Positions 1-46,534 of a stretch of DNA of 46,534 nt are shown here, one piece after another. The DNA is from a virus. The notes under the pieces are model-generated. The model made no database searches and was not told the DNA's origin. It saw nothing but the letters and a program-made list of their open reading frames with translations. The DNA is taken from IMG/VR virus record IMGVR_UViG_3300020603_000032, positions 1 through 46,534 of that record; one strand, written 5' to 3'. How positions within the stretch are numbered: position 1 is the stretch's first letter; each line of letters starts with the position of its first letter. Made by a program: the position numbers and the translations under genes.

Positions 1-3000
1 TCATCTGGTGAGGCTGCAATCCCAGTCAGGGTTACAGAAGCAGCAGATCTTGGTGCATTCAATGCAGAAGATCCGGTAGTAGCTGCAAATCGCGCAGCGA
101 AGGCTCAAGGATGGGAAAGTAATGCACAGAAAACAGAAGCAATAGCAAGCCAAGGAGAAAATGTTACGCCAGATCAATGGCGGCGCTTGAGTACGTTTAT
201 TCCAAAACCAAATCAACAAGGTATTACTTTTAAAGACCTGAGTGGTAAGCGCATTACCGATTGGGTTTCGGATTACTATGCGCAACAATTCAGCGATGCA
301 GGAATTGCGCAAAACGCTATTAATGTAGTAAATCAGGAACAAGTTAACGATCTCAACAGTCGCTTGGGTGCGCTTCAATCTGCATATCTTAACGAGTCTT
401 TGCAAGCACTTAACAGAGGAACAATTACCGAAGACGACTTCCGCAGTGACGCCGAAGCAGCGGGAGTTAAATCCGAGCTTATTACGCAAGTTTTGGATAT
501 TGCCAAGAGTGCAGAGAATAAAGCCAAACAGGTAACAACAATTGTTAACGAACTGACAAAACCTGATTCAACGTTGAGTTGGACGGATGCTGCGCAACGT
601 CTTAGAACGTCAGGATTTTCGGAGCGTGAGATTGGAGATTTGCAAGACAGTTTAGCCGATGAGTTTTCACAAGCCGCGGCATTTCGTGGTCGGATAGATC
701 AGGTTATTGGCGATTACACTGCATTCAAGAGCAACCTTAGTAGAGAAGGTGCTCTGGAACGCATGGTACTTGCGGGTTCAAGTTCAGAGGATGCCAATCG
801 AATTTTGAATAGTGTGGATTATGACGTTGCTGCGCAACGTAACCGGATTGCGATTGCCGAGGATGCAGCGCAACAGTTGGCTCAAGGCAATAAAGACTTT
901 ACCGAGGCAAGGGTTACGCAGCTTTTGAAAGAGGCGGGATTTCCAGCCAAGGTACAGAATGACCTGATCATGTACGCCAGGGGCGTGCAGGAAGGCCGCA
1001 ATCCCACGCCTGGTGAAGTGGAGCTTGCTGCGGTCTATGCACCGCGTACAGACGGGTTTGTGGCCATTGGCGGGGGTTACCTTGCAAGGTTTGCCCAAGC
1101 CGAAGATAAAACGCTTGGATTGGCGCAAGTAAAAGATTACTCAGGCAAGGATGTAACCAAAGCATTTTTTGATTCAACGACGAACAAAATTATTCTTCCA
1201 AGCGATGTTCCAAGGGTGACGGTTCGTGCAAGATTACAACCGACACTTGATGTGCAAAAAACGACAAATAGTAGCCGAGTGGATATTTCGGATGCCACAG
1301 CACATGATCTAAAAGTGATGAGCACACCTTTGGGTTATGACAGTTATACGAGAACAACTGCCAGACCTATGGCATGGCCCGAATTCCGAGAAGTAATGAA
1401 AGAACTCGGCGTAGATCCGAAAACTATGCCTGGAAGATATAGCTCATATCTTATGGTGCAAGCTGCGTGGAGTCAGTCAGGAAATTTAAGAAGTACTCTA
1501 CCTTTTGAAATTGCAGGCACATCGCCGATGCAAATGGATCTTAGAGTACAGCCCACGTATCAGGGCGTTTTAGATAACGTAAAACAGGCAATTACAGCAG
1601 CAGGCACCGTTCAGTCTCCAGCACAAGCCGTCATTTCAAATTTAGTTGGGGTAACTATAGGAACAATTGCAGGTATGACGGCTGGAGTAACCGGAGATGT
1701 ATTAGGAGATTCAGAAAATATAATTTCAAGAAATTTGCGCATGATTGCGGATATTTCATCTACAGCGAGCAGGGCGGCGTTGCCAAACACTTATGCAAAA
1801 TTAGACAAGCTAGGTCAAGATGTTGACAGCGCCAAGGGTCTTGATAAAGTTATTGTTGCTGCCAAAGCAATAATTAATGCTCCGGATGCGGTTGCGTTGT
1901 ATATGGGAAATGAGACGGCTGAAGAATTAGCTCCTTTTGGGCTAGCGTTAAAACTATTAAGGAGCGGAGGTGTTGGGGCTGCTGCGGCTGGAAGTGTATT
2001 TTACAATTTTGCAGAATCATATGGGCTTACAGCAGAAGACGAGGGTAAATTTCTTCGACAAACTGGACTTTTTACGGGAGAACAAATTGCACAAATAACA
2101 AGGCCTGGAGCGTTTGCGGTTGCTAGTGTAGAGGGTGTAGTAGATCCATTGATACAAATACCTGTGGTGCAAGCACTTTTAGGAAGAGTCAATGCAAGCA
2201 CAGATGTGGGGGCATCGGTGCTAGCACAAATACGTAATGTTGGTAAAACCGGAACAAAAGCGGGATTGGGAGAAAGCGGGTCTGAAGGCCTTTCGTCAAG
2301 TGCTCAAGCAATATTTTCACAAGTCGCTCCCGGAGATCCATATAATGCTTTTGGAACGGGAGCCGTGTTTGGATTCCTTGGTGGTAAAGGTACTGCTGTA
2401 ACCTTTTCGGCTCTTGATATGAGTCGTATACAACCTGTGCTTGAGGTATTAGATCGAGAAATACGGGCAGGAGAAGACCTAGGAATCAGTGTAAGGAAGG
2501 CTTTTGAAGATGCAGTAGATGTAGAGGTTTTGCCACCACAAAGTTTTGCCGCAATCGCATCAACAGCCCTTACTGTTGCGCCTGAACAAAAAACAAAAAT
2601 ATTTGAAAATTTAATGGATATTTCGAGATCATATGACATTACTGCGGCGCTTCCAGCGGTGCTTAATGCTGCGTTGGGAGTTCCAAGTCCGCAAGATTTG
2701 CAATTTATAGATGCCGCCGTCGGTTCCATGCTTGGGCAAAATATTAATCCGGAAACCATCACACGGTCGCTTATTGACACCGGCATAGCTCCAGAGGTGA
2801 TTGTTTCTTCAGTTGCAAACACCACAAAAGACCCGTCATCGGTAGCCCAGAGCATCACGATTGTGCAGGATTCTGGGCTTGATATTGCACCGCAAACGAT
2901 TGCAAGCAGTCTTTATCAATCGGGTAGTGACACCACCAATGTGGTCAACACGCTTTTGCAGCAAAGTGGTTCATCGGCAAGTGAAGCGACCAATCTTGCA

Positions 3001-4341
3001 ATTTCAGAAGGCATAAAGTCGGGGAAAAGTTTTGAAACTGCGCTAGGAGAGGTTTCACAAGCGGTTCGTAGTTTTGGCACCCTAGGCGCAGACAATAGCA
3101 ATGTACTTTTGCAAATTGCTTCTGGAGCATCGCAAGCAGCCACGGGCGCGAATGTCAGTCCAGAAGTGCTATCGCTTGCATTGGTGGCAAATAACCTGCC
3201 AAATGTGGGAGCAACACCTACAGGCACTCCAGTAACCACTACTCCAGTAACTACTACTCCAGTAACCACCACTCCAGAAACCACTACTCCGGTAACTACT
3301 ACGCCAGTAACCACCACTCCAGAAACCACTACTCCAGTAACCACCACTCCAGAAACCACTACTCCAGTAACCACCACTCCAGTAACTACTACTCCGGTAA
3401 CTACTACTCCGGTAACTACTACTCCGGTAACTGAAACCCCAGTAACCACCACTCCAGAAACCACTACTCCAGTAACCACCACTCCAGAAACCACTACTCC
3501 AGTAACCACCACTCCAGTAACTACTACTCCGGTAACTACTACTCCGGTAACTACTACTCCAGTAACTACCACTCCAGAAACCACTACTCCGGTAACTACC
3601 ACTCCAGAAACCACTACTCCGGTAACTACCACTCCAGAAACCACTACTCCGGTAACTACCACTCCGGTAACTACTACTCCAGAAACCACTACTCCAGTAA
3701 CTACTACTCCGGTAACTGAAACCCCAGTAACCACCACTCCGGTAACTACCACTCCGGTAACTACCACTCCGGTAACTGAAACCCCAGTAACTACCACTCC
3801 GGTAACTGAAACCCCAGTAACTACTACGCCAGAAACCACTACTCCAGTAACTACTACTCCGGTAACTGAAACCCCGGTGTATACGGAGACGCCTACAGTA
3901 CCACCGACGGTTCCCCCTACAGTGCCATCGACTCCGGTAGTTACGGAAACTCCAGTAGTTACTGAAACTCCGATTACTCCTCCAACAGTTCCTCCGACAG
4001 TTCCTCCTACAGTACCACCGACGACTCCGCCAACTACTTCGCCAAAAGCTCCTACGCCAAAGCCCCCATCAACATTACCACTTGTACAATTTCCAGAGCG
4101 GCCACAAGTTGTGCCACAACTTCCTGGAATCTTTCCAATGTTTTATTATGGGAAAGACTTTGGGACGAAACCGCAAAAACTTAGCCCGGAAGGCGTGTTG
4201 ATAAATCAAACGTATAAACCGCTAAGCGTGGTAATGCCTGGGGCAGAACTCCCTGAGCCAGAAGAAATAAGCGAATTGGCAGAATTTTACCAAAACAGGG
4301 ATACGACTTTTGAAGATATATTGAATATGTTAAGGGGATAA
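1..4341 (+). CDS. Large virion-associated protein with Thr/Pro repeats, 5' end outside window
   Basis: The frame is open from base 1, so the gene begins upstream and at least 1446 codons are present. The TTG at 187 is only the first start-like codon inside the window. The N-terminal two thirds is Ala/Ser/Gln-rich, mostly helical in character, with small-residue hydrophobic stretches (for example around 1630-1700) that could insert into membranes. A long Thr-Pro-Val/Glu repeat tract follows (3226-3876), then Pro-rich VPPT/TPP segments and a C-terminal domain rich in aromatic residues that ends before the TAA. It is first in a rightward run of giant late genes, and the next gene starts 3 bp after its stop. 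Size, repeats and position suggest an internal virion, ejection or fibre-type protein. I recognise no enzymatic domain. Confidence 0.85.
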   Translation, partial: SSGEAAIPVRVTEAADLGAFNAEDPVVAANRAAKAQGWESNAQKTEAIASQGENVTPDQWRRLSTFIPKPNQQGITFKDLSGKRITDWVSDYYAQQFSDAGIAQNAINVVNQEQVNDLNSRLGALQSAYLNESLQALNRGTITEDDFRSDAEAAGVKSELITQVLDIAKSAENKAKQVTTIVNELTKPDSTLSWTDAAQRLRTSGFSEREIGDLQDSLADEFSQAAAFRGRIDQVIGDYTAFKSNLSREGALERMVLAGSSSEDANRILNSVDYDVAAQRNRIAIAEDAAQQLAQGNKDFTEARVTQLLKEAGFPAKVQNDLIMYARGVQEGRNPTPGEVELAAVYAPRTDGFVAIGGGYLARFAQAEDKTLGLAQVKDYSGKDVTKAFFDSTTNKIILPSDVPRVTVRARLQPTLDVQKTTNSSRVDISDATAHDLKVMSTPLGYDSYTRTTARPMAWPEFREVMKELGVDPKTMPGRYSSYLMVQAAWSQSGNLRSTLPFEIAGTSPMQMDLRVQPTYQGVLDNVKQAITAAGTVQSPAQAVISNLVGVTIGTIAGMTAGVTGDVLGDSENIISRNLRMIADISSTASRAALPNTYAKLDKLGQDVDSAKGLDKVIVAAKAIINAPDAVALYMGNETAEELAPFGLALKLLRSGGVGAAAAGSVFYNFAESYGLTAEDEGKFLRQTGLFTGEQIAQITRPGAFAVASVEGVVDPLIQIPVVQALLGRVNASTDVGASVLAQIRNVGKTGTKAGLGESGSEGLSSSAQAIFSQVAPGDPYNAFGTGAVFGFLGGKGTAVTFSALDMSRIQPVLEVLDREIRAGEDLGISVRKAFEDAVDVEVLPPQSFAAIASTALTVAPEQKTKIFENLMDISRSYDITAALPAVLNAALGVPSPQDLQFIDAAVGSMLGQNINPETITRSLIDTGIAPEVIVSSVANTTKDPSSVAQSITIVQDSGLDIAPQTIASSLYQSGSDTTNVVNTLLQQSGSSASEATNLAISEGIKSGKSFETALGEVSQAVRSFGTLGADNSNVLLQIASGASQAATGANVSPEVLSLALVANNLPNVGATPTGTPVTTTPVTTTPVTTTPETTTPVTTTPVTTTPETTTPVTTTPETTTPVTTTPVTTTPVTTTPVTTTPVTETPVTTTPETTTPVTTTPETTTPVTTTPVTTTPVTTTPVTTTPVTTTPETTTPVTTTPETTTPVTTTPETTTPVTTTPVTTTPETTTPVTTTPVTETPVTTTPVTTTPVTTTPVTETPVTTTPVTETPVTTTPETTTPVTTTPVTETPVYTETPTVPPTVPPTVPSTPVVTETPVVTETPITPPTVPPTVPPTVPPTTPPTTSPKAPTPKPPSTLPLVQFPERPQVVPQLPGIFPMFYYGKDFGTKPQKLSPEGVLINQTYKPLSVVMPGAELPEPEEISELAEFYQNRDTTFEDILNMLRG
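3226..3876 (+). repeat. Coding hexapeptide repeats TTTPVT / TTTPET
   Basis: About 36 tandem 18-bp units encode Thr-Thr-Thr-Pro-(Val/Glu)-Thr, with occasional Thr-Glu-Thr variants. Codons alternate freely between ACT and ACC and between CCA and CCG, so the amino acid pattern is kept while the DNA drifts. The tract resembles mucin-like extended linkers and probably forms a stiff spacer in the protein. Confidence 0.95.
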
Positions 4342-4343
4342 TT

Positions 4344-5120
4344 ATGGATACGAATGATTATGCTGGTTACAGCGCGGGCGACAACACAGATTTGTATTAT
4401 AATCCAAATGATTATTATGATTATAATTTTTATCAAATGATTGGAATTGATCCAGCAAGCATTTCAATAACAACAGATGGAAAAGAAAAAGCATTAGATA
4501 AAAATATACCAGTATTGGATTTTCTTGGAAAGGTTTTATCTGGTAAATCGAGTCTAGGGGCTGCGGGTTCAATTGCCGGTACGCTTGGGCTTGGGTATTT
4601 GGCAAATCAATTGCTTGGTGGTCAAGGTGGTTTCAAAGGTTATTCAGGGTCCATTCCGAAGTACACCGCAACACGAACGATGAAGACCATCCCCACCACG
4701 GTGATGGGGCCGGATAACAAGATGGTCACAAGGCGGCCCGGATCCGGGGGGATTACGTACTTCAGTCCTATGAAATACACGCCAGCCCCGGCTCCAGCCC
4801 CGGCTCCAGCCCCGGTTACCGGCGCAGCGGGTGGGTTGATGAGCAATTTGGGAGGGTATTCGGATGGCGGGCAATTGCTTCGTGGGCCAGGGGATGGTGT
4901 AAGTGATTCTATCCCGGCTACAATAGGAAGAAAACAGCCCGCACGGCTTGCAGAAGGAGAATTTGTAATCCCAGCAAGAATTGTATCCGAAATAGGAAAT
5001 GGATCAACAGAGGCGGGCGCAAAAAAACTATACGCGATGTTGGAAAAAATCAAGGCCGCACGCGCAAAAACAAAAAACATCGCGGCGGATACTAAAGCAG
5101 AACGTTACTTCCCGAGGTAA
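4344..5120 (+). CDS. Phage structural-module protein of unknown function
   Basis: 258 residues. The start ATG follows AGGGGATAATT, a good ribosome binding site overlapping the previous stop. The N-terminus is rich in Asp, Tyr and Asn. A Gly/Ala hydrophobic stretch lies near residues 70-95, followed by an (AP) repeat linker around 150-160. The C-terminal 80 residues carry a pattern I recognise from many phage late proteins: DGG-(x)n-GDGVSDSIPA, then ARLAEGEFVIPA and GNGSTEAGAKKLYAML. It sits between the giant repeat protein and another late protein with 2-3 bp gaps, so it is almost certainly co-transcribed with them. The function is not known to me; a virion or tail-assembly role is inferred from position only. 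Confidence 0.85.
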   Translation: MDTNDYAGYSAGDNTDLYYNPNDYYDYNFYQMIGIDPASISITTDGKEKALDKNIPVLDFLGKVLSGKSSLGAAGSIAGTLGLGYLANQLLGGQGGFKGYSGSIPKYTATRTMKTIPTTVMGPDNKMVTRRPGSGGITYFSPMKYTPAPAPAPAPAPVTGAAGGLMSNLGGYSDGGQLLRGPGDGVSDSIPATIGRKQPARLAEGEFVIPARIVSEIGNGSTEAGAKKLYAMLEKIKAARAKTKNIAADTKAERYFPR

Positions 5121-5122
5121 GC

Positions 5123-5929
5123 ATGACAACGACAGCAAAAACTACACCAGTAGGTTCGGCCACAACCTCAACACTATCCGACTGGGCAGGTGACTATGTT
5201 ACGGACATGCTTGGGCGGGCAAAGGCGCTTTCTGAAGAAGACTATCAGGTATATGGTGGGCCGGTTACCGCCGGACAATCCAGCTTACAGGACACCTATT
5301 TCAAAGGCGTGGGATCATTGGCTTTCCCATCGAATCTAGGCCAGAGTTTCAGTGCATCCGCCGCTCCAAAAGTTGGAGAAAGAACTGCAACGTCTGTTAC
5401 CGCAGACTATATGAATCCATATTTGGCGGCAGTGTTAGACCCGCAGATTAAAGAACTGCAACGACAACAAACAATGAAGCAGCAAGAAATAGCGGGCAAG
5501 GCAGGACAGGCTGGCGCTTTTGGAGGATCACGATACGGGCTGTTGGAAGCTGAGGGGCAAAGAAATTTACTGGATCAGATTAGCAAAACCATGGGGCGAA
5601 CATATGCGGCTGCGTATGACAAAGCACAACAGCAATTTAATACCGAGCAAGAACAAGCAAAAACCATAGCGGACATGATACGCTCGGCTGGAGCGGAACA
5701 AAGAGCTATCGAACAAGAAGGGATTACCGCCGACTATAATGAATTTTTAGCGCAGCGCGACGATCCAATGAAAAAAGTGCAGTTCCTGCAAAGCATGTTA
5801 CAGAACCTTCCAATAAGCACAGTGTCATCACAACAATTGCCTATGAGCGGTTTGGGTGGTGCAATGTCAACTACTGGCTCGGGATTGGCGCTTTATAAAC
5901 AATTAAAAGATTTGGGAATAATTACGTAA
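5123..5929 (+). CDS. Putative virion protein, helical
   Basis: 268 residues, ATG preceded by GAGGTAAGC. After an N-terminal Thr/Ser-rich segment comes a stretch containing MNPYLAAVLDPQIKEL, then a long Gln/Ala-rich helical region (about residues 105-200) with GGSRYGLLEAEGQRNLL. This arrangement is familiar from proteins encoded next to ejection or tail genes of short-tailed phages. No catalytic motif is visible. It is in the same rightward cluster as its neighbours. A structural or DNA-ejection role is plausible but is inferred from context. Confidence 0.83.
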   Translation: MTTTAKTTPVGSATTSTLSDWAGDYVTDMLGRAKALSEEDYQVYGGPVTAGQSSLQDTYFKGVGSLAFPSNLGQSFSASAAPKVGERTATSVTADYMNPYLAAVLDPQIKELQRQQTMKQQEIAGKAGQAGAFGGSRYGLLEAEGQRNLLDQISKTMGRTYAAAYDKAQQQFNTEQEQAKTIADMIRSAGAEQRAIEQEGITADYNEFLAQRDDPMKKVQFLQSMLQNLPISTVSSQQLPMSGLGGAMSTTGSGLALYKQLKDLGIIT

Positions 5930-5958
5930 AAATCGGAAGAAAAAACGGGTTAGTAAAA

Positions 5959-8900
5959 ATGCGCGAAGAAGACATAGAGCGATTTTTGGGTAAAACACCG
6001 AAGCGTGGCGTTGCGTCTTTGCGCGGCTATGGCCAGGGTGCAGACGAACCAGCGGCACAGGTTGCTCTCCAGGCGCGTCGGAATATCGGTGAGTTGGGTC
6101 GCGCTCTTGTCGGCGTAAAACCGTATGACGAAACAAATCCGACGGGAACCTACCGTACTGTTCAAGCATTGCTAAACATGCCCACTCCTGCTGCAATTAT
6201 CCCGGAAGCCGCGCAGGCAGCAGGTAAGGCGGCAGGAGCCTTGAGCGGTCTCGGGGCGTTGGGCGTTATCAAGCCCAAAGGTGGCAACTGGCTTGCGGGT
6301 TCGGTAGAAAGAATGCTAAAGCCGTTGCGTACCCAAGTGATCGGACAAGATCCAGCCGAGAGAATAAGAAACCTTGAAGGAGCACTCGCGCAAAACATTG
6401 AAGAAGGAGTGCCGGTTGACATGGGCATCGTGGAACGCGAGCGCGCTCGTCTGGCCCCCGATATCGCCATCAACAATTGGATTGACACTAAGCTTGGCAA
6501 ATACGTTAAAAATGAGATGGGTACGCCTGAAGACCCGTTGAGAAAACTTGCTGAACGGGGTGTTTTACATATCGATCCTGCACATGACGAGGACATCTAC
6601 GGCTTGACGTACAGACGTCGGCGCGAAGGATTTCCTGAAGAAGGTGTTGCTCAAAGTGATCTGGCCAAACGCTGGGAAGACATGGCCGATAGAAAGATTG
6701 ACATAACAAAACAAGAAGACTATGTACGATCGGCAGAAAGATATTTTCCCAGTGCGCGAAAGTTTATAGCAGACAACCCCTGGATTAAAAAGTTAAGCCC
6801 AGAGACCCCGCTGTATTCTATGTCAAGCCGTGCCCTGTATGATGCCCAGAGAGACAATGACAACTTAGGTTTTATACACTTGATTGATGAGTTACGAAAC
6901 GCCACTAACCCCAACTCAGGGTTGCCGAGTTCGTTGCAACTCAGCCCAGACAAGCTGCAAAAGGTCACGGTGCCTCAAGCGGTTGAACTAGTGGATAAGA
7001 TCAACAAGTGGCGCGTAGAGAATATTCAAAAGCTTCAAATTGAAGAGACGCTCAAGGCGGATCTCTACAAGGCTTATCCGGAGCAGAAGTATCGTTGGGT
7101 GCAACTGAATAGGCCTGGGCAGTTTGCAGCCGAGTCCGATGCTATGGGTCATTCAGTCCGTGGTTACGAGCCTCCTGAAAATGGGGGCAGTGACTACTAT
7201 GGGCTTGGTGGCTGGAAGGCCATTCAGTCAGGAAAGGCCAAGGTCTACTCCCTTCGTGATGAGAAGGGTCAGCCGCATGTGACGGTTGAAGTTCAATCTA
7301 ATCCTTACGCTCCAAGGTGGCGGGTCGTCAAAGAATATTTACCGCAAGCCGAGGAAATGCTGCGTGCTCGCGGAGTTACCAATGCAGACGAGCGAGAAAT
7401 CTCTGAATTGGCAACCGAATTAGCTAAAGAAAAAATGCCTCCGTTGATTCAACAAATTAAAGGCAAGGGCAATGGTGAGGTAGCCAAAAAGTACTGGGAC
7501 TTTGGGCAAGATTTTGTAAAAAGTGGAAACTGGTTTAGTGTCAAAGACCTACAAAACATCGGTTTGTATGAAGTTGACCCCACGAGTGATTTAGCCAGGA
7601 ACCTTAAAGCTGCTGGTCGAGAGGTTCCGCGTTTTGTTAATTCTGAAGAATTGTTACAGTTTCGCAAGGAGTTTCCGTCTTACAAAAACGGCGGAGAAGT
7701 CCGTATGCAGGAAAATGGCTACAACGAAGGTGGTATAGTCACAATGCTAGATAATGCATCTAACACACAGGGCGGAGTAATGGAGCAAGGAAATAGCGGA
7801 GGGATCATGGAACTACCTACAGGTATGCCAGATCGTCGCATGGCTGGCGGGAGTTTGGGATTAAATCTTATACAGATTTCCGAACGCCTCAAGGGGATGC
7901 CGATTGAAGCGGTCATGAATTTTGCCAATGGGTCAAATCCAGAGGTTCCTCCATATGTTGCGCTGGCAGAATTGAACCGACGTAAAGAAATGGAAAAGCG
8001 GATGCAGCCCGCGCAAATGCCGCAGAGCACCATAAAAGATAAAATAGAAGAGGAAATAGGCATTGGGGCTTTGCAAGAGCAAACATTACAGCGGATGCAA
8101 ATGGAGGCGTTACGCCAGAAGCAAATGCAAGAGCAGCAAATGCAGCAAATGGCGCAGCAACCTGGACCTGCTCCAGAGGGGGTGCCGCAGCCCGAGGTTC
8201 CTGAGGAAGGTGTTGCTTCGTTACCCGTTCCTATGGAATTGAGATCGGGTGGTATTGTGTCGTTTAGAAACGGGGGGCTTCCACCCGAAGAAGGAGGGGG
8301 TTCTAGTGCGCGTATTTATAATCCAAGAGTACCAAACCCGATAACAACGGAGAGAAGATTAAGAGAGGCAGCCGAAAGAGCAGAGAGAAACAGGCGAGAA
8401 ATAGACCCGAGAGCAATGTTGGCAGCAGAAATTCTTGGACAAGCGGGCAGTGAGGCAGCAGGTGCTTCAGAAGCATTTTTTCAGCCTTCAGGGGCATCGC
8501 CTCCACCGTCTCCACCTCGACCGCCGCCGCCCCCGGCTTCTTCTCCGCCGCCTCCATCATCTCCACGCGTCCAAGCTGCCCCGCAGCCCGCCCCGCAACC
8601 TGCCCCGCAAGCCCCGCCGATAGCCCCGCAGCCCGTCTCATATCCAGCCGCAGGGCCAGCACAAACAGGATTGGCTGCATTACAAATGGGGCCACAAATT
8701 CCATATCCGAACTATCAACAACGGTTTGAACAGGCGAAAGCCGCAGATCCATATCTTGGAAAACTTCCAGGGAGTCAATTAGAAGCATATATTAGCAAGC
8801 TAGAAGAAAGGGATCGCGCAGATGAGGAACGGTTCAAACAGTCACAAAAAGATCGTGCTCTAACAGGTATCATTAATTCTCTCATCGCAGCCGGAGAGGG

Positions 8901-9621
8901 TTCGAGAGGCGGGGGACTAGGCGGACTGATGGCCGGGTATGGCAGAACTGCTGCACAAGAACTTGAGGCTTCACAAGTAAGGGCAGAAAAACAAAACGAA
9001 CTCGTCCGTTCCAGAGAAATGAACCGTGTAAAACTGATGCAAGAAATTGAAAGCGCCCGAACCGCCGCAGCAGAAGGTCGATTCAAAGATCAAATGGTGC
9101 ATGAGCGTAACGCCGCAGAATATGCTCAAAAAGATCGGCAAATTGAAGCCCAGATCGCGCAGACTCTTGCACGTATTGAAGCGGATACACAACGCGTCCA
9201 GTATAAAGTTAACGCAGCAAATGTAAGATCTGTTGCGGAAATGCAAGCCCGAGCATTAGAAGCCAAACTGGATCGTGAGGCTCGTGAAAGAATCGCTCGA
9301 CTGCCCTCGCCTGAACAACAAACTATTAATTCATTTATAACAAGCTATTTGCAAGCAAATCCCAACAAAAAATATCATGAAGCTTTTTCTGCGTACAAAG
9401 AGCTTGGACGAGGTGGTCCAGAAGAAAATGCTCGCATTAGAGCATTAAAAACAGAAGCAGATCAGATTCGCACAACGCTTGGAGACCCCTTGCTTTCTAG
9501 CAGGCTTTCAAAAGACGATGTTGAAAAACTTCGCAAACGTTTGCCGCAAGTTATTGCAGAAATAGCTAAGCAAGACACTCCGCCAGAGATTCAAGAAATA
9601 CTTAAAAGATATCCTAAATAG
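5959..9621 (+). CDS. Polyvalent virion protein with PcfJ-like motif and Pro-rich region
   Basis: 1220 residues. The N-terminal part (1-360) is helical. Around residues 393-440 there is a block with AMGHSVRGY followed by YSLRDEKGQPHVTVEV, which resembles the conserved core of PcfJ-like domains found in large phage and plasmid proteins. A middle section holds several GG-(E/I)V elements (NGGEVRM, EGGIVTM, SGGIVSF) and Gln/Met-rich helices. Residues about 850-905 are very proline-rich, and the C-terminal 300 residues form Lys/Arg/Glu-rich coiled coil. The start is an ATG with only a distant GGAAG, so it could be one codon region off. It is followed 8 bp later by the 2035-residue protein. Large phage proteins with several domains are often carried in the virion and injected; that role is inferred. 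Confidence 0.85.
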   Translation: MREEDIERFLGKTPKRGVASLRGYGQGADEPAAQVALQARRNIGELGRALVGVKPYDETNPTGTYRTVQALLNMPTPAAIIPEAAQAAGKAAGALSGLGALGVIKPKGGNWLAGSVERMLKPLRTQVIGQDPAERIRNLEGALAQNIEEGVPVDMGIVERERARLAPDIAINNWIDTKLGKYVKNEMGTPEDPLRKLAERGVLHIDPAHDEDIYGLTYRRRREGFPEEGVAQSDLAKRWEDMADRKIDITKQEDYVRSAERYFPSARKFIADNPWIKKLSPETPLYSMSSRALYDAQRDNDNLGFIHLIDELRNATNPNSGLPSSLQLSPDKLQKVTVPQAVELVDKINKWRVENIQKLQIEETLKADLYKAYPEQKYRWVQLNRPGQFAAESDAMGHSVRGYEPPENGGSDYYGLGGWKAIQSGKAKVYSLRDEKGQPHVTVEVQSNPYAPRWRVVKEYLPQAEEMLRARGVTNADEREISELATELAKEKMPPLIQQIKGKGNGEVAKKYWDFGQDFVKSGNWFSVKDLQNIGLYEVDPTSDLARNLKAAGREVPRFVNSEELLQFRKEFPSYKNGGEVRMQENGYNEGGIVTMLDNASNTQGGVMEQGNSGGIMELPTGMPDRRMAGGSLGLNLIQISERLKGMPIEAVMNFANGSNPEVPPYVALAELNRRKEMEKRMQPAQMPQSTIKDKIEEEIGIGALQEQTLQRMQMEALRQKQMQEQQMQQMAQQPGPAPEGVPQPEVPEEGVASLPVPMELRSGGIVSFRNGGLPPEEGGGSSARIYNPRVPNPITTERRLREAAERAERNRREIDPRAMLAAEILGQAGSEAAGASEAFFQPSGASPPPSPPRPPPPPASSPPPPSSPRVQAAPQPAPQPAPQAPPIAPQPVSYPAAGPAQTGLAALQMGPQIPYPNYQQRFEQAKAADPYLGKLPGSQLEAYISKLEERDRADEERFKQSQKDRALTGIINSLIAAGEGSRGGGLGGLMAGYGRTAAQELEASQVRAEKQNELVRSREMNRVKLMQEIESARTAAAEGRFKDQMVHERNAAEYAQKDRQIEAQIAQTLARIEADTQRVQYKVNAANVRSVAEMQARALEAKLDREARERIARLPSPEQQTINSFITSYLQANPNKKYHEAFSAYKELGRGGPEENARIRALKTEADQIRTTLGDPLLSSRLSKDDVEKLRKRLPQVIAEIAKQDTPPEIQEILKRYPK

Positions 9622-9629
9622 GTTTCGCT

Positions 9630-12600
9630 ATGGCAAATATGAACGACCTATATGACGCACTGCGTCGTGCGGATGCTGCTGGTGATACTGAAAGCGCAAG
9701 GAAACTAGCTAATTACATTAGGTCGTTACAGGCTCCTGCACCGCAACAACCACCGTCTAAAGAGCGCACATATGGCGAGGCGCTTCAAGACATTGGTGCT
9801 GGTGTAGTCGGTGGTATTGGTTCGTTAGTACAGCTTCCAGGTCAATTGTATGGGCTTGCGACGGGAGACATGCGTCGTACGGGCACTTTGGGTCTTGGTA
9901 AAGACATTTCGGAATATGCAGAAACACTGAAGTCCCCCGGCCTGATTGCGCGTGAGCAAGCCAGACGACAGGCGATTGAAGAAGCCACGGCAAAACAGGG
10001 AGAGTTTGGTGCGTTCAAAACGGCTCTTGGGGAGACAGTCAAAGATCCCGGCCTGTTGTTAAATTTTCTTGCAGAGCAGGCTCCTCAATTACTTGTACCT
10101 TTTGGCGCGGCAAAGATTGCCAAAGTTGCGACGGCGGCTCGTGGGGCGGAGGCCGCAGCACAAGCTGGTGTACGTGGGGCTATTGGTGCCGCAGCCGTAC
10201 AGCAAGGTGCAGACGTAGGTGCTGGTGCATACGAAAACATCTATGCAGAACTTAAGTCTAAAGGTGCTTCAGACAGAGAGGCCGCCGAGGGAGCCTTGAA
10301 TTTGGCCCGTGCTGCGGGAGCGTCTGGAGCAGTCATCTCCCTACTTGCTCAGAGATTGCCGGGTGCCAAAGCCTTAGAAGAGGCCTTTGCGGGCGTTCCC
10401 AGCATTCAGGGTCGGGCGTTGCGCGTAGGTCGAGGAGCGCTTGGGGAATCCGCCTCGGAGATCGCTGAAGAAACAGGAGGACGGTTTTCGCAAAACCTTG
10501 CTATGCGGGAGGTTAAGCCCGAGCAAAGGCTCACAGAAGGTCTTGGCGAGACCGCTGGCATGGCGGCTATTGGAGGTGCAGGACTCGGAGGCATTTCAGG
10601 TCTCATTAGGCGACCCACCGAATATCCACCACCTCCGCCCCCTCCTCCCCCACCCCCTGAACCTCTACCGCCGCCGCCCCCGGCCCCTCCTCCGCCGCCT
10701 TCACCCCTCCAGCCAGGAGAAGCAAGAGCTACGTTGCCAGAGTTTGGACCCTCTCCTCGTGTAGAAGTTACTCCCCTTGGAGAAGATACCGCAGAACGGG
10801 AGCGCATTTCACAAGAAGCAGAACAAAAACAAAAAACCGCAAGAGAAAATTTACAAGCCCAAAACATACCCGTACTACAAAGACTGGAAGAAGAAGAAGC
10901 CAATATCCGCAAACGGATCGAACTAGCAAATAAGCCCGGTACAGATATACCGCTTACAACAGAAGAGCGAACCAGTCTAAATCAAAGATTAGAGGAAATC
11001 GCGCAACTGAAGAAAACCGCTCCCGAAAAACCTCCGGGAGGACCACGGGCCGCATCTTCAGAAATGGTAGAAATTATCCGAGAATTAGAATTATCAAAAC
11101 TACCCAACTCACAAACCACCAAGGAAAGAATTAATTACCTAAAGAAAAGACTTGTAGAATTAGCGGCACAACCAAAACCGCAACCACGGCAAGGACCGCC
11201 CCGCCCAACGGCAGAAGGTGAAATCGCCCCACAAGCAAAACGTGAAGGCCCGCTTGCACAAAAACTCCCCGCCCCAACATTGGATGTTGCAGAAAAACAA
11301 GCAAAGATAGAAGAACAGAGAAAAGCCTCTGGGTTGTCTGTCATGACGCCCGAGTTAAGAAAGCAATCGGAACAACAAGAATTGGAGATTGTTAGAAAAC
11401 TCCAAAGCCAATCTCTTACTCCGCAAGATCGGGAAGATTTAAAACAACGACTCGAAGAAGCAAGGAAAGCTAAACGAACCTCAACAATCGCAGAACCTGC
11501 AATACCTACAGTTTCCCCAAGACCGAAACTTGTCGATCCAAGACCAATGTCAGAAAAGGATGCGAACAATCGGCTCCTCATATTAAAAGATCTTCTCAGG
11601 CGTCAGGGCGGCGATCCAAATAGTTTGCACGTCGTTCCGCATCCATCGGCAAAAAACAAATTTGCCATCAAGTCTTTTGACTTGCCGTTTAAACTATCGA
11701 AAGAAATTCAAGCTACGGCATTTGGTACGCCAGAGACACCTGTAGTCATCGATCCGGTAGAGGCGTATGTAAAGATTGCACGCGAAACCAATACACCAGC
11801 GGCACAGCGTTTTGTCAGAGACTGGGACGCAGGGCGCATCACAAGAGAGGATGTCGAACGTGCGTTACAGACTGAACGTCAACTGTTGAACCTGCCGCCT
11901 TTAACGTTCCTTGGATCGCCTGGGGCAAAGATATCTCAACAGCCTATAGCTGGACCTACGCTTGAAGGCGTTAAAGATGTCTTTGAAAAACCTGTGCGTA
12001 ATATCGGAGTTGTGCCGCTACCCGCAGAAGGACCGTTTTCACCGTTTCCGCCAGTCAAGTTGGAAACCAAAACGTGGAATGTTGCTTCTGGACAAGTAGA
12101 ACCGACAAGCAAAATAGAACTACCGTCGCTTCAGTTTGTTAACAATACAAACGTTGATCCGGTAGATTACTACATCCGCCTTCTAACGGATCGCACAAAA
12201 GTTGATCCGAAAAGCCTTACAACAAACGAAGAAAAATCGCAGTACGAAAAGACAAAGGCCTTCCTTGACGCGTACAAACAAAACAAGATACCAAGAGCGT
12301 TCATTCAAAATGCGCTTAAAAAAGTTAACAAAACTGGAACGCCTACTCCACCTCCTCCGCCGCCTCCTCCGCCTCCCCCGCCGCCTCCTCCGCCTCCAAC
12401 CGGAAAGGTCACAGACTTAGCCGGACTGTTAAACGTTCTTCCGACAAAAAGATCCCCGGAATTGGCAAAATTACACCTTGCAAGAAACTTTGGCGGCGTT
12501 TTAGATTACTTTAAAAAACATCCCAATCCAGTATATCAAAGAGTCGCAGAATTGCTTGAGCCATATAGAAAGCAAATTAAACTGGTAAAACCAAAAAAAC

Positions 12601-15600
12601 TTAGAAGAAACGCTGGGGAATATTCTGTACGATATGATACTATTACGATGGATTTGTCTTATATAGATAACGAGCAAATAACCATACATGAAATGGTTCA
12701 CGCGCTTGTAGTAAAACAACAAATACAACCCGACGCAAAATCCAAAAAGTTTGTAGAACAAATAAAAACTCTTAGAGATTACACAGAAAAAGAATTACGG
12801 AAACGCGGAAAACTCATTGATCCTCAGTCGGGTAGAAAATGGTATGCGTTTGATACCGCAACAGATCCGTTTGAAAAAGGGTTTGAGTTTGTCACGGAAG
12901 CTTTATCAAACCCGGAATTCCAGCTTCTTATAGCCAATATTCCATATGCAAGAAACAAGAGTGTGTGGTCGCAATTTGTAGAACTTGTGGCCAATCTGCT
13001 TGGTATTCAAAATAAAACCGTTCTTACCCAAGTATTAAGTCTTACAGAATCTCTTGGGAAACTACCAAGACCATCATCCATTTTCTCAAAAGATATTGTA
13101 TTAAGCGCCGAGGAAAAACAAAAAGAATCATTGAAAGACAAAATAATTGGCACTGCGCAGCAAGCATTACAGAAACGAGAGCCATTAAAACTTTCGCCGG
13201 AAACATCGGAAGAATTCAAAAAAGATTTGAAAAATAATTTCGCACCGGGAAATGTAACGATTATTGATAAGATCGAAGCACTGAAAGATAATTTTTGGCA
13301 GAGACTGGCACAAAACATTGCAGATCAATTCCGTACAGTAAAAGAATATAGTGAAAGTGGATACAAGCAGGCGCGACTGTCACCAGCCATCGACGGAGGT
13401 CTTGAAGGCTTGTTGTTTTATGGAGAGGTCTTTAATGATGGAGGGGCGCTCAATATCAGAAAAGGCAAAGGACTTATTGAGACCCTAAAGCCGGTTGGAA
13501 CCGAGGTCGATAATTTCATGATATGGGTGGCCGTCAATCGCGAACTTGAACTGCTTAAACAAGGAAAGGACGCCTCCATCCCAAGTTCAATCATGCAAAA
13601 CGCCCCCATGCTTAGCGCTGGAGAATTGAATGGCAAGCCAAGAATAGAGGTGTATAACGCCGTTCTTAAAGATATGAATGCGCTGAACAAGTCGGTGCTA
13701 ACTGTAGCCAAGGATACAGGTTTAATTAATGACGAAGCATTTGAAAAGTTTTCCAAAGATAATTATTATGTTCCTTTTTATAAGGAAATGGAAGGTAAGG
13801 ACGTAGAAGGCCCGTCCACAGCATCAGGCTTATCAAATCAATATTTCTCCAAGAAGCTAAAGGGCGGGGAGAAGCAATTTGGAGATCTGGTAGAAAACAC
13901 GCTTAGAAACTGGAGCCATATACTGTCGGCTTCGATGAAAAACCAGGCGCTTGTAACCACGCTTCAAGATGCATCCAAAGCTTCTATTGGTGGTGTTCCG
14001 GTTGTTGAGCTTACTAAAGAACCTACAGGCTCAATCAAAGCTATGATCGACGGGCAAAAACAATACTTCAAAATAAATGACCCGCTGCTGTTTGATTCGA
14101 TGGTTGCGCTTGACTATATGGGAAAACAAAGCACATTCCTGCGCATCGCCAAAACAATGAAAAACATACTCCAGTGGGGCGTAACCATCAGCCCGCAGTT
14201 TAGAGTTTATAATCTTTGGCGAGACAGCATTCAATCTATAGCATTGTCAGGATTAAAAGCAGACCCCGTCTCAAACGCTATCGAAGGGATTTCCATATAC
14301 AACAAGAAGGCGGATAATTATATATCGGCAATGGCTGGTGGCGCGATTTTCAATTTTGGCACCTATTATGAGGGCGAAACCGCGCCACTCATAAAACGGT
14401 TAATTGACAACGGCATTAATCCCGACAACATTCTTGACACCAAAGATAAAATTACCAAAGGCCTGCGTAAGATCTGGGACAAATATCAGGAGGCTGGGAA
14501 TGCGGCAGAAAATGCCAATCGTCTTGCTTTGTACAAACAACTTCGGGAAAAAGGCTTGAGCCATTTAGAAGCAAGTTACCAGGCGAGAGACCTGTTGGAC
14601 TTCTCCATGCACGGCTCCTGGGAGTCGTTCCGTTACCTTACACAAACCATACCATTCTTAAATGCCCGGGTGCAGGGGCTTTATAAACTTGGAAGAGATG
14701 GGATTATCCCGACCGCAAGGCTGTTTTATAATCAGGATGGCAAACCCTCTACAGGGACCGAACGCGAACAGGGAGAGCGATTTGCCAAAGTGGCAATGGC
14801 TGTCATGCTTGCATCGGCTACATTGTTTTATGCCTTCAAAGACGATGAGGAATATAAGAAACGTGATGAGTGGGATCGAGATAACTTCTGGTGGATTCGT
14901 TTGCCGGGAATGGAGGCCGCGTTCCGCATACCCAAGCCGTTTGAATTAGGTGCGCTAGGGACAGTAACCGAACATGTCTTGAGACAAGTCTACGATGAAG
15001 GCGCAGAAGGAAAAGAAGTCGCGGATATGTTTGGTCGGATGATTACGCAAACCTTTGCCATAAACTTTCCACAAGTCATCAAACCATTTTTCGATTTGTA
15101 CGCCAACACCTCGTCGTTCACCGGCGCTCCTATTGAATCAGTTGGATTGGAAAGACTCTCCAAACAGGAACGGATTGCCGACAATACTAGTGAGCTTGCC
15201 AAAGCAATAGGAGGCATTACATCTTTATTTCCCGGGGAAAAAACCGAGTTGTCACCCGTACAAGCAGAGTATCTAATCAATGCTCTCCTTGGGTGGGCGG
15301 GAGGCACGGCAGGGGTTATCTCCAATTATGCGGTCATGCCATTCAAGGAAGCAACACTCCCGGATGCGAAGTGGATGGAGCGGGCTTCGCTAAATATGAT
15401 TAAAGAGCTTCCCTCTACCCAGTCAAGATATGTCACGGCATTTTATGAAAATGGAAAAGCCATCAACCAGGCTTTTGCAGACATGCGTCATTATGCCGCG
15501 ATTGGGGATGCGCAAAAGGTTGAAGAGATCATTGAGGAAAAGGGAGACAAAATCGCGCTCGCTAAATTCTATCAAAAGACTGCCGAGCAGATGAGCGATG

Positions 15601-15737
15601 TTCGCAAGTACATTCGCGTGGTTGTTGCAGACCCTACAATGTCAGGCGCTGACAAGCGGGAAGAAATTGATAGGTTGAAAATTATTCTCGGAGAACTGGC
15701 AAAGCAGGCAGAAGAAGTCCGCAAGTCACTTAAATAA
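9630..15737 (+). CDS. Giant polyvalent protein: metallopeptidase motif, polyproline, LPD38-like C-terminus
   Basis: 2035 residues. The N-terminal 330 residues are Ala/Gly-rich with possible membrane segments. A polyproline tract follows (about 330-365), then Lys/Glu coiled coil, and a second run of about 17 prolines near residue 910. At residue 1020 lies HEMVH, an HExxH zinc metallopeptidase motif, followed by FEFVTEALSNPEF about 65 residues later, where a third Glu ligand would be expected. The last 600 residues include YLTQTIPFLNARVQGLYKLG (about 1668-1690), typical of the large polyvalent protein domain LPD38, plus hydrophobic stretches. Such proteins are thought to be injected with phage DNA. 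The gene ends the left late cluster and overlaps the convergent nuclease gene by 12 bp. Confidence 0.9.
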   Translation: MANMNDLYDALRRADAAGDTESARKLANYIRSLQAPAPQQPPSKERTYGEALQDIGAGVVGGIGSLVQLPGQLYGLATGDMRRTGTLGLGKDISEYAETLKSPGLIAREQARRQAIEEATAKQGEFGAFKTALGETVKDPGLLLNFLAEQAPQLLVPFGAAKIAKVATAARGAEAAAQAGVRGAIGAAAVQQGADVGAGAYENIYAELKSKGASDREAAEGALNLARAAGASGAVISLLAQRLPGAKALEEAFAGVPSIQGRALRVGRGALGESASEIAEETGGRFSQNLAMREVKPEQRLTEGLGETAGMAAIGGAGLGGISGLIRRPTEYPPPPPPPPPPPEPLPPPPPAPPPPPSPLQPGEARATLPEFGPSPRVEVTPLGEDTAERERISQEAEQKQKTARENLQAQNIPVLQRLEEEEANIRKRIELANKPGTDIPLTTEERTSLNQRLEEIAQLKKTAPEKPPGGPRAASSEMVEIIRELELSKLPNSQTTKERINYLKKRLVELAAQPKPQPRQGPPRPTAEGEIAPQAKREGPLAQKLPAPTLDVAEKQAKIEEQRKASGLSVMTPELRKQSEQQELEIVRKLQSQSLTPQDREDLKQRLEEARKAKRTSTIAEPAIPTVSPRPKLVDPRPMSEKDANNRLLILKDLLRRQGGDPNSLHVVPHPSAKNKFAIKSFDLPFKLSKEIQATAFGTPETPVVIDPVEAYVKIARETNTPAAQRFVRDWDAGRITREDVERALQTERQLLNLPPLTFLGSPGAKISQQPIAGPTLEGVKDVFEKPVRNIGVVPLPAEGPFSPFPPVKLETKTWNVASGQVEPTSKIELPSLQFVNNTNVDPVDYYIRLLTDRTKVDPKSLTTNEEKSQYEKTKAFLDAYKQNKIPRAFIQNALKKVNKTGTPTPPPPPPPPPPPPPPPPPTGKVTDLAGLLNVLPTKRSPELAKLHLARNFGGVLDYFKKHPNPVYQRVAELLEPYRKQIKLVKPKKLRRNAGEYSVRYDTITMDLSYIDNEQITIHEMVHALVVKQQIQPDAKSKKFVEQIKTLRDYTEKELRKRGKLIDPQSGRKWYAFDTATDPFEKGFEFVTEALSNPEFQLLIANIPYARNKSVWSQFVELVANLLGIQNKTVLTQVLSLTESLGKLPRPSSIFSKDIVLSAEEKQKESLKDKIIGTAQQALQKREPLKLSPETSEEFKKDLKNNFAPGNVTIIDKIEALKDNFWQRLAQNIADQFRTVKEYSESGYKQARLSPAIDGGLEGLLFYGEVFNDGGALNIRKGKGLIETLKPVGTEVDNFMIWVAVNRELELLKQGKDASIPSSIMQNAPMLSAGELNGKPRIEVYNAVLKDMNALNKSVLTVAKDTGLINDEAFEKFSKDNYYVPFYKEMEGKDVEGPSTASGLSNQYFSKKLKGGEKQFGDLVENTLRNWSHILSASMKNQALVTTLQDASKASIGGVPVVELTKEPTGSIKAMIDGQKQYFKINDPLLFDSMVALDYMGKQSTFLRIAKTMKNILQWGVTISPQFRVYNLWRDSIQSIALSGLKADPVSNAIEGISIYNKKADNYISAMAGGAIFNFGTYYEGETAPLIKRLIDNGINPDNILDTKDKITKGLRKIWDKYQEAGNAAENANRLALYKQLREKGLSHLEASYQARDLLDFSMHGSWESFRYLTQTIPFLNARVQGLYKLGRDGIIPTARLFYNQDGKPSTGTEREQGERFAKVAMAVMLASATLFYAFKDDEEYKKRDEWDRDNFWWIRLPGMEAAFRIPKPFELGALGTVTEHVLRQVYDEGAEGKEVADMFGRMITQTFAINFPQVIKPFFDLYANTSSFTGAPIESVGLERLSKQERIADNTSELAKAIGGITSLFPGEKTELSPVQAEYLINALLGWAGGTAGVISNYAVMPFKEATLPDAKWMERASLNMIKELPSTQSRYVTAFYENGKAINQAFADMRHYAAIGDAQKVEEIIEEKGDKIALAKFYQKTAEQMSDVRKYIRVVVADPTMSGADKREEIDRLKIILGELAKQAEEVRKSLK

Positions 15738-15983
15738 TCTTTCCAAGGTTATCGCCAAGGCATCCAGTTCATCCATCTTGCGAATCGCCCAGGCACGTTT
15801 CTGACCGTGCCATCCCATTAAAGAACCTTGGTGGCAATCCTTGCATAAGGCTACCACCAAGTATTGCTTATGTTGTTTTATATGGTGGGCATCTGACGGA
15901 GGCGAGGCGTCGCATACCGAACACGGCAAAGACTTGACATTCAATAAATGTCTGCGCTCTTTGTCGTTTAATTTGTTATTCAC
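15726..15983 (-). CDS. HNH/Ref-like endonuclease
   Basis: 85 residues. It contains CSVCDASPPSDAHHIKQ and, 15 residues on, CKDCHQGSLMGWHG. The CxxC, HH, CxxCH spacing is that of small HNH nucleases related to the Ref (recombination enhancement) family of P1. The start appears to be GTG at 15983 without a clear Shine-Dalgarno sequence. It is the last gene of a leftward recombination operon with SSB, ERF protein and exonuclease, which fits a role in processing recombination intermediates. It is short but complete for the family. The nuclease assignment is good; the exact substrate is inferred. Confidence 0.8.
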   Translation of the reverse strand: MNNKLNDKERRHLLNVKSLPCSVCDASPPSDAHHIKQHKQYLVVALCKDCHQGSLMGWHGQKRAWAIRKMDELDALAITLERLFK

Positions 15984-16007
15984 AAAAACACAGGGAAAAA
16001 GATTTTC

Positions 16008-16226
16008 CTAAACGCGTTTTTTGCGCTCTTCAAGACACGCCTCAGCAATATCAAATACAGTCTTAGCAATTGACTCACTGTTTTGTTTCCTCCATTCCGA
16101 GCTTGCGTTTCTCAAAAACTGCCTTTCCATAGGGTCGAAAGCCCCCAAGGCAAAACTAGCATACCAATCCAAAAGAGTTAACTCGGAAACACTTTTGTGC
16201 TCTACTAATGACTCTACGCCTTTCAT
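16008..16226 (-). CDS. Small hypothetical protein
   Basis: 72 residues with a strong AAGGAGAGCGC before the ATG. The sequence is acidic and aromatic in its first half (LTLLDWYASFALGAF) and basic at its end. The start overlaps the stop of the upstream gene by 4 bp (ATGA), so translation is probably coupled. It belongs to the recombination operon. I do not recognise the family. Confidence 0.7.
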   Translation of the reverse strand: MKGVESLVEHKSVSELTLLDWYASFALGAFDPMERQFLRNASSEWRKQNSESIAKTVFDIAEACLEERKKRV

Positions 16227-16525
16227 GCGCTCTCCTTGTTTGGCGATTGATTCATAAACATATCAGATAACAAGTCGTTAAGATATTGATATAGCACCAC
16301 CCCCTGAAAAGCCACGTCTTTACATAGTGCATCCTGAGAGATAAGATCCATGACGTCCCGGATGGCCTTATTGTATCCGGCATTGAAGAGATCGTCACCC
16401 TCAATAATCATTGTGATAGCATCGCGAACCAACGAGGTGGCCTTGCGATCTTTTGCCACCTCTTTAAGTCGAAGGTAAATGTCTTCTTTTAAATAGACGG
16501 AGTATGGTATGAGGCGTTTTTCCAT
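16223..16525 (-). CDS. Putative ribbon-helix-helix-like protein
   Basis: 100 residues. The N-terminal 45 residues (PYSVYLKEDIYLRLKEVAK, then TSLVRDAITMII) have the beta strand, helix, turn, helix pattern of ribbon-helix-helix DNA-binding proteins. The rest is an acidic helical tail. The start lies 37 bp inside the end of the upstream gene, with AGGA 9 bases before the ATG. It could regulate the recombination operon it belongs to, but no target site is visible. Confidence 0.68.
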   Translation of the reverse strand: MEKRLIPYSVYLKEDIYLRLKEVAKDRKATSLVRDAITMIIEGDDLFNAGYNKAIRDVMDLISQDALCKDVAFQGVVLYQYLNDLLSDMFMNQSPNKESA

Positions 16526-16920
16526 GAAATAAATTCCTGCTCAATTCTATAAAGTTGTTTCGCGGCTTCAGGATTGTCTTTAAGAGTAGCTCTGGACTTA
16601 ATATCCAAATAGGACTTAAGCCACTCTACGGCTTTTGCTTCGGTTTCCTCAAAGATATTTCCAGTATCTACAAGGAACTTGGCAAAGAGTTTGTCTTTAC
16701 ACAAAATGGCAGCCGCGCGCACTGGGTCGCGAAGTTCGCGTTCGCGGTTCATTGGTTGATGATCAGACAGGCGAACCATAACAACCTGATATGTGGACCC
16801 CACAAAATCCCGAAGAATCTCATCCGGGATTTCGTCAGGATGAATGCACAACGTCAGGATGTAGCCGTTCTTGTCCTGCTTGATCGCTACCTTTGCCGCT
16901 TCAAATTGCGATGTTTTCAA
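16489..16920 (-). CDS. Conserved phage hypothetical protein downstream of ssb
   Basis: 143 residues. The start is a TTG that overlaps the ssb stop codon (TTGA), which suggests translational coupling. The N-terminal part has GYILTLCIHPDEIPDEILRD, a pattern I recall from phage proteins encoded beside SSB and annealing genes, followed by a helical, charged C-terminal half. No catalytic residues stand out. Its place between SSB and the RHH-like protein suggests an accessory role in recombination or repair, but no function can be assigned. Confidence 0.7.
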   Translation of the reverse strand: MKTSQFEAAKVAIKQDKNGYILTLCIHPDEIPDEILRDFVGSTYQVVMVRLSDHQPMNRERELRDPVRAAAILCKDKLFAKFLVDTGNIFEETEAKAVEWLKSYLDIKSRATLKDNPEAAKQLYRIEQEFISWKNASYHTPSI

Positions 16921-17267
16921 AATGGCACATCTTCTTCGTTAGTTATCTCGCCTTTCTCAAGCTCTGGAGGGCGATTAACAAGCGTCAAATTGTTACCAAC
17001 AATGTCCGTAGAGATCCTTTCCGCACCAGATTTGTCGGTATATTTTTTGTATTGAATAAACCCCTCGACTCCAATCAAAGAACCTTTTCTGACATATTGC
17101 TGAACAAGCTCGGCCTGCTTATTAAAGAAAACGCAGCGATGCCATTGAGTTTCATCCCGATGGGTTTTTGTCGCCAGAGTTAAGTTAGCAATCGTCACAC
17201 CCATAGAGGTGGCGCGGATTTCTGGGTCACGCCCTACATGGCCTAATAAAATAACCTTGTTGATCAT
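16917..17267 (-). CDS. ssb: Single-stranded DNA-binding protein
   Basis: 116 residues with the full OB-fold signature of bacterial-type SSB: MINKVILLGHVGRDPEIR at the N-terminus, ANLTLATKTH, then VEGFIQYKKYTDKSGAER and an acidic tip ending EEDVPF, the peptide that recruits partner proteins. It would coat phage single-stranded DNA during replication and recombination. The ATG overlaps the stop of the ERF gene (ATGA) and has AAGGAAAAGAA upstream. The neighbouring ERF protein and exonuclease make a coherent single-strand annealing module. Confidence 0.95.
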   Translation of the reverse strand: MINKVILLGHVGRDPEIRATSMGVTIANLTLATKTHRDETQWHRCVFFNKQAELVQQYVRKGSLIGVEGFIQYKKYTDKSGAERISTDIVGNNLTLVNRPPELEKGEITNEEDVPF

Positions 17268-17905
17268 TTCTTTTCCTTCAAAACGTTCTTGACATTGGTA
17301 AATTGTTGCATTAGGTTCTTGTACATATCTCCGTCAATATTTTTGAGCTGGTCAAAAATATTTCTATTGACCCGAAAAAGGGTCATGACCTCTTCGACAT
17401 TACTGCAAAACCCTAATCCGGAAACTGTAAACTCGGAAACCATTTTGACCCAATCTTCGGGGCTGGCTTGGGGATCGGCCTGTACGGTGATTTGCCAATC
17501 ATGGTCTTCGCCTTTGAGGACTGCCGGAGGTTTTCGTTTCGCGCTTTCGGCGTCGTCATCTTCTCCAGCGATGCAGCAGGCGGACATGAGGGAATATCTT
17601 CTTGCGTAGGTCAGCGCTGATCCGAAAGCCTGTGGCTCGCCCTTCACGGCGGGCATGAAAAGCTTGCCTCCGCTCAGCGTTTCGCCGGAGGTATGGAGGA
17701 ACAGGGTCTCAACCATCACGCCGTCTGCGTGGTCGTAGGTAGGTTGGATGACCGCAATTCCGTTGGAGTTTAAAGACTTCAGAACAGCCTCAAGGCAACT
17801 CGACAAATCTGCGTACTTTCTCTTGAAGTACGGGTTTGTAGAACTCTTAAGCGCGGGCTTAAAGTCAGACTGCGCTTTGACAAATGCACTAGCGATTTCT
17901 TTCAT
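17264..17905 (-). CDS. erf: ERF-family single-strand annealing protein
   Basis: 213 residues. The N-terminal half matches the ERF family: NPYFKRKYADLSSCLEAVL, GIAVIQP, TLFLHTSGE, then GSALTYARRYSLMSACCIAGEDDDAE. ERF proteins anneal complementary single strands, best known in phage P22, where ERF circularises the genome. The C-terminal part is a variable Lys-rich extension. The start ATG follows GAGGCGAAA. It lies directly upstream of ssb with a 4-bp overlap and downstream of the exonuclease gene that would generate its single-stranded substrate. Confidence 0.92.
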   Translation of the reverse strand: MKEIASAFVKAQSDFKPALKSSTNPYFKRKYADLSSCLEAVLKSLNSNGIAVIQPTYDHADGVMVETLFLHTSGETLSGGKLFMPAVKGEPQAFGSALTYARRYSLMSACCIAGEDDDAESAKRKPPAVLKGEDHDWQITVQADPQASPEDWVKMVSEFTVSGLGFCSNVEEVMTLFRVNRNIFDQLKNIDGDMYKNLMQQFTNVKNVLKEKK

Positions 17906-18074
17906 TTTCGCCTCGGATGATCTTTTCTAAATTAACAAGAATTGTTCTCATATCATAAAGAAGATATAACATGAAAGCCCGGTCGTTTTCTTCAAAGTCT
18001 TGAAGTTTTTCAAAAACATCAAGACATTTTTTCAAATCCTTCGCTTCCTGCGATAGTTGACTGATAGTTTTCAT
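17889..18074 (-). CDS. Small helical protein of the recombination operon
   Basis: 61 residues, Lys/Glu/Leu-rich and probably two helices (SQEAKDLKKCLDVFEKLQDF, then LLYDMRTILVNLEKII). It lies between exonuclease and erf and overlaps both, by 56 and 17 bp. The start has a weak TAGG 4 bases upstream. The long overlap with the exonuclease leaves some doubt about the start, but the frame spans the gap between the two genes and the composition is protein-like. The family is unknown to me. Confidence 0.6.
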   Translation of the reverse strand: MKTISQLSQEAKDLKKCLDVFEKLQDFEENDRAFMLYLLYDMRTILVNLEKIIRGENERNR

Positions 18075-18897
18075 ATTGCCTACAAAATTTGTTTACCTGA
18101 CAGTAGGACTCGCACCGGATTCTTTTACCCGGGCGAACTTCGATAACATACGGTGGGGTTAGGTTTTCGTTGGCTTCCTCCAAAGACAAGTGAACGCTTT
18201 TGGCGCGGATGTTTCCAGGTTTGATAAGTGCGTAGGTTGCGGGTCGTTCCCACATCTCTTCTGTGGTGCATTCAGGGAGTGGCTCTCCAGTAGCAACGCA
18301 GAAGTAGGATTCGTTATGAAGATGGATACGTTGTTTTATAAATTCTTCGCTGGGCACGATGGGGATGTTGATGACATGTACGGGGGACTTGGGATATCCT
18401 TCCTTGGTTTCTTTGGCGGACCAATCGCGGATGATGGCAACGATCCTGGCTCCGATGACGGGCGTTTTCTTGACGGTCTCCACAAGCCATGCATAGGTGT
18501 TGAGTTGGTCGTGCCAGTCTTTCTTTTCTGCCATTGCAGACCATGCCGAGGTAACCTTGTAGTCGGAGATGATGATGCCCTCAGGGGTAACTTCCTGAAG
18601 GTCAATCTGGCCTGAGATGCGCCATCCCTCAAAGTCCACCGAAAGACGCTCTTCAATGACGTGGTTGTCACCTTTGCCGTGCTCCAGGACTTTGTGTACG
18701 GCAGACCCGAAAAGCTGCCACACCATTTCCGATACGTCCTGCTCAATCTCGTCCCAATGTTTGCGCTTTAACCCTACGATTTGTGGGGAATTGAGCAGTT
18801 CGGTCACCGAGATGTGAGCGTCGCCCTTACTATAGGTTGGACGGTGGATGACATTGACAAATGTTTCGGGCAAATCGAACTTGTTGGTAAACCTCAT
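18019..18897 (-). CDS. PD-(D/E)XK exonuclease (RecB/Cas4-like)
   Basis: 292 residues. It has the core of RecB-type nucleases: GWRISGQIDLQEV supplies the first acidic residue, IIISDYKVTSAW the D-x-K motif, and QLNTYAWLVE the downstream QxxxY motif. The C-terminal region has Cys at PECTTEEMW and a C-x3-C-x5-C cluster in RCESYCQVNKFC, which could hold an iron-sulfur cluster or zinc as in Cas4/AddB relatives. It would resect ends for the ERF annealing protein. The start is preceded by a near-perfect AGGAGGTGATAC and, further up, a strong leftward promoter, so this is the first gene of the operon. Confidence 0.88.
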   Translation of the reverse strand: MRFTNKFDLPETFVNVIHRPTYSKGDAHISVTELLNSPQIVGLKRKHWDEIEQDVSEMVWQLFGSAVHKVLEHGKGDNHVIEERLSVDFEGWRISGQIDLQEVTPEGIIISDYKVTSAWSAMAEKKDWHDQLNTYAWLVETVKKTPVIGARIVAIIRDWSAKETKEGYPKSPVHVINIPIVPSEEFIKQRIHLHNESYFCVATGEPLPECTTEEMWERPATYALIKPGNIRAKSVHLSLEEANENLTPPYVIEVRPGKRIRCESYCQVNKFCRQYENYQSTIAGSEGFEKMS

Positions 18898-18920
18898 GTA
18901 TCACCTCCTGAGTTCCGCCA

Positions 18921-18949
18921 AATGTAGCAGGTGCATTCGGAACTGTCAA
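18921..18949 (-). promoter_or_regulatory. Sigma70-like promoter of the recombination operon
   Basis: On the minus strand TTGACA (18944-18949) is followed after exactly 17 bases by TACATT (18921-18926). The exonuclease ATG lies 24 bp beyond the -10 box. The palindromic operator at 18963-18980 sits 14 bp upstream of the -35 element. Confidence 0.75.
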
Positions 18950-18962
18950 GCAGGGAATTCTC

Positions 18963-18980
18963 ACCTGTAACGTTACATGT
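18963..18980. promoter_or_regulatory. Palindromic operator, copy 1
   Basis: ACCTGTAACGTTACATGT matches the perfect 18-bp palindrome at 31547-31564 with one mismatch. Read on the minus strand, the two loci share the 20 bases TGTAACGTTACAGGTGAGAA. It lies between the leftward promoter of the recombination operon and the rightward VRR-NUC gene and could control both. The CTGT...ACAG symmetry is LexA-like, but with a 6-base centre. Confidence 0.7.
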
Positions 18981-18986
18981 TGCAAT

Positions 18987-19277
18987 GTGAAACGCGCTGC
19001 AAAAACTGATCATAATCAAGGTGATATTGTAGACGCCCTACGAAAGTATGGGGCGTATGTACGCTATCTTTCGCAGGGGGATGGCCTGCCCGATCTGTTG
19101 GTGGGATACAACGGGGAGACCATTTTGATGGAGGTGAAGGACGGCTCGAAGCCTCCTTCGCAGACCCGGCTGACAGACCGTGAGTTGAAGTTCTTCGAGG
19201 AGTGGAAGGGGGGCAAGTTGTATATTGTCTACAGTGTGCAGGAGGCTCTTGACATCCTCGACTTGACAAGGGGTTGA
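18987..19277 (+). CDS. VRR-NUC domain nuclease
   Basis: 96 residues. GDGLPDLLVGYNGETILMEV followed by KDG gives the PD and ExK catalytic pattern of VRR-NUC proteins, the virus-type restriction fold also seen in FAN1 and small phage Holliday junction nucleases. A standalone VRR-NUC of this length is typical of phages, where it probably cleaves branched DNA. The start is GTG at 18987 with no clear Shine-Dalgarno, close to the operator palindrome. It is transcribed away from the recombination operon, alone on its strand, and is followed by the structured non-coding region. Confidence 0.88.
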   Translation: MKRAAKTDHNQGDIVDALRKYGAYVRYLSQGDGLPDLLVGYNGETILMEVKDGSKPPSQTRLTDRELKFFEEWKGGKLYIVYSVQEALDILDLTRG

Positions 19278-19700
19278 GGGCGGGTTATAGTTCTCTCGTT
19301 GTCGTCACAGTTGTAGGAGCGGGGACCAAAGTTCGCCCCGTGGAAGTGGGACTCAGAACCCAGCCGACCGACGATTAACTGGCTCAGGTAGACCGCATTA
19401 AAAGCCGCCGTAACTGAGTGAGAGCGCCACGGGGGACTGTCATAGGCGCAACTGACATGAGTGACCTCGAAAGAGGGATGGCTGACCAGGACAGGGGCGT
19501 CGCAGCGCCGTAACAGCCATAGCGGAGATATGCGTAAAACTCCCGCGCCAATTCCGTAGGCTCGTCCGAGCGGCGTGAATCGGTACTCACTGGGCTGGAC
19601 TCACCTCCAGCTAGGTGAGTATTTTGCCTGCAAGCCGAGGCTGAACCGGCAGCGTAAATTAATAGATGTTACCTAATATAGATTTTCTTTTTTTTGCCCA
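19278..19700 (+). ncRNA. Candidate large structured non-coding RNA
   Basis: About 420 bases without a plausible gene but dense in inverted repeats. Stems I can pair: 19320-19324 with 19336-19340; 19383-19387 with 19414-19418; 19424-19428 with 19445-19449; 19465-19468 with 19473-19476 closed by a GAAA tetraloop; 19478-19484 with 19514-19520 (7 bp, ATGGCTG/CAGCCAT) enclosing 19496-19499 with 19506-19509; 19560-19563 with 19568-19571; 19585-19590 with 19615-19620 enclosing 19594-19598 with 19607-19611; 19625-19628 with 19648-19651. A T-run follows at 19682-19695. The GNRA-type GAAA loop favours the plus strand. It does not match tmRNA, RNase P RNA or a tRNA as far as I can tell. GOLLD- or ROOL-like phage RNAs are the nearest idea, but I cannot identify the class. 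Confidence 0.55.
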
Positions 19701-19730
19701 TCTAGTTCTAGTATCAAGTACAACTCGCCA

Positions 19731-19970
19731 TTACGAGTTACCTGGGAGTCTGCTCACCAGGTCGTCCAATCCGGACTTGGTTCCCACCCATTCGTCGCCT
19801 TTGACATCTACGGCCACGACGTAGGTGCGGAGCTTTCGGTATCGGGCGGCATCGGCCCGCAAAGCCTCTAATTCGGCCTCCAGCGCGTCGATACGGGTGG
19901 CGGCATCCCAACCTAGCCCGGAAACAATAAACGGCCCTGAGGCCGTTCTAAGGCGTTCCTGGAGGGTCAT
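19731..19970 (-). CDS. Small coiled-coil phage protein
   Basis: 79 residues. The middle, RIDALEAELEALRADAARYR, is a short coiled coil, followed by RKLRTYVVAVDVKGDEW. Proteins with this layout are common in early regions of phages and have no known role. The ATG overlaps the upstream stop (ATGA) and has AAGGATATCAACG before it. It is the last gene of the leftward early cluster before the structured RNA candidate. Confidence 0.8.
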   Translation of the reverse strand: MTLQERLRTASGPFIVSGLGWDAATRIDALEAELEALRADAARYRKLRTYVVAVDVKGDEWVGTKSGLDDLVSRLPGNS

Positions 19971-20161
19971 CGTTGATATCCTTCAAATCCGTCGGTCCAT
20001 TTAATGTTAGCGTACTCGTAGGTGTGGAAGCGGAACCCGCATCGCAGGCATCGTCGTCTGCGGCGCACTCGTTCCTCGCGTTCGTTAAGGTTTTCTATGC
20101 GGGTTTCGAGCACTTCGGTTTTGATTTCGTGGTTATCTGTGCGGCAGACGGGGCATAGCAT
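19967..20161 (-). CDS. NrdR-like zinc-ribbon protein
   Basis: 64 residues from the ATG at 20161. MLCPVCRTDNHEIKTEVLET, then a basic RRRRRCLRCGFRFHTYE, closely follows the N-terminal zinc ribbon of NrdR (CPxC, TR, RRRRxCxxCxxRFTTYE), the repressor of ribonucleotide reductase genes. The ATP-cone domain of real NrdR is missing. The frame stays open to a GTG at 20236, but that extra part is the shadow of the overlapping upstream gene, so the short form is preferred. It may bind DNA or simply be a phage transcription modulator; function is inferred from the ribbon only. Confidence 0.7.
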   Translation of the reverse strand: MLCPVCRTDNHEIKTEVLETRIENLNEREERVRRRRRCLRCGFRFHTYEYANIKWTDGFEGYQR

Positions 20162-20306
20162 CGCGAAACCACAGTTTGCACAGGCGTATTTGGAACAGGG
20201 CTTCATCACATTTCTCTTCGGCTTTATCAAATTCACGAAGGGCGATGTGATGGTACAGTTCTTTCAAGGCTTTCTCGCAGTACTGTATATTATCGGCGAT
20301 ATCCAT
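20133..20306 (-). CDS. Small helical phage protein
   Basis: 57 residues, MDIADNIQYCEKALKELYHH followed by a second amphipathic helix and a basic end. The ATG has GAGGA four bases upstream, and the gene fills the space between the YkgJ-like gene (7 bp) and the NrdR-like gene, overlapping the latter by 29 bp. Its EFDKAEEKCDEALFQI segment resembles small phage proteins that pair two helices. No function is known. Confidence 0.62.
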   Translation of the reverse strand: MDIADNIQYCEKALKELYHHIALREFDKAEEKCDEALFQIRLCKLWFRDAMPRLPHR

Positions 20307-20312
20307 ATGTCC

Positions 20313-20765
20313 TCACAGGGCGGCTTTAAGGAAGTCTTCGGTTCCCAATCTATGGTGGGATCCTCCGATGCTGATAAGCAGGTTAGGAAGCTGGCCGTCG
20401 AGATATTTTTCGATGAACCACCAGAGGGACAGCGCAGTCATCGGCTTATTGTACTCAGAAATCTGGAGATAGGATTTGGTTTCATCCCCGGCTTTGAAGA
20501 TGCCCTGTGTGGCGAGCACTCCTGATTGGTCCGGGCGCATCCACTCGGGGAAAAAGGGGAACGTCAGATATCCGCATTTGAAGATCTTGCAGGGGCTGTC
20601 GGGCCGGTCGTCATAAATGCTGCAACCGGCTTTTGTGACAAAAAAGCACGGCCTACCCTTGTAGAACTTATGCCCATGCGCCTCCCCATAGAGGTGGCCA
20701 GAGCAGCAGGCCGTGCATTCTCCGCACTTTTTATTAAGCTCGCGGACTGTTACGACAGAACTCAT
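20313..20765 (-). CDS. YkgJ-type cysteine cluster protein
   Basis: 150 residues. Near the N-terminus is CGECTACCSGH, the CxxCxxCC signature of the YkgJ/UPF0153 family, followed by further cysteines in GRPCFFVTKAGCSIYDDRP and DSPCKIFKCGYL. The family is thought to bind zinc or an iron-sulfur cluster; its role is not established. The ATG follows AAGGATAACGC and overlaps the upstream stop (ATGA). It is part of the leftward early gene set. The family call is secure, the biological role open. Confidence 0.85.
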   Translation of the reverse strand: MSSVVTVRELNKKCGECTACCSGHLYGEAHGHKFYKGRPCFFVTKAGCSIYDDRPDSPCKIFKCGYLTFPFFPEWMRPDQSGVLATQGIFKAGDETKSYLQISEYNKPMTALSLWWFIEKYLDGQLPNLLISIGGSHHRLGTEDFLKAAL

Positions 20766-20956
20766 GCGTTATCCTTCAGTTTGCATTTGATGCGCTCCAA
20801 AAGCACATCCACGGCAAAAATATACTCCTCAGGATATTCCCACTTTTTCCAAAACTCGGCTTGCTCGCGCAGCAACTGGGCAACCCTTTCACGCTCGGCA
20901 TCAATAATGCCCTTTTCGTAATCGGTCCAGTGCTCTTGAGTCCAGATTTTAGTCAT
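20762..20956 (-). CDS. Small charged helical protein
   Basis: 64 residues from the ATG at 20956, which has GGAAG seven bases upstream. The frame remains open to 21007, but the longer form overlaps the next gene and has no ribosome site. The sequence is a single charged helix (EKGIIDAERERVAQLLREQA) followed by FAVDVLLERIKCKL. Such proteins are frequent in phage early regions. The stop overlaps the ATG of the YkgJ-like gene. Function unknown. Confidence 0.7.
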   Translation of the reverse strand: MTKIWTQEHWTDYEKGIIDAERERVAQLLREQAEFWKKWEYPEEYIFAVDVLLERIKCKLKDNA

Positions 20957-20957
20957 A

Positions 20958-21395
20958 TTATGCTTCCCATAAAAGTTTTTGACCTCGCAATAAAGCATCG
21001 GTATCAATCCTCGGTCGCGATGTCGTATTCCAATTGCCCCCCCCGCGCAATCCTATGCATTTCCAATTTGATGCTCGCAAAGACGCGCCGCCTTCTCCAG
21101 GCAATGTGTAGGTAATTAATCGCCGATACCCCAAGGCTTTTGCAGCTCGCCATGCGGCAGAATAAAGCATTGAACATGCATTCTTTGTCCCATCAGTACA
21201 ACATCGATTGACTTCAAGGGTCCAACCATCATCGAGCAATCGGGCTACGGGCCGACCAACAATAGCAACGCCAACCACTTTGTCTTCGGATACGGCCACG
21301 CAGAATTTGCAACCGGGCATGGGTTTGTGATGCCGATGATGAATGGCCACAAAAGCATTTGCTTCATCCAAATTAATTGGGGTAATTTCCATCAT
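20958..21395 (-). CDS. XF1762-like / GNAT-like phage protein
   Basis: About 145 residues. MEITPINLDEANAFVAIHHR, KFCVAVSEDKVVGVAIVGRP, EVNRCCTDGTKNACSMLYSA and LGYRRLITYTLPGEGGASLR match the pattern of XF1762-type proteins, short phage and prophage proteins with an acetyltransferase-like (GNAT) core. A substrate has not been established. Two consecutive ATGs (21395 and 21392) are the likely start; no strong Shine-Dalgarno precedes them. The gene is separated by only a base or two from the next one in the leftward cluster. Confidence 0.8.
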   Translation of the reverse strand: MMEITPINLDEANAFVAIHHRHHKPMPGCKFCVAVSEDKVVGVAIVGRPVARLLDDGWTLEVNRCCTDGTKNACSMLYSAAWRAAKALGYRRLITYTLPGEGGASLRASNWKCIGLRGGGNWNTTSRPRIDTDALLRGQKLLWEA

Positions 21396-21412
21396 TATCA
21401 ATCATGTTTCGC

Positions 21413-21655
21413 TTATTCCTCTCCAGTTTTCTCCGTAAAAGGTGGCGCATTCAATAACAGTTCCGTCCATCTGCGGGGCCAAAGTGGGTAAGACCCCCAC
21501 ACAGCCCCTCGGCCAATAAGATTTTCTGTAGTGAAAGGTATTGTATCCTCGGGACTACCCCACGGACTAATTTTTGTACCGGGGCCACACCACCGATTAA
21601 CTTGTACGTAGTGTGGTAGATACATGATGCCTTCAAGTATGAGCACAGGTTGCAT
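21413..21655 (-). CDS. Small hypothetical protein, first gene after the array
   Basis: 80 residues. The ATG at 21655 is preceded by AGGAAAGGACG, an excellent ribosome site, so the longer open frame to 21694 is not used. The sequence is rich in Pro, Trp and Gly (WCGPGTKISPWGSPEDTIPF) and resembles no family I know. It is 100 bp from the first array unit on the same strand as the IS110-like gene beyond the array. The gap 21656-21755 has possible weak -35/-10 elements (TTACCG, TAATAA on the minus strand) but nothing convincing. Confidence 0.6.
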   Translation of the reverse strand: MQPVLILEGIMYLPHYVQVNRWCGPGTKISPWGSPEDTIPFTTENLIGRGAVWGSYPLWPRRWTELLLNAPPFTEKTGEE

Positions 21656-21755
21656 CGTCCTTTCCTGTGCTTCATTTAGTTTCATGGGGTTCATAGCTTA
21701 AATGGATTATTAAACATCGATTTAGGGACGGTAATGCGATCCTAATAGCCTGGTT

Positions 21756-22970
21756 GTTTCAATCTAGGGTGATGGTTCTCTCTCTGGGGCTGTTTCAATC
21801 TAGGATCATGGTTCTCTCAACGGCATCGTTTCAATCATCGCGCATGGTTTTCTCGTATATCCGGTTTCAATCTGTCCGGCTGGTGCTCTATCGGCCAATG
21901 TTTCAATCTAAGGGCGTGGTGCTCTCCATGGAACTGTTTCAATCTGCGGGCGTGGTGCTCTACCGTCAAGTGTTTCAATCTCATCAAGTGGTGCTCTCTT
22001 GCCGGGTGTTTCAATCTGGACGATTGGTGCTCTCAGTTCGCGTGTTTCAATCCTTCAGCTTGGTGTTCTCAAGGCAGGCGTTTCAATCTACATGTATGGG
22101 GCGCTCTGAGCGTGTGTTTCAATCTTGGTCACTGGTACTCTTGGAGATGGTGTTTCAATCTTTTGCTCTGGTGCTCTCTTTTATGGTGTTTCAATCTCAA
22201 GACGTGGTGCTCTCCGATCAATTGTTTCAATCATCGCCAATGGTGCTCTCGGTTTCAGTGTTTCAATCGATCAGCTTGGTTCTCTCACCGAGAGTGTTTC
22301 AATCGTTGAACTTGGTACTCTCGCCGTGGAGGTTTCAATCTTCAAAAGTGGTGTTCTCTTCGGAGCTGTTTCAATCCGCTCAAATGGTGCTCTCGGTTTT
22401 ATTGTTTCAATCTTTTCGAATGGTGCTCTCATGCGCTGTGTTTCAATCTGTCTATATGGTACGCTCGTGGAGCGTGTTTCAATCTGCTTGAGTGGTGCTC
22501 TCGTGGATCGTGTTTCAATCTGCTGGAGTGGTGCTCTCGTGGATCGTGTTTCAATCTGCTGGAGTGGTGCTCTCCCTAACGGTGTTTCGATCTTTCGATC
22601 TGGTGCTCTCGGGCGTTTTGTTTCAAACGCCATATATGGTGCTCTTGTTTCAATCTAAAGCTTTGGAACTCTCTTGGCTGATGTTTCAATCCAACAAAGT
22701 GGTGCTCTCTCAGCACTTGTTTCAATCTGCTTGAGTGGTGCTCTCCCGATAACTGTTTCAATCTAATGCGTTGGTGCTCTCCCGTTAAGTGTTTCAATCT
22801 CGACCATTGGTGCTCTCGTGGTCGTTGTTTCAATCTGGCCGATTGGTGCTCTCGTTGTCGTTGTCTCAATCCTGCTCTGTGGTGCTCTCGGTAACAGTGT
22901 TTCAATCTCTGTTTGTGGTGCGCTCCATAGCACTGTTTCAATCTGGGGATATGGCGCTCTCCTATCTGAT
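21756..22970. repeat. Array of 34 tandem 36-bp units with two conserved boxes and two variable segments
   Basis: Every unit has the form GTTTCAATC (box A), 8 nt, TGGTGCTCTC (box B), 9 nt. Box A is exact in 31 of 34 units and box B exact in 18, with its TGG constant in all. The two inner segments differ in almost every unit, apart from a T that usually follows box A and a T that usually precedes the next one. Period is exactly 36 bp except at 22620-22646, where the unit lacks its last 9 nt. No frame is open across the whole array on the plus strand: TGA in units 21 and 28 breaks one frame, and TAG or TAA in units 1, 2, 5, 26 and 29 breaks another. The minus frames I inspected are also interrupted, so the array is non-coding. 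Segments do not pair with each other inside a unit. It is not a CRISPR array: spacers are far too short. Confidence 0.96.
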
Positions 22971-22973
22971 GTT

Positions 22974-23780
22974 TTAATGAGGCGGAGGAATAAAGTGGGC
23001 GTGATTCAAATGCGCAATCGCGTAAGGCAACGGAGGCGGGGTATTGAAATGCCGCTGATACCACTCTCCATGCAGGTGGGAGAGGAAAAGCTTTACAGCG
23101 TAACGTCGGGCACGGGCATCAAGTTGTGCAGGAGGCAGCAATCCCGATGAGTAAGACTTGTATGCATCGGTGGTTTTTCCAAACCTCCCGGATTCTGCAA
23201 TAGAAATTGCAAGCTCGCGATTGGCACCAGATTCATTTCGTGAAACCTCGTATTCTTTTCTTTGTTTGTAAACGTGTCCATAAAAACAGTCATCCCGGTT
23301 GGAAAATTTCATGAAAGACTGCCCAATTTTCCAGCATAAAGACTTGAGGCGAGCATTCCACGGGCGTATCTCACCTTTGCGCCAAGAGGTCGTAGGGTCC
23401 AAACCCGCAAAGCGCCAGATGTGCCCAACCGTGGGGGCTTTTTCGATGTTGATGTGTGCCAGCAATCCGGCAGAAATGACAGGACCGATCCCATAGACCT
23501 CCCGTGCCCAGCCTCCCATGATATGAGATTGTGTGTATGCGTTAAGCGCTTTCCGTATTTCTTCTTCGAGCGTAGAGGTTTGGAGAGTCAGCCAGCCGAT
23601 GACGCTGCTAGGCTCTCCGGTTTTTGTGAGAGCGCGAACCTGATTGCCTCCACGTTTGCGATCCTCTTGTGCGATATAGTAGTAGTCAACCAGAAACCGG
23701 ACTTCGCGAGCGGTGAGTGTTTTGGCCGCCAACTTTAAGTCTTTGGTTAGTTTTTGCAACGATTCCATGTTAGATTCCAT
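22974..23780 (-). CDS. IS110-type transposase C-terminal-domain protein (Transposase_20-like), no DEDD domain
   Basis: 268 residues. Residues 97-128 (GIGPVISAGLLAHI to RFAGLDP) and 129-156 (TTSWRKGE, NARLKSLCWKIGQSF) follow the helix-hairpin-helix Transposase_20 domain of IS110 recombinases, whose IS621 member is guided by a bridge RNA. The N-terminal 90 residues are helical and show no DEDD RuvC-like catalytic pattern. A serine (S132) lies in the region where IS110 enzymes carry functional serines, but I cannot align it with certainty. The C-terminus is His/Pro-rich. The start has GGAG six bases upstream. The stop codon lies inside a degenerate box A of the array, so the array is directly in its 3' untranslated region. 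No terminal inverted repeats or IS ends are seen. Confidence 0.8.
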   Translation of the reverse strand: MESNMESLQKLTKDLKLAAKTLTAREVRFLVDYYYIAQEDRKRGGNQVRALTKTGEPSSVIGWLTLQTSTLEEEIRKALNAYTQSHIMGGWAREVYGIGPVISAGLLAHINIEKAPTVGHIWRFAGLDPTTSWRKGEIRPWNARLKSLCWKIGQSFMKFSNRDDCFYGHVYKQRKEYEVSRNESGANRELAISIAESGRFGKTTDAYKSYSSGLLPPAQLDARARRYAVKLFLSHLHGEWYQRHFNTPPPLPYAIAHLNHAHFIPPPH

Positions 23781-23802
23781 GCATCACTCCGTTCGATTGA
23801 GT

Positions 23803-23824
23803 CCCTCGCCGGAGCGAGGGTTTT
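23803..23824 (+). terminator. Hairpin between the IS110-like and HTH genes
   Basis: CCCTCGC, loop CGGA, GCGAGGG, then TTTT on the plus strand. Flanking genes are leftward, so as an intrinsic terminator it would face the other way; on the minus strand it is a bare 7-bp hairpin just upstream of the IS110-like gene. It might reduce read-through or act at RNA level. Confidence 0.4.
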
Positions 23825-23827
23825 GTG

Positions 23828-24103
23828 TCACTTAAGGGCGGCGCGAGCGACTTGCTGAGCTTCTTCAAGCGTTAGTGCGTTGAGGATTTGTTTCAGGGCC
23901 GCGTTCGCGGTGAGGCGTTTTGTGCGAACCGGGGGATCTTGGTCTTCAAGTTCCTTGAGTTTAGTGTAGGTTGAAAACCTGCAATCGCCTCCCTTCACAA
24001 TCTTGATAAGGGTTGGGATGGTGATTCGCGCAGTGGAGGAGATGGTCGCATTCTTCCACCCCTTGAAGTGCAAACGATTCAACAATTCTTGAGCTGATTC
24101 CAT
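23828..24103 (-). CDS. Small HTH-type DNA-binding protein
   Basis: 91 residues from ATG 24103, which has AAGGAAAG two bases upstream. Residues 14-45 (GWKNATISSTARITIPTLIK, then IVKGGDCRFSTYTKL) give a helix-turn-helix as in Cro/XRE regulators. The C-terminal part, NALTLEEAQQVARAALK, may mediate dimerisation. It sits directly beside a divergent intergenic region with an inverted repeat and a rightward promoter, so it probably controls the replication operon, itself, or both. The longer open frame to 24178 lacks a ribosome site. Confidence 0.75.
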   Translation of the reverse strand: MESAQELLNRLHFKGWKNATISSTARITIPTLIKIVKGGDCRFSTYTKLKELEDQDPPVRTKRLTANAALKQILNALTLEEAQQVARAALK

Positions 24104-24123
24104 GACTTTCCTTGGTTGGGTTG

Positions 24124-24140
24124 TCCATCCACCTGATGGA
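24124..24140. promoter_or_regulatory. Inverted repeat in divergent region, possible operator
   Basis: TCCATC, five bases, GATGGA: a 17-bp inverted repeat between the HTH gene and the rightward promoter. It is the best candidate binding site for the adjacent HTH protein. Confidence 0.45.
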
Positions 24141-24159
24141 TGCGAAGAAGTGTAGCAGG

Positions 24160-24188
24160 TTGACGGCGGTGCAGTCAAGTGGTAAACT
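24160..24188 (+). promoter_or_regulatory. Sigma70-like promoter of the replication operon
   Basis: TTGACG, exactly 17 bases, TAAACT, followed 13 bases later by an AGGAGG and the ATG at 24212. It faces the ParB-like, helicase and primase genes. Confidence 0.75.
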
Positions 24189-24211
24189 GTGGTCTTTCAC
24201 AGGAGGTTGAC

Positions 24212-24418
24212 ATGGAGGAAAAGACGAGGCTCTTTGGCTCGGTCAAGGATGAGTCATGGACCCGGCACGACCCAGAGGCGAAGGCAAGGAAGGTCTTTGA
24301 GTCGCTTCTCAGGATTCCTGGGGAGTGGGATGGACGAAAGTATGTGACGAAAAACATACAAACGTACTGGCGTTGGTTCAGGTTAGGCTGGCAAATGAGG
24401 GGGCACAATGAACATTGA
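24212..24418 (+). CDS. Small protein at the head of the replication operon
   Basis: 68 residues starting at the ATG that follows AGGAGGTTGAC. The sequence (MEEKTRLFGSVKDESWTRHD to GRKYVTKNIQTYWRWFRLGW) is basic and aromatic at its C-terminus. Its stop overlaps the ParB-like start by 11 bp. I do not recognise it; its place suggests an accessory DNA-binding or regulatory role in replication. Confidence 0.7.
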   Translation: MEEKTRLFGSVKDESWTRHDPEAKARKVFESLLRIPGEWDGRKYVTKNIQTYWRWFRLGWQMRGHNEH

Positions 24419-25139
24419 TCAGATCACCATTGATGGGGGAACGCAAAGTCGGTCCAGGATCAACGAAGAGACGGTTGCGGACTATGCGGAGGCGATTTTG
24501 CAGGGCGCATGTTTCCCGCCGATCATTGTATACTTTGATGGCATAAAAAACTATCTTGCAGATGGTTTCCACCGTTACTTTGCACATAAGCGTGCGAAAA
24601 GAAAGGAAATTGTTGCGGAAGTCGTGTCGGGGACGCTTCGGGATGCGGTGCTCCACTCGCTTGGGGCCAACGCACTTCATGGTCTGCGGCGAACCAACGA
24701 CGACAAACGTAACAGCGTGTTCATCATGTTGGAGGACGTAGAGTGGAGTGACTGGTCGGATGCGGAGATCGCACGGCTGTGCCATGTCTCGCACCCCTTT
24801 GTTGCAAAATTGCGAAAAGAGCAAAAGCAGACCAAGGTTGTGAAAAAATTCCAACACAAGAGTGGTAAAGTTACCACAATGAAGGTGAACAAGGAGGAGG
24901 TCGAAGACGACATCAAGCACGATGTAATCAATGTTTTGCACCAAGAGAACGAAGAGTTGAAGACGCAGTTGGCGACTTCAAAGCTGGAGTTTCCTGAGGG
25001 TGTAGACGCAGAAACGATAATTCGTCAGCTTCGGGAGGAGATTCGTTTGTTGAAGATTGAGAACGAAGCGCTGAGGCTGAGCCGCGATCAATTTCAGGAT
25101 GAGAATGCTCAATTGAAACGACAGATTAGGAGGAAGTAA
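24408..25139 (+). CDS. ParB/Spo0J-like nuclease-domain protein
   Basis: 243 residues. The N-terminal 90 residues have the ParB layout: IDGGTQSRSRINEETVADYA, FPPIIVYFDGIKNYLADGFH followed by RYFAH, and a small HTH-like part with WSDAEIARLCHVSHPFVAKL. The C-terminal third is a coiled coil (LREEIRLLKIENEALRLSRD). Phage ParB-like proteins bind DNA and may hydrolyse CTP or cut DNA; they often start operons with replication genes. The ATG follows GAGGGGGCACA. The stop overlaps the next start (TAATG). Confidence 0.85.
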   Translation: MNIDQITIDGGTQSRSRINEETVADYAEAILQGACFPPIIVYFDGIKNYLADGFHRYFAHKRAKRKEIVAEVVSGTLRDAVLHSLGANALHGLRRTNDDKRNSVFIMLEDVEWSDWSDAEIARLCHVSHPFVAKLRKEQKQTKVVKKFQHKSGKVTTMKVNKEEVEDDIKHDVINVLHQENEELKTQLATSKLEFPEGVDAETIIRQLREEIRLLKIENEALRLSRDQFQDENAQLKRQIRRK

Positions 25140-26599
25140 TGCTTCATTTAAGGCCGTATCAAGAGGAGACTCTTGACGCGCTGAGAAAGGGGTTTGCGCA
25201 GGGCAAGAGAGCGCAGATCCTTTACGCCCCCACTGGGGCAGGCAAAACCGAGATGGCAATCGCTCTGCTCCATGCGGCCAAAACCAAAGGAAGCCGTGCT
25301 GCGATGGTTTTGGATCGGATTATTTTATGCGATCAGACCAGTCAGCGGTTGGATCGATACAACATCGACCACGGGGTTTTACAGTCAAAGCATAGGCGCT
25401 ACAGGCCGAGCGAACCCATCCAGGTTTGTTCTGCGCAGACCTTGGAAGCCCGGGGATCGTTCCCGGGATTGAATCTTTTGATTGTAGACGAGTGTCATGT
25501 CGCTCGTAAACAAACCAAGGACTTTATCAAAAACAACCAAAATATCAAGGTAGTGGGTCTTACCGCCACCCCATTCACAAAGGGGCTGTCTGACATTTAT
25601 CAGAATGTTGTCTCAATAACAACGACAAAAGAACTGGTGAATCAGAGCATACTGGTGCCGCTCAGGGTGTTTGTATCCACCGAGATTGATATGGAGGGCG
25701 CAAAGAAGGTCGCCGGAGAGTGGTCTACAGACGAGATTGAAAAGCGCGGAATGAAAATTACGGGAGACATTGTTCAGGAGTGGATTGCCAAGACGCATGA
25801 GATTTATAACAAGCCGGAAAAGACCATTGTGTTTTGTGCTGGCGTAGCTCACGGCACAGACATCTCCAGAAAGTTTGCAGAGCACGGTTATAACTTTGTG
25901 TCCATATCCTATCTTGATGATGATCAATTCAAGAGAGACATTATCAAGGATTTTAGCAGGCCGGACACAACGATTCACGGATTAATTGCAACGGATATTC
26001 TGACAAAAGGTTTTGATGTGCCGGATGTTCGTATCGGCGTATCTGCAAGGCCGTTTGCCAAATCATTATCATCCCACATTCAGCAAATGGGGAGGGTGAT
26101 GAGGGGTTGTGATGGGAAAGGTGACGCATTATGGCTGGATCATTCAGGAAACTATCTTAGATTCCGGGATCAATGGGACGAGGTATTTAATGACGGGGTA
26201 TTGGCGCTTTCGGATGAGAAAGAAAAGCCCAGAAAAGAGATTGACAAGGTTGCCAAGGAGAAGTCAAAGTGCCCGAAATGCAATGCATTGTGGCCTCCGA
26301 ATTCGGACGTATGTTCACATTGTGGGCATGTTCGGGAGCGCAAGAACAAGGTTGAAGCTGAGCCTGGGAGGCTTGTAGAGATTGGTGCATCGAACACGGC
26401 AAACAAGCAAGACTGGTGGTCTCAGCTTTGGTATAAGGTGGAATTTGCGGGATGGAGGGAGGGTCGTGCGGCGCATACATTCAAAGAAAAGTTTGGAGTA
26501 TGGCCTAGGAATTTGAGAAACGTATCAAAGCCTCCAACGGCAGAGGTCGAGAAATTTATCAGGCATCGGCTCATGTTGTATTTGAGGGGGCGCAAATGA
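25139..26599 (+). CDS. SF2 DEAD/DEAH-family helicase with zinc finger
   Basis: 486 residues. Motifs in order: Q-like LRPYQEETLDAL, Walker A PTGAGKT (31-37), DECH (117-120), TATPF (142-146), helicase C region with ATDILTKGFDVPDVRIG, and QQMGRVMRG. Near the C-terminus, CPKCNALWPPNSDVCSHCGH is a zinc ribbon. It is a typical phage SF2 helicase of the UvsW/RadD type that would unwind branched or origin DNA. The start follows GGAGGAAGTA and overlaps the previous stop; its own stop overlaps the primase start (ATGA). Position with the primase supports a replication role. Confidence 0.93.
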   Translation: MLHLRPYQEETLDALRKGFAQGKRAQILYAPTGAGKTEMAIALLHAAKTKGSRAAMVLDRIILCDQTSQRLDRYNIDHGVLQSKHRRYRPSEPIQVCSAQTLEARGSFPGLNLLIVDECHVARKQTKDFIKNNQNIKVVGLTATPFTKGLSDIYQNVVSITTTKELVNQSILVPLRVFVSTEIDMEGAKKVAGEWSTDEIEKRGMKITGDIVQEWIAKTHEIYNKPEKTIVFCAGVAHGTDISRKFAEHGYNFVSISYLDDDQFKRDIIKDFSRPDTTIHGLIATDILTKGFDVPDVRIGVSARPFAKSLSSHIQQMGRVMRGCDGKGDALWLDHSGNYLRFRDQWDEVFNDGVLALSDEKEKPRKEIDKVAKEKSKCPKCNALWPPNSDVCSHCGHVRERKNKVEAEPGRLVEIGASNTANKQDWWSQLWYKVEFAGWREGRAAHTFKEKFGVWPRNLRNVSKPPTAEVEKFIRHRLMLYLRGRK

Positions 26600-27348
26600 C
26601 CTTCATTGAATTTTGCAGGTCGCATGGAATTTTAATCGACCGCTTGCCTGTACCGGGCGTATGGAAAAGATACAGAACCGAGGATCATCCAAACAAACGA
26701 AATGGCGCGGTGAAGTGGTTAGGTTCGATTGGGTTTGCGCAGAACCATGCTATGGATGCGGAGGTATCAATCTGGCGTGGCCAGACCATCGGCAAAATCA
26801 CGTATGAAGATAGGACGCAGGATAAGCAAAGGGCGGCTGCTCTGCGCGCAGATGGTATATTAAAAAACAGTATGATGAAGACGCACAAGTATTTAGAGCG
26901 GAAAGGTTTTCCTGATTTGCAGTGGAATGTTTACCAGGAGAAGCTGGTGGTGCCCATGTATTCTGGTAATCTGGTGGGAGCGCAATTGATTTCCGAGGAT
27001 GGAGAGAAGAGGTTTTTAGCTGGGCAGAGGTGTTCCGGGGCTGAGTTTTGTTTTGACAATTCCGGTATGGACATTCATTGTGAGGGGTTTGCGACCGGGT
27101 TGTCGATTCGTGAGGTTTTGAGGGCGATGAAGAGGAGGTACAAGATCCATGTACATTTTTCTGCTGGGGAGTTATCGAAAGTGCGATCTGGGTTTGTCGT
27201 GGCCGACAATGATCGTGCGGGCGAGGATGCCGCGATGAAGACGGGGCGTCCGTACTTTCTCCCCCCGGAGGGGGATTTTAATGATTTCCACCGGGAGGTG
27301 GGCACCGCAAGGGCTGGCCTTGCGCTTATTGGGTCTTTGAAACCTTGA
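26596..27348 (+). CDS. Phage primase-type Toprim protein
   Basis: 250 residues. The C-terminal half has the Toprim motifs: IHCEGFATGLSIREVLRAMK (Glu motif) and VVADNDRAGEDAAMKTGRPY (DxDxAG). The N-terminal region has GSIGFAQNHAMD, similar to P4-type and other phage primases. It would synthesise primers or serve as the catalytic half of a primase-helicase pair with the preceding gene. It lacks the CHC2 zinc motif of DnaG. The gene ends the rightward replication operon and overlaps the convergent small gene by 23 bp. Confidence 0.85.
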   Translation: MTFIEFCRSHGILIDRLPVPGVWKRYRTEDHPNKRNGAVKWLGSIGFAQNHAMDAEVSIWRGQTIGKITYEDRTQDKQRAAALRADGILKNSMMKTHKYLERKGFPDLQWNVYQEKLVVPMYSGNLVGAQLISEDGEKRFLAGQRCSGAEFCFDNSGMDIHCEGFATGLSIREVLRAMKRRYKIHVHFSAGELSKVRSGFVVADNDRAGEDAAMKTGRPYFLPPEGDFNDFHREVGTARAGLALIGSLKP

Positions 27349-27529
27349 AAATGGGGTTAACAAAGATTCTCGGATTATGGTCGGCGATCCGCCTGAGATT
27401 TTGAATGATATACATACCAAGCTCCCAGGTGTATCCTTCTGGCCCGAGATAGTCTGCGTGGATGGAAACGCGACCGTCTTTTTCGACCAAGACGATGCTG
27501 AAGACTACCTGAGTTTGTTCTTGATGCAT
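27326..27529 (-). CDS. Small hypothetical protein, last gene of leftward accessory operon
   Basis: 67 residues, beginning MHQEQTQVVFSIVLVEKDGR and ending basic. It alternates beta-like hydrophobic stretches (VFSIVLV, GRVSIHADYLG). There is no obvious Shine-Dalgarno, and it overlaps the primase gene tail to tail. It fits the small accessory gene series on this strand. Function unknown; it could be a chance ORF. Confidence 0.5.
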   Translation of the reverse strand: MHQEQTQVVFSIVLVEKDGRVSIHADYLGPEGYTWELGMYIIQNLRRIADHNPRIFVNPIFKVSKTQ

Positions 27530-27571
27530 TGATAGAGGGCTATTATCATGATAACTGCATCAAGAGCCAGC

Positions 27572-27805
27572 CTAGTGAGCATTATCCCAAGCCAGCATGA
27601 CTTCATGCCGGAAGTCGTTTTCGAGGGGTTTCGTCGCTAACTTTTCCCGATGGAGGAAGTTTGCGAGGATAGGTGCTGCTGCGTGGCGACCTCGTTCGGT
27701 TTGCAGCACCTCTAGTATAAACACCTCAAGTTCCTTATGGGAGTAGCCGATTCCCATTGTGAAGTCCCAGGCGTCATCAGATGGATCATTCCACGGGTTC
27801 ATTTT
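27572..27805 (-). CDS. Small hypothetical phage protein
   Basis: 77 residues from ATG 27805, preceded by AAGGATTAAAA. Longer start sites in the same frame (27850, 27952) run into the upstream gene and have no better ribosome site. The sequence (NPWNDPSDDAWDFTMGIGYS, then LEVFILEVLQTERGRHAAAP) is acidic and helical. The gene overlaps the upstream one by 20 bp. Unknown family. Confidence 0.65.
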   Translation of the reverse strand, partial: KMNPWNDPSDDAWDFTMGIGYSHKELEVFILEVLQTERGRHAAAPILANFLHREKLATKPLENDFRHEVMLAWDNAH

Positions 27806-27974
27806 TAATCCTTGAATAGGTTGAAAGAATTTTCGTTGAGCCTTGGTCATCCCGGCACCTGATATATCGGTAGTCGCCGTTGAGTGCTCCGACTTTGATA
27901 TATTTCTTGCCGTCTCGCGCAAGGGTGAATGCGGAGAAAAACGGGATGTCATACAGTTTAGGGCTGGTATTCAT
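27786..27974 (-). CDS. Small hypothetical protein, basic
   Basis: 62 residues, MNTSPKLYDIPFFSAFTLAR followed by a beta-rich, basic part (YIKVGALNGDYRYIRCRDD). It overlaps the genes on both sides by 17-20 bp, as is usual here. The ribosome site is weak. Function unknown. Confidence 0.6.
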   Translation of the reverse strand: MNTSPKLYDIPFFSAFTLARDGKKYIKVGALNGDYRYIRCRDDQGSTKILSTYSRIKNEPVE

Positions 27975-28098
27975 TATATTTTTTTGCCGCCTCTTCGGCG
28001 GACAATCCTAGAAAATAGTAGTGTAGGGCGCTGTCCCAATTGATTTTCCCGAGCCAGCGGTCGTCAATCGAAATCAAGGCGAGTTGAAAGGCGGACAT
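27958..28098 (-). CDS. Very small protein overlapping neighbours
   Basis: 46 residues: MSAFQLALISIDDRWLGKIN, ending LSAEEAAKKYNEYQP. The ATG at 28098 has AAGGAA five bases upstream, and the frame fills the gap between its neighbours, overlapping the upstream gene by 35 bp. It reads like a genuine small helical protein. No family recognised. Confidence 0.55.
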   Translation of the reverse strand: MSAFQLALISIDDRWLGKINWDSALHYYFLGLSAEEAAKKYNEYQP

Positions 28099-28342
28099 CC
28101 ATCTTTCCTTTTTGATTTTCAATTTCAAAGTAGCTCCAAATCAAATTTTGTACGTCCTCATCGTCGAGTTCCAAATGCTGGCACTCGGGTTCGATGATCT
28201 CCCATTCTCCGAATCCCCCTTCCGGGGGATAGCAGTGATCAGGTGCGAGGTGCGTTACTCCGGGAACGTAGGGTTCCCAATCGGAAACCCCGATTGTAAG
28301 ATGGAGTCCGTTGTGGTAGTACGGAATTTCAGCAATGTACAT
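28064..28342 (-). CDS. Small acidic hypothetical protein
   Basis: 92 residues with GGAGCGAAT before the ATG. The sequence is acidic and Tyr/His/Pro-rich (YYHNGLHLTIGVSDWEPYVP, ECQHLELDDEDVQNLIWSYF). The N-terminus resembles a beta-sheet with several aromatic residues. Small overlaps with both neighbours show it belongs to the same leftward operon. Function unknown. Confidence 0.68.
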   Translation of the reverse strand: MYIAEIPYYHNGLHLTIGVSDWEPYVPGVTHLAPDHCYPPEGGFGEWEIIEPECQHLELDDEDVQNLIWSYFEIENQKGKMDVRLSTRLDFD

Positions 28343-28532
28343 ATTCGCTCCAATGTCCAGGACGAATGTAGGTCAAGGGCAGGCCGAACAGCATCTTGCC
28401 AATCGGGTACTGATACGTCGCCCCTGCGCAAAGAACGGATGGCGCATCAAGCGATCCCCAGGAGATCTCCCACTCGTTGTCGGGCAGAAGATCCATCGCC
28501 AAAGAATAGTTAAGTCGTGCGGAAGTAAGCAT
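28329..28532 (-). CDS. Small hypothetical protein
   Basis: 67 residues from ATG 28532, which follows GAGGTGATC; the longer frame to 28682 overlaps the next gene entirely and is less likely. The sequence contains DNEWEISWGSLDAPSVLCAG and ends with PGHWSEYVHC. It is coupled to the next gene by a 14-bp overlap. Function unknown. Confidence 0.62.
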   Translation of the reverse strand: MLTSARLNYSLAMDLLPDNEWEISWGSLDAPSVLCAGATYQYPIGKMLFGLPLTYIRPGHWSEYVHC

Positions 28533-28557
28533 GATCACCTCAATTGCAAATGCGGGG

Positions 28558-28719
28558 TTAAAATTCGACTGAAGCAACTGCATAACCACGAATGGCAGGA
28601 TGCTCGAATTGATAATGCAGGTCAGCGACGACATCCTGTACGTTCGCGTCCTCGTCAATCCAAACAGCCACAATAATTTCAATCTTACGGTGGTGAATGG
28701 TGTTTTGCGCAGTGTTCAT
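28558..28719 (-). CDS. Small hypothetical protein, possible ferredoxin-like fold
   Basis: 53 residues starting MNTAQNTIHHRKIEIIVAVW, ATG 28719 after AAGGACAC. The pattern of two strands around a helix (VAVWIDEDANVQDVVADLHY and AIRGYAVASVEF) resembles very small alpha/beta proteins. No function is known. Confidence 0.6.
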   Translation of the reverse strand: MNTAQNTIHHRKIEIIVAVWIDEDANVQDVVADLHYQFEHPAIRGYAVASVEF

Positions 28720-28775
28720 GTTGTAGTGTCCTTTTTTAAAGGGGGCGTTGATGTGTGCCCCCGGGTCGAGAAACT

Positions 28776-29180
28776 TTACGGGCGACCGTCGTGTCCAACC
28801 CAGCCCATGCCGATATAATCGCTGGGGTCTTCTGGTATGGTGGGTGCATCGCGCCATGGGGTGATTGTCCAGTCACCGACCGTCAACGATTTGTCGTCGA
28901 TGCGACTGAACGCCCAATCGTTCGCATATTTCTCGAACGATTGGACAGTCAATAGGTCACGCAAAGCATGACCGTCGGTTGAAGGGTGTACGCGCCACCG
29001 GAGTGTGCGGTTATGCCATACGTAGGATGGAACGGAATAGCCGATCTCGCCAGAATAGTACGCTGATACAATACCATCTTCGTCCATCTGAACGTATGCG
29101 GGCTGAACGTCATACTGACGAGGGAATTGCCGAAACAGTGCATCCCTCTCTGAAAGATTGTCGAGTTTATACGTGATCAT
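28776..29180 (-). CDS. Hypothetical phage protein
   Basis: 134 residues, ATG after AAGGATATACT. It has many aromatic residues and tryptophans (YVWHNRTLRWRVHPS, GDWTITPWRDAPTIPEDPSD) and reads as a globular beta-rich protein. It is the largest of the mid-operon unknown genes and lies behind a 27-residue membrane protein. Function unknown. Confidence 0.72.
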   Translation of the reverse strand: MITYKLDNLSERDALFRQFPRQYDVQPAYVQMDEDGIVSAYYSGEIGYSVPSYVWHNRTLRWRVHPSTDGHALRDLLTVQSFEKYANDWAFSRIDDKSLTVGDWTITPWRDAPTIPEDPSDYIGMGWVGHDGRP

Positions 29181-29189
29181 AGTATATCC

Positions 29190-29273
29190 TTAGATAAATG
29201 CGAAAAGAATGACGGCGAAGACTGCGCCAAATACAGCCCCGCCGAGGATAAGGGTAAGGTTGCCGGACCTCAT
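29190..29273 (-). CDS. 27-residue single-span membrane protein
   Basis: MRSGNLTLILGGAVFGAVFA followed by VILFAFI: one transmembrane helix with small residues and nothing else. Its ATG overlaps the upstream stop (ATGA), so it is likely translated by coupling. Small phage membrane proteins of this size can act in lysis timing or membrane exclusion; here the role is unknown. It is too short for most gene finders. Confidence 0.5.
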   Translation of the reverse strand: MRSGNLTLILGGAVFGAVFAVILFAFI

Positions 29274-29515
29274 AGCAGTGCTCGAACCCGCTCAATAAGT
29301 CTGGGTATCTCCCACTCCTGAGTCGTAAACACAATACCGCCGCCAAAATCCTTGCCTGAGTACATTCTGCCGCCGACTTTGCGCGCGGCTCGCAGTATGC
29401 TATTGTAGTTTTCGAGTGACCGAGAGGACTCTGGGTGGAGAAAACGTGCCCACCAGATCACGTACCGCGAATTGCCGTTAACGTCGTTGCGTACTCTTTT
29501 GATATCAATAGACAT
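29270..29515 (-). CDS. Small hypothetical protein
   Basis: 81 residues, ATG after GGAGATGCC. Features: a basic N-terminus (SIDIKRVRNDVNGNSRYVIW), an Arg/Ser-rich middle, and a C-terminal helix (EIPRLIERVRALL). It may bind nucleic acid judging by charge, but no motif supports that. It is coupled to the membrane micro-protein downstream. Confidence 0.68.
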   Translation of the reverse strand: MSIDIKRVRNDVNGNSRYVIWWARFLHPESSRSLENYNSILRAARKVGGRMYSGKDFGGGIVFTTQEWEIPRLIERVRALL

Positions 29516-29551
29516 GGCATCTCCAAAGTAGGGGGCCGTAGCCCCTACGGG

Positions 29552-29725
29552 TTAGTATCCTTGGGCGTGATCTTCGAGGGCTGTTACTAGCCCGTCGAAG
29601 TCCTCATTCGGACCGAACAAGTCGGCGAGGATTAATACAGTTTCCAGATCGACGCCCGTCTGATCGGCTAGATCTTCGAGGTACTCGCGCCGATTGGCAA
29701 AACCTTCGTTAGTGTAGATGCTCAT
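29552..29725 (-). CDS. Small acidic protein
   Basis: 57 residues from ATG 29725 preceded by AGGGGATAATT. Acidic helical sequence (NRREYLEDLADQTGVDLETV, LFGPNEDFDGLVTALEDHAQ) of the kind seen in phage inhibitors and DNA mimics, though nothing identifies a target. Longer starts in the frame overlap the next gene. Function unknown. Confidence 0.65.
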   Translation of the reverse strand: MSIYTNEGFANRREYLEDLADQTGVDLETVLILADLFGPNEDFDGLVTALEDHAQGY

Positions 29726-29789
29726 AATTATCCCCTGTAATGATGCGGAATGCATCGTGCAACCCACGGGCGTGGGCTGACCGATGGAC

Positions 29790-29993
29790 TCATATGTTGC
29801 AGCAACCGCAACACGGTGCATCTTCGCACCGCCCCTTCTTGTTGCGGTAGTATTCTCTTCCACCGATTTGTAAGATATTTGACCTCGAACGGCGCATAGA
29901 CCTCCGCATGTAACGTCCGGCGGCTCGCGCGGCCTCCGGATCCGACTCCGCTAGTTCACGGTCAAGGTCTCTTACATAATCTAGATCATCCAT
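29790..29993 (-). CDS. Small Arg-rich protein with C-terminal cysteines
   Basis: 67 residues from ATG 29993, with AAGGATTACAC upstream. The first half is acidic (MDDLDYVRDLDRELAESDPE), the second half basic (RRSMRRSRSNILQIGGREYY), ending with CEDAPCCGCCNI, a possible metal-binding cluster. It overlaps the upstream gene by 8 bp. No function known. Confidence 0.65.
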   Translation of the reverse strand: MDDLDYVRDLDRELAESDPEAARAAGRYMRRSMRRSRSNILQIGGREYYRNKKGRCEDAPCCGCCNI

Positions 29994-30657
29994 GTGTAAT
30001 CCTTTCAAGTTTTAGATTGATGCTACGGTAACGTGATCCATGCGCTGGAAAGCCGACTGCGACTCTACGATTAGTGCGCGCGCATAGTTTGCAATCGGCG
30101 CATGTAATTTCGCTTTTGTCATAGGTAGCGGGGCACTGTTCGATGATATTTCCTTTCGGTGTGATAGTGCGGCGCGGCGCTGAGGACGGCATTACAACCG
30201 CGCAAAGCAGACCGCGCGCCATCATCGCGTCAACCTCATATACACTGTCGCATGACACATTGACCGCAAAACCTGCCCGTGTTGCTCTACGCGCTAAGGT
30301 TAGTGCCCTTGCCGTTTTCTTGTGTGTATACGTATACCCGAGTTTTTTGTGGTTGGCGCGTACAATCTTCCGTAACGCGCGCGCATTGATGTCCTCACCT
30401 AGTCCAGGCAAGTCGCCTGCGACGTTATGTCTCCACAATTGACCGTCTGGCAGTGCTTCGATCGATCGACACAGTGCGGCGAGGGTATCGCCACGGTCTG
30501 CCACTCTGCGCCAATGCAGCGCTACAGGCCACGACTCCGCATAACAGCCGTTACCTTGCCAAGGGCAGGACTCAGGGCATGTTTCGCGCTGACTGTACGT
30601 GACAGGGATAGATCCGGTCTTGCTGTTTCCGGATTGTTTCACAAAATGGTACGTCAT
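29986..30657 (-). CDS. Conserved Cys-rich phage protein (DUF7227-like)
   Basis: 223 residues from the ATG at 30657 (MTYHFVKQSGNSKTGSIPVT), preceded by GGGGGG. CPESCPWQGNGCYAESWPVA, GQLWRHNVAGDLPGLGEDIN, LGYTYTHKK, NVSCDSVYEVD and the cluster CADCKLCARTNRRVAVGFPA match a family frequently found in phages, which I remember as DUF7227, with conserved cysteines but no proven activity. The longer frame to 30750 adds an unlikely N-terminus. It is the first gene of the leftward accessory operon and diverges from the terminase genes. Confidence 0.75.
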   Translation of the reverse strand: MTYHFVKQSGNSKTGSIPVTYSQRETCPESCPWQGNGCYAESWPVALHWRRVADRGDTLAALCRSIEALPDGQLWRHNVAGDLPGLGEDINARALRKIVRANHKKLGYTYTHKKTARALTLARRATRAGFAVNVSCDSVYEVDAMMARGLLCAVVMPSSAPRRTITPKGNIIEQCPATYDKSEITCADCKLCARTNRRVAVGFPAHGSRYRSINLKLERITHG

Positions 30658-30782
30658 CGATGCCCCCCATGATTGAATGAGTAGAGTGAGGATCATACAC
30701 GGTCTGGCACACTTTTGTGCACCGTTCACGCTAGACATTCGACCTTTCATCGGATATCATCCCCAAAACTTCCGGAGTCCCT
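30658..30782. promoter_or_regulatory. Divergent intergenic region between accessory and packaging operons
   Basis: 125 bp separating the leftward Cys-rich gene from terS. Both promoters must lie here or nearby. A TATGAT on the minus strand near 30693 is a possible leftward -10 box, and TTGAAT near 30674 a weak rightward -35; neither has a convincing partner. GCACACTTTTGTGC near 30709 is a short symmetrical sequence. Confidence 0.4.
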
Positions 30783-31391
30783 ATGAAGATCACCCGACGG
30801 CAAGCGCGCGAAGCACTCAAAACAATTCCCATGGAAAGTATCATGGGCGCGAATAAACTCACGGCGCGCCAGAAAAGCTTCGCTCGCAAGATAGCGGAAG
30901 GCCAGACTAAGGCGCAGGCATATCGTGAAACCTACTCCTACACTCCGACGACGATTTTGACTTCGCCATACGCGCTTGCAAGGGATCCCCGGATACAAGC
31001 CGAGATTGAGGCATATAAACTGGCAATCGAGTCGGCGAGGTGGCGCACCCCCGAACATCTGCGGGAGTTGGTGATCCATAGCCTGGTGCAGGCAACCCTC
31101 GATCCTTCCACTCCGGCTAGCGTTCGTGTTTCAGCTATTAGAGCGCTCGGTAACGTTACGGAAGTGTCGGCGTTCACTCAGCGTCACAGTGTGGCGGTGA
31201 CGGGAAGCGACGATGCGCGGTCGCGGATCCTTGAAGTCCTGCGCGAGTCGGTACACGAGGCTGTCGATGTCGAGGGATTGTTGGGGGAGTTGACCTCCGA
31301 GCCACCTGGCGAGCCTAGCCAATCACCTGGCGAGACGACCCACCCCACCCCGACCCCCCAAGATGAACAATCGGATCCGCACGACCTATGA
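30783..31391 (+). CDS. terS: Terminase small subunit
   Basis: 202 residues. KLTARQKSFARKIAEGQTKA followed by QAYRETYSY is the typical DNA-binding N-terminus of phage small terminases, then a helical oligomerisation region (residues about 70-120) and a Pro-rich C-terminal tail. It recognises packaging sites and guides the large subunit to viral DNA. The ATG follows GGAGTCCCT. The large terminase gene begins 430 bp downstream, after an intergenic control region and a small DNA-binding protein gene. The core of the operator palindrome also occurs inside this gene (31150-31159). Confidence 0.9.
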   Translation: MKITRRQAREALKTIPMESIMGANKLTARQKSFARKIAEGQTKAQAYRETYSYTPTTILTSPYALARDPRIQAEIEAYKLAIESARWRTPEHLRELVIHSLVQATLDPSTPASVRVSAIRALGNVTEVSAFTQRHSVAVTGSDDARSRILEVLRESVHEAVDVEGLLGELTSEPPGEPSQSPGETTHPTPTPQDEQSDPHDL

Positions 31392-31603
31392 CATACTATC
31401 CCACTCAAAGTGTCTTAAGCGTTGCCATTATTTCTAGTGTTTTTGCTCGGCCTATTTGTAACAACCTCCCCGGCATGATTTGGCTGTAAAAATGTGGGGG
31501 TAGGTATAAAAATTTTCACCAAATGTGTACCGTTTCCCACTTTGCTACCTGTAACGTTACAGGTGAGAACTTGGGGGTGGTGTAATTAAGAAGGAACTTG
31601 TAA
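31392..31603. other. Intergenic region with operator upstream of LexA-like gene
   Basis: 212 bp between terS and the winged-helix gene without an ORF. It holds the perfect palindrome at 31547-31564, a TATAAA at 31505-31510, and a G-rich, A/T-rich stretch. A candidate promoter uses TTACAG inside the palindrome as -35 and TGTAAT 18 bases on as -10, which would make the palindrome a repressor site. Confidence 0.5.
31547..31564. promoter_or_regulatory. Palindromic operator, copy 2 (perfect)
   Basis: ACCTGTAAC followed by GTTACAGGT is a perfect 18-bp palindrome, 40 bp upstream of the winged-helix gene start. With the copy at 18963-18980 it shares TGTAACGTTACAGGTGAGAA in a common orientation. The CTGT/ACAG arms recall LexA sites but with a shorter centre. 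Confidence 0.75.
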
Positions 31604-31828
31604 GTGACTCCGGTGCAGAGGGACGTATATATTTTGATTGATGAGTATTGGAAGGAGTATGGGCATGGGCCTACGATGAAGGAGTTAGCTTATTTGAGGG
31701 GCAGGGTGGGAATTGGGAACACGCACAGGATTTTGGTAGCATTGGCGGAGATGGGGGCGATACAGAGGTTTGGGGGGAGGTGGAGGTCTGCCAAGCCTAA
31801 GTATGTGAGGTATCAGAACATTGAGTAA
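31604..31828 (+). CDS. LexA-like winged-helix DNA-binding protein
   Basis: 74 residues. MTPVQRDVYILIDEYWKEYG, GPTMKELAYL and RILVALAEMGAIQRFGGRWR follow the winged-helix domain of LexA (helix, G-x-PT-x-x-E-I/L, recognition helix, wing) without the protease half. The start is GTG preceded by AAGGAACTTGTAA. The perfect palindrome lies just upstream and a near-copy lies at the recombination promoter, so this protein is the best candidate to bind both, including its own promoter. The stop overlaps the terminase large-subunit start. Confidence 0.8.
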   Translation: MTPVQRDVYILIDEYWKEYGHGPTMKELAYLRGRVGIGNTHRILVALAEMGAIQRFGGRWRSAKPKYVRYQNIE

Positions 31829-33302
31829 GCTGGAAGATGTGCTGGGCAAGCTGTCTAAAGCGGATCAGCAAAGGGTTCTTGTACAGGTATTGGAGTACAA
31901 GAAGGCATTAGACAGGGAGAAGTGTCATAAGAGCTTTATGACGTATGTCAAAAAGATGTGGCCGGGGTTTATTCTGGGCCGTCATCATGGTTTGATCGCG
32001 CGCAAATTTGAAGAAATTGCAGAAGGGAAGCTGAAAAGATTGATTATTAACCTTCCACCACGGCACACAAAGTCAGAATTTGCAAGTTACCTGTTGCCAA
32101 GCTGGTTTTTAGGCAAATTCCCGCAGAAAAAGGTGATACAAAGCTCTAATACAGCAGATCTTGCAGTTTCCTTCGGGCGAAAAGTGAGAAACCTTGTCAG
32201 TAATGACTACTATGGTGATGTTTTTCCGAATGTTTCATTACGGCAAGATTCAAAAGCGGCAGGAAGATGGGCTACAAATCACAACGGTGAATATTTTGCC
32301 ATCGGCGTTGGTGGAACAGTCACTGGAAAAGGTGCGGATTTGTTAATTATTGATGATCCACATAGCGAACAGGAGGCAATACAGGGTGATCCTGCTGTTT
32401 TTGACAGGGTCTTTGAGTGGTACACGTCCGGTGTAAGACAACGACTTCAGCCGGGAGCGTCTATCGTTATAGTGATGACAAGATGGGCGGAGAAGGATTT
32501 GACAGGGCGGCTTATGAAAGAGGCTCTGAAGCGCGATAAGCGTGAAGAATGGGAACTTATCGAACTACCAGCAATACTCCCAAGCGGCAATCCTCTCTGG
32601 CCAGAATTTTGGTCTATCGAAGAATTACAAGCTCTTAAAGAAGAACTACCCGTATCGAAGTGGAACGCACAATACCAACAAACACCAACCGGCGAAGAAG
32701 GCGCGATAATTAAAAGAGAATGGTGGCAGTCATGGGATGACGAAGAGCCGCCAAAATGCGAATTTGTCATCCAGAGTTGGGATACGGCATTTACAAAAAA
32801 CGAAAGATCTGACTACTCGGCATGTACTACATGGGGGGTCTTTTATAAAGATGAAGATAAAAAAGATCCGCATATCATACTGCTGGATGCGTTTCAAAAA
32901 AGAATGGAGTTTCCCGAGTTGAAAGATAAGGCACTGGAGCACTATAAGGAGTGGGAGCCAGATGCTTGTATCATCGAGGCCAAGGCGGCTGGAGCGCCAT
33001 TGGTCTACGAATTGAGGAAAATAGGCGTGCCTGTGTCAGAATATACCCCCGTGAGAGGGAACGACAAGTTTGTAAGAATCAACTCCGTATCAGACCTCTT
33101 CCGATCCGGTAAGGTATGGAGGCCTGATAAACGATGGGCACATGAAGTGGTCGAACAGATGGCCGCGTTCCCACACGCAGAACACGATGACCTCGTGGAC
33201 TCCAGCGTCCAGGCTCTCATAAGGTTTCGACAAGGCGGCTTCCTTAGACTAAACTCCGACGAGGTCGATGAACCCGTCGCCCGCAGAAAAGCTTACTATT
33301 AG
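31821..33302 (+). CDS. terL: Terminase large subunit
   Basis: 493 residues. The ATPase domain has LPPRHTKSE (78-86) in Walker A position, as in many phage terminases that lack the classical GxGKT, and LLIIDDPHSE (174-183) as Walker B. The C-terminal nuclease domain has SWDTAFTKN and HDDLVDSS, the acidic residues of the RNase H-like fold. It packages DNA through the portal. The start is a TTG overlapping the previous stop (ATTGAGTAA). It precedes the portal gene by 2-8 bp. Confidence 0.95.
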   Translation: MSKLEDVLGKLSKADQQRVLVQVLEYKKALDREKCHKSFMTYVKKMWPGFILGRHHGLIARKFEEIAEGKLKRLIINLPPRHTKSEFASYLLPSWFLGKFPQKKVIQSSNTADLAVSFGRKVRNLVSNDYYGDVFPNVSLRQDSKAAGRWATNHNGEYFAIGVGGTVTGKGADLLIIDDPHSEQEAIQGDPAVFDRVFEWYTSGVRQRLQPGASIVIVMTRWAEKDLTGRLMKEALKRDKREEWELIELPAILPSGNPLWPEFWSIEELQALKEELPVSKWNAQYQQTPTGEEGAIIKREWWQSWDDEEPPKCEFVIQSWDTAFTKNERSDYSACTTWGVFYKDEDKKDPHIILLDAFQKRMEFPELKDKALEHYKEWEPDACIIEAKAAGAPLVYELRKIGVPVSEYTPVRGNDKFVRINSVSDLFRSGKVWRPDKRWAHEVVEQMAAFPHAEHDDLVDSSVQALIRFRQGGFLRLNSDEVDEPVARRKAYY

Positions 33303-33310
33303 GAATGAAC

Positions 33311-35497
33311 ATGGAAATCCAGATTATTGACGAAATCCTCGAAGAAGTGGTTTCAATAGATGACATCCCATTCGATGCCAACCTCGCTGAGCATATGACA
33401 GAAAGCGAACTCAGCACCTTGGCAAATGACCTCATGGATGAACTTGACGCCGATATAAGCTCCCGAAAAGACTGGGTGGATATCTACGTCAAAGGCCTGG
33501 AAGTGCTCGGAATGAAATACGAAGAACGCACAGAACCCTGGAACGGAGCCTGCGGCGTCTTCAGCACCCTCCTCACAGAAGCCGCAGTCCGCTTCCAGTC
33601 GGAAATGATCATCGAAACGTTTCCAGCACAAGGCCCGGTCAAAACCGAAATCATCGGGCAAATCACAAAAGAAAAAGAAGACGCCGCGCAACGCGTCCGC
33701 GACGATATGAATTTTAGACTCACAGAAACAATCACCGAATACCGCGCAGAACACGAACGATTATTATTCAACCTCGGCTTGTGCGGCTCCGCATTTAAAA
33801 AGGTTTATTTTGATCCCGGCCTCGGAAGAGAAACGGCAATATTTATCCCGGCAGAAGATGTCATTATCCCCTACGGATCCTCAGGGGCCAGAACAGCCGA
33901 ACGGGTAACCCACATCATGAGGAAAACGAAAAACGATGTGGAACGGCTCCAGGTCAAAGGATTCTACAGGGATGTGGAACTCGGAGAACCCGCGCCGATA
34001 ACAAACGACGTAGAAAAGAAAAAAGCCGACGAGACCGGATTTTCAATCAACGACGACGACCGGCATCAGATCTGCGAAATCCAGGTAGATTATCACCTGG
34101 CCGGATTTGAAGAAGAAGTGGCCGTGCCATATATAATCACGATTGATCGCGGCACAAATAAAATCCTGGCAATTTATAGAAACTACCGCGAGGGGGATTA
34201 TTTATTCAAGAAACGGCAGCATCTGGTGCAATATGATTATGTACCGGGCTTTGGGGCATATGGTTTTGGCTATATTCATTTGATAGGCGGATATGCGCGG
34301 GCAGGGACAATGCTCCTGAGGCAACTCGTAGACGCAGGGACGTTAAGTAACTTGCCCGGAGGATTAAAAAGCCGGGGATTGCGCGTCAAAGGGGACGATA
34401 CGCCGATCTCACCGGGTGAATTTAGAGATGTGGATATCCCAACCGGCGCGATCAAAGACAATATTATGATGCTGCCGTACAAAGAGCCAAGCCAGGTATT
34501 AGCAGTCCTGCTCGACAAGATCAGCGATGAAGGGCGAAGACTCGGTGCGATTGCAGATATGAAGGTAAGCGACATGTCAGCACAAGCTCCAGTCGGCACA
34601 ACCCTGGCAATTCTAGAAAGAACTCTGAAAACAATGAGTGCAGTACAAGCCAGAGTACATTCTTCCATGAAACAGGAGTTTAAGTTACTCAAAGAACTTA
34701 TTAAAGACTACACAGAAGAGGAGTATGCCTATATTCCAGAGGGTGGAGACCGAAAAGCCAAACAAGAAGACTACGAATACGTCGAAATTATCCCGGTTTC
34801 TGACCCAAATGCGGCCACAATGGCGCAAAGAATCATGCAATATCAAGCGGTCATCCAATTATCAGCAAATGCTCCGCAAATTTATGACCTCCCACAGCTA
34901 CATCGGCAAATGGTAGAGGTTTTAGGGGTAAAAAATGCAGAAAAACTGATTCCTTTGCCCGAAGAGCAACATCCAAGAGACCCGGTATCAGAAAATATGT
35001 CATTTTTGAAGGGGGAACCTACCAAAGCGTTCATTTATCAGGACCACGACGCACATATTGCGGTGCATAAAACCTTCATAGACGACCCGCTAGTGGCGCA
35101 AACCATAGGACAGAACCCTATGGCGCAAAAATTGGCCGCCGCAGTACAGGCTCATATTGCAGAACATCTGGCATTTCTATATCGGAAGAAGATCGAAGAA
35201 CAAATGGGGGTTCCACTACCACCACCAAACGAGAAACTGCCCGAGGATGTCGAAGTCGAACTAGCACGACTCACAGCCCTGGCAGGAGTCCAACTCCTAC
35301 AGATGAATACAGCACAAGCCCAACAACAACAAGCCCAACAACAAGCCCAAGACCCACTTGTTCAAATACAACAGGCAGAATTGAAAATTAAATCCGAAGA
35401 GGTACAACGGAAAGCGGCAAAAGATCGGGCGGATATTGAACTGGCAAAAGCCCGGTTAGCCGTAGAACAGGAACGAATACAAACTCAAAAACGTTAG
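33311..35497 (+). CDS. Portal protein
   Basis: About 728 residues. ATG 33311 (AGGA six bases before) is preferred over the in-frame ATG 33305. Size, position after terL, and segments such as DWVDIYVKGLEVLGMKYEER, GLCGSAFKKVYFDPGLGRET, IPAEDVIIPYGSSGARTAER and SAQAPVGTTLAILERTLKTM identify a P22/podovirus-type portal. The C-terminal 120 residues are a Gln/Ala-rich helix (AQAQQQQAQQQAQDPLVQIQ) that might form the portal barrel. It forms the ring through which DNA enters the capsid. Confidence 0.92.
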   Translation: MEIQIIDEILEEVVSIDDIPFDANLAEHMTESELSTLANDLMDELDADISSRKDWVDIYVKGLEVLGMKYEERTEPWNGACGVFSTLLTEAAVRFQSEMIIETFPAQGPVKTEIIGQITKEKEDAAQRVRDDMNFRLTETITEYRAEHERLLFNLGLCGSAFKKVYFDPGLGRETAIFIPAEDVIIPYGSSGARTAERVTHIMRKTKNDVERLQVKGFYRDVELGEPAPITNDVEKKKADETGFSINDDDRHQICEIQVDYHLAGFEEEVAVPYIITIDRGTNKILAIYRNYREGDYLFKKRQHLVQYDYVPGFGAYGFGYIHLIGGYARAGTMLLRQLVDAGTLSNLPGGLKSRGLRVKGDDTPISPGEFRDVDIPTGAIKDNIMMLPYKEPSQVLAVLLDKISDEGRRLGAIADMKVSDMSAQAPVGTTLAILERTLKTMSAVQARVHSSMKQEFKLLKELIKDYTEEEYAYIPEGGDRKAKQEDYEYVEIIPVSDPNAATMAQRIMQYQAVIQLSANAPQIYDLPQLHRQMVEVLGVKNAEKLIPLPEEQHPRDPVSENMSFLKGEPTKAFIYQDHDAHIAVHKTFIDDPLVAQTIGQNPMAQKLAAAVQAHIAEHLAFLYRKKIEEQMGVPLPPPNEKLPEDVEVELARLTALAGVQLLQMNTAQAQQQQAQQQAQDPLVQIQQAELKIKSEEVQRKAAKDRADIELAKARLAVEQERIQTQKR

Positions 35498-35513
35498 ATA
35501 CGAGTTAGAAAAC

Positions 35514-36623
35514 ATGATCTATCATAGTGACCTTAAATTTTTTACGCCGCAAGAATGCGAGGAGCTTGTACAAGAATTTTTTACACTCCGGCATTTTGAT
35601 GAAAATCAATCTCCGGAGTTTTATAAAAACAGCTATGGGTTTCAAAATCAACCAGGCTCATTAAAATATATAGACCGCGCACAGTCACTGCTCACCAGAT
35701 ATGATGATTTGATATTTGCAAACACTTACACAAGGTGCTATCAACGGCACAGTGTATTAAAAATACACACCGACAGAAAGGGTTTAGACGTAAGTTTATC
35801 AGTATGCCTTGAAGACAAAAATAATTTAGAGTGGCCGCTTAAGGTATCAACACAAGAGTTTACGGGCGAGACATGGGATTTTAACGAACGAAATTTCAAA
35901 GACATCCATGTGCAGGCGCATATTGGCGTAGGTTATGGGGCCGTGGTCGAGGGACGAAGATTTCCTCACTGGCGAGACGAGTTGTTGTGCGGCGAAAAAC
36001 AACGAGCAATCTATTTGTTCTTTCACTGGACGTTTTCAAAGAAAAAGATATTTGAATACAAAAATCAAATAGAGATAGAAGTATATAAAGACTTTATTAC
36101 CCCGGAAGAATGCCAAGAGTTAATTAACATGGCCGCGCCACAGTTGGTGCCATCCACCGTTATTGATTATGATACCGGCGCATCAAAAGACCACAAAGGC
36201 CGAACAAGCCAGCAGACATTCCTTAAAAGGCAGTCTACATTATTAATAAAAAAGTTGGAAAACAAAATAGCGCAATTTACGAATACGCCCGTACAAAATG
36301 GGGAAGATTTGCAAATTCTTAAATACGAACCGGGGCAGGAATATGAGCCGCACCACGATTTCTTTTTTGACAAAGACACCCAGGTTGTTAAGGCCACACA
36401 AAATGGCGGGCAGCGTGTGGCAACGATGCTGTTATATCTTAACACCCCGGTAGAAGGGGCGACAGAATTTCCCGAATTAAAAATCCGCGTACCGGCGATA
36501 CGTGGGCATGCTTTGTTATTCAGATATCCGGCTCAGGAGCGGGAGTCGTTACACGCGGGTACTCCTCCAAAATCGGTAAAGTGGGTGGCTACAAAATGGA
36601 TCAGAGAGGGAGAGTTTAAATGA
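35514..36623 (+). CDS. Two-domain 2-oxoglutarate/Fe(II) oxygenase (prolyl 4-hydroxylase-like)
   Basis: 369 residues. C-terminal domain (about 185-369): YEPGQEYEPHHDFFFDKD gives H280-x-D282, SLHAGTPP gives the distal His347, and VKWVATKWI the 2-oxoglutarate-binding Lys356; this is the P4H pattern. The N-terminal half repeats the theme: KIHTDRKGLDVSLSV supplies H85-x-D87 and RRFPHWRDEL supplies H152, with LFFHWTF at the end of the fold. Two oxygenase-like domains in one phage protein are uncommon. It sits between portal and GroES-like genes in the virion operon, so virion proteins or host factors may be substrates. Confidence 0.87.
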   Translation: MIYHSDLKFFTPQECEELVQEFFTLRHFDENQSPEFYKNSYGFQNQPGSLKYIDRAQSLLTRYDDLIFANTYTRCYQRHSVLKIHTDRKGLDVSLSVCLEDKNNLEWPLKVSTQEFTGETWDFNERNFKDIHVQAHIGVGYGAVVEGRRFPHWRDELLCGEKQRAIYLFFHWTFSKKKIFEYKNQIEIEVYKDFITPEECQELINMAAPQLVPSTVIDYDTGASKDHKGRTSQQTFLKRQSTLLIKKLENKIAQFTNTPVQNGEDLQILKYEPGQEYEPHHDFFFDKDTQVVKATQNGGQRVATMLLYLNTPVEGATEFPELKIRVPAIRGHALLFRYPAQERESLHAGTPPKSVKWVATKWIREGEFK

Positions 36624-36808
36624 CAGCGTTTGACATGCTTGACAAAAAAATAACAGAGCATATGAATTCCTTCATAGCTGTGGTGCTGGACGGAACAAAA
36701 GATTTTGTGGAATATAAAGAGTTGTGCGGAGTGCTTCGAGGTCTGCGCCTCGCACAAGCGGAGGTAATAGACCTTGCCAAACGGTATAAGGAAGAAGAGG
36801 ATGAGTGA
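36620..36808 (+). CDS. Small helical protein
   Basis: 62 residues, MTAFDMLDKKITEHMNSFIA to LRGLRLAQAEVIDLAKRYKE. The ATG overlaps the oxygenase stop (ATGA); the stop overlaps the GroES-like start. Proteins of this kind, two long helices, occur next to phage portal or scaffold genes. Function unknown. Confidence 0.75.
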   Translation: MTAFDMLDKKITEHMNSFIAVVLDGTKDFVEYKELCGVLRGLRLAQAEVIDLAKRYKEEEDE

Positions 36809-37142
36809 AAAACCCACACAATTACCGGAGCCGGTGACCTATCACCTTTTGTGTGCGTTGCCGAAAAGCGACGCGGAGTACGAAAGTGGGCTGGTGAAGG
36901 CGGGACAAACCATCTTTTATGAAGAGGTGTTGTCTCCGGTGCTTTGTGTTTTGAAGATCGGCCCAGATGCGTACAAGGACAAGGTGCGGTTCCCAAGCGG
37001 CCCTTCATGTAAGGAAGGGGACTTTGTGCTGGTTAGGCCAAGTACGGGGACGAGGCTCAAGATTCACGGGCAGGAATTTAGAATCATCAACGACGACGCT
37101 GTGGAGGCGGTAGTAGACGATCCACGCGGCATTTTGCGATAG
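36801..37142 (+). CDS. GroES-like co-chaperonin
   Basis: 113 residues from ATG 36801. VLKIGPDAYKDKVRF, then CKEGDFVLVRPSTGTRLKIH and EFRIINDDAVEAVVDDP follow the GroES fold order (GP-x-A, GD-x-V, GxE-x-x-I, DD-I/A-x-A-V). Phage GroES homologues, such as T4 gp31 and lambdoid relatives, adapt the host GroEL chamber for capsid proteins. No GroEL gene is seen, so it would work with host GroEL. The position just before scaffold and capsid genes fits this. Confidence 0.78.
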   Translation: MSEKPTQLPEPVTYHLLCALPKSDAEYESGLVKAGQTIFYEEVLSPVLCVLKIGPDAYKDKVRFPSGPSCKEGDFVLVRPSTGTRLKIHGQEFRIINDDAVEAVVDDPRGILR

Positions 37143-37150
37143 GAGTTACT

Positions 37151-38014
37151 ATGAACGAAGAGTTCAAATTTCCGGATGAGCAGGAACCGGAGGAAAAAGA
37201 TAGTGCGGTAGAGATCGAGATTGTTGAAGGGGAAAAGCCCAAATTTACCAAACTGCGTGAGGAGCCAAAACCTCTAGATGATCAGGAGGTCAAGGAGTAT
37301 GGTGAGCGGGTAAGGAACCGTATTGATCATCTCTACAAGGGGTATCAGTCGGAGAAGCGCCGCGCAGAGGAGGCGGAGAAATCGAGGGAAGAAGCGTTTC
37401 GTATTGCTCAAGCAGCCACGGAAGAAAACAAGAGGCTCAAGGGGTCATTGTCTGAGAACCAGGCCGTCCTGTTAGAGCAAGCAAAAAAGACGGTCTCAAA
37501 AGAGGTTGAGGATGCGAAGACCAAGTACAAGCAGGCTTATGAAGCTGGAAACAGCGATGAGTTGGTGAATGCGCAGGAGGAGTTGACTGCGGCAAAGATC
37601 AAGCTTGACAAGGTCAATAATTTCCGGCCTAATAAGGAACCGCCTCCAGAAGTGGAGGTGCCGCGAAGCGATCAAAAGGCAGAGTCCTGGAGATCGCGTA
37701 ATGCCTGGTTTGGCAATGATGAAGAGATGACGGCTCTTGTACTGGCTTATCATTCAAAGCTTGTAAAACAAGGAGTTGACACTTCATCTGAAGAATACTA
37801 CGAGAAGATTGACGCTCGTATGCGGCAGGTGTTCCCGGATTACTTTGAGCCTGAGGAACCGCGTCAGAGAACCAAATCAAATGTGGCACCCGCTACCCGT
37901 AGTTCTGCACCGACGAAGGTGCGCCTTACGACGAAGCAGGTGGAGTATGCAAAACGCTACAAGATTCCCTTGGAGCGGTATGCACAAGAAGTAGCAAAAC
38001 TTCAACGAGGGTGA
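37151..38014 (+). CDS. Putative scaffolding protein
   Basis: 287 residues, very charged. An acidic N-terminus (FPDEQEPEEKDSAVEIEIVE) is followed by a long coiled coil from about 60 to 155 (EKRRAEEAEKSREEAFRIAQ) and a basic C-terminus (TTKQVEYAKRYKIPLERYAQ), the pattern of phage scaffolds, in which a helical body and basic tail contact the capsid protein. The gene lies two genes upstream of the capsid gene. The call is from composition and place. Confidence 0.75.
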   Translation: MNEEFKFPDEQEPEEKDSAVEIEIVEGEKPKFTKLREEPKPLDDQEVKEYGERVRNRIDHLYKGYQSEKRRAEEAEKSREEAFRIAQAATEENKRLKGSLSENQAVLLEQAKKTVSKEVEDAKTKYKQAYEAGNSDELVNAQEELTAAKIKLDKVNNFRPNKEPPPEVEVPRSDQKAESWRSRNAWFGNDEEMTALVLAYHSKLVKQGVDTSSEEYYEKIDARMRQVFPDYFEPEEPRQRTKSNVAPATRSSAPTKVRLTTKQVEYAKRYKIPLERYAQEVAKLQRG

Positions 38015-38015
38015 T

Positions 38016-38453
38016 ATGGAAAAACGTGAAGTCAGGGAGACGCGGGAAGCTTCAATGCGTAAGTGGAGTCCGCCGCAGTTGTTGCCAGATCCTGAGCCGG
38101 AGCCGGGTTATCAGTTCCGTTGGATTCGTGTTGCCAATTTAGGCGAAGCGGATGCGCGTCATATTGCCTCGAAACTACGCGAAGGTTGGGAGCCTGTCAA
38201 AGCGTCGCAACATCCAGAAATTTATATGATGCCTGGTTCAACCACAAGGTTTCCAGACAGTGTTGAGATCGGAGGGTTGTTGCTTTGCAAAACACCAATT
38301 GAGTTTGTAGAACAGCGTACCGAGTTTCATCAGAAACAAACGGATTCGCTGATTACTTCTGTTGACAATCATTTCCTGCGTCAAAGTGATGCGCGTATGC
38401 CTTTGTTTAAAGAAAGGCAAAGCGTGACAACATTTGGCCGTGGAACAACTTAA
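38016..38453 (+). CDS. Conserved structural-module protein before capsid
   Basis: 145 residues. The segments RKWSPPQLLPDPEPEPGYQF, REGWEPVKASQHPE, SVEIGGLLLCKTP and DNHFLRQSDARMPLFKERQS are familiar from proteins encoded just before the major capsid protein in aquatic podovirus-like phages. I recognise the family by pattern but no established function. It starts 1 bp after the scaffold stop. Confidence 0.8.
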   Translation: MEKREVRETREASMRKWSPPQLLPDPEPEPGYQFRWIRVANLGEADARHIASKLREGWEPVKASQHPEIYMMPGSTTRFPDSVEIGGLLLCKTPIEFVEQRTEFHQKQTDSLITSVDNHFLRQSDARMPLFKERQSVTTFGRGTT

Positions 38454-38465
38454 ACGAGGTCAAAA

Positions 38466-39296
38466 ATGGCTTATCCTGTTATTGACGCTCCCTACGGCTT
38501 GAAACCTATCAATCTGATTGGGGGGCAAGTATTTGCTGGCTCGACCCGGATGTATAGCCCTACGTATGCTTATGGCACGGACATTTTTTACGGCGACTTC
38601 GTTGCCCTTGTTCGTGGAAACCTTGAGCGTATTAGTGTGTCAACGGGTACAGCAGGCACGCTTGCGGGTGTTTTCTTGGGGTGCACGTATACGGACCCCA
38701 ACACAAAACAAAAACGGTTTGCTCAGTACTGGCCTGCATCCACCACTGCGGGAGACTGTCAGGCATACATCTGTGATGACCCGGATACGGTGTTCAAAGC
38801 AGTTGTTTGCTCTGCTACTACCGTTGTTGCTTCGGGCGCTCGCGCCATGATTGGGCAAAATCTTGCTTGTATCAACAACACGGGTCTTACATCTACAGGC
38901 AATAGCCGCAATGCTTTGCTTGCGCCTACGGCAACCCCAGCTACGACTGCGGCGCTTCCTATCCGCGTTCTTGGTCTGGTAGAGGAGACCGCAGTGTCGT
39001 TGGGAACGGCAACGTTTACCAGCATTGCAACGGAAACGATCACTTGTTCAGCACTTCCGTCTGCACTACCTGTAGGGACGGATGTGGGTTCACTGGCTTC
39101 CAACGGTCAGTACATCCCAAGTGGGTCGTTTGTGGCTACCGCAGCAGCAGCCGGTGCAACCACAGTGGTGTTGAATCAGGCACCCGTGGCGGCTTTTGCG
39201 GCCAGTGCCACGTTGGTGTTCACACAGTTCCCAGAACTTTTGGTTAAACTCAACTTTGGTCAGCACGAGTACTACGCTGCCACGGCAACGGCTTAA
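38466..39296 (+). CDS. Putative capsid-associated/decoration protein
   Basis: 276 residues, Ala/Thr/Gly-rich with beta-strand patterns. It starts MAYPVIDAPYGLKPINLIGG and ends with FPELLVKLNFGQHEYY. The composition, lack of charged clusters, and place directly before the capsid gene suggest a capsid or decoration protein that is abundant in the virion. The exact role is unknown. RBS-like AACGAGGTC precedes the ATG. Confidence 0.75.
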   Translation: MAYPVIDAPYGLKPINLIGGQVFAGSTRMYSPTYAYGTDIFYGDFVALVRGNLERISVSTGTAGTLAGVFLGCTYTDPNTKQKRFAQYWPASTTAGDCQAYICDDPDTVFKAVVCSATTVVASGARAMIGQNLACINNTGLTSTGNSRNALLAPTATPATTAALPIRVLGLVEETAVSLGTATFTSIATETITCSALPSALPVGTDVGSLASNGQYIPSGSFVATAAAAGATTVVLNQAPVAAFAASATLVFTQFPELLVKLNFGQHEYYAATATA

Positions 39297-39306
39297 GGAG
39301 TAAAAA

Positions 39307-40215
39307 ATGGCTATTTCACGCGCACAGCTATTGAAAGAGCTTCTCCCCGGCCTGAACGCCCTGTTCGGCTTGGAGTACGCTCGTTATGGAACGGAGTACA
39401 AGGAAGTCTACGAGACGGAGAGTTCCGAGCGCTCCTTTGAGGAAGAGACCAAACTGTCTGGTTTTAGCGCGGCCCCCGTCAAAAACGAGGGTTCGGCGAT
39501 TGCCTACGACAATGCTCAAGAGGCATGGACGGCGCGCTACAACCACGAGACGATTGCGATGGGTTTTTCCATTACGGAAGAGGCTATCGAGGACAATCTG
39601 TACGACAGTCTGTCTTCGCGGTATACGAGGGCTTTGGCTCGGGCGATGGCGTATACCAAAGAAGTCAAGGGCGCTTCGGTGTTGAACAACGGGTTCTCTT
39701 CTGCCGTAACTTACGGTGACGGAGTGTCGTTGTTCTCAACGGCGCACCCTTTGGTTTCGGGTGGCACCAACAGCAACCGTCCTTCGACGGGAGCAGACCT
39801 GAACGAGACATCGTTGGAAAACGCAGTGATCCAGATTGCTGCGTGGACCGATGAGCGTGGACTGCTGATTGCTGCAAAGCCCAAGAAGCTTATCATTCCT
39901 CCGGCACTCATGTTTACGGCAACGCGTTTGCTGCAAACAGAGCTTCGTGTGGCGACAGCAGACAATGATGTCAACGCACTGAAGATGATGGGTTCGATCC
40001 CTGAGGGGTACGCGGTCAATCACTTCTTGACTGATACCAACGCGTGGTTCCTGACCACGGATGTACCCAACGGTCTTAAGCACTTTGTTCGTACTCCGCT
40101 TAAGAACGACATGGACGGGGACTTTGACACGGGGAATGTTCGCTACAAGGCTCGGGAGCGTTATTCCTTCGGGGTCTCAGACCCGCTGGGTATCTTCGGA
40201 TCACCCGGAGCGTAA
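39307..40215 (+). CDS. Major capsid protein (Mu gpT-like/HK97-fold)
   Basis: 302 residues. ELLPGLNALFGLEYARYGTE at the N-terminus, SITEEAIEDNLYDSLSSRYT, ALARAMAYTKEVKGASVLNN, then GDGVSLFSTAHPLVSGGTN and IPPALMFTATRLLQTELRVA match the Mu gpT-like capsid family. It forms the icosahedral shell. AGGAGTAAAAA precedes the ATG. A strong terminator hairpin follows the stop, as expected for the most abundant product. Confidence 0.9.
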   Translation: MAISRAQLLKELLPGLNALFGLEYARYGTEYKEVYETESSERSFEEETKLSGFSAAPVKNEGSAIAYDNAQEAWTARYNHETIAMGFSITEEAIEDNLYDSLSSRYTRALARAMAYTKEVKGASVLNNGFSSAVTYGDGVSLFSTAHPLVSGGTNSNRPSTGADLNETSLENAVIQIAAWTDERGLLIAAKPKKLIIPPALMFTATRLLQTELRVATADNDVNALKMMGSIPEGYAVNHFLTDTNAWFLTTDVPNGLKHFVRTPLKNDMDGDFDTGNVRYKARERYSFGVSDPLGIFGSPGA

Positions 40216-40217
40216 AG

Positions 40218-40245
40218 ACAGGGGGGGTTGACAGCCCCCCTGTTT
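40218..40245 (+). terminator. Intrinsic terminator after the capsid gene
   Basis: ACAGGGGGG (40218-40226), an 8-base loop, CCCCCCTGT (40235-40243), then TT. The stem is 9 bp and G:C-rich, followed by a short T-run interrupted by C. Confidence 0.8.
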
Positions 40246-40264
40246 CGTTGTAGAGTCAACCATT

Positions 40265-40319
40265 CCGGGGTTAGCCCGGTGCATCAGACAGTCCCGGCTG
40301 ACGACATGCAGACTGATGC
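40265..40319 (+). ncRNA. Double-hairpin leader between capsid terminator and next gene
   Basis: Two hairpins in tandem: CCGGG (40265-40269) with CCCGG (40275-40279), and GCATCAG (40281-40287) with CTGATGC (40313-40319), which leaves a 25-base inner loop. The gene starts 25 bases further on. It may be a 5' RNA element that stabilises or controls the transcript. Confidence 0.4.
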
Positions 40320-40343
40320 GCCGATATCGCATGTGAGGATCTA

Positions 40344-40751
40344 ATGGCAAATACAACCTTTAGCGGCCCAGTCATTTCGACGAACGGGTTCGTCGGAGCA
40401 GTTACGGGCAACGTAACCGGCAACGTAACCGGCAACGTAACGGGTAATCTAACGGGCGCAATTACTGGATCTGTCCAGTCGCTTTCGGGCGCAGGCGCAG
40501 TTAATTTAACTACACTCGTTACCTCGTTAACAACGACAGGTGAATCTCAAGCACTTACGCTGGCAGACGGTACCGCTGGACAACTTAAAATTATTGTGCA
40601 TACAGTAGATGGCGGGTCTGCTGTACTTACGCCTACAACGCCGTTGGGATTTAGTACAATGACGTTTACAGATGCAGGTGATACGATTTCTCTTGTTTAC
40701 ACCTCGGCAGGTTGGGCGATTATTGGCAATCGTGGCGGCACAGTTGCTTAA
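40344..40751 (+). CDS. Small virion protein with GNVTG repeats
   Basis: 135 residues. An N-terminal run of (GNVTGNVTG) repeats (residues about 20-35) suggests a thin beta-helix or stalk; the C-terminal half (LKIIVHTVDGGSAVL to GWAIIGNRGGTVA) is a small beta-rich domain found in phage decoration or fibre proteins. It starts at an ATG preceded by GTGAGGATCTA. It is probably a capsid decoration or short-fibre subunit. Confidence 0.75.
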   Translation: MANTTFSGPVISTNGFVGAVTGNVTGNVTGNVTGNLTGAITGSVQSLSGAGAVNLTTLVTSLTTTGESQALTLADGTAGQLKIIVHTVDGGSAVLTPTTPLGFSTMTFTDAGDTISLVYTSAGWAIIGNRGGTVA

Positions 40752-40763
40752 CTAGGGGGCATC

Positions 40764-41072
40764 ATGGCAATGCAAACAGATGTCCTAGCGAGTCAGGCGC
40801 GGACAGATGACGGGCAGCTTCTTGATCAAAACGGGAATGCCCTTCCAGCCGTCCGCGTCAAAGCGATTTATATCGTACCCACACCGAGTTCAGCAGGTTC
40901 TGTAGCCTTCAAAGACGGCGGCTCAAGTGGGTTGACCAAGTTTACAATTAATTTGCCTAACAATACGACGGGTGGGGAGTACTTCATCCTCCCGGGTGAG
41001 GGCGTTTTGTTTCGTACAAATGTGTATGTAGACATTACTACGGTTGCGTCTGTGATGGTGTGGTATGGCTAA
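40764..41072 (+). CDS. Small beta-rich virion protein
   Basis: 102 residues: MAMQTDVLASQARTDDGQLL, then RVKAIYIVPTPSSAGSVAFK and GEYFILPGEGVLFRTNVYVD. All-beta pattern, no catalytic residues. The gene lies between two other structural genes and overlaps the next by 8 bp. A decoration role is guessed from place and size. Confidence 0.72.
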   Translation: MAMQTDVLASQARTDDGQLLDQNGNALPAVRVKAIYIVPTPSSAGSVAFKDGGSSGLTKFTINLPNNTTGGEYFILPGEGVLFRTNVYVDITTVASVMVWYG

Positions 41073-41349
41073 AAAGGGGATGGGCATTGACACTTCGGTA
41101 AAGTCGGGTAACTTCCGACCTACGAAGCAAGGTGCGGGCATGACGGAGAAGGGTGTTGCAGCTTACCGAAAGGCCAATCCCGGCAGCAAACTCAAGACGG
41201 CTGTGACCAGTGATAACCCTGGCCCGAAAGATGCCGCTCGCAGGAAGTCTTTCTGTGCGCGATCCGCAGGGCAAATGAAACAATTCCCAGAGGCTGCAAA
41301 GGATCCAGACAGTAGGATTCGGCAGGCTCGCAGAAGATGGAAGTGCTAA
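41065..41349 (+). CDS. Basic small phage protein (DUF6321-like)
   Basis: 94 residues. GMTEKGVAAYRKANPGSKLK, TAVTSDNPG, AARRKSFCARSAGQMKQFPE and a basic C-terminal RQARRRWKC form a pattern I recognise from small basic proteins in structural operons of aquatic phages, for which I recall the name DUF6321. The charge suggests DNA contact inside the virion. ATGs at 41065 and 41080 are both possible. Confidence 0.8.
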   Translation: MAKKGMGIDTSVKSGNFRPTKQGAGMTEKGVAAYRKANPGSKLKTAVTSDNPGPKDAARRKSFCARSAGQMKQFPEAAKDPDSRIRQARRRWKC

Positions 41350-41350
41350 C

Positions 41351-42001
41351 ATGAAAAAGCGCAAATTTGAAGATGGTGGTATTGTTGACAATATTGAGAG
41401 GGAGGCCTATCTCGAAGATACAGATGGCAACCCGGTGATAAGTGGATTTGAAGAAAAAATTAAAGTAGCCGGTCGCGCTCCTGCGCCTATAGAGAGAAAA
41501 GACCCAGCAACCGGATTAAAAATAGCGAGTGTAGGGGATGCGCCTATAGTGAGAAAAGACCCAGAAACCGGCTTAGAAATAGCGAGTTTAGGGGATGCTC
41601 CAATAAGACCAGCAAAACCACCAATAAAGCCGCTACCGAAGATAGCAGCAGGTCCTCCCCCACAAGGCGACGTAAAGGCCCCACCAAGCCCCGTGAAGGT
41701 AAGCGCTGTAAGGCCTCCGGATATAGAAAGGGGGCAGAGATTAGGGGCGGCTTCAGCTAACGAGCCACGCGAAGTTGTTGCCAGAATGCCTTACATGCAA
41801 TTTCCAGTTGGTGAGCCACCACCACAAGATGGCAAACGCAAAAAATTAAGCAGAGGTAGGAAGGGTCCGCCAAAAAAGGCGGATGGTAAAGAGCTTATTC
41901 CCGGGTTAAGCCGAAGATTTCCCGGCATGAAAGAAGGTGGGTCCGTAACCCGTGGCGATGGTATTGCTCAGCGAGGCAAAACGAAAGGTAGGTACATCTG
42001 A
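41351..42001 (+). CDS. Pro-rich virion-module protein with duplicated segment
   Basis: 216 residues. Two near-identical segments (residues about 45-85) repeat KDPxTGLxIASxGDAPI with slight variation, followed by a Pro/Ala-rich middle and a C-terminal EGGSVTRGDGIAQRGKTKGR. The last motif recurs in other proteins of this region. The gene is compact, with the stop overlapping the next start (TGATG). Function unknown. Confidence 0.75.
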   Translation: MKKRKFEDGGIVDNIEREAYLEDTDGNPVISGFEEKIKVAGRAPAPIERKDPATGLKIASVGDAPIVRKDPETGLEIASLGDAPIRPAKPPIKPLPKIAAGPPPQGDVKAPPSPVKVSAVRPPDIERGQRLGAASANEPREVVARMPYMQFPVGEPPPQDGKRKKLSRGRKGPPKKADGKELIPGLSRRFPGMKEGGSVTRGDGIAQRGKTKGRYI

Positions 42002-42165
42002 TGGCGATACACAGAAATATCCCCAGTCCGCCAGATATGGGGTCATCCAAGGATTAGTCTAAGAAGAAACCACGGCGGGAAAATCAGAAAAAAGCCGAAG
42101 TCGGAGAGGATGTGTTTACTGCGAAAAAAGGTGGTAAAGTAGTGAAAAAAAAGAAGGCACGCTAA
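42001..42165 (+). pseudogene. Small basic ORF interrupted by an in-frame TAG
   Basis: An ATG at 42001 overlaps the preceding stop, as do nearby genes, and opens 18 codons (MAIHRNIPSPPDMGSSKD) before TAG at 42055-42057. The same frame then continues for 35 codons (SKKKPRRENQKKAEVGEDVF, then a Lys-rich end KKGGKVVKKKKAR) to TAA at 42163, which overlaps the next start. The Lys/Gly-rich end matches other small proteins here. So either one point mutation broke the gene, TAG is read through, or the second half starts at an internal codon. TAG is used as a normal stop elsewhere in the window. Confidence 0.65.
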
Positions 42166-42317
42166 TGCCTACTGTATCCGCAAAACAAGAGAAATTCATG
42201 CAGGCGGTAGCGAACAATCCAAAGTTCGCAAAGAAAGTAGGTGTGCCACAGTCCGTAGGAAAAGAGTTTACAAAGAAAAAACATGGCGGGGTAGTAAAGC
42301 ACAAAGGTAAAAAATAG
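42165..42317 (+). CDS. 50-residue basic virion-module protein
   Basis: MPTVSAKQEKFMQAVANNPK, then FAKKVGVPQSVGKEF and a C-terminal KKKHGGVVKHKGKK. The start (TAATG) overlaps the previous stop and the next gene begins 2 bp after. The KFMQAVANNPKFAKKVGVP element is typical of tiny phage structural-operon proteins. Probably DNA-associated by charge; role unknown. Confidence 0.7.
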   Translation: MPTVSAKQEKFMQAVANNPKFAKKVGVPQSVGKEFTKKKHGGVVKHKGKK

Positions 42318-42319
42318 TA

Positions 42320-42988
42320 ATGTATCTAACAAGCAGTATTCCGTATTTTAAATGCTGGGTAAGAAAGGAATTTACGAAAGGACATCAGGAGTACCACGGT
42401 GAATATTTACACGGTTTGGCGGTAGCGGTTACAACTATTCCGGATCGTTGTCTAGGGTTTCAGATTATTTTTTCTGGTTGTGAGGCAGATGATGGTAGCC
42501 AAGCGAATGTTCATGGTGGAGCAATGTGGGCAAGAATGCCCATCACGGCGTTGGTTGGAGACATACCGCTGGAAGCATGGCCTGAACGTATGCAAACCCA
42601 TCTTGCACAGCCTTGGGACTGTAATTCTTATCATCACACTGTCTTCAGTATTCAGCGCGCCAAGCCTTCTCCTTGGATATGCAAAATAAACAACGAGTTT
42701 TATACAGGAAGATATTTATTTACAGTAGATTATGCGGAAAGTGAAGTATCGGAAGATCCTTCGCAGCACAAACAAAGCCATGTATTGATGTTGACGGACG
42801 CGGGAAAATGGACTGGTAACATGGTTGCACTACCGAATAACCGTGTGCGTGTTACGAGTCCCGCCTATTGGGTGACGGGTGAAGGGGCACCAGATTTTCG
42901 ACCGAGCCAATGGATTCATTGTGCAGAGCAAGACGACTCTTACATGGATTCGGAAGTAACCTTCAACAACTTGTATAAGGAGCAGTAA
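42320..42988 (+). CDS. Conserved aquatic-phage protein of unknown function
   Basis: 222 residues. MYLTSSIPYFKCWVRKEFTK, GGAMWARMPITALVGD, MQTHLAQPWDCNSYHHTVF, GRYLFTVDYAE, HKQSHVLMLTDAGKWTGNMV and NRVRVTSPAYW are hallmarks of a family I associate with aquatic phages, always in the structural cluster. The many conserved Trp/His/Cys residues suggest an enzyme or globular protein, but no activity is known to me. Confidence 0.8.
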   Translation: MYLTSSIPYFKCWVRKEFTKGHQEYHGEYLHGLAVAVTTIPDRCLGFQIIFSGCEADDGSQANVHGGAMWARMPITALVGDIPLEAWPERMQTHLAQPWDCNSYHHTVFSIQRAKPSPWICKINNEFYTGRYLFTVDYAESEVSEDPSQHKQSHVLMLTDAGKWTGNMVALPNNRVRVTSPAYWVTGEGAPDFRPSQWIHCAEQDDSYMDSEVTFNNLYKEQ

Positions 42989-42990
42989 AA

Positions 42991-43269
42991 ATGATGTCGA
43001 AAATGATGAAAAGCGGCGGCGTTGCCATGAACAAGAAAATGATGGCAGGCGGCGGTATGATGGGCGCAGTCAAGACCGCAGCCCCTAGCAAAGATGGTGT
43101 TGCGACCAAGGGCAAGACCAAGGGTACGATGGTCAAGATGGCTGGTGGTGGTATGCCTATGGTCAAGCAAGGTGATAAAATGGTTCCAGCTTTTGCTGCG
43201 GATGGTAAGGGCAAGATGGCTAAAGGCGGCAAGGTCAAGAAGATGGCCTACGGTGGTAAGGCGTGCTAG
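42991..43269 (+). CDS. Met/Gly/Lys-rich small protein
   Basis: 92 residues, low complexity: MMSKMMKSGGVAMNKKMMAG, SKDGVATKGKTKGTMVKMAG, then MAKGGKVKKMAYGGKAC. The DGVA-x-KGKTKG element recurs in the 216-residue protein at 41351. About a quarter of the residues are Lys or Arg. It overlaps the next gene by 7 bp. Possibly a DNA-condensing or internal head protein; function not known. Confidence 0.7.
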   Translation: MMSKMMKSGGVAMNKKMMAGGGMMGAVKTAAPSKDGVATKGKTKGTMVKMAGGGMPMVKQGDKMVPAFAADGKGKMAKGGKVKKMAYGGKAC

Positions 43270-43541
43270 CTTCAAGAGGCATGGGGGCGATCTCGCCCTC
43301 TAAGATGCCACAAGCCAAGAAGACGCCTCGCAAAGACAACACGGACTTTGCGAAATTTGCTGAAGGCGGTGAGTCCCGTGTCAACGAAGCGGGCAATTAC
43401 ACCAAGCCGGGGATGCGGAAGGCGCTTTTCAACAGCATCAAAGCTGGTGGTAAGGGGGGTGCACCAGGGCAGTGGAGCGCTCGTAAAGCTCAGATGCTTG
43501 CGATGAAGTATAAGGCTCGTGGTGGAGGTTATAGAGATTGA
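43263..43541 (+). CDS. Small basic protein of the structural operon
   Basis: 92 residues starting at GTG 43263 (MLASRGMGAISPSKMPQAKK), which I prefer over ATG 43281 because the LxSRGMGxISPSK beginning is conserved in family members I recall. The rest has ESRVNEAGNYTKPGMRKALF and GGKGGAPGQWSARKAQMLAM followed by KYKARGGGY. Related proteins occur in many aquatic phages. Function unknown; the net charge is positive. Confidence 0.78.
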   Translation: MLASRGMGAISPSKMPQAKKTPRKDNTDFAKFAEGGESRVNEAGNYTKPGMRKALFNSIKAGGKGGAPGQWSARKAQMLAMKYKARGGGYRD

Positions 43542-43783
43542 AAGCCCCGCAGCAAAGCCTGAAGAATTGGACCGACCAGAAATGGAGAACCAAGAGTGGC
43601 AAACCTAGCACACAGGGTTCAAAAGCAACTGGCGAGCGGTATCTCCCAGAGGCGGCAATTAATGCTCTTACACCTAATGAGTACGCTGCGACAACAAGAG
43701 CTAAACGCGCTGGAAAACGCTCGGGAAAGCAATTCGTCAAACAGCCAAAAGGCGTTGCCGCAAAAACCGCGAGATTTAGATGA
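43538..43783 (+). CDS. DUF5872-like basic protein
   Basis: 81 residues from TTG 43538, with GGAGG nine bases upstream. SLKNWTDQKWRTKSGKPS, GERYLPEAAINALTPNEYAA, TRAKRAGKRSGKQFVKQPKG, ending TARFR, match the small DUF5872 family known to me from viruses and bacteria, which has no known role. Strongly basic, so nucleic acid contact is likely. It overlaps both neighbours by 4 bp. Confidence 0.82.
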   Translation: MKAPQQSLKNWTDQKWRTKSGKPSTQGSKATGERYLPEAAINALTPNEYAATTRAKRAGKRSGKQFVKQPKGVAAKTARFR

Positions 43784-44544
43784 CTACCAGCGGCGCAACT
43801 GATTTTAATCTTGAGTTCACCGACATAGCAGAAGAGGCTTTTGAGCGGGCTGGTCGGGAAATGCGCTCGGGCTACGATTTGCGCACGGCCCGCAGGTCTA
43901 TGAACTTGTTGACGATTGAGTGGGCTAATCGTGGCATCAACATGTGGACGATTGAACAAGGCACAAAAGACCTTGAACAGGGCACCGCTACGTACGATCT
44001 GCCTAACGATACGATTGACTTACTTGAACACGTTATAAGGACGGGTGCGGGGAATGCTTCAACGCAAGCCGACCTTACACTTACCCGGATCAGTGTTTCC
44101 ACCTACGCTACCATCCCAAACAAACTTTCTCAGGCAAGGCCAATTCAGATCTTTATTAGTAGGAACTCTGGGGCAACCTACCCAGCAACAAGTGGCTACT
44201 CCCCCAGCGCAACAGCTTTCCCACAGTTCACAGTTTGGCCCGTGCCGGATCAAGGTACGCTAGCTTCACCGTACTATCAAGTAATTTACTGGCGTTTGCG
44301 TAGGGTTCAGAATGCTGGCGAAGGGCTTGAAACCCCTGATATGCCGTTTCGTTTTCTTCCCTGTATTACCGCAGGATTGGCGTACTACATTGCAATGAAG
44401 CTTCCCGAAGGGTTGCCAAGACTTGACATGCTAAAAGCAGCCTACGAAGAACAGTGGAACCTTGCGGCAGGTGAAGATCGTGAAAAAGCAGCAGTGCGGT
44501 TTGTGCCGCGCAGGATGTATCTGGGTAACACCGGGAGCTTCTGA
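43780..44544 (+). CDS. Head-completion / tail accessory protein (P22 gp4-like)
   Basis: 254 residues. FTDIAEEAFERAGREMRSGY, RTARRSMNLLTIEWANRGIN, TATYDLPNDTIDLLEHVIRT, TRISVSTYATIPNKLSQARP and PFRFLPCITAGLAYYIAMKL correspond to the head-tail adaptor seen in podovirus-like phages, similar in layout to P22 gp4. It would join the portal ring to the tail. ATG overlaps the previous stop (ATGA). Confidence 0.82.
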   Translation: MTTSGATDFNLEFTDIAEEAFERAGREMRSGYDLRTARRSMNLLTIEWANRGINMWTIEQGTKDLEQGTATYDLPNDTIDLLEHVIRTGAGNASTQADLTLTRISVSTYATIPNKLSQARPIQIFISRNSGATYPATSGYSPSATAFPQFTVWPVPDQGTLASPYYQVIYWRLRRVQNAGEGLETPDMPFRFLPCITAGLAYYIAMKLPEGLPRLDMLKAAYEEQWNLAAGEDREKAAVRFVPRRMYLGNTGSF

Positions 44545-44972
44545 TGCCTAATCAGTTTGCATCGGGCAAATATGCTATCGCGCAGTGCGATAGATGCAAC
44601 TTCCGGTACAAGCTGAAGCAGCTTAAATCTCTTGTCATTAAAACTAAGAATGTAAACATTCTTGTCTGCCCGGAATGCTGGGAGAAAGATCAGCCGCAAC
44701 TTCAGCTTGGGATGTATCCGGTATATGACCCACAAGCAATACGCAATCCAAGGGTGGATTCCAATTCATACCAACAGGCAGGTCTTAACGGAACGCGAAT
44801 TGAGCCTGTAAACAATGATTCCAGTCTTAACGAACTTGGTACAATTACTCTTGGAAGCCGCATCATCCAGTGGGGGTTCAACCCAGTAGGCGGGTCAAGA
44901 GATTTTGATGCTGCGTTAACTCCAAACGATTTGGTAGCGCAAGGACTTGTTAACAGTGTGACTGCAACATAG
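44544..44972 (+). CDS. Zinc-ribbon virion-module protein
   Basis: 142 residues with CDRCNFRYKLKQLKSL and, 20 residues on, CPECWEKDQPQLQLG: a CxxC...CxxC zinc ribbon. The rest is Asn/Gly/Pro-rich without motif. This family commonly follows the head-completion gene in such phages. The ATG overlaps the previous stop (TGATG) and has GGGAGCTTCTG upstream. Confidence 0.8.
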   Translation: MPNQFASGKYAIAQCDRCNFRYKLKQLKSLVIKTKNVNILVCPECWEKDQPQLQLGMYPVYDPQAIRNPRVDSNSYQQAGLNGTRIEPVNNDSSLNELGTITLGSRIIQWGFNPVGGSRDFDAALTPNDLVAQGLVNSVTAT

Positions 44973-44980
44973 GAGTAATC

Positions 44981-45157
44981 ATGAAAGACGCCAAGCAGGA
45001 CAAAAAAATGGTCGCAGGGGCTGTGCACAAGCACGAAGCGCGTATGCACCCCGGAAAACCTAAGACAAAATTTGCCAAAGGTGGCAAGACTAACGCGGAC
45101 ATGCTCAAGATGGGTCGGAATCTGGCAAAGGTCAAAAATCAATTTGGGAGAGCATGA
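44981..45157 (+). CDS. 58-residue basic protein
   Basis: MKDAKQDKKMVAGAVHKHEA, then RMHPGKPKTKFAKGGKTNAD and MLKMGRNLAKVKNQFGRA. AGGAGTAATC precedes the ATG. It carries the FAKGGK element found in several small proteins here. It overlaps the next gene by 4 bp and is strongly basic. Probably a virion or assembly component; role unknown. Confidence 0.75.
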   Translation: MKDAKQDKKMVAGAVHKHEARMHPGKPKTKFAKGGKTNADMLKMGRNLAKVKNQFGRA

Positions 45158-45360
45158 TGGGTAAGTTCAGTCATAAAGTGATGGGCAAAGAAGTTGGGCA
45201 GGCTCCTGTCTATGCTGAGCCGCATACTATGAAGGGGCAAGCGGGGGTTAGTCTTAAAAACGTGGGGTACCCTCAAACGGATGTTAAGACAACGGGAATC
45301 AAGATTCGCGGAGTCGGATGTGCGACAAAAGGCACAATGGCTAGGGGTCCGATGGCGTGA
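45154..45360 (+). CDS. Small protein, Gly/Lys-rich
   Basis: 68 residues with two consecutive ATGs (45154, 45157), GGGAGAGC upstream. MGKFSHKVMGKEVGQAPVYA, then TDVKTTGIKIRGVGCATKGT and MARGPMA. It has ATKGT as in the KGKTKGT element of other small genes. Four-base overlap with both neighbours. Function unknown. Confidence 0.72.
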   Translation: MMGKFSHKVMGKEVGQAPVYAEPHTMKGQAGVSLKNVGYPQTDVKTTGIKIRGVGCATKGTMARGPMA

Positions 45361-46058
45361 ACTATACGGAGTTGAAGAAGGCGATTCGAGGGTACGTCGA
45401 GAACGACTTCCCGACGATTACTTTCACGGATTCAGCAACGACGTTTACGTCGGATGAGCAGCTTGCAGTGTTTGTCAAGCAAGCTGAACAACGCATCTTC
45501 AACGCGCTTCAGTTGCCGATCTTTCGCAAGAACATGACTGGAGTGTTCTCCAGCGGGAACTCGTATCTTTCGGCCCCTTCTGATTTTCTTGCTCCTTTTA
45601 GCCTTACGTTGATTGTCCCTGCAACAGGGCGTAGGCATATGCTTTTGAACAAGGATGTGGAATTTATCCGTGAGGCGTACCCTATCCCCACAGCGACAAA
45701 CCGTCCTCGTTACTACGCAATGTTTGGGCCCACAGTTTCTGGTGGAGTGATTTCAACAGATCAGTCTTTTCTTGTGGGACCAACACCGGATTTGAATTAC
45801 CAAGCAGAGATTCATTACTTCTACTATCCAGAATCCATCGTAACTGCGGGTACATCTTGGCTTGGTACAAACTTTGATTCAGTGCTTCTCTATGGTTCTT
45901 TACAAGAAGCCTATACGTTTATCAAAGCTGAATCCGATATGCTGGGAAGAATTGATGCTCAATACAAAGAAGCTGTAGCGCTTCTTAAACAACTGGCGGA
46001 TGGTAAAAACCGCACAGATACTTACCGAGATGTTCAAGTCAGGTATCCGGTGCGCTGA
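45357..46058 (+). CDS. Head-tail connector / tail-associated protein
   Basis: 233 residues from GTG 45357 (AGGGG nine bases upstream). ELKKAIRGYVENDFPTITFT, DEQLAVFVKQAEQRIFNALQ, NMTGVFSSGNSYLSAPSDFL, and near the end EAYTFIKAESDMLGRIDAQY. I recognise the family as a late protein next to head-completion genes in aquatic phages. It probably forms part of the connector or tail; the role is inferred. Confidence 0.8.
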   Translation: MNYTELKKAIRGYVENDFPTITFTDSATTFTSDEQLAVFVKQAEQRIFNALQLPIFRKNMTGVFSSGNSYLSAPSDFLAPFSLTLIVPATGRRHMLLNKDVEFIREAYPIPTATNRPRYYAMFGPTVSGGVISTDQSFLVGPTPDLNYQAEIHYFYYPESIVTAGTSWLGTNFDSVLLYGSLQEAYTFIKAESDMLGRIDAQYKEAVALLKQLADGKNRTDTYRDVQVRYPVR

Positions 46059-46486
46059 TGGCTATTTATCAAACGATGTGCACAAGCTTTAAAGCGGAAG
46101 TTGCTCAGGCTTTACACAATTTTACAACTGGAACAGGGAATGTTTTTAAACTCGCTCTCTACGTCGCAACTGCCGATCTCGGTGCAGATACGACTGTTTA
46201 CACAGCGACGGGTGAAGCCAGTGGAACCAATTACACCGCTGGCGGGATTATTCTCACAAATATTACACCAACAACGTCAGGGACGACAGGATACTGGTCA
46301 TTCCAAAACGCAACGTTCACTAACGTGACTCTATCTTGCGCAGGGGCACTAATTTACAATTCTACAAATCAGAACCGTGCGGTTTGTGTTTTGAACTTTG
46401 GCGGTACAATTGTTAAGACTGCACAAAATCTTGTCATTACTTTTCCCGCAGCAGGGGAAACTTCATCGGTGTTAAGGATCATATGA
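46058..46486 (+). CDS. Beta-rich tail/virion protein
   Basis: 142 residues: MAIYQTMCTSFKAEVAQALH, FKLALYVATADLGADTTVYT and a C-terminal GALIYNSTNQNRAVCVLNFG. The repeated Thr/Ala/Gly beta pattern and place suggest a tail or fibre-base component common in aquatic phages. The start overlaps the previous stop (TGATG); the stop overlaps the next start. Confidence 0.78.
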   Translation: MAIYQTMCTSFKAEVAQALHNFTTGTGNVFKLALYVATADLGADTTVYTATGEASGTNYTAGGIILTNITPTTSGTTGYWSFQNATFTNVTLSCAGALIYNSTNQNRAVCVLNFGGTIVKTAQNLVITFPAAGETSSVLRII

Positions 46487-46534
46487 TTACTACAACCAAA
46501 GGACTGATGGATGAGGCGCTCTTGGAAAAACGAG
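46483..46534 (+). CDS. Start of next late gene, cut by window end
   Basis: ATG at 46483 overlaps the stop of the preceding gene (ATGA) and opens 17 codons, MITTTKGLMDEALLEKR, before the window ends. Too short to identify. Confidence 0.6.
   Translation, partial: MITTTKGLMDEALLEKR

What the first reader, a model, noticed from the sequence alone, without database searches (positions are those of the whole stretch)
19278..19700. About 400-nt highly structured non-coding region after the VRR-NUC gene
At least eight stems, including a 7-bp stem enclosing a second hairpin (19478-19520), a CCTC-GAAA-GAGG hairpin and a nested double hairpin (19585-19620), occur with no plausible gene. Length and complexity resemble large phage RNAs such as GOLLD or ROOL, but I find no match to a known class. 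It might even serve the IS110-like protein in the same early region, though nothing links them directly.
Basis: partly seen in the sequence, partly recalled or inferred. Interest (0 to 1): 0.75.

Follow-up and report, generated by a model that had tools for sequence, protein, structure and literature searches.

The report
New self-matching structured phage RNA
This stretch encodes a real, previously undescribed, knot-folded RNA of about 370 bases found in dozens of phages; it carries an internal copy of the DNA at its own end and often sits where the phage's strand composition flips, which suggests, but does not prove, that it helps start phage DNA replication.

Summary
Window ~19298-19660 (+) encodes a conserved non-coding RNA behind a strong sigma-70 promoter (19263-19291). 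I found 70-odd homologous cores, nearly all in IMG/VR contigs, plus two Burkholderiales genomes. Compensatory changes prove a pseudoknotted fold: 21 of 22 distinct sequences are fully paired, 0 of 88 shuffled controls. Minimum-energy folding alone would not show it (z -0.77). No Rfam match, so it is not GOLLD or ROOL; no IS110 protein accompanies it.

The RNA is modular. Its 5' module also precedes other bodies, one of them the orphan Rfam family Betaproteobacteria-1. In 57 of 57 close relatives of one gene neighbourhood, one of three RNA types occupies the same slot. In most lineages 6-14 nt inside the RNA match, and co-vary with, the DNA just after its last hairpin, so the RNA could pair with the template strand there. 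The GC-skew minimum lies within ~1.5 kb of the RNA in 7 of 16 genomes after correcting for gene strand (KS p 0.003).

Best reading (0.4): an origin-linked RNA forming an RNA-DNA hybrid, like the ColE1 primer. Identity as a new RNA family is near certain; function is inferred.

The parts
19263..19291 (+). sigma-70 promoter TTGACA-17-TATAGT for the RNA (overlaps the 3' end of the VRR-NUC gene)
   Evidence: 11 of 12 consensus matches; 3 promoter-like sites found against 0.7 expected in the region
19298..19660 (+). structured RNA, body type A (ends inferred)
   Evidence: 70-odd homologous cores; covariation
19320..19365 (+). 5' module: hairpin H1 19320-19324/19336-19340 with loop ACCAAAGUUCG, then hairpin H2 19347-19350/19359-19362 (GUGGGACUCAGAACCCA)
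   Evidence: shared with other bodies; H1 covaries as CG/UA/GC
19382..19419 (+). helix H3 19382-19387/19414-19419 around conserved UAGACCG...CCGCCGUAA
   Evidence: 5 different fully paired versions
19424..19449 (+). helix H4 19424-19428/19445-19449; its loop carries the 5' strand of H5
   Evidence: alignments
19437..19494 (+). long-range helix H5 19437-19441/19490-19494
   Evidence: CTGTC/GACAG, CTATC/GATAG, CCTTC/GAAGG, CCATC/GATGG
19452..19489 (+). helix H6 19452-19454/19487-19489, stacked on H5
   Evidence: CCC/GGG, CCG/CGG, CTG/CAG
19465..19476 (+). hairpin H7 CCUC-GAAA-GAGG
   Evidence: mostly GNRA-type loops with changing stems in the alignment
19478..19520 (+). helix H8 19478-19484/19514-19520, forms a pseudoknot with H5/H6
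   Evidence: 9 different fully paired versions
19496..19509 (+). hairpin H9, followed by conserved GUAA
   Evidence: alignment
19570..19580 (+). internal copy GCGGCGTGAAT (guide-like)
   Evidence: 9 of 11 identical to the terminal copy, both differences G to A
19584..19628 (+). 3' hairpin containing conserved CACU...AGGUGAGU
   Evidence: alignment
19649..19659 (+). terminal copy GCAGCGTAAAT (tail)
19660..19696 (+). AT-rich stretch ending in TTTTCTTTTTTTT
   Evidence: AT content rises to 0.62-0.66 from 40 nt after the last hairpin across homologues

Best explanation
The region encodes a new family of about 370-nt pseudoknotted phage RNAs. The window copy has its own sigma-70 promoter. The RNA probably works in cis at a replication origin: folded, it presents a short stretch identical to the DNA just after its last hairpin. 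That stretch pairs with the template strand there and stabilises an RNA-DNA hybrid next to an AT-rich zone, which opens the DNA or supplies a primer, as ColE1 RNA II does. Shown: conservation, fold, promoter sequence, modular exchange, co-varying internal copy, GC-skew minimum near the RNA in many genomes. Inferred: transcription, hybrid formation, priming.
For: Compensatory changes prove the RNA. The internal and terminal copies match far better within a locus than between loci: mean score 7.7 against 4.7 (body A) and 7.2 against 5.2 (body B). Several of the mismatches are internal G against tail A, which RNA paired to the template strand tolerates (G-T wobble). The stretch upstream of the guide is not consistently complementary to it, so ordinary RNA pairing does not explain the repeat in general. 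The GC-skew minimum in RNA orientation lies 46-800 bp from the RNA in 4 of 16 genomes; corrected for gene strand it is within about 1.5 kb in 7 of 16, while the gene-strand switch is usually kilobases away. The same holds for RNA types E and F at that slot: 37-167 bp in 4 of 7 genomes. Neighbours are replication genes: an initiation-protein C-terminal domain directly downstream in the largest group and ParB-helicase-primase just upstream in MW202426. No phage protein is shared by all carriers, which fits host enzymes.
Against: No transcript, hybrid or origin has been measured. The skew analysis was post hoc, treats contigs as circular, and transcription can also cause skew. In the window itself the skew minimum is about 4 kb away. 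In G020 (body C) the polarity is reversed, and several genomes show no match. Type E shows no clear direct repeat. In the window the repeat is only 9 of 11; in some lineages it is 5-6 nt or doubtful. One lineage has internal C against tail T, which does not fit wobble with the template. In some lineages part of the guide can pair upstream inside the RNA. The same initiator gene family sits beside RNA types A, E and F, so proximity to replication genes rests largely on one phage group.
Confidence: 0.4

Rival explanations
1. A trans-acting phage RNA, alone or with a host protein, that manipulates the host (decoy, counter-defence or regulator). The terminal copy then serves RNA processing or maturation.
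For: It is a standalone unit in many phages: in the window and in L101-type loci no same-strand gene follows directly, and it sits in many different neighbourhoods. No shared phage protein. Bodies are exchangeable, as expected under an arms race.
Against: Does not explain why an internal stretch tracks the downstream DNA lineage by lineage, nor the skew minimum at the RNA.
Confidence: 0.27
2. A cis-acting leader RNA of the early operon, for example a put-like antiterminator that modifies RNA polymerase.
For: In the largest group it lies between a strong promoter and the early/replication genes, behind a hairpin with a U-run. Exchange of different RNAs in the same slot resembles exchange of early control modules.
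Against: In the window, L101, L120, L122, L134 and L138 the next gene downstream is on the other strand. The hairpin lies upstream of the RNA, not downstream. The guide copy has no known role in antitermination.
Confidence: 0.15
3. Guide RNA of an RNA-guided mobile element or nuclease (bridge-RNA-like or omega-RNA-like); the tail is its target site.
For: A short internal stretch identical to flanking DNA that changes between loci is guide-like. A 5-genome subset also encodes a TIGR-like array and a candidate Tas protein.
Against: No IS110 protein in any of 28 records, no protein common to all carriers, and the body is exchanged at a fixed slot in related phages rather than found at scattered sites.
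Confidence: 0.1
4. A member of the GOLLD/ROOL kind: a large RNA that forms RNA-only assemblies.
For: Phage-borne, large, pseudoknotted, no shared protein partner.
Against: No Rfam match at E <= 10. Different hallmark (self-matching stretch).
Confidence: 0.05

Closest known systems
Betaproteobacteria-1 RNA (Rfam RF02932, function unknown)
   Same: The phage loci that match RF02932 carry the same 5' module directly before it, and a direct repeat with the same logic (GGCUCCG-X ... CACCA-X).
   Different: The body of the window RNA does not match RF02932; its core fold and 3' domain differ.
ColE1 RNA II replication primer
   Same: [quoted passage not shown] internal loop and template-strand pairing described by Masukata and Tomizawa 1990 (detail from memory).
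   Different: No sequence relation; phage-borne; pseudoknotted core; the matching stretch varies between lineages; antisense control not tested.
GOLLD and ROOL RNAs
   Same: Large structured RNAs of phages without an obvious protein partner.
   Different: No covariance-model match; smaller; other conserved elements.
IS110 bridge RNA and TIGR guide RNA
   Same: Short stretch identical to DNA, near-guide length.
   Different: No IS110 protein; not array-derived; candidate Tas protein in only 5 of 18 carriers.

Membership tests
GOLLD / ROOL | match to the Rfam covariance model | tested here: not met
   no hit in window at gathering score or at E <= 10; none in six other loci carrying body A
Betaproteobacteria-1 (RF02932) | match to the Rfam covariance model | tested here: not met
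   window and body A loci do not match; body B loci do, E 1e-13 to 1e-17
Betaproteobacteria-1 (RF02932) | shared 5' module (my observation, not part of the Rfam definition) | tested here: met
   pattern scan and sequences
ColE1 RNA II-like primer | promoter directly upstream, same strand | tested here: met
   window 19263-19291; conserved TTGACA-15-TATAAT upstream in the initiator-gene group; not found by the simple scan in several other loci
ColE1 RNA II-like primer | internal RNA stretch able to pair with template DNA near the 3' end | tested here: met
   co-varying copies in bodies A and B; weaker in C, unclear in E
ColE1 RNA II-like primer | lies at a replication origin | tested here: inconclusive
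   skew minimum near the RNA in many but not all genomes
ColE1 RNA II-like primer | hybrid cleaved by RNase H and extended by a DNA polymerase | not testable with these tools
   needs biochemistry
IS110 bridge RNA | adjacent IS110-type recombinase | tested here: not met
   PF01548 in 0 of 28 records
put-like antiterminator | downstream same-strand operon in all cases | tested here: not met
   window, L101, L120, L122, L134 and L138 have opposite-strand genes next

The most novel reading that the evidence does not exclude
A class of phage replication origins defined by large RNAs rather than by an origin-binding protein: several distinct RNA folds, exchangeable in one slot, each recognise the origin by an internal copy of its sequence and open it by invading the template strand.
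Probability: 0.3. Interest if true: 0.92.

Novelty: new variant of a known kind. Interest (0 to 1): 0.78.

Why it matters
Large phage RNAs such as GOLLD and ROOL have no settled function. This family offers a concrete lead: an internal stretch that tracks the DNA at the RNA's own end, in exchangeable scaffolds, at a point where strand composition flips. If the origin reading holds, RNA-guided origin recognition would be a way of starting phage replication not described in the literature I could search. It would also give a function to the orphan family Betaproteobacteria-1. The prediction is simple to test by swapping matched bases.

Tried and rejected
Protein-coding on either strand: stops and frame-breaking gaps; antisense ORFs seen in 45 loci have ragged ends. 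Link to VRR-NUC: only a contig identical to the window there has the RNA. IS110 partner: absent. Common phage protein partner: none, best family in 11 of 18 genomes. RNA replacing a missing DNA-binding domain of the initiator: the short initiator is the same next to RNA types A, E and F, so it neither supports nor refutes. The direct repeat as two strands competing for one complement inside the RNA: duplex energies no better than with guides from other loci, except in a few lineages. Covariation with an R-scape-like null gave few significant pairs because the sequences fall into few clades, so the anchored helix test with controls was used instead. A first anchored regex attempt failed by lazy splitting. 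Plasmid and phage nucleotide searches found no further body A copies. The 24 genome-contig hits of the short pattern were mostly chance; only Variovorax and Lampropedia are real. One search was a mistyped query and returned nothing.

Full report
What was checked. The window is a 46.5-kb IMG/VR virus record. The region 19278-19700 has no Rfam match at gathering score or at E <= 10 apart from one chance hit, no tRNA, and is not more stable than shuffled sequence (z -0.77).

Homologues. A weak 51-base blastn hit in phage MW202426.1 showed a stem changed on both sides around an invariant loop (ACCAAAGUUCG). Pattern scans built on it and on the core gave 15, 63, 81 and 65 viral stretches. A profile found 80 loci with the core, including a few weak hits and duplicates, and 85 with the 5' module, 60 with both. 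Real genome hits are in Lampropedia aestuarii and Variovorax ginsengisoli, so hosts are probably Burkholderiales.

Fold. The core has helices H3 to H9. H5/H6 and H8 interleave, giving a pseudoknot. With anchors fixed on conserved sequence, H5+H6+H8 pair 14 of 14 in 21 of 22 distinct sequences, mean 13.86; shuffled controls under the same optimisation average 10.92 and never reach 14. H8 appears as nine different paired versions. The region is non-coding.

Modules. The 5' module also precedes other bodies: B (matches Rfam Betaproteobacteria-1, RF02932), C and D. The downstream gene of the largest group, the C-terminal domain of a replication initiation protein, was used to fetch close relatives. 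Of 57 with enough upstream sequence, 20 have body A and 37 do not. Those 37 carry, in the same slot, either type E (21) or type F (16), behind a similar strong promoter and a hairpin with a U-run.

Self-matching stretch. About 50 nt before the end of the last hairpin lies a stretch that recurs about 25 nt after it. The sequence differs between lineages but the two copies agree: AACTAGCATA twice, TCGGCATGG twice, CGGATAGA twice, AAGTATATG twice, CCAGTCGGGGTGATTT against CCAATCGGGGTAATTT. Mean match score is 7.7 within loci and 4.7 when tails are swapped between loci for body A, 7.2 and 5.2 for body B. Type F has AAGAGGAAGTT/AAGAGGAACTT. The window has GCGGCGTGAAT/GCAGCGTAAAT. Several of the differences are internal G for terminal A, which is what pairing with the template strand would tolerate, although one lineage also shows C for T. 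No consistent complement exists inside the RNA. Type E shows no such repeat.

Location. After correction for gene strand, the cumulative GC-skew minimum in RNA orientation lies at 46, 77, 183, 797, 1008, 1405 and 1410 bp from the RNA in seven of 16 genomes (KS p 0.003; raw p 0.0005), although in these genomes the gene-strand switch is 2-11 kb away. In seven further genomes with types E or F it lies at 37-167 bp in four. The window itself is less clear (3.6-4.5 kb), body C in G020 has reversed polarity, and contigs that are cut near the RNA are uninformative. AT content rises just past the tail.

Mechanism. Shown by sequence: family, fold, modularity, self-matching stretch, promoter, location trend. 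Inferred: that the RNA is made, that the internal copy pairs with the template strand at the tail, and that this primes or opens a replication origin. ColE1 RNA II is the nearest functional precedent (PMC11012335). I put this at 0.4, with a trans-acting RNA as the main rival.

Limits. Contigs are metagenomic, the skew test was designed after seeing the repeat, and no expression data were available.

Noticed in passing
window 21740-22970: Tandem array GTTTCAATCT-N8-TGGTGCTCTC-N9 with a period of about 36 nt and two short spacers per unit; it fits the description of TIGR arrays (PMC12045711). ORFs called across it are translations of the array.
   Followed up: partly
   Followed up: partly
window 20958-21401 (-): Mom-like DNA modification protein.
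   Followed up: no
L276, L291, L296, L298, L322, L350: Another structured RNA (type E, GCATGGATGGCTTGGAAGAGAACACCGACATCAGG...) in the same slot; no Rfam match in those scanned, no clear self-matching repeat.
   Followed up: partly
L284, L295, L299, L316, L331, L348: Type F RNA in the same slot with a Betaproteobacteria-1-like 3' domain and repeat AAGAGGAAnTT; no Rfam match in those scanned (L284, L295).
   Followed up: partly
L089, L101, L123, L002 and others, about 100-180 nt upstream of the RNA core: A conserved long hairpin ending in a U-run precedes the RNA in most loci but not in the window; it may be a separate small RNA or a terminator.
   Followed up: no
L130 6680-6761: Match to the orphan Rfam family Proteo-phage-1.
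   Followed up: no
L261, L267, L268 (one Burkholderiales genome, G677): Three chromosomal copies of Betaproteobacteria-1 without the 5' module, with weak or missing repeats.
   Followed up: partly
L246:17523-17888 and relatives: Phage replication initiation proteins of 120-147 aa that match only the C-terminal third of phrog_9474, lacking an N-terminal part.
   Followed up: partly

What the first reader, a model, noticed from the sequence alone, without database searches (positions are those of the whole stretch)
21756..22970. 34-unit, 36-bp array with two conserved boxes and two variable segments per unit
Each unit is GTTTCAATC, 8 variable nt, TGGTGCTCTC, 9 variable nt. Box A is exact in 31 of 34 units and TGG of box B is constant, while the two intervening segments differ nearly everywhere. 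The frames I checked are all broken by stop codons somewhere in the array, so protein coding does not explain it. It is not a CRISPR array (spacers far too short), not ordinary iterons (those do not carry two unique segments per unit), and the segments do not pair with each other to form hairpins. Two short guide-like segments held in fixed register suggest a programmable or multi-target RNA or DNA element that I know of in no described system.
Basis: seen in the sequence. Interest (0 to 1): 0.93.

Follow-up and report, generated by a model that had tools for sequence, protein, structure and literature searches.

The report
TIGR-TasA guide-RNA array in a phage
A phage genome carries a row of 34 short two-part guide RNAs next to the small protein that uses them, a complete example of the TIGR-Tas RNA-guided DNA-binding system described in 2025; the kind of system is known, but related phages show that the guides are conserved and that new guide pairs can arise by duplication inside the row.

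Summary
The array is real: 33 units of 36 bp plus one of 27, exactly at 21756-22970. It belongs to a described system, TIGR-Tas (Faure et al. 2025, PMC12045711). Read on the minus strand, each unit is edge repeat GATTGAAACA, spacer A (8 nt), loop repeat GAGAGCACCA, spacer B (8 nt). The first edge repeat overlaps the stop codon of the adjacent gene (22974-23780, minus). That gene encodes a 268-aa protein without a nuclease domain. Its sequence matches solved TasH and TasR (E=5e-10 and 2e-9), and the top ten fold matches of its model are all TasH/TasR. Of 55 viral relatives, 50 carry 35-38-nt arrays beside the gene, with different repeats and spacers. Filing: TIGR-TasA, dual-repeat type.

Added here: spacers of homologous units are far more conserved than synonymous sites of tasA; a 99.9%-identical phage differs in array length by one 36-bp tandem copy that creates a new spacer pair; tasA occurs in otherwise unrelated phages. 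Target searches in about 3.4 Mb of phage DNA and six bacterial genomes found nothing above chance, so natural targets remain unknown.

The parts
21756..22970 (-). TIGR array: 34 units, consensus (minus strand) edge GATTGAAACA / spacer A 8 nt / loop GAGAGCACCA / spacer B 8 nt
22974..23780 (-). tasA, 268 aa, Nop-domain Tas protein without nuclease domain (phrog_4285 'transposase', weak PF02371)
22970..22979 (-). first, degenerate edge repeat (CATTAAAACA) overlapping the tasA stop codon, so tasA and array can share one transcript
22493..22564 (-). two perfect tandem 36-bp copies (22529-22564 and 22493-22528, each spacer B CTCCAGCA - edge - spacer A CGATCCAC - loop); a 99.9%-identical phage (G001) has one copy
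22620..22646 (-). 27-bp unit in which the edge repeat runs straight into the loop repeat: spacer A lost
21747..21764 (-). 3' end of the array: last edge repeat GATTGAAACA, then non-repeat sequence; no terminator-like site found, next minus-strand ORF starts at 21694

Best explanation
This is a phage-encoded TIGR-TasA system. The minus strand is transcribed from tasA through the array. The transcript is cut inside edge repeats into 36-nt dual-spacer tigRNAs, one per unit. A TasA dimer binds one tigRNA through the edge and loop repeats, and the two 8-nt spacers pair with opposite strands of a roughly 16-bp DNA target. With no nuclease domain, the complex most likely binds and bends DNA to block or regulate it rather than cut it. 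Shown here: the gene, its family and predicted fold, the array anatomy, its recurrence with different repeats in related phages, spacer conservation, and a one-unit copy-number change. Inferred from the studied TasA/TasR/TasH systems: transcription, processing, opposite-strand pairing and dimeric binding. Inferred only: that it silences or regulates rather than cuts, and what it targets.
For: TasA matches TasH (21kl, E=5.2e-10) and TasR (9mty, E=1.6e-9) by sequence; a 34-sequence profile matches 9mty at 2.2e-21. The AlphaFold model (mean pLDDT 87, pTM 0.83) finds ten PDB chains with E<=0.001, all TasH or TasR, followed by the IS621 bridge-RNA recombinase. The only named phage with a tblastn hit is Salicola phage CGphi29, the SpTasH source in PMC12045711, and its array has the same plan (edge AAGCGAGCCA). 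Of 55 viral relatives, 50 have 35-38-nt arrays near tasA with other edge/loop pairs. The paper's TIGR definition (two alternating 8-12-nt repeats, about 9-nt spacers with 16 nt total in SpTIGR, arrays upstream or downstream of tas, TasA = Nop domain alone) fits. Spacers of homologous units differ 0.6-13.5% per site where tasA fourfold sites differ 20-38%.
Against: No natural target was found in own, related or T4-like phage DNA or in six bacterial genomes with tasA. No rho-independent terminator was seen at the array end, although the paper reports one as typical. The edge repeat ends ACA while the loop ends CCA, so the box-C motif is only partly shared between the two repeats in this locus.
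Confidence: 0.95

Rival explanations
1. IS110/IS1111-type mobile element: the protein is a transposase and the array is a degenerate set of bridge RNAs used for recombination.
For: Weak Transposase_20 match (E=0.0015, below its cut-off), PHROG name 'transposase', and IS621 as the next-best fold.
Against: No IS110 DEDD-domain match in Pfam. All ten significant fold matches are Tas proteins, with IS621 at E=0.02. The units are 36-nt dual-repeat, not a single two-loop bridge RNA.
Confidence: 0.02
2. Protein-coding repeat: a 12-residue FQSxxxVVLSxx repeat read on the plus strand (ORF 21754-22491).
For: The plus frame is open for 245 codons and the unit length is divisible by three.
Against: In-frame stops occur inside spacers later in the array, and all other frames are broken. 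Relatives have 37-nt and irregular unit lengths. The array abuts tasA on the other strand in relatives too.
Confidence: 0.01
3. A decayed or decoy TIGR array: tasA is kept but most guides are non-functional repeat drift.
For: One unit lacks spacer A, some loop repeats carry changes, and no targets were found.
Against: TasA is intact and its family strongly conserved. In related phages homologous spacers are conserved well beyond synonymous sites, and unmatched units tend to be replaced whole rather than drifting. That selection evidence comes from relatives; in this phage only a near-identical genome was available for comparison.
Confidence: 0.02

Closest known systems
TIGR-TasA, dual-repeat type (Faure et al. 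2025, PMC12045711; FpTIGR from Flavonifractor plautii)
   Same: Solo Nop-domain protein beside an array of alternating edge/loop repeats with two short spacers per 36-nt unit, in a phage.
   Different: 34 units (5 to 15 most common in the paper); 8+8-nt spacers versus 9+9 in FpTIGR; no terminator seen; array sits in a run of minus-strand genes.
TIGR-TasH of Salicola phage CGphi29 (SpTIGR)
   Same: Closest named phage match (tblastn 37% over 82 aa); 16-nt total spacer; edge repeat of the same pattern (AAGCGAGCCA versus GATTGAAACA).
   Different: TasH carries an N-terminal HNH nuclease; here there is none.
TasA-TasParB operons (PMC12045711, fig. S14)
   Same: A ParB-like gene lies nearby (24408-25139).
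   Different: Here it is divergent, part of the helicase/primase module, and present in dozens of relatives that lack tas, so it is probably not a TIGR partner.
IS110 bridge-RNA recombinases; box C/D snoRNP Nop5
   Same: Nop-type RNA-binding fold; IS621 is the next fold hit.
   Different: No DEDD or fibrillarin-recruiting domain; array rather than single RNA.
CRISPR arrays
   Same: Repeat-spacer arrangement; box A resembles the GATTGAAAC end of some CRISPR repeats (from memory).
   Different: Two alternating short repeats, two 8-nt spacers; no Cas-like gene among the neighbours scanned.

Membership tests
TIGR-Tas | Tas protein with Nop domain, homologous to TasR/TasH | tested here: met
   phmmer E=5.2e-10 (TasH) and 1.6e-9 (TasR); profile E=2.2e-21; fold matches
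TIGR-Tas | Adjacent array of two alternating 8-12-nt repeats separated by two short spacers | tested here: met
   edge 10, spacer 8, loop 10, spacer 8, 34 units, starting at the tasA stop codon
TIGR-Tas | Repeats constant within a locus, different between loci | tested here: met
   six edge/loop groups in 50 of 55 relatives
TIGR-Tas | Box C/D end motifs shared between edge and loop repeats | tested here: inconclusive
   both start GA and end CA here (ACA versus CCA); L027 has CCC in both, SpTIGR and the GAGCGAGCCA group CCA in both; no formal covariation test
TIGR-Tas | Array begins and ends with truncated edge repeats, then a terminator | tested here: inconclusive
   first edge degenerate at the stop codon; last edge complete; no terminator-like site at the end
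TIGR-Tas | Processing into 36-nt tigRNAs bound by Tas | not testable with these tools
   needs small-RNA sequencing
TIGR-Tas | Spacers A and B pair with opposite strands of adjacent DNA sites | tested here: inconclusive
   no target excess over shuffled pairs or wrong geometries
TasA subtype | No HNH or RuvC domain | tested here: met
   268 aa; no nuclease match in Pfam; all-helical Nop-like model
IS110 family | DEDD catalytic domain plus Transposase_20 | tested here: not met
   no DEDD match; Transposase_20 below cut-off
CRISPR-Cas | Single repeat about 25-36 nt with spacers of similar size, plus cas genes | tested here: not met
   unit anatomy; no cas-family match among the adjacent genes in Pfam; one weak PHROG 'CRISPR/Cas system associated' match is to a phage exonuclease 3 kb away

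The most novel reading that the evidence does not exclude
Phage TIGR-TasA arrays are conserved guide libraries under purifying selection. They are inherited in order, with whole-unit replacement, and can gain new dual-spacer combinations by tandem duplication and recombination through the repeats rather than by capturing target DNA.
Probability: 0.4. Interest if true: 0.6.

Novelty: new member of a known kind. Interest (0 to 1): 0.4.

Why it matters
The TIGR-Tas paper leaves open how arrays arise and expand, what their natural targets are, and what nuclease-free TasA does. This lineage gives comparative material on the first point: a near-identical phage pair differing in array length by one unit, and a group of phages with collinear, strongly conserved guides. 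That makes guide selection and array growth directly testable. It does not add a new kind of system.

Tried and rejected
Targets: searched A + 0-2 nt + reverse-complement B (geometry derived from the paper's 8-nt 3' overhangs) with up to 2 mismatches in 1.23 Mb of Tas-bearing phages (580 unit pairs: 1 exact, 50 one-mismatch; shuffles 0-6 and 36-53) and in 1.26 Mb of other relatives. No excess. Five target patterns of the array in a Candidatus Propionivibrio contig gave no match in that genome or five others. The most widely shared guide matched 70 viral contigs against 28 for the wrong geometry, including 14 gp32-like genes of T4-like phages (gp32 identity is my reading of the sequence). A follow-up in 0.89 Mb of DNA around such genes showed no excess for the other 517 guides, so I treat the gp32 cluster as chance. 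Two further guides gave scattered or low-complexity hits. ParB-like neighbour as TIGR partner: rejected. Rfam: no match. IS110, CRISPR and coding readings: rejected above.

Full report
What is there. The exact pattern occurs 19 times against 0 for the reversed control. Every frame is interrupted somewhere. Per-position conservation on the minus strand gives edge repeat GATTGAAACA, an 8-nt spacer with at most 0.36 bit per position, loop repeat GAGAGCACCA and a second 8-nt spacer, of which only the last base is biased (A in 24 of 32). The 27-bp unit has lost spacer A.

Neighbour. The gene at 22974-23780 on the minus strand ends where the array begins; the first degenerate edge repeat contains its stop codon. 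Its 268-aa product is annotated by PHROGs as a transposase (phrog_4285, E=1e-49) but matches only part of Transposase_20, below the cut-off, and has no nuclease domain in Pfam. By sequence it matches TasH (5.2e-10) and TasR (1.6e-9) in the PDB, and as a family profile TasR at 2.2e-21. The predicted structure (pLDDT 87) has ten PDB matches with E<=0.001, all TasH or TasR; IS621 recombinase follows.

Literature. TIGR-Tas (Faure et al. 2025, PMC12045711) is defined as an array of alternating edge and loop repeats (8-12 nt) with two spacers of about 9 nt, next to a Nop-domain Tas protein; TasA is the solo-Nop form. Arrays are processed to 36-nt tigRNAs, and the spacers bind opposite DNA strands. 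Salicola phage CGphi29, the source of SpTasH, is the only named phage among 50,697 records with a match to our protein, and its array has the same plan.

Relatives. 55 viral loci encode relatives at 43-100% identity. In 50 of them a periodic array lies beside the gene; two of the other five are cut by contig ends. Edge/loop pairs differ by lineage: GAACGAGTCA/GAGAGAACCA, GAGCGAGCCA/GAGAGCACCA, GAGTGAACCC/GAGAGCACCC, GAATGAATCA/GATTAGTAACA and others. Several tasA-bearing phages (G019, G022, G023, G025, G031) share nothing else detectable with this phage among twelve proteins tested although TasA is about 58-64% identical, so the tasA gene moves between unrelated phages. Phages of this lineage with homologous neighbouring modules lack tasA and carry other genes between the equivalents of 19277 and 24179. 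The ParB-like gene at 24408 stays in those phages and is therefore probably not a TasParB partner.

Array evolution. Record G001 is 99.86% identical to the window over 32 kb with nine mismatches and one gap. That gap is in the array: the window has one extra perfect 36-bp tandem copy, which creates the spacer pair CGATCCAC/CTCCAGCA absent from G001. The direction of change is not known, and an assembly artefact is not excluded. In the phages with edge GAACGAGTCA, shared units occur in nearly the same order. For pairs whose tasA differs at 20-38% of fourfold sites, spacers of homologous units differ at 0.6-13.5% of sites (pairs with at least four homologous units). For L019 against L022 (31% at fourfold sites) 14 of 20 homologous units are identical, whereas a neutral 16-mer would be unchanged with probability 0.69^16, about 0.003. 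Flanks diverge by about 10-13% in the pairs compared. Units between conserved neighbours are mostly unrelated (9-15 of 16 mismatches) with a minority intermediate. Array exchange by recombination remains an alternative to purifying selection.

Targets. Using the geometry implied by the paper (A followed within 0-2 nt by reverse complement of B), no excess over shuffled pairs or wrong geometries was found in own and Tas-bearing phages, other relatives, or T4-like phage DNA. Six bacterial genomes gave no match to the five target patterns tried. A cluster of gp32-like genes matched by one widely shared guide was not supported by that follow-up. The six genomes are not established hosts, and the host of this phage is unknown.

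Verdict. A member of TIGR-Tas, TasA subtype, dual-repeat array.

Noticed in passing
21754-22491 (+): A 245-codon plus-strand ORF (FQSxxxVVLSxx repeats) runs through the array; automatic annotation would likely call a spurious repeat protein here.
   Followed up: partly
24408-25139 (+): ParB-like gene followed directly by a helicase and a primase-like gene; the ParB-helicase pair is conserved in dozens of viral relatives without tasA.
   Followed up: partly
20958-21401 (-): Mom-like DNA modification protein (phrog_1384, E=1.5e-41) in the same variable region as the TIGR locus; a relative (L170) has it at 85% identity without tasA.
   Followed up: partly
3226-3867: About 43 copies of a 15-bp repeat inside the 1384-aa ORF 187-4341, with an extensin-like Pfam match.
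   Followed up: no
35514-36623 (+) and 42320-42988 (+): 2OG-Fe(II) oxygenase-type gene between portal and head genes, and a gene matching a PHROG named ferredoxin.
   Followed up: no
L241 (NZ_FLQY01000364.1, Candidatus Propionivibrio aalborgensis): A bacterial genome contig with tasA (59%) and a six-unit upstream array whose edge repeat GAACGAGTCA is identical to that of one viral group; a possible host clue.
   Followed up: partly
L023, L024 and L044, compared with P0001: Some TasA relatives carry an insertion of about 50-60 residues between the WRYAGLDP and RPWN motifs (alignment A1).
   Followed up: no
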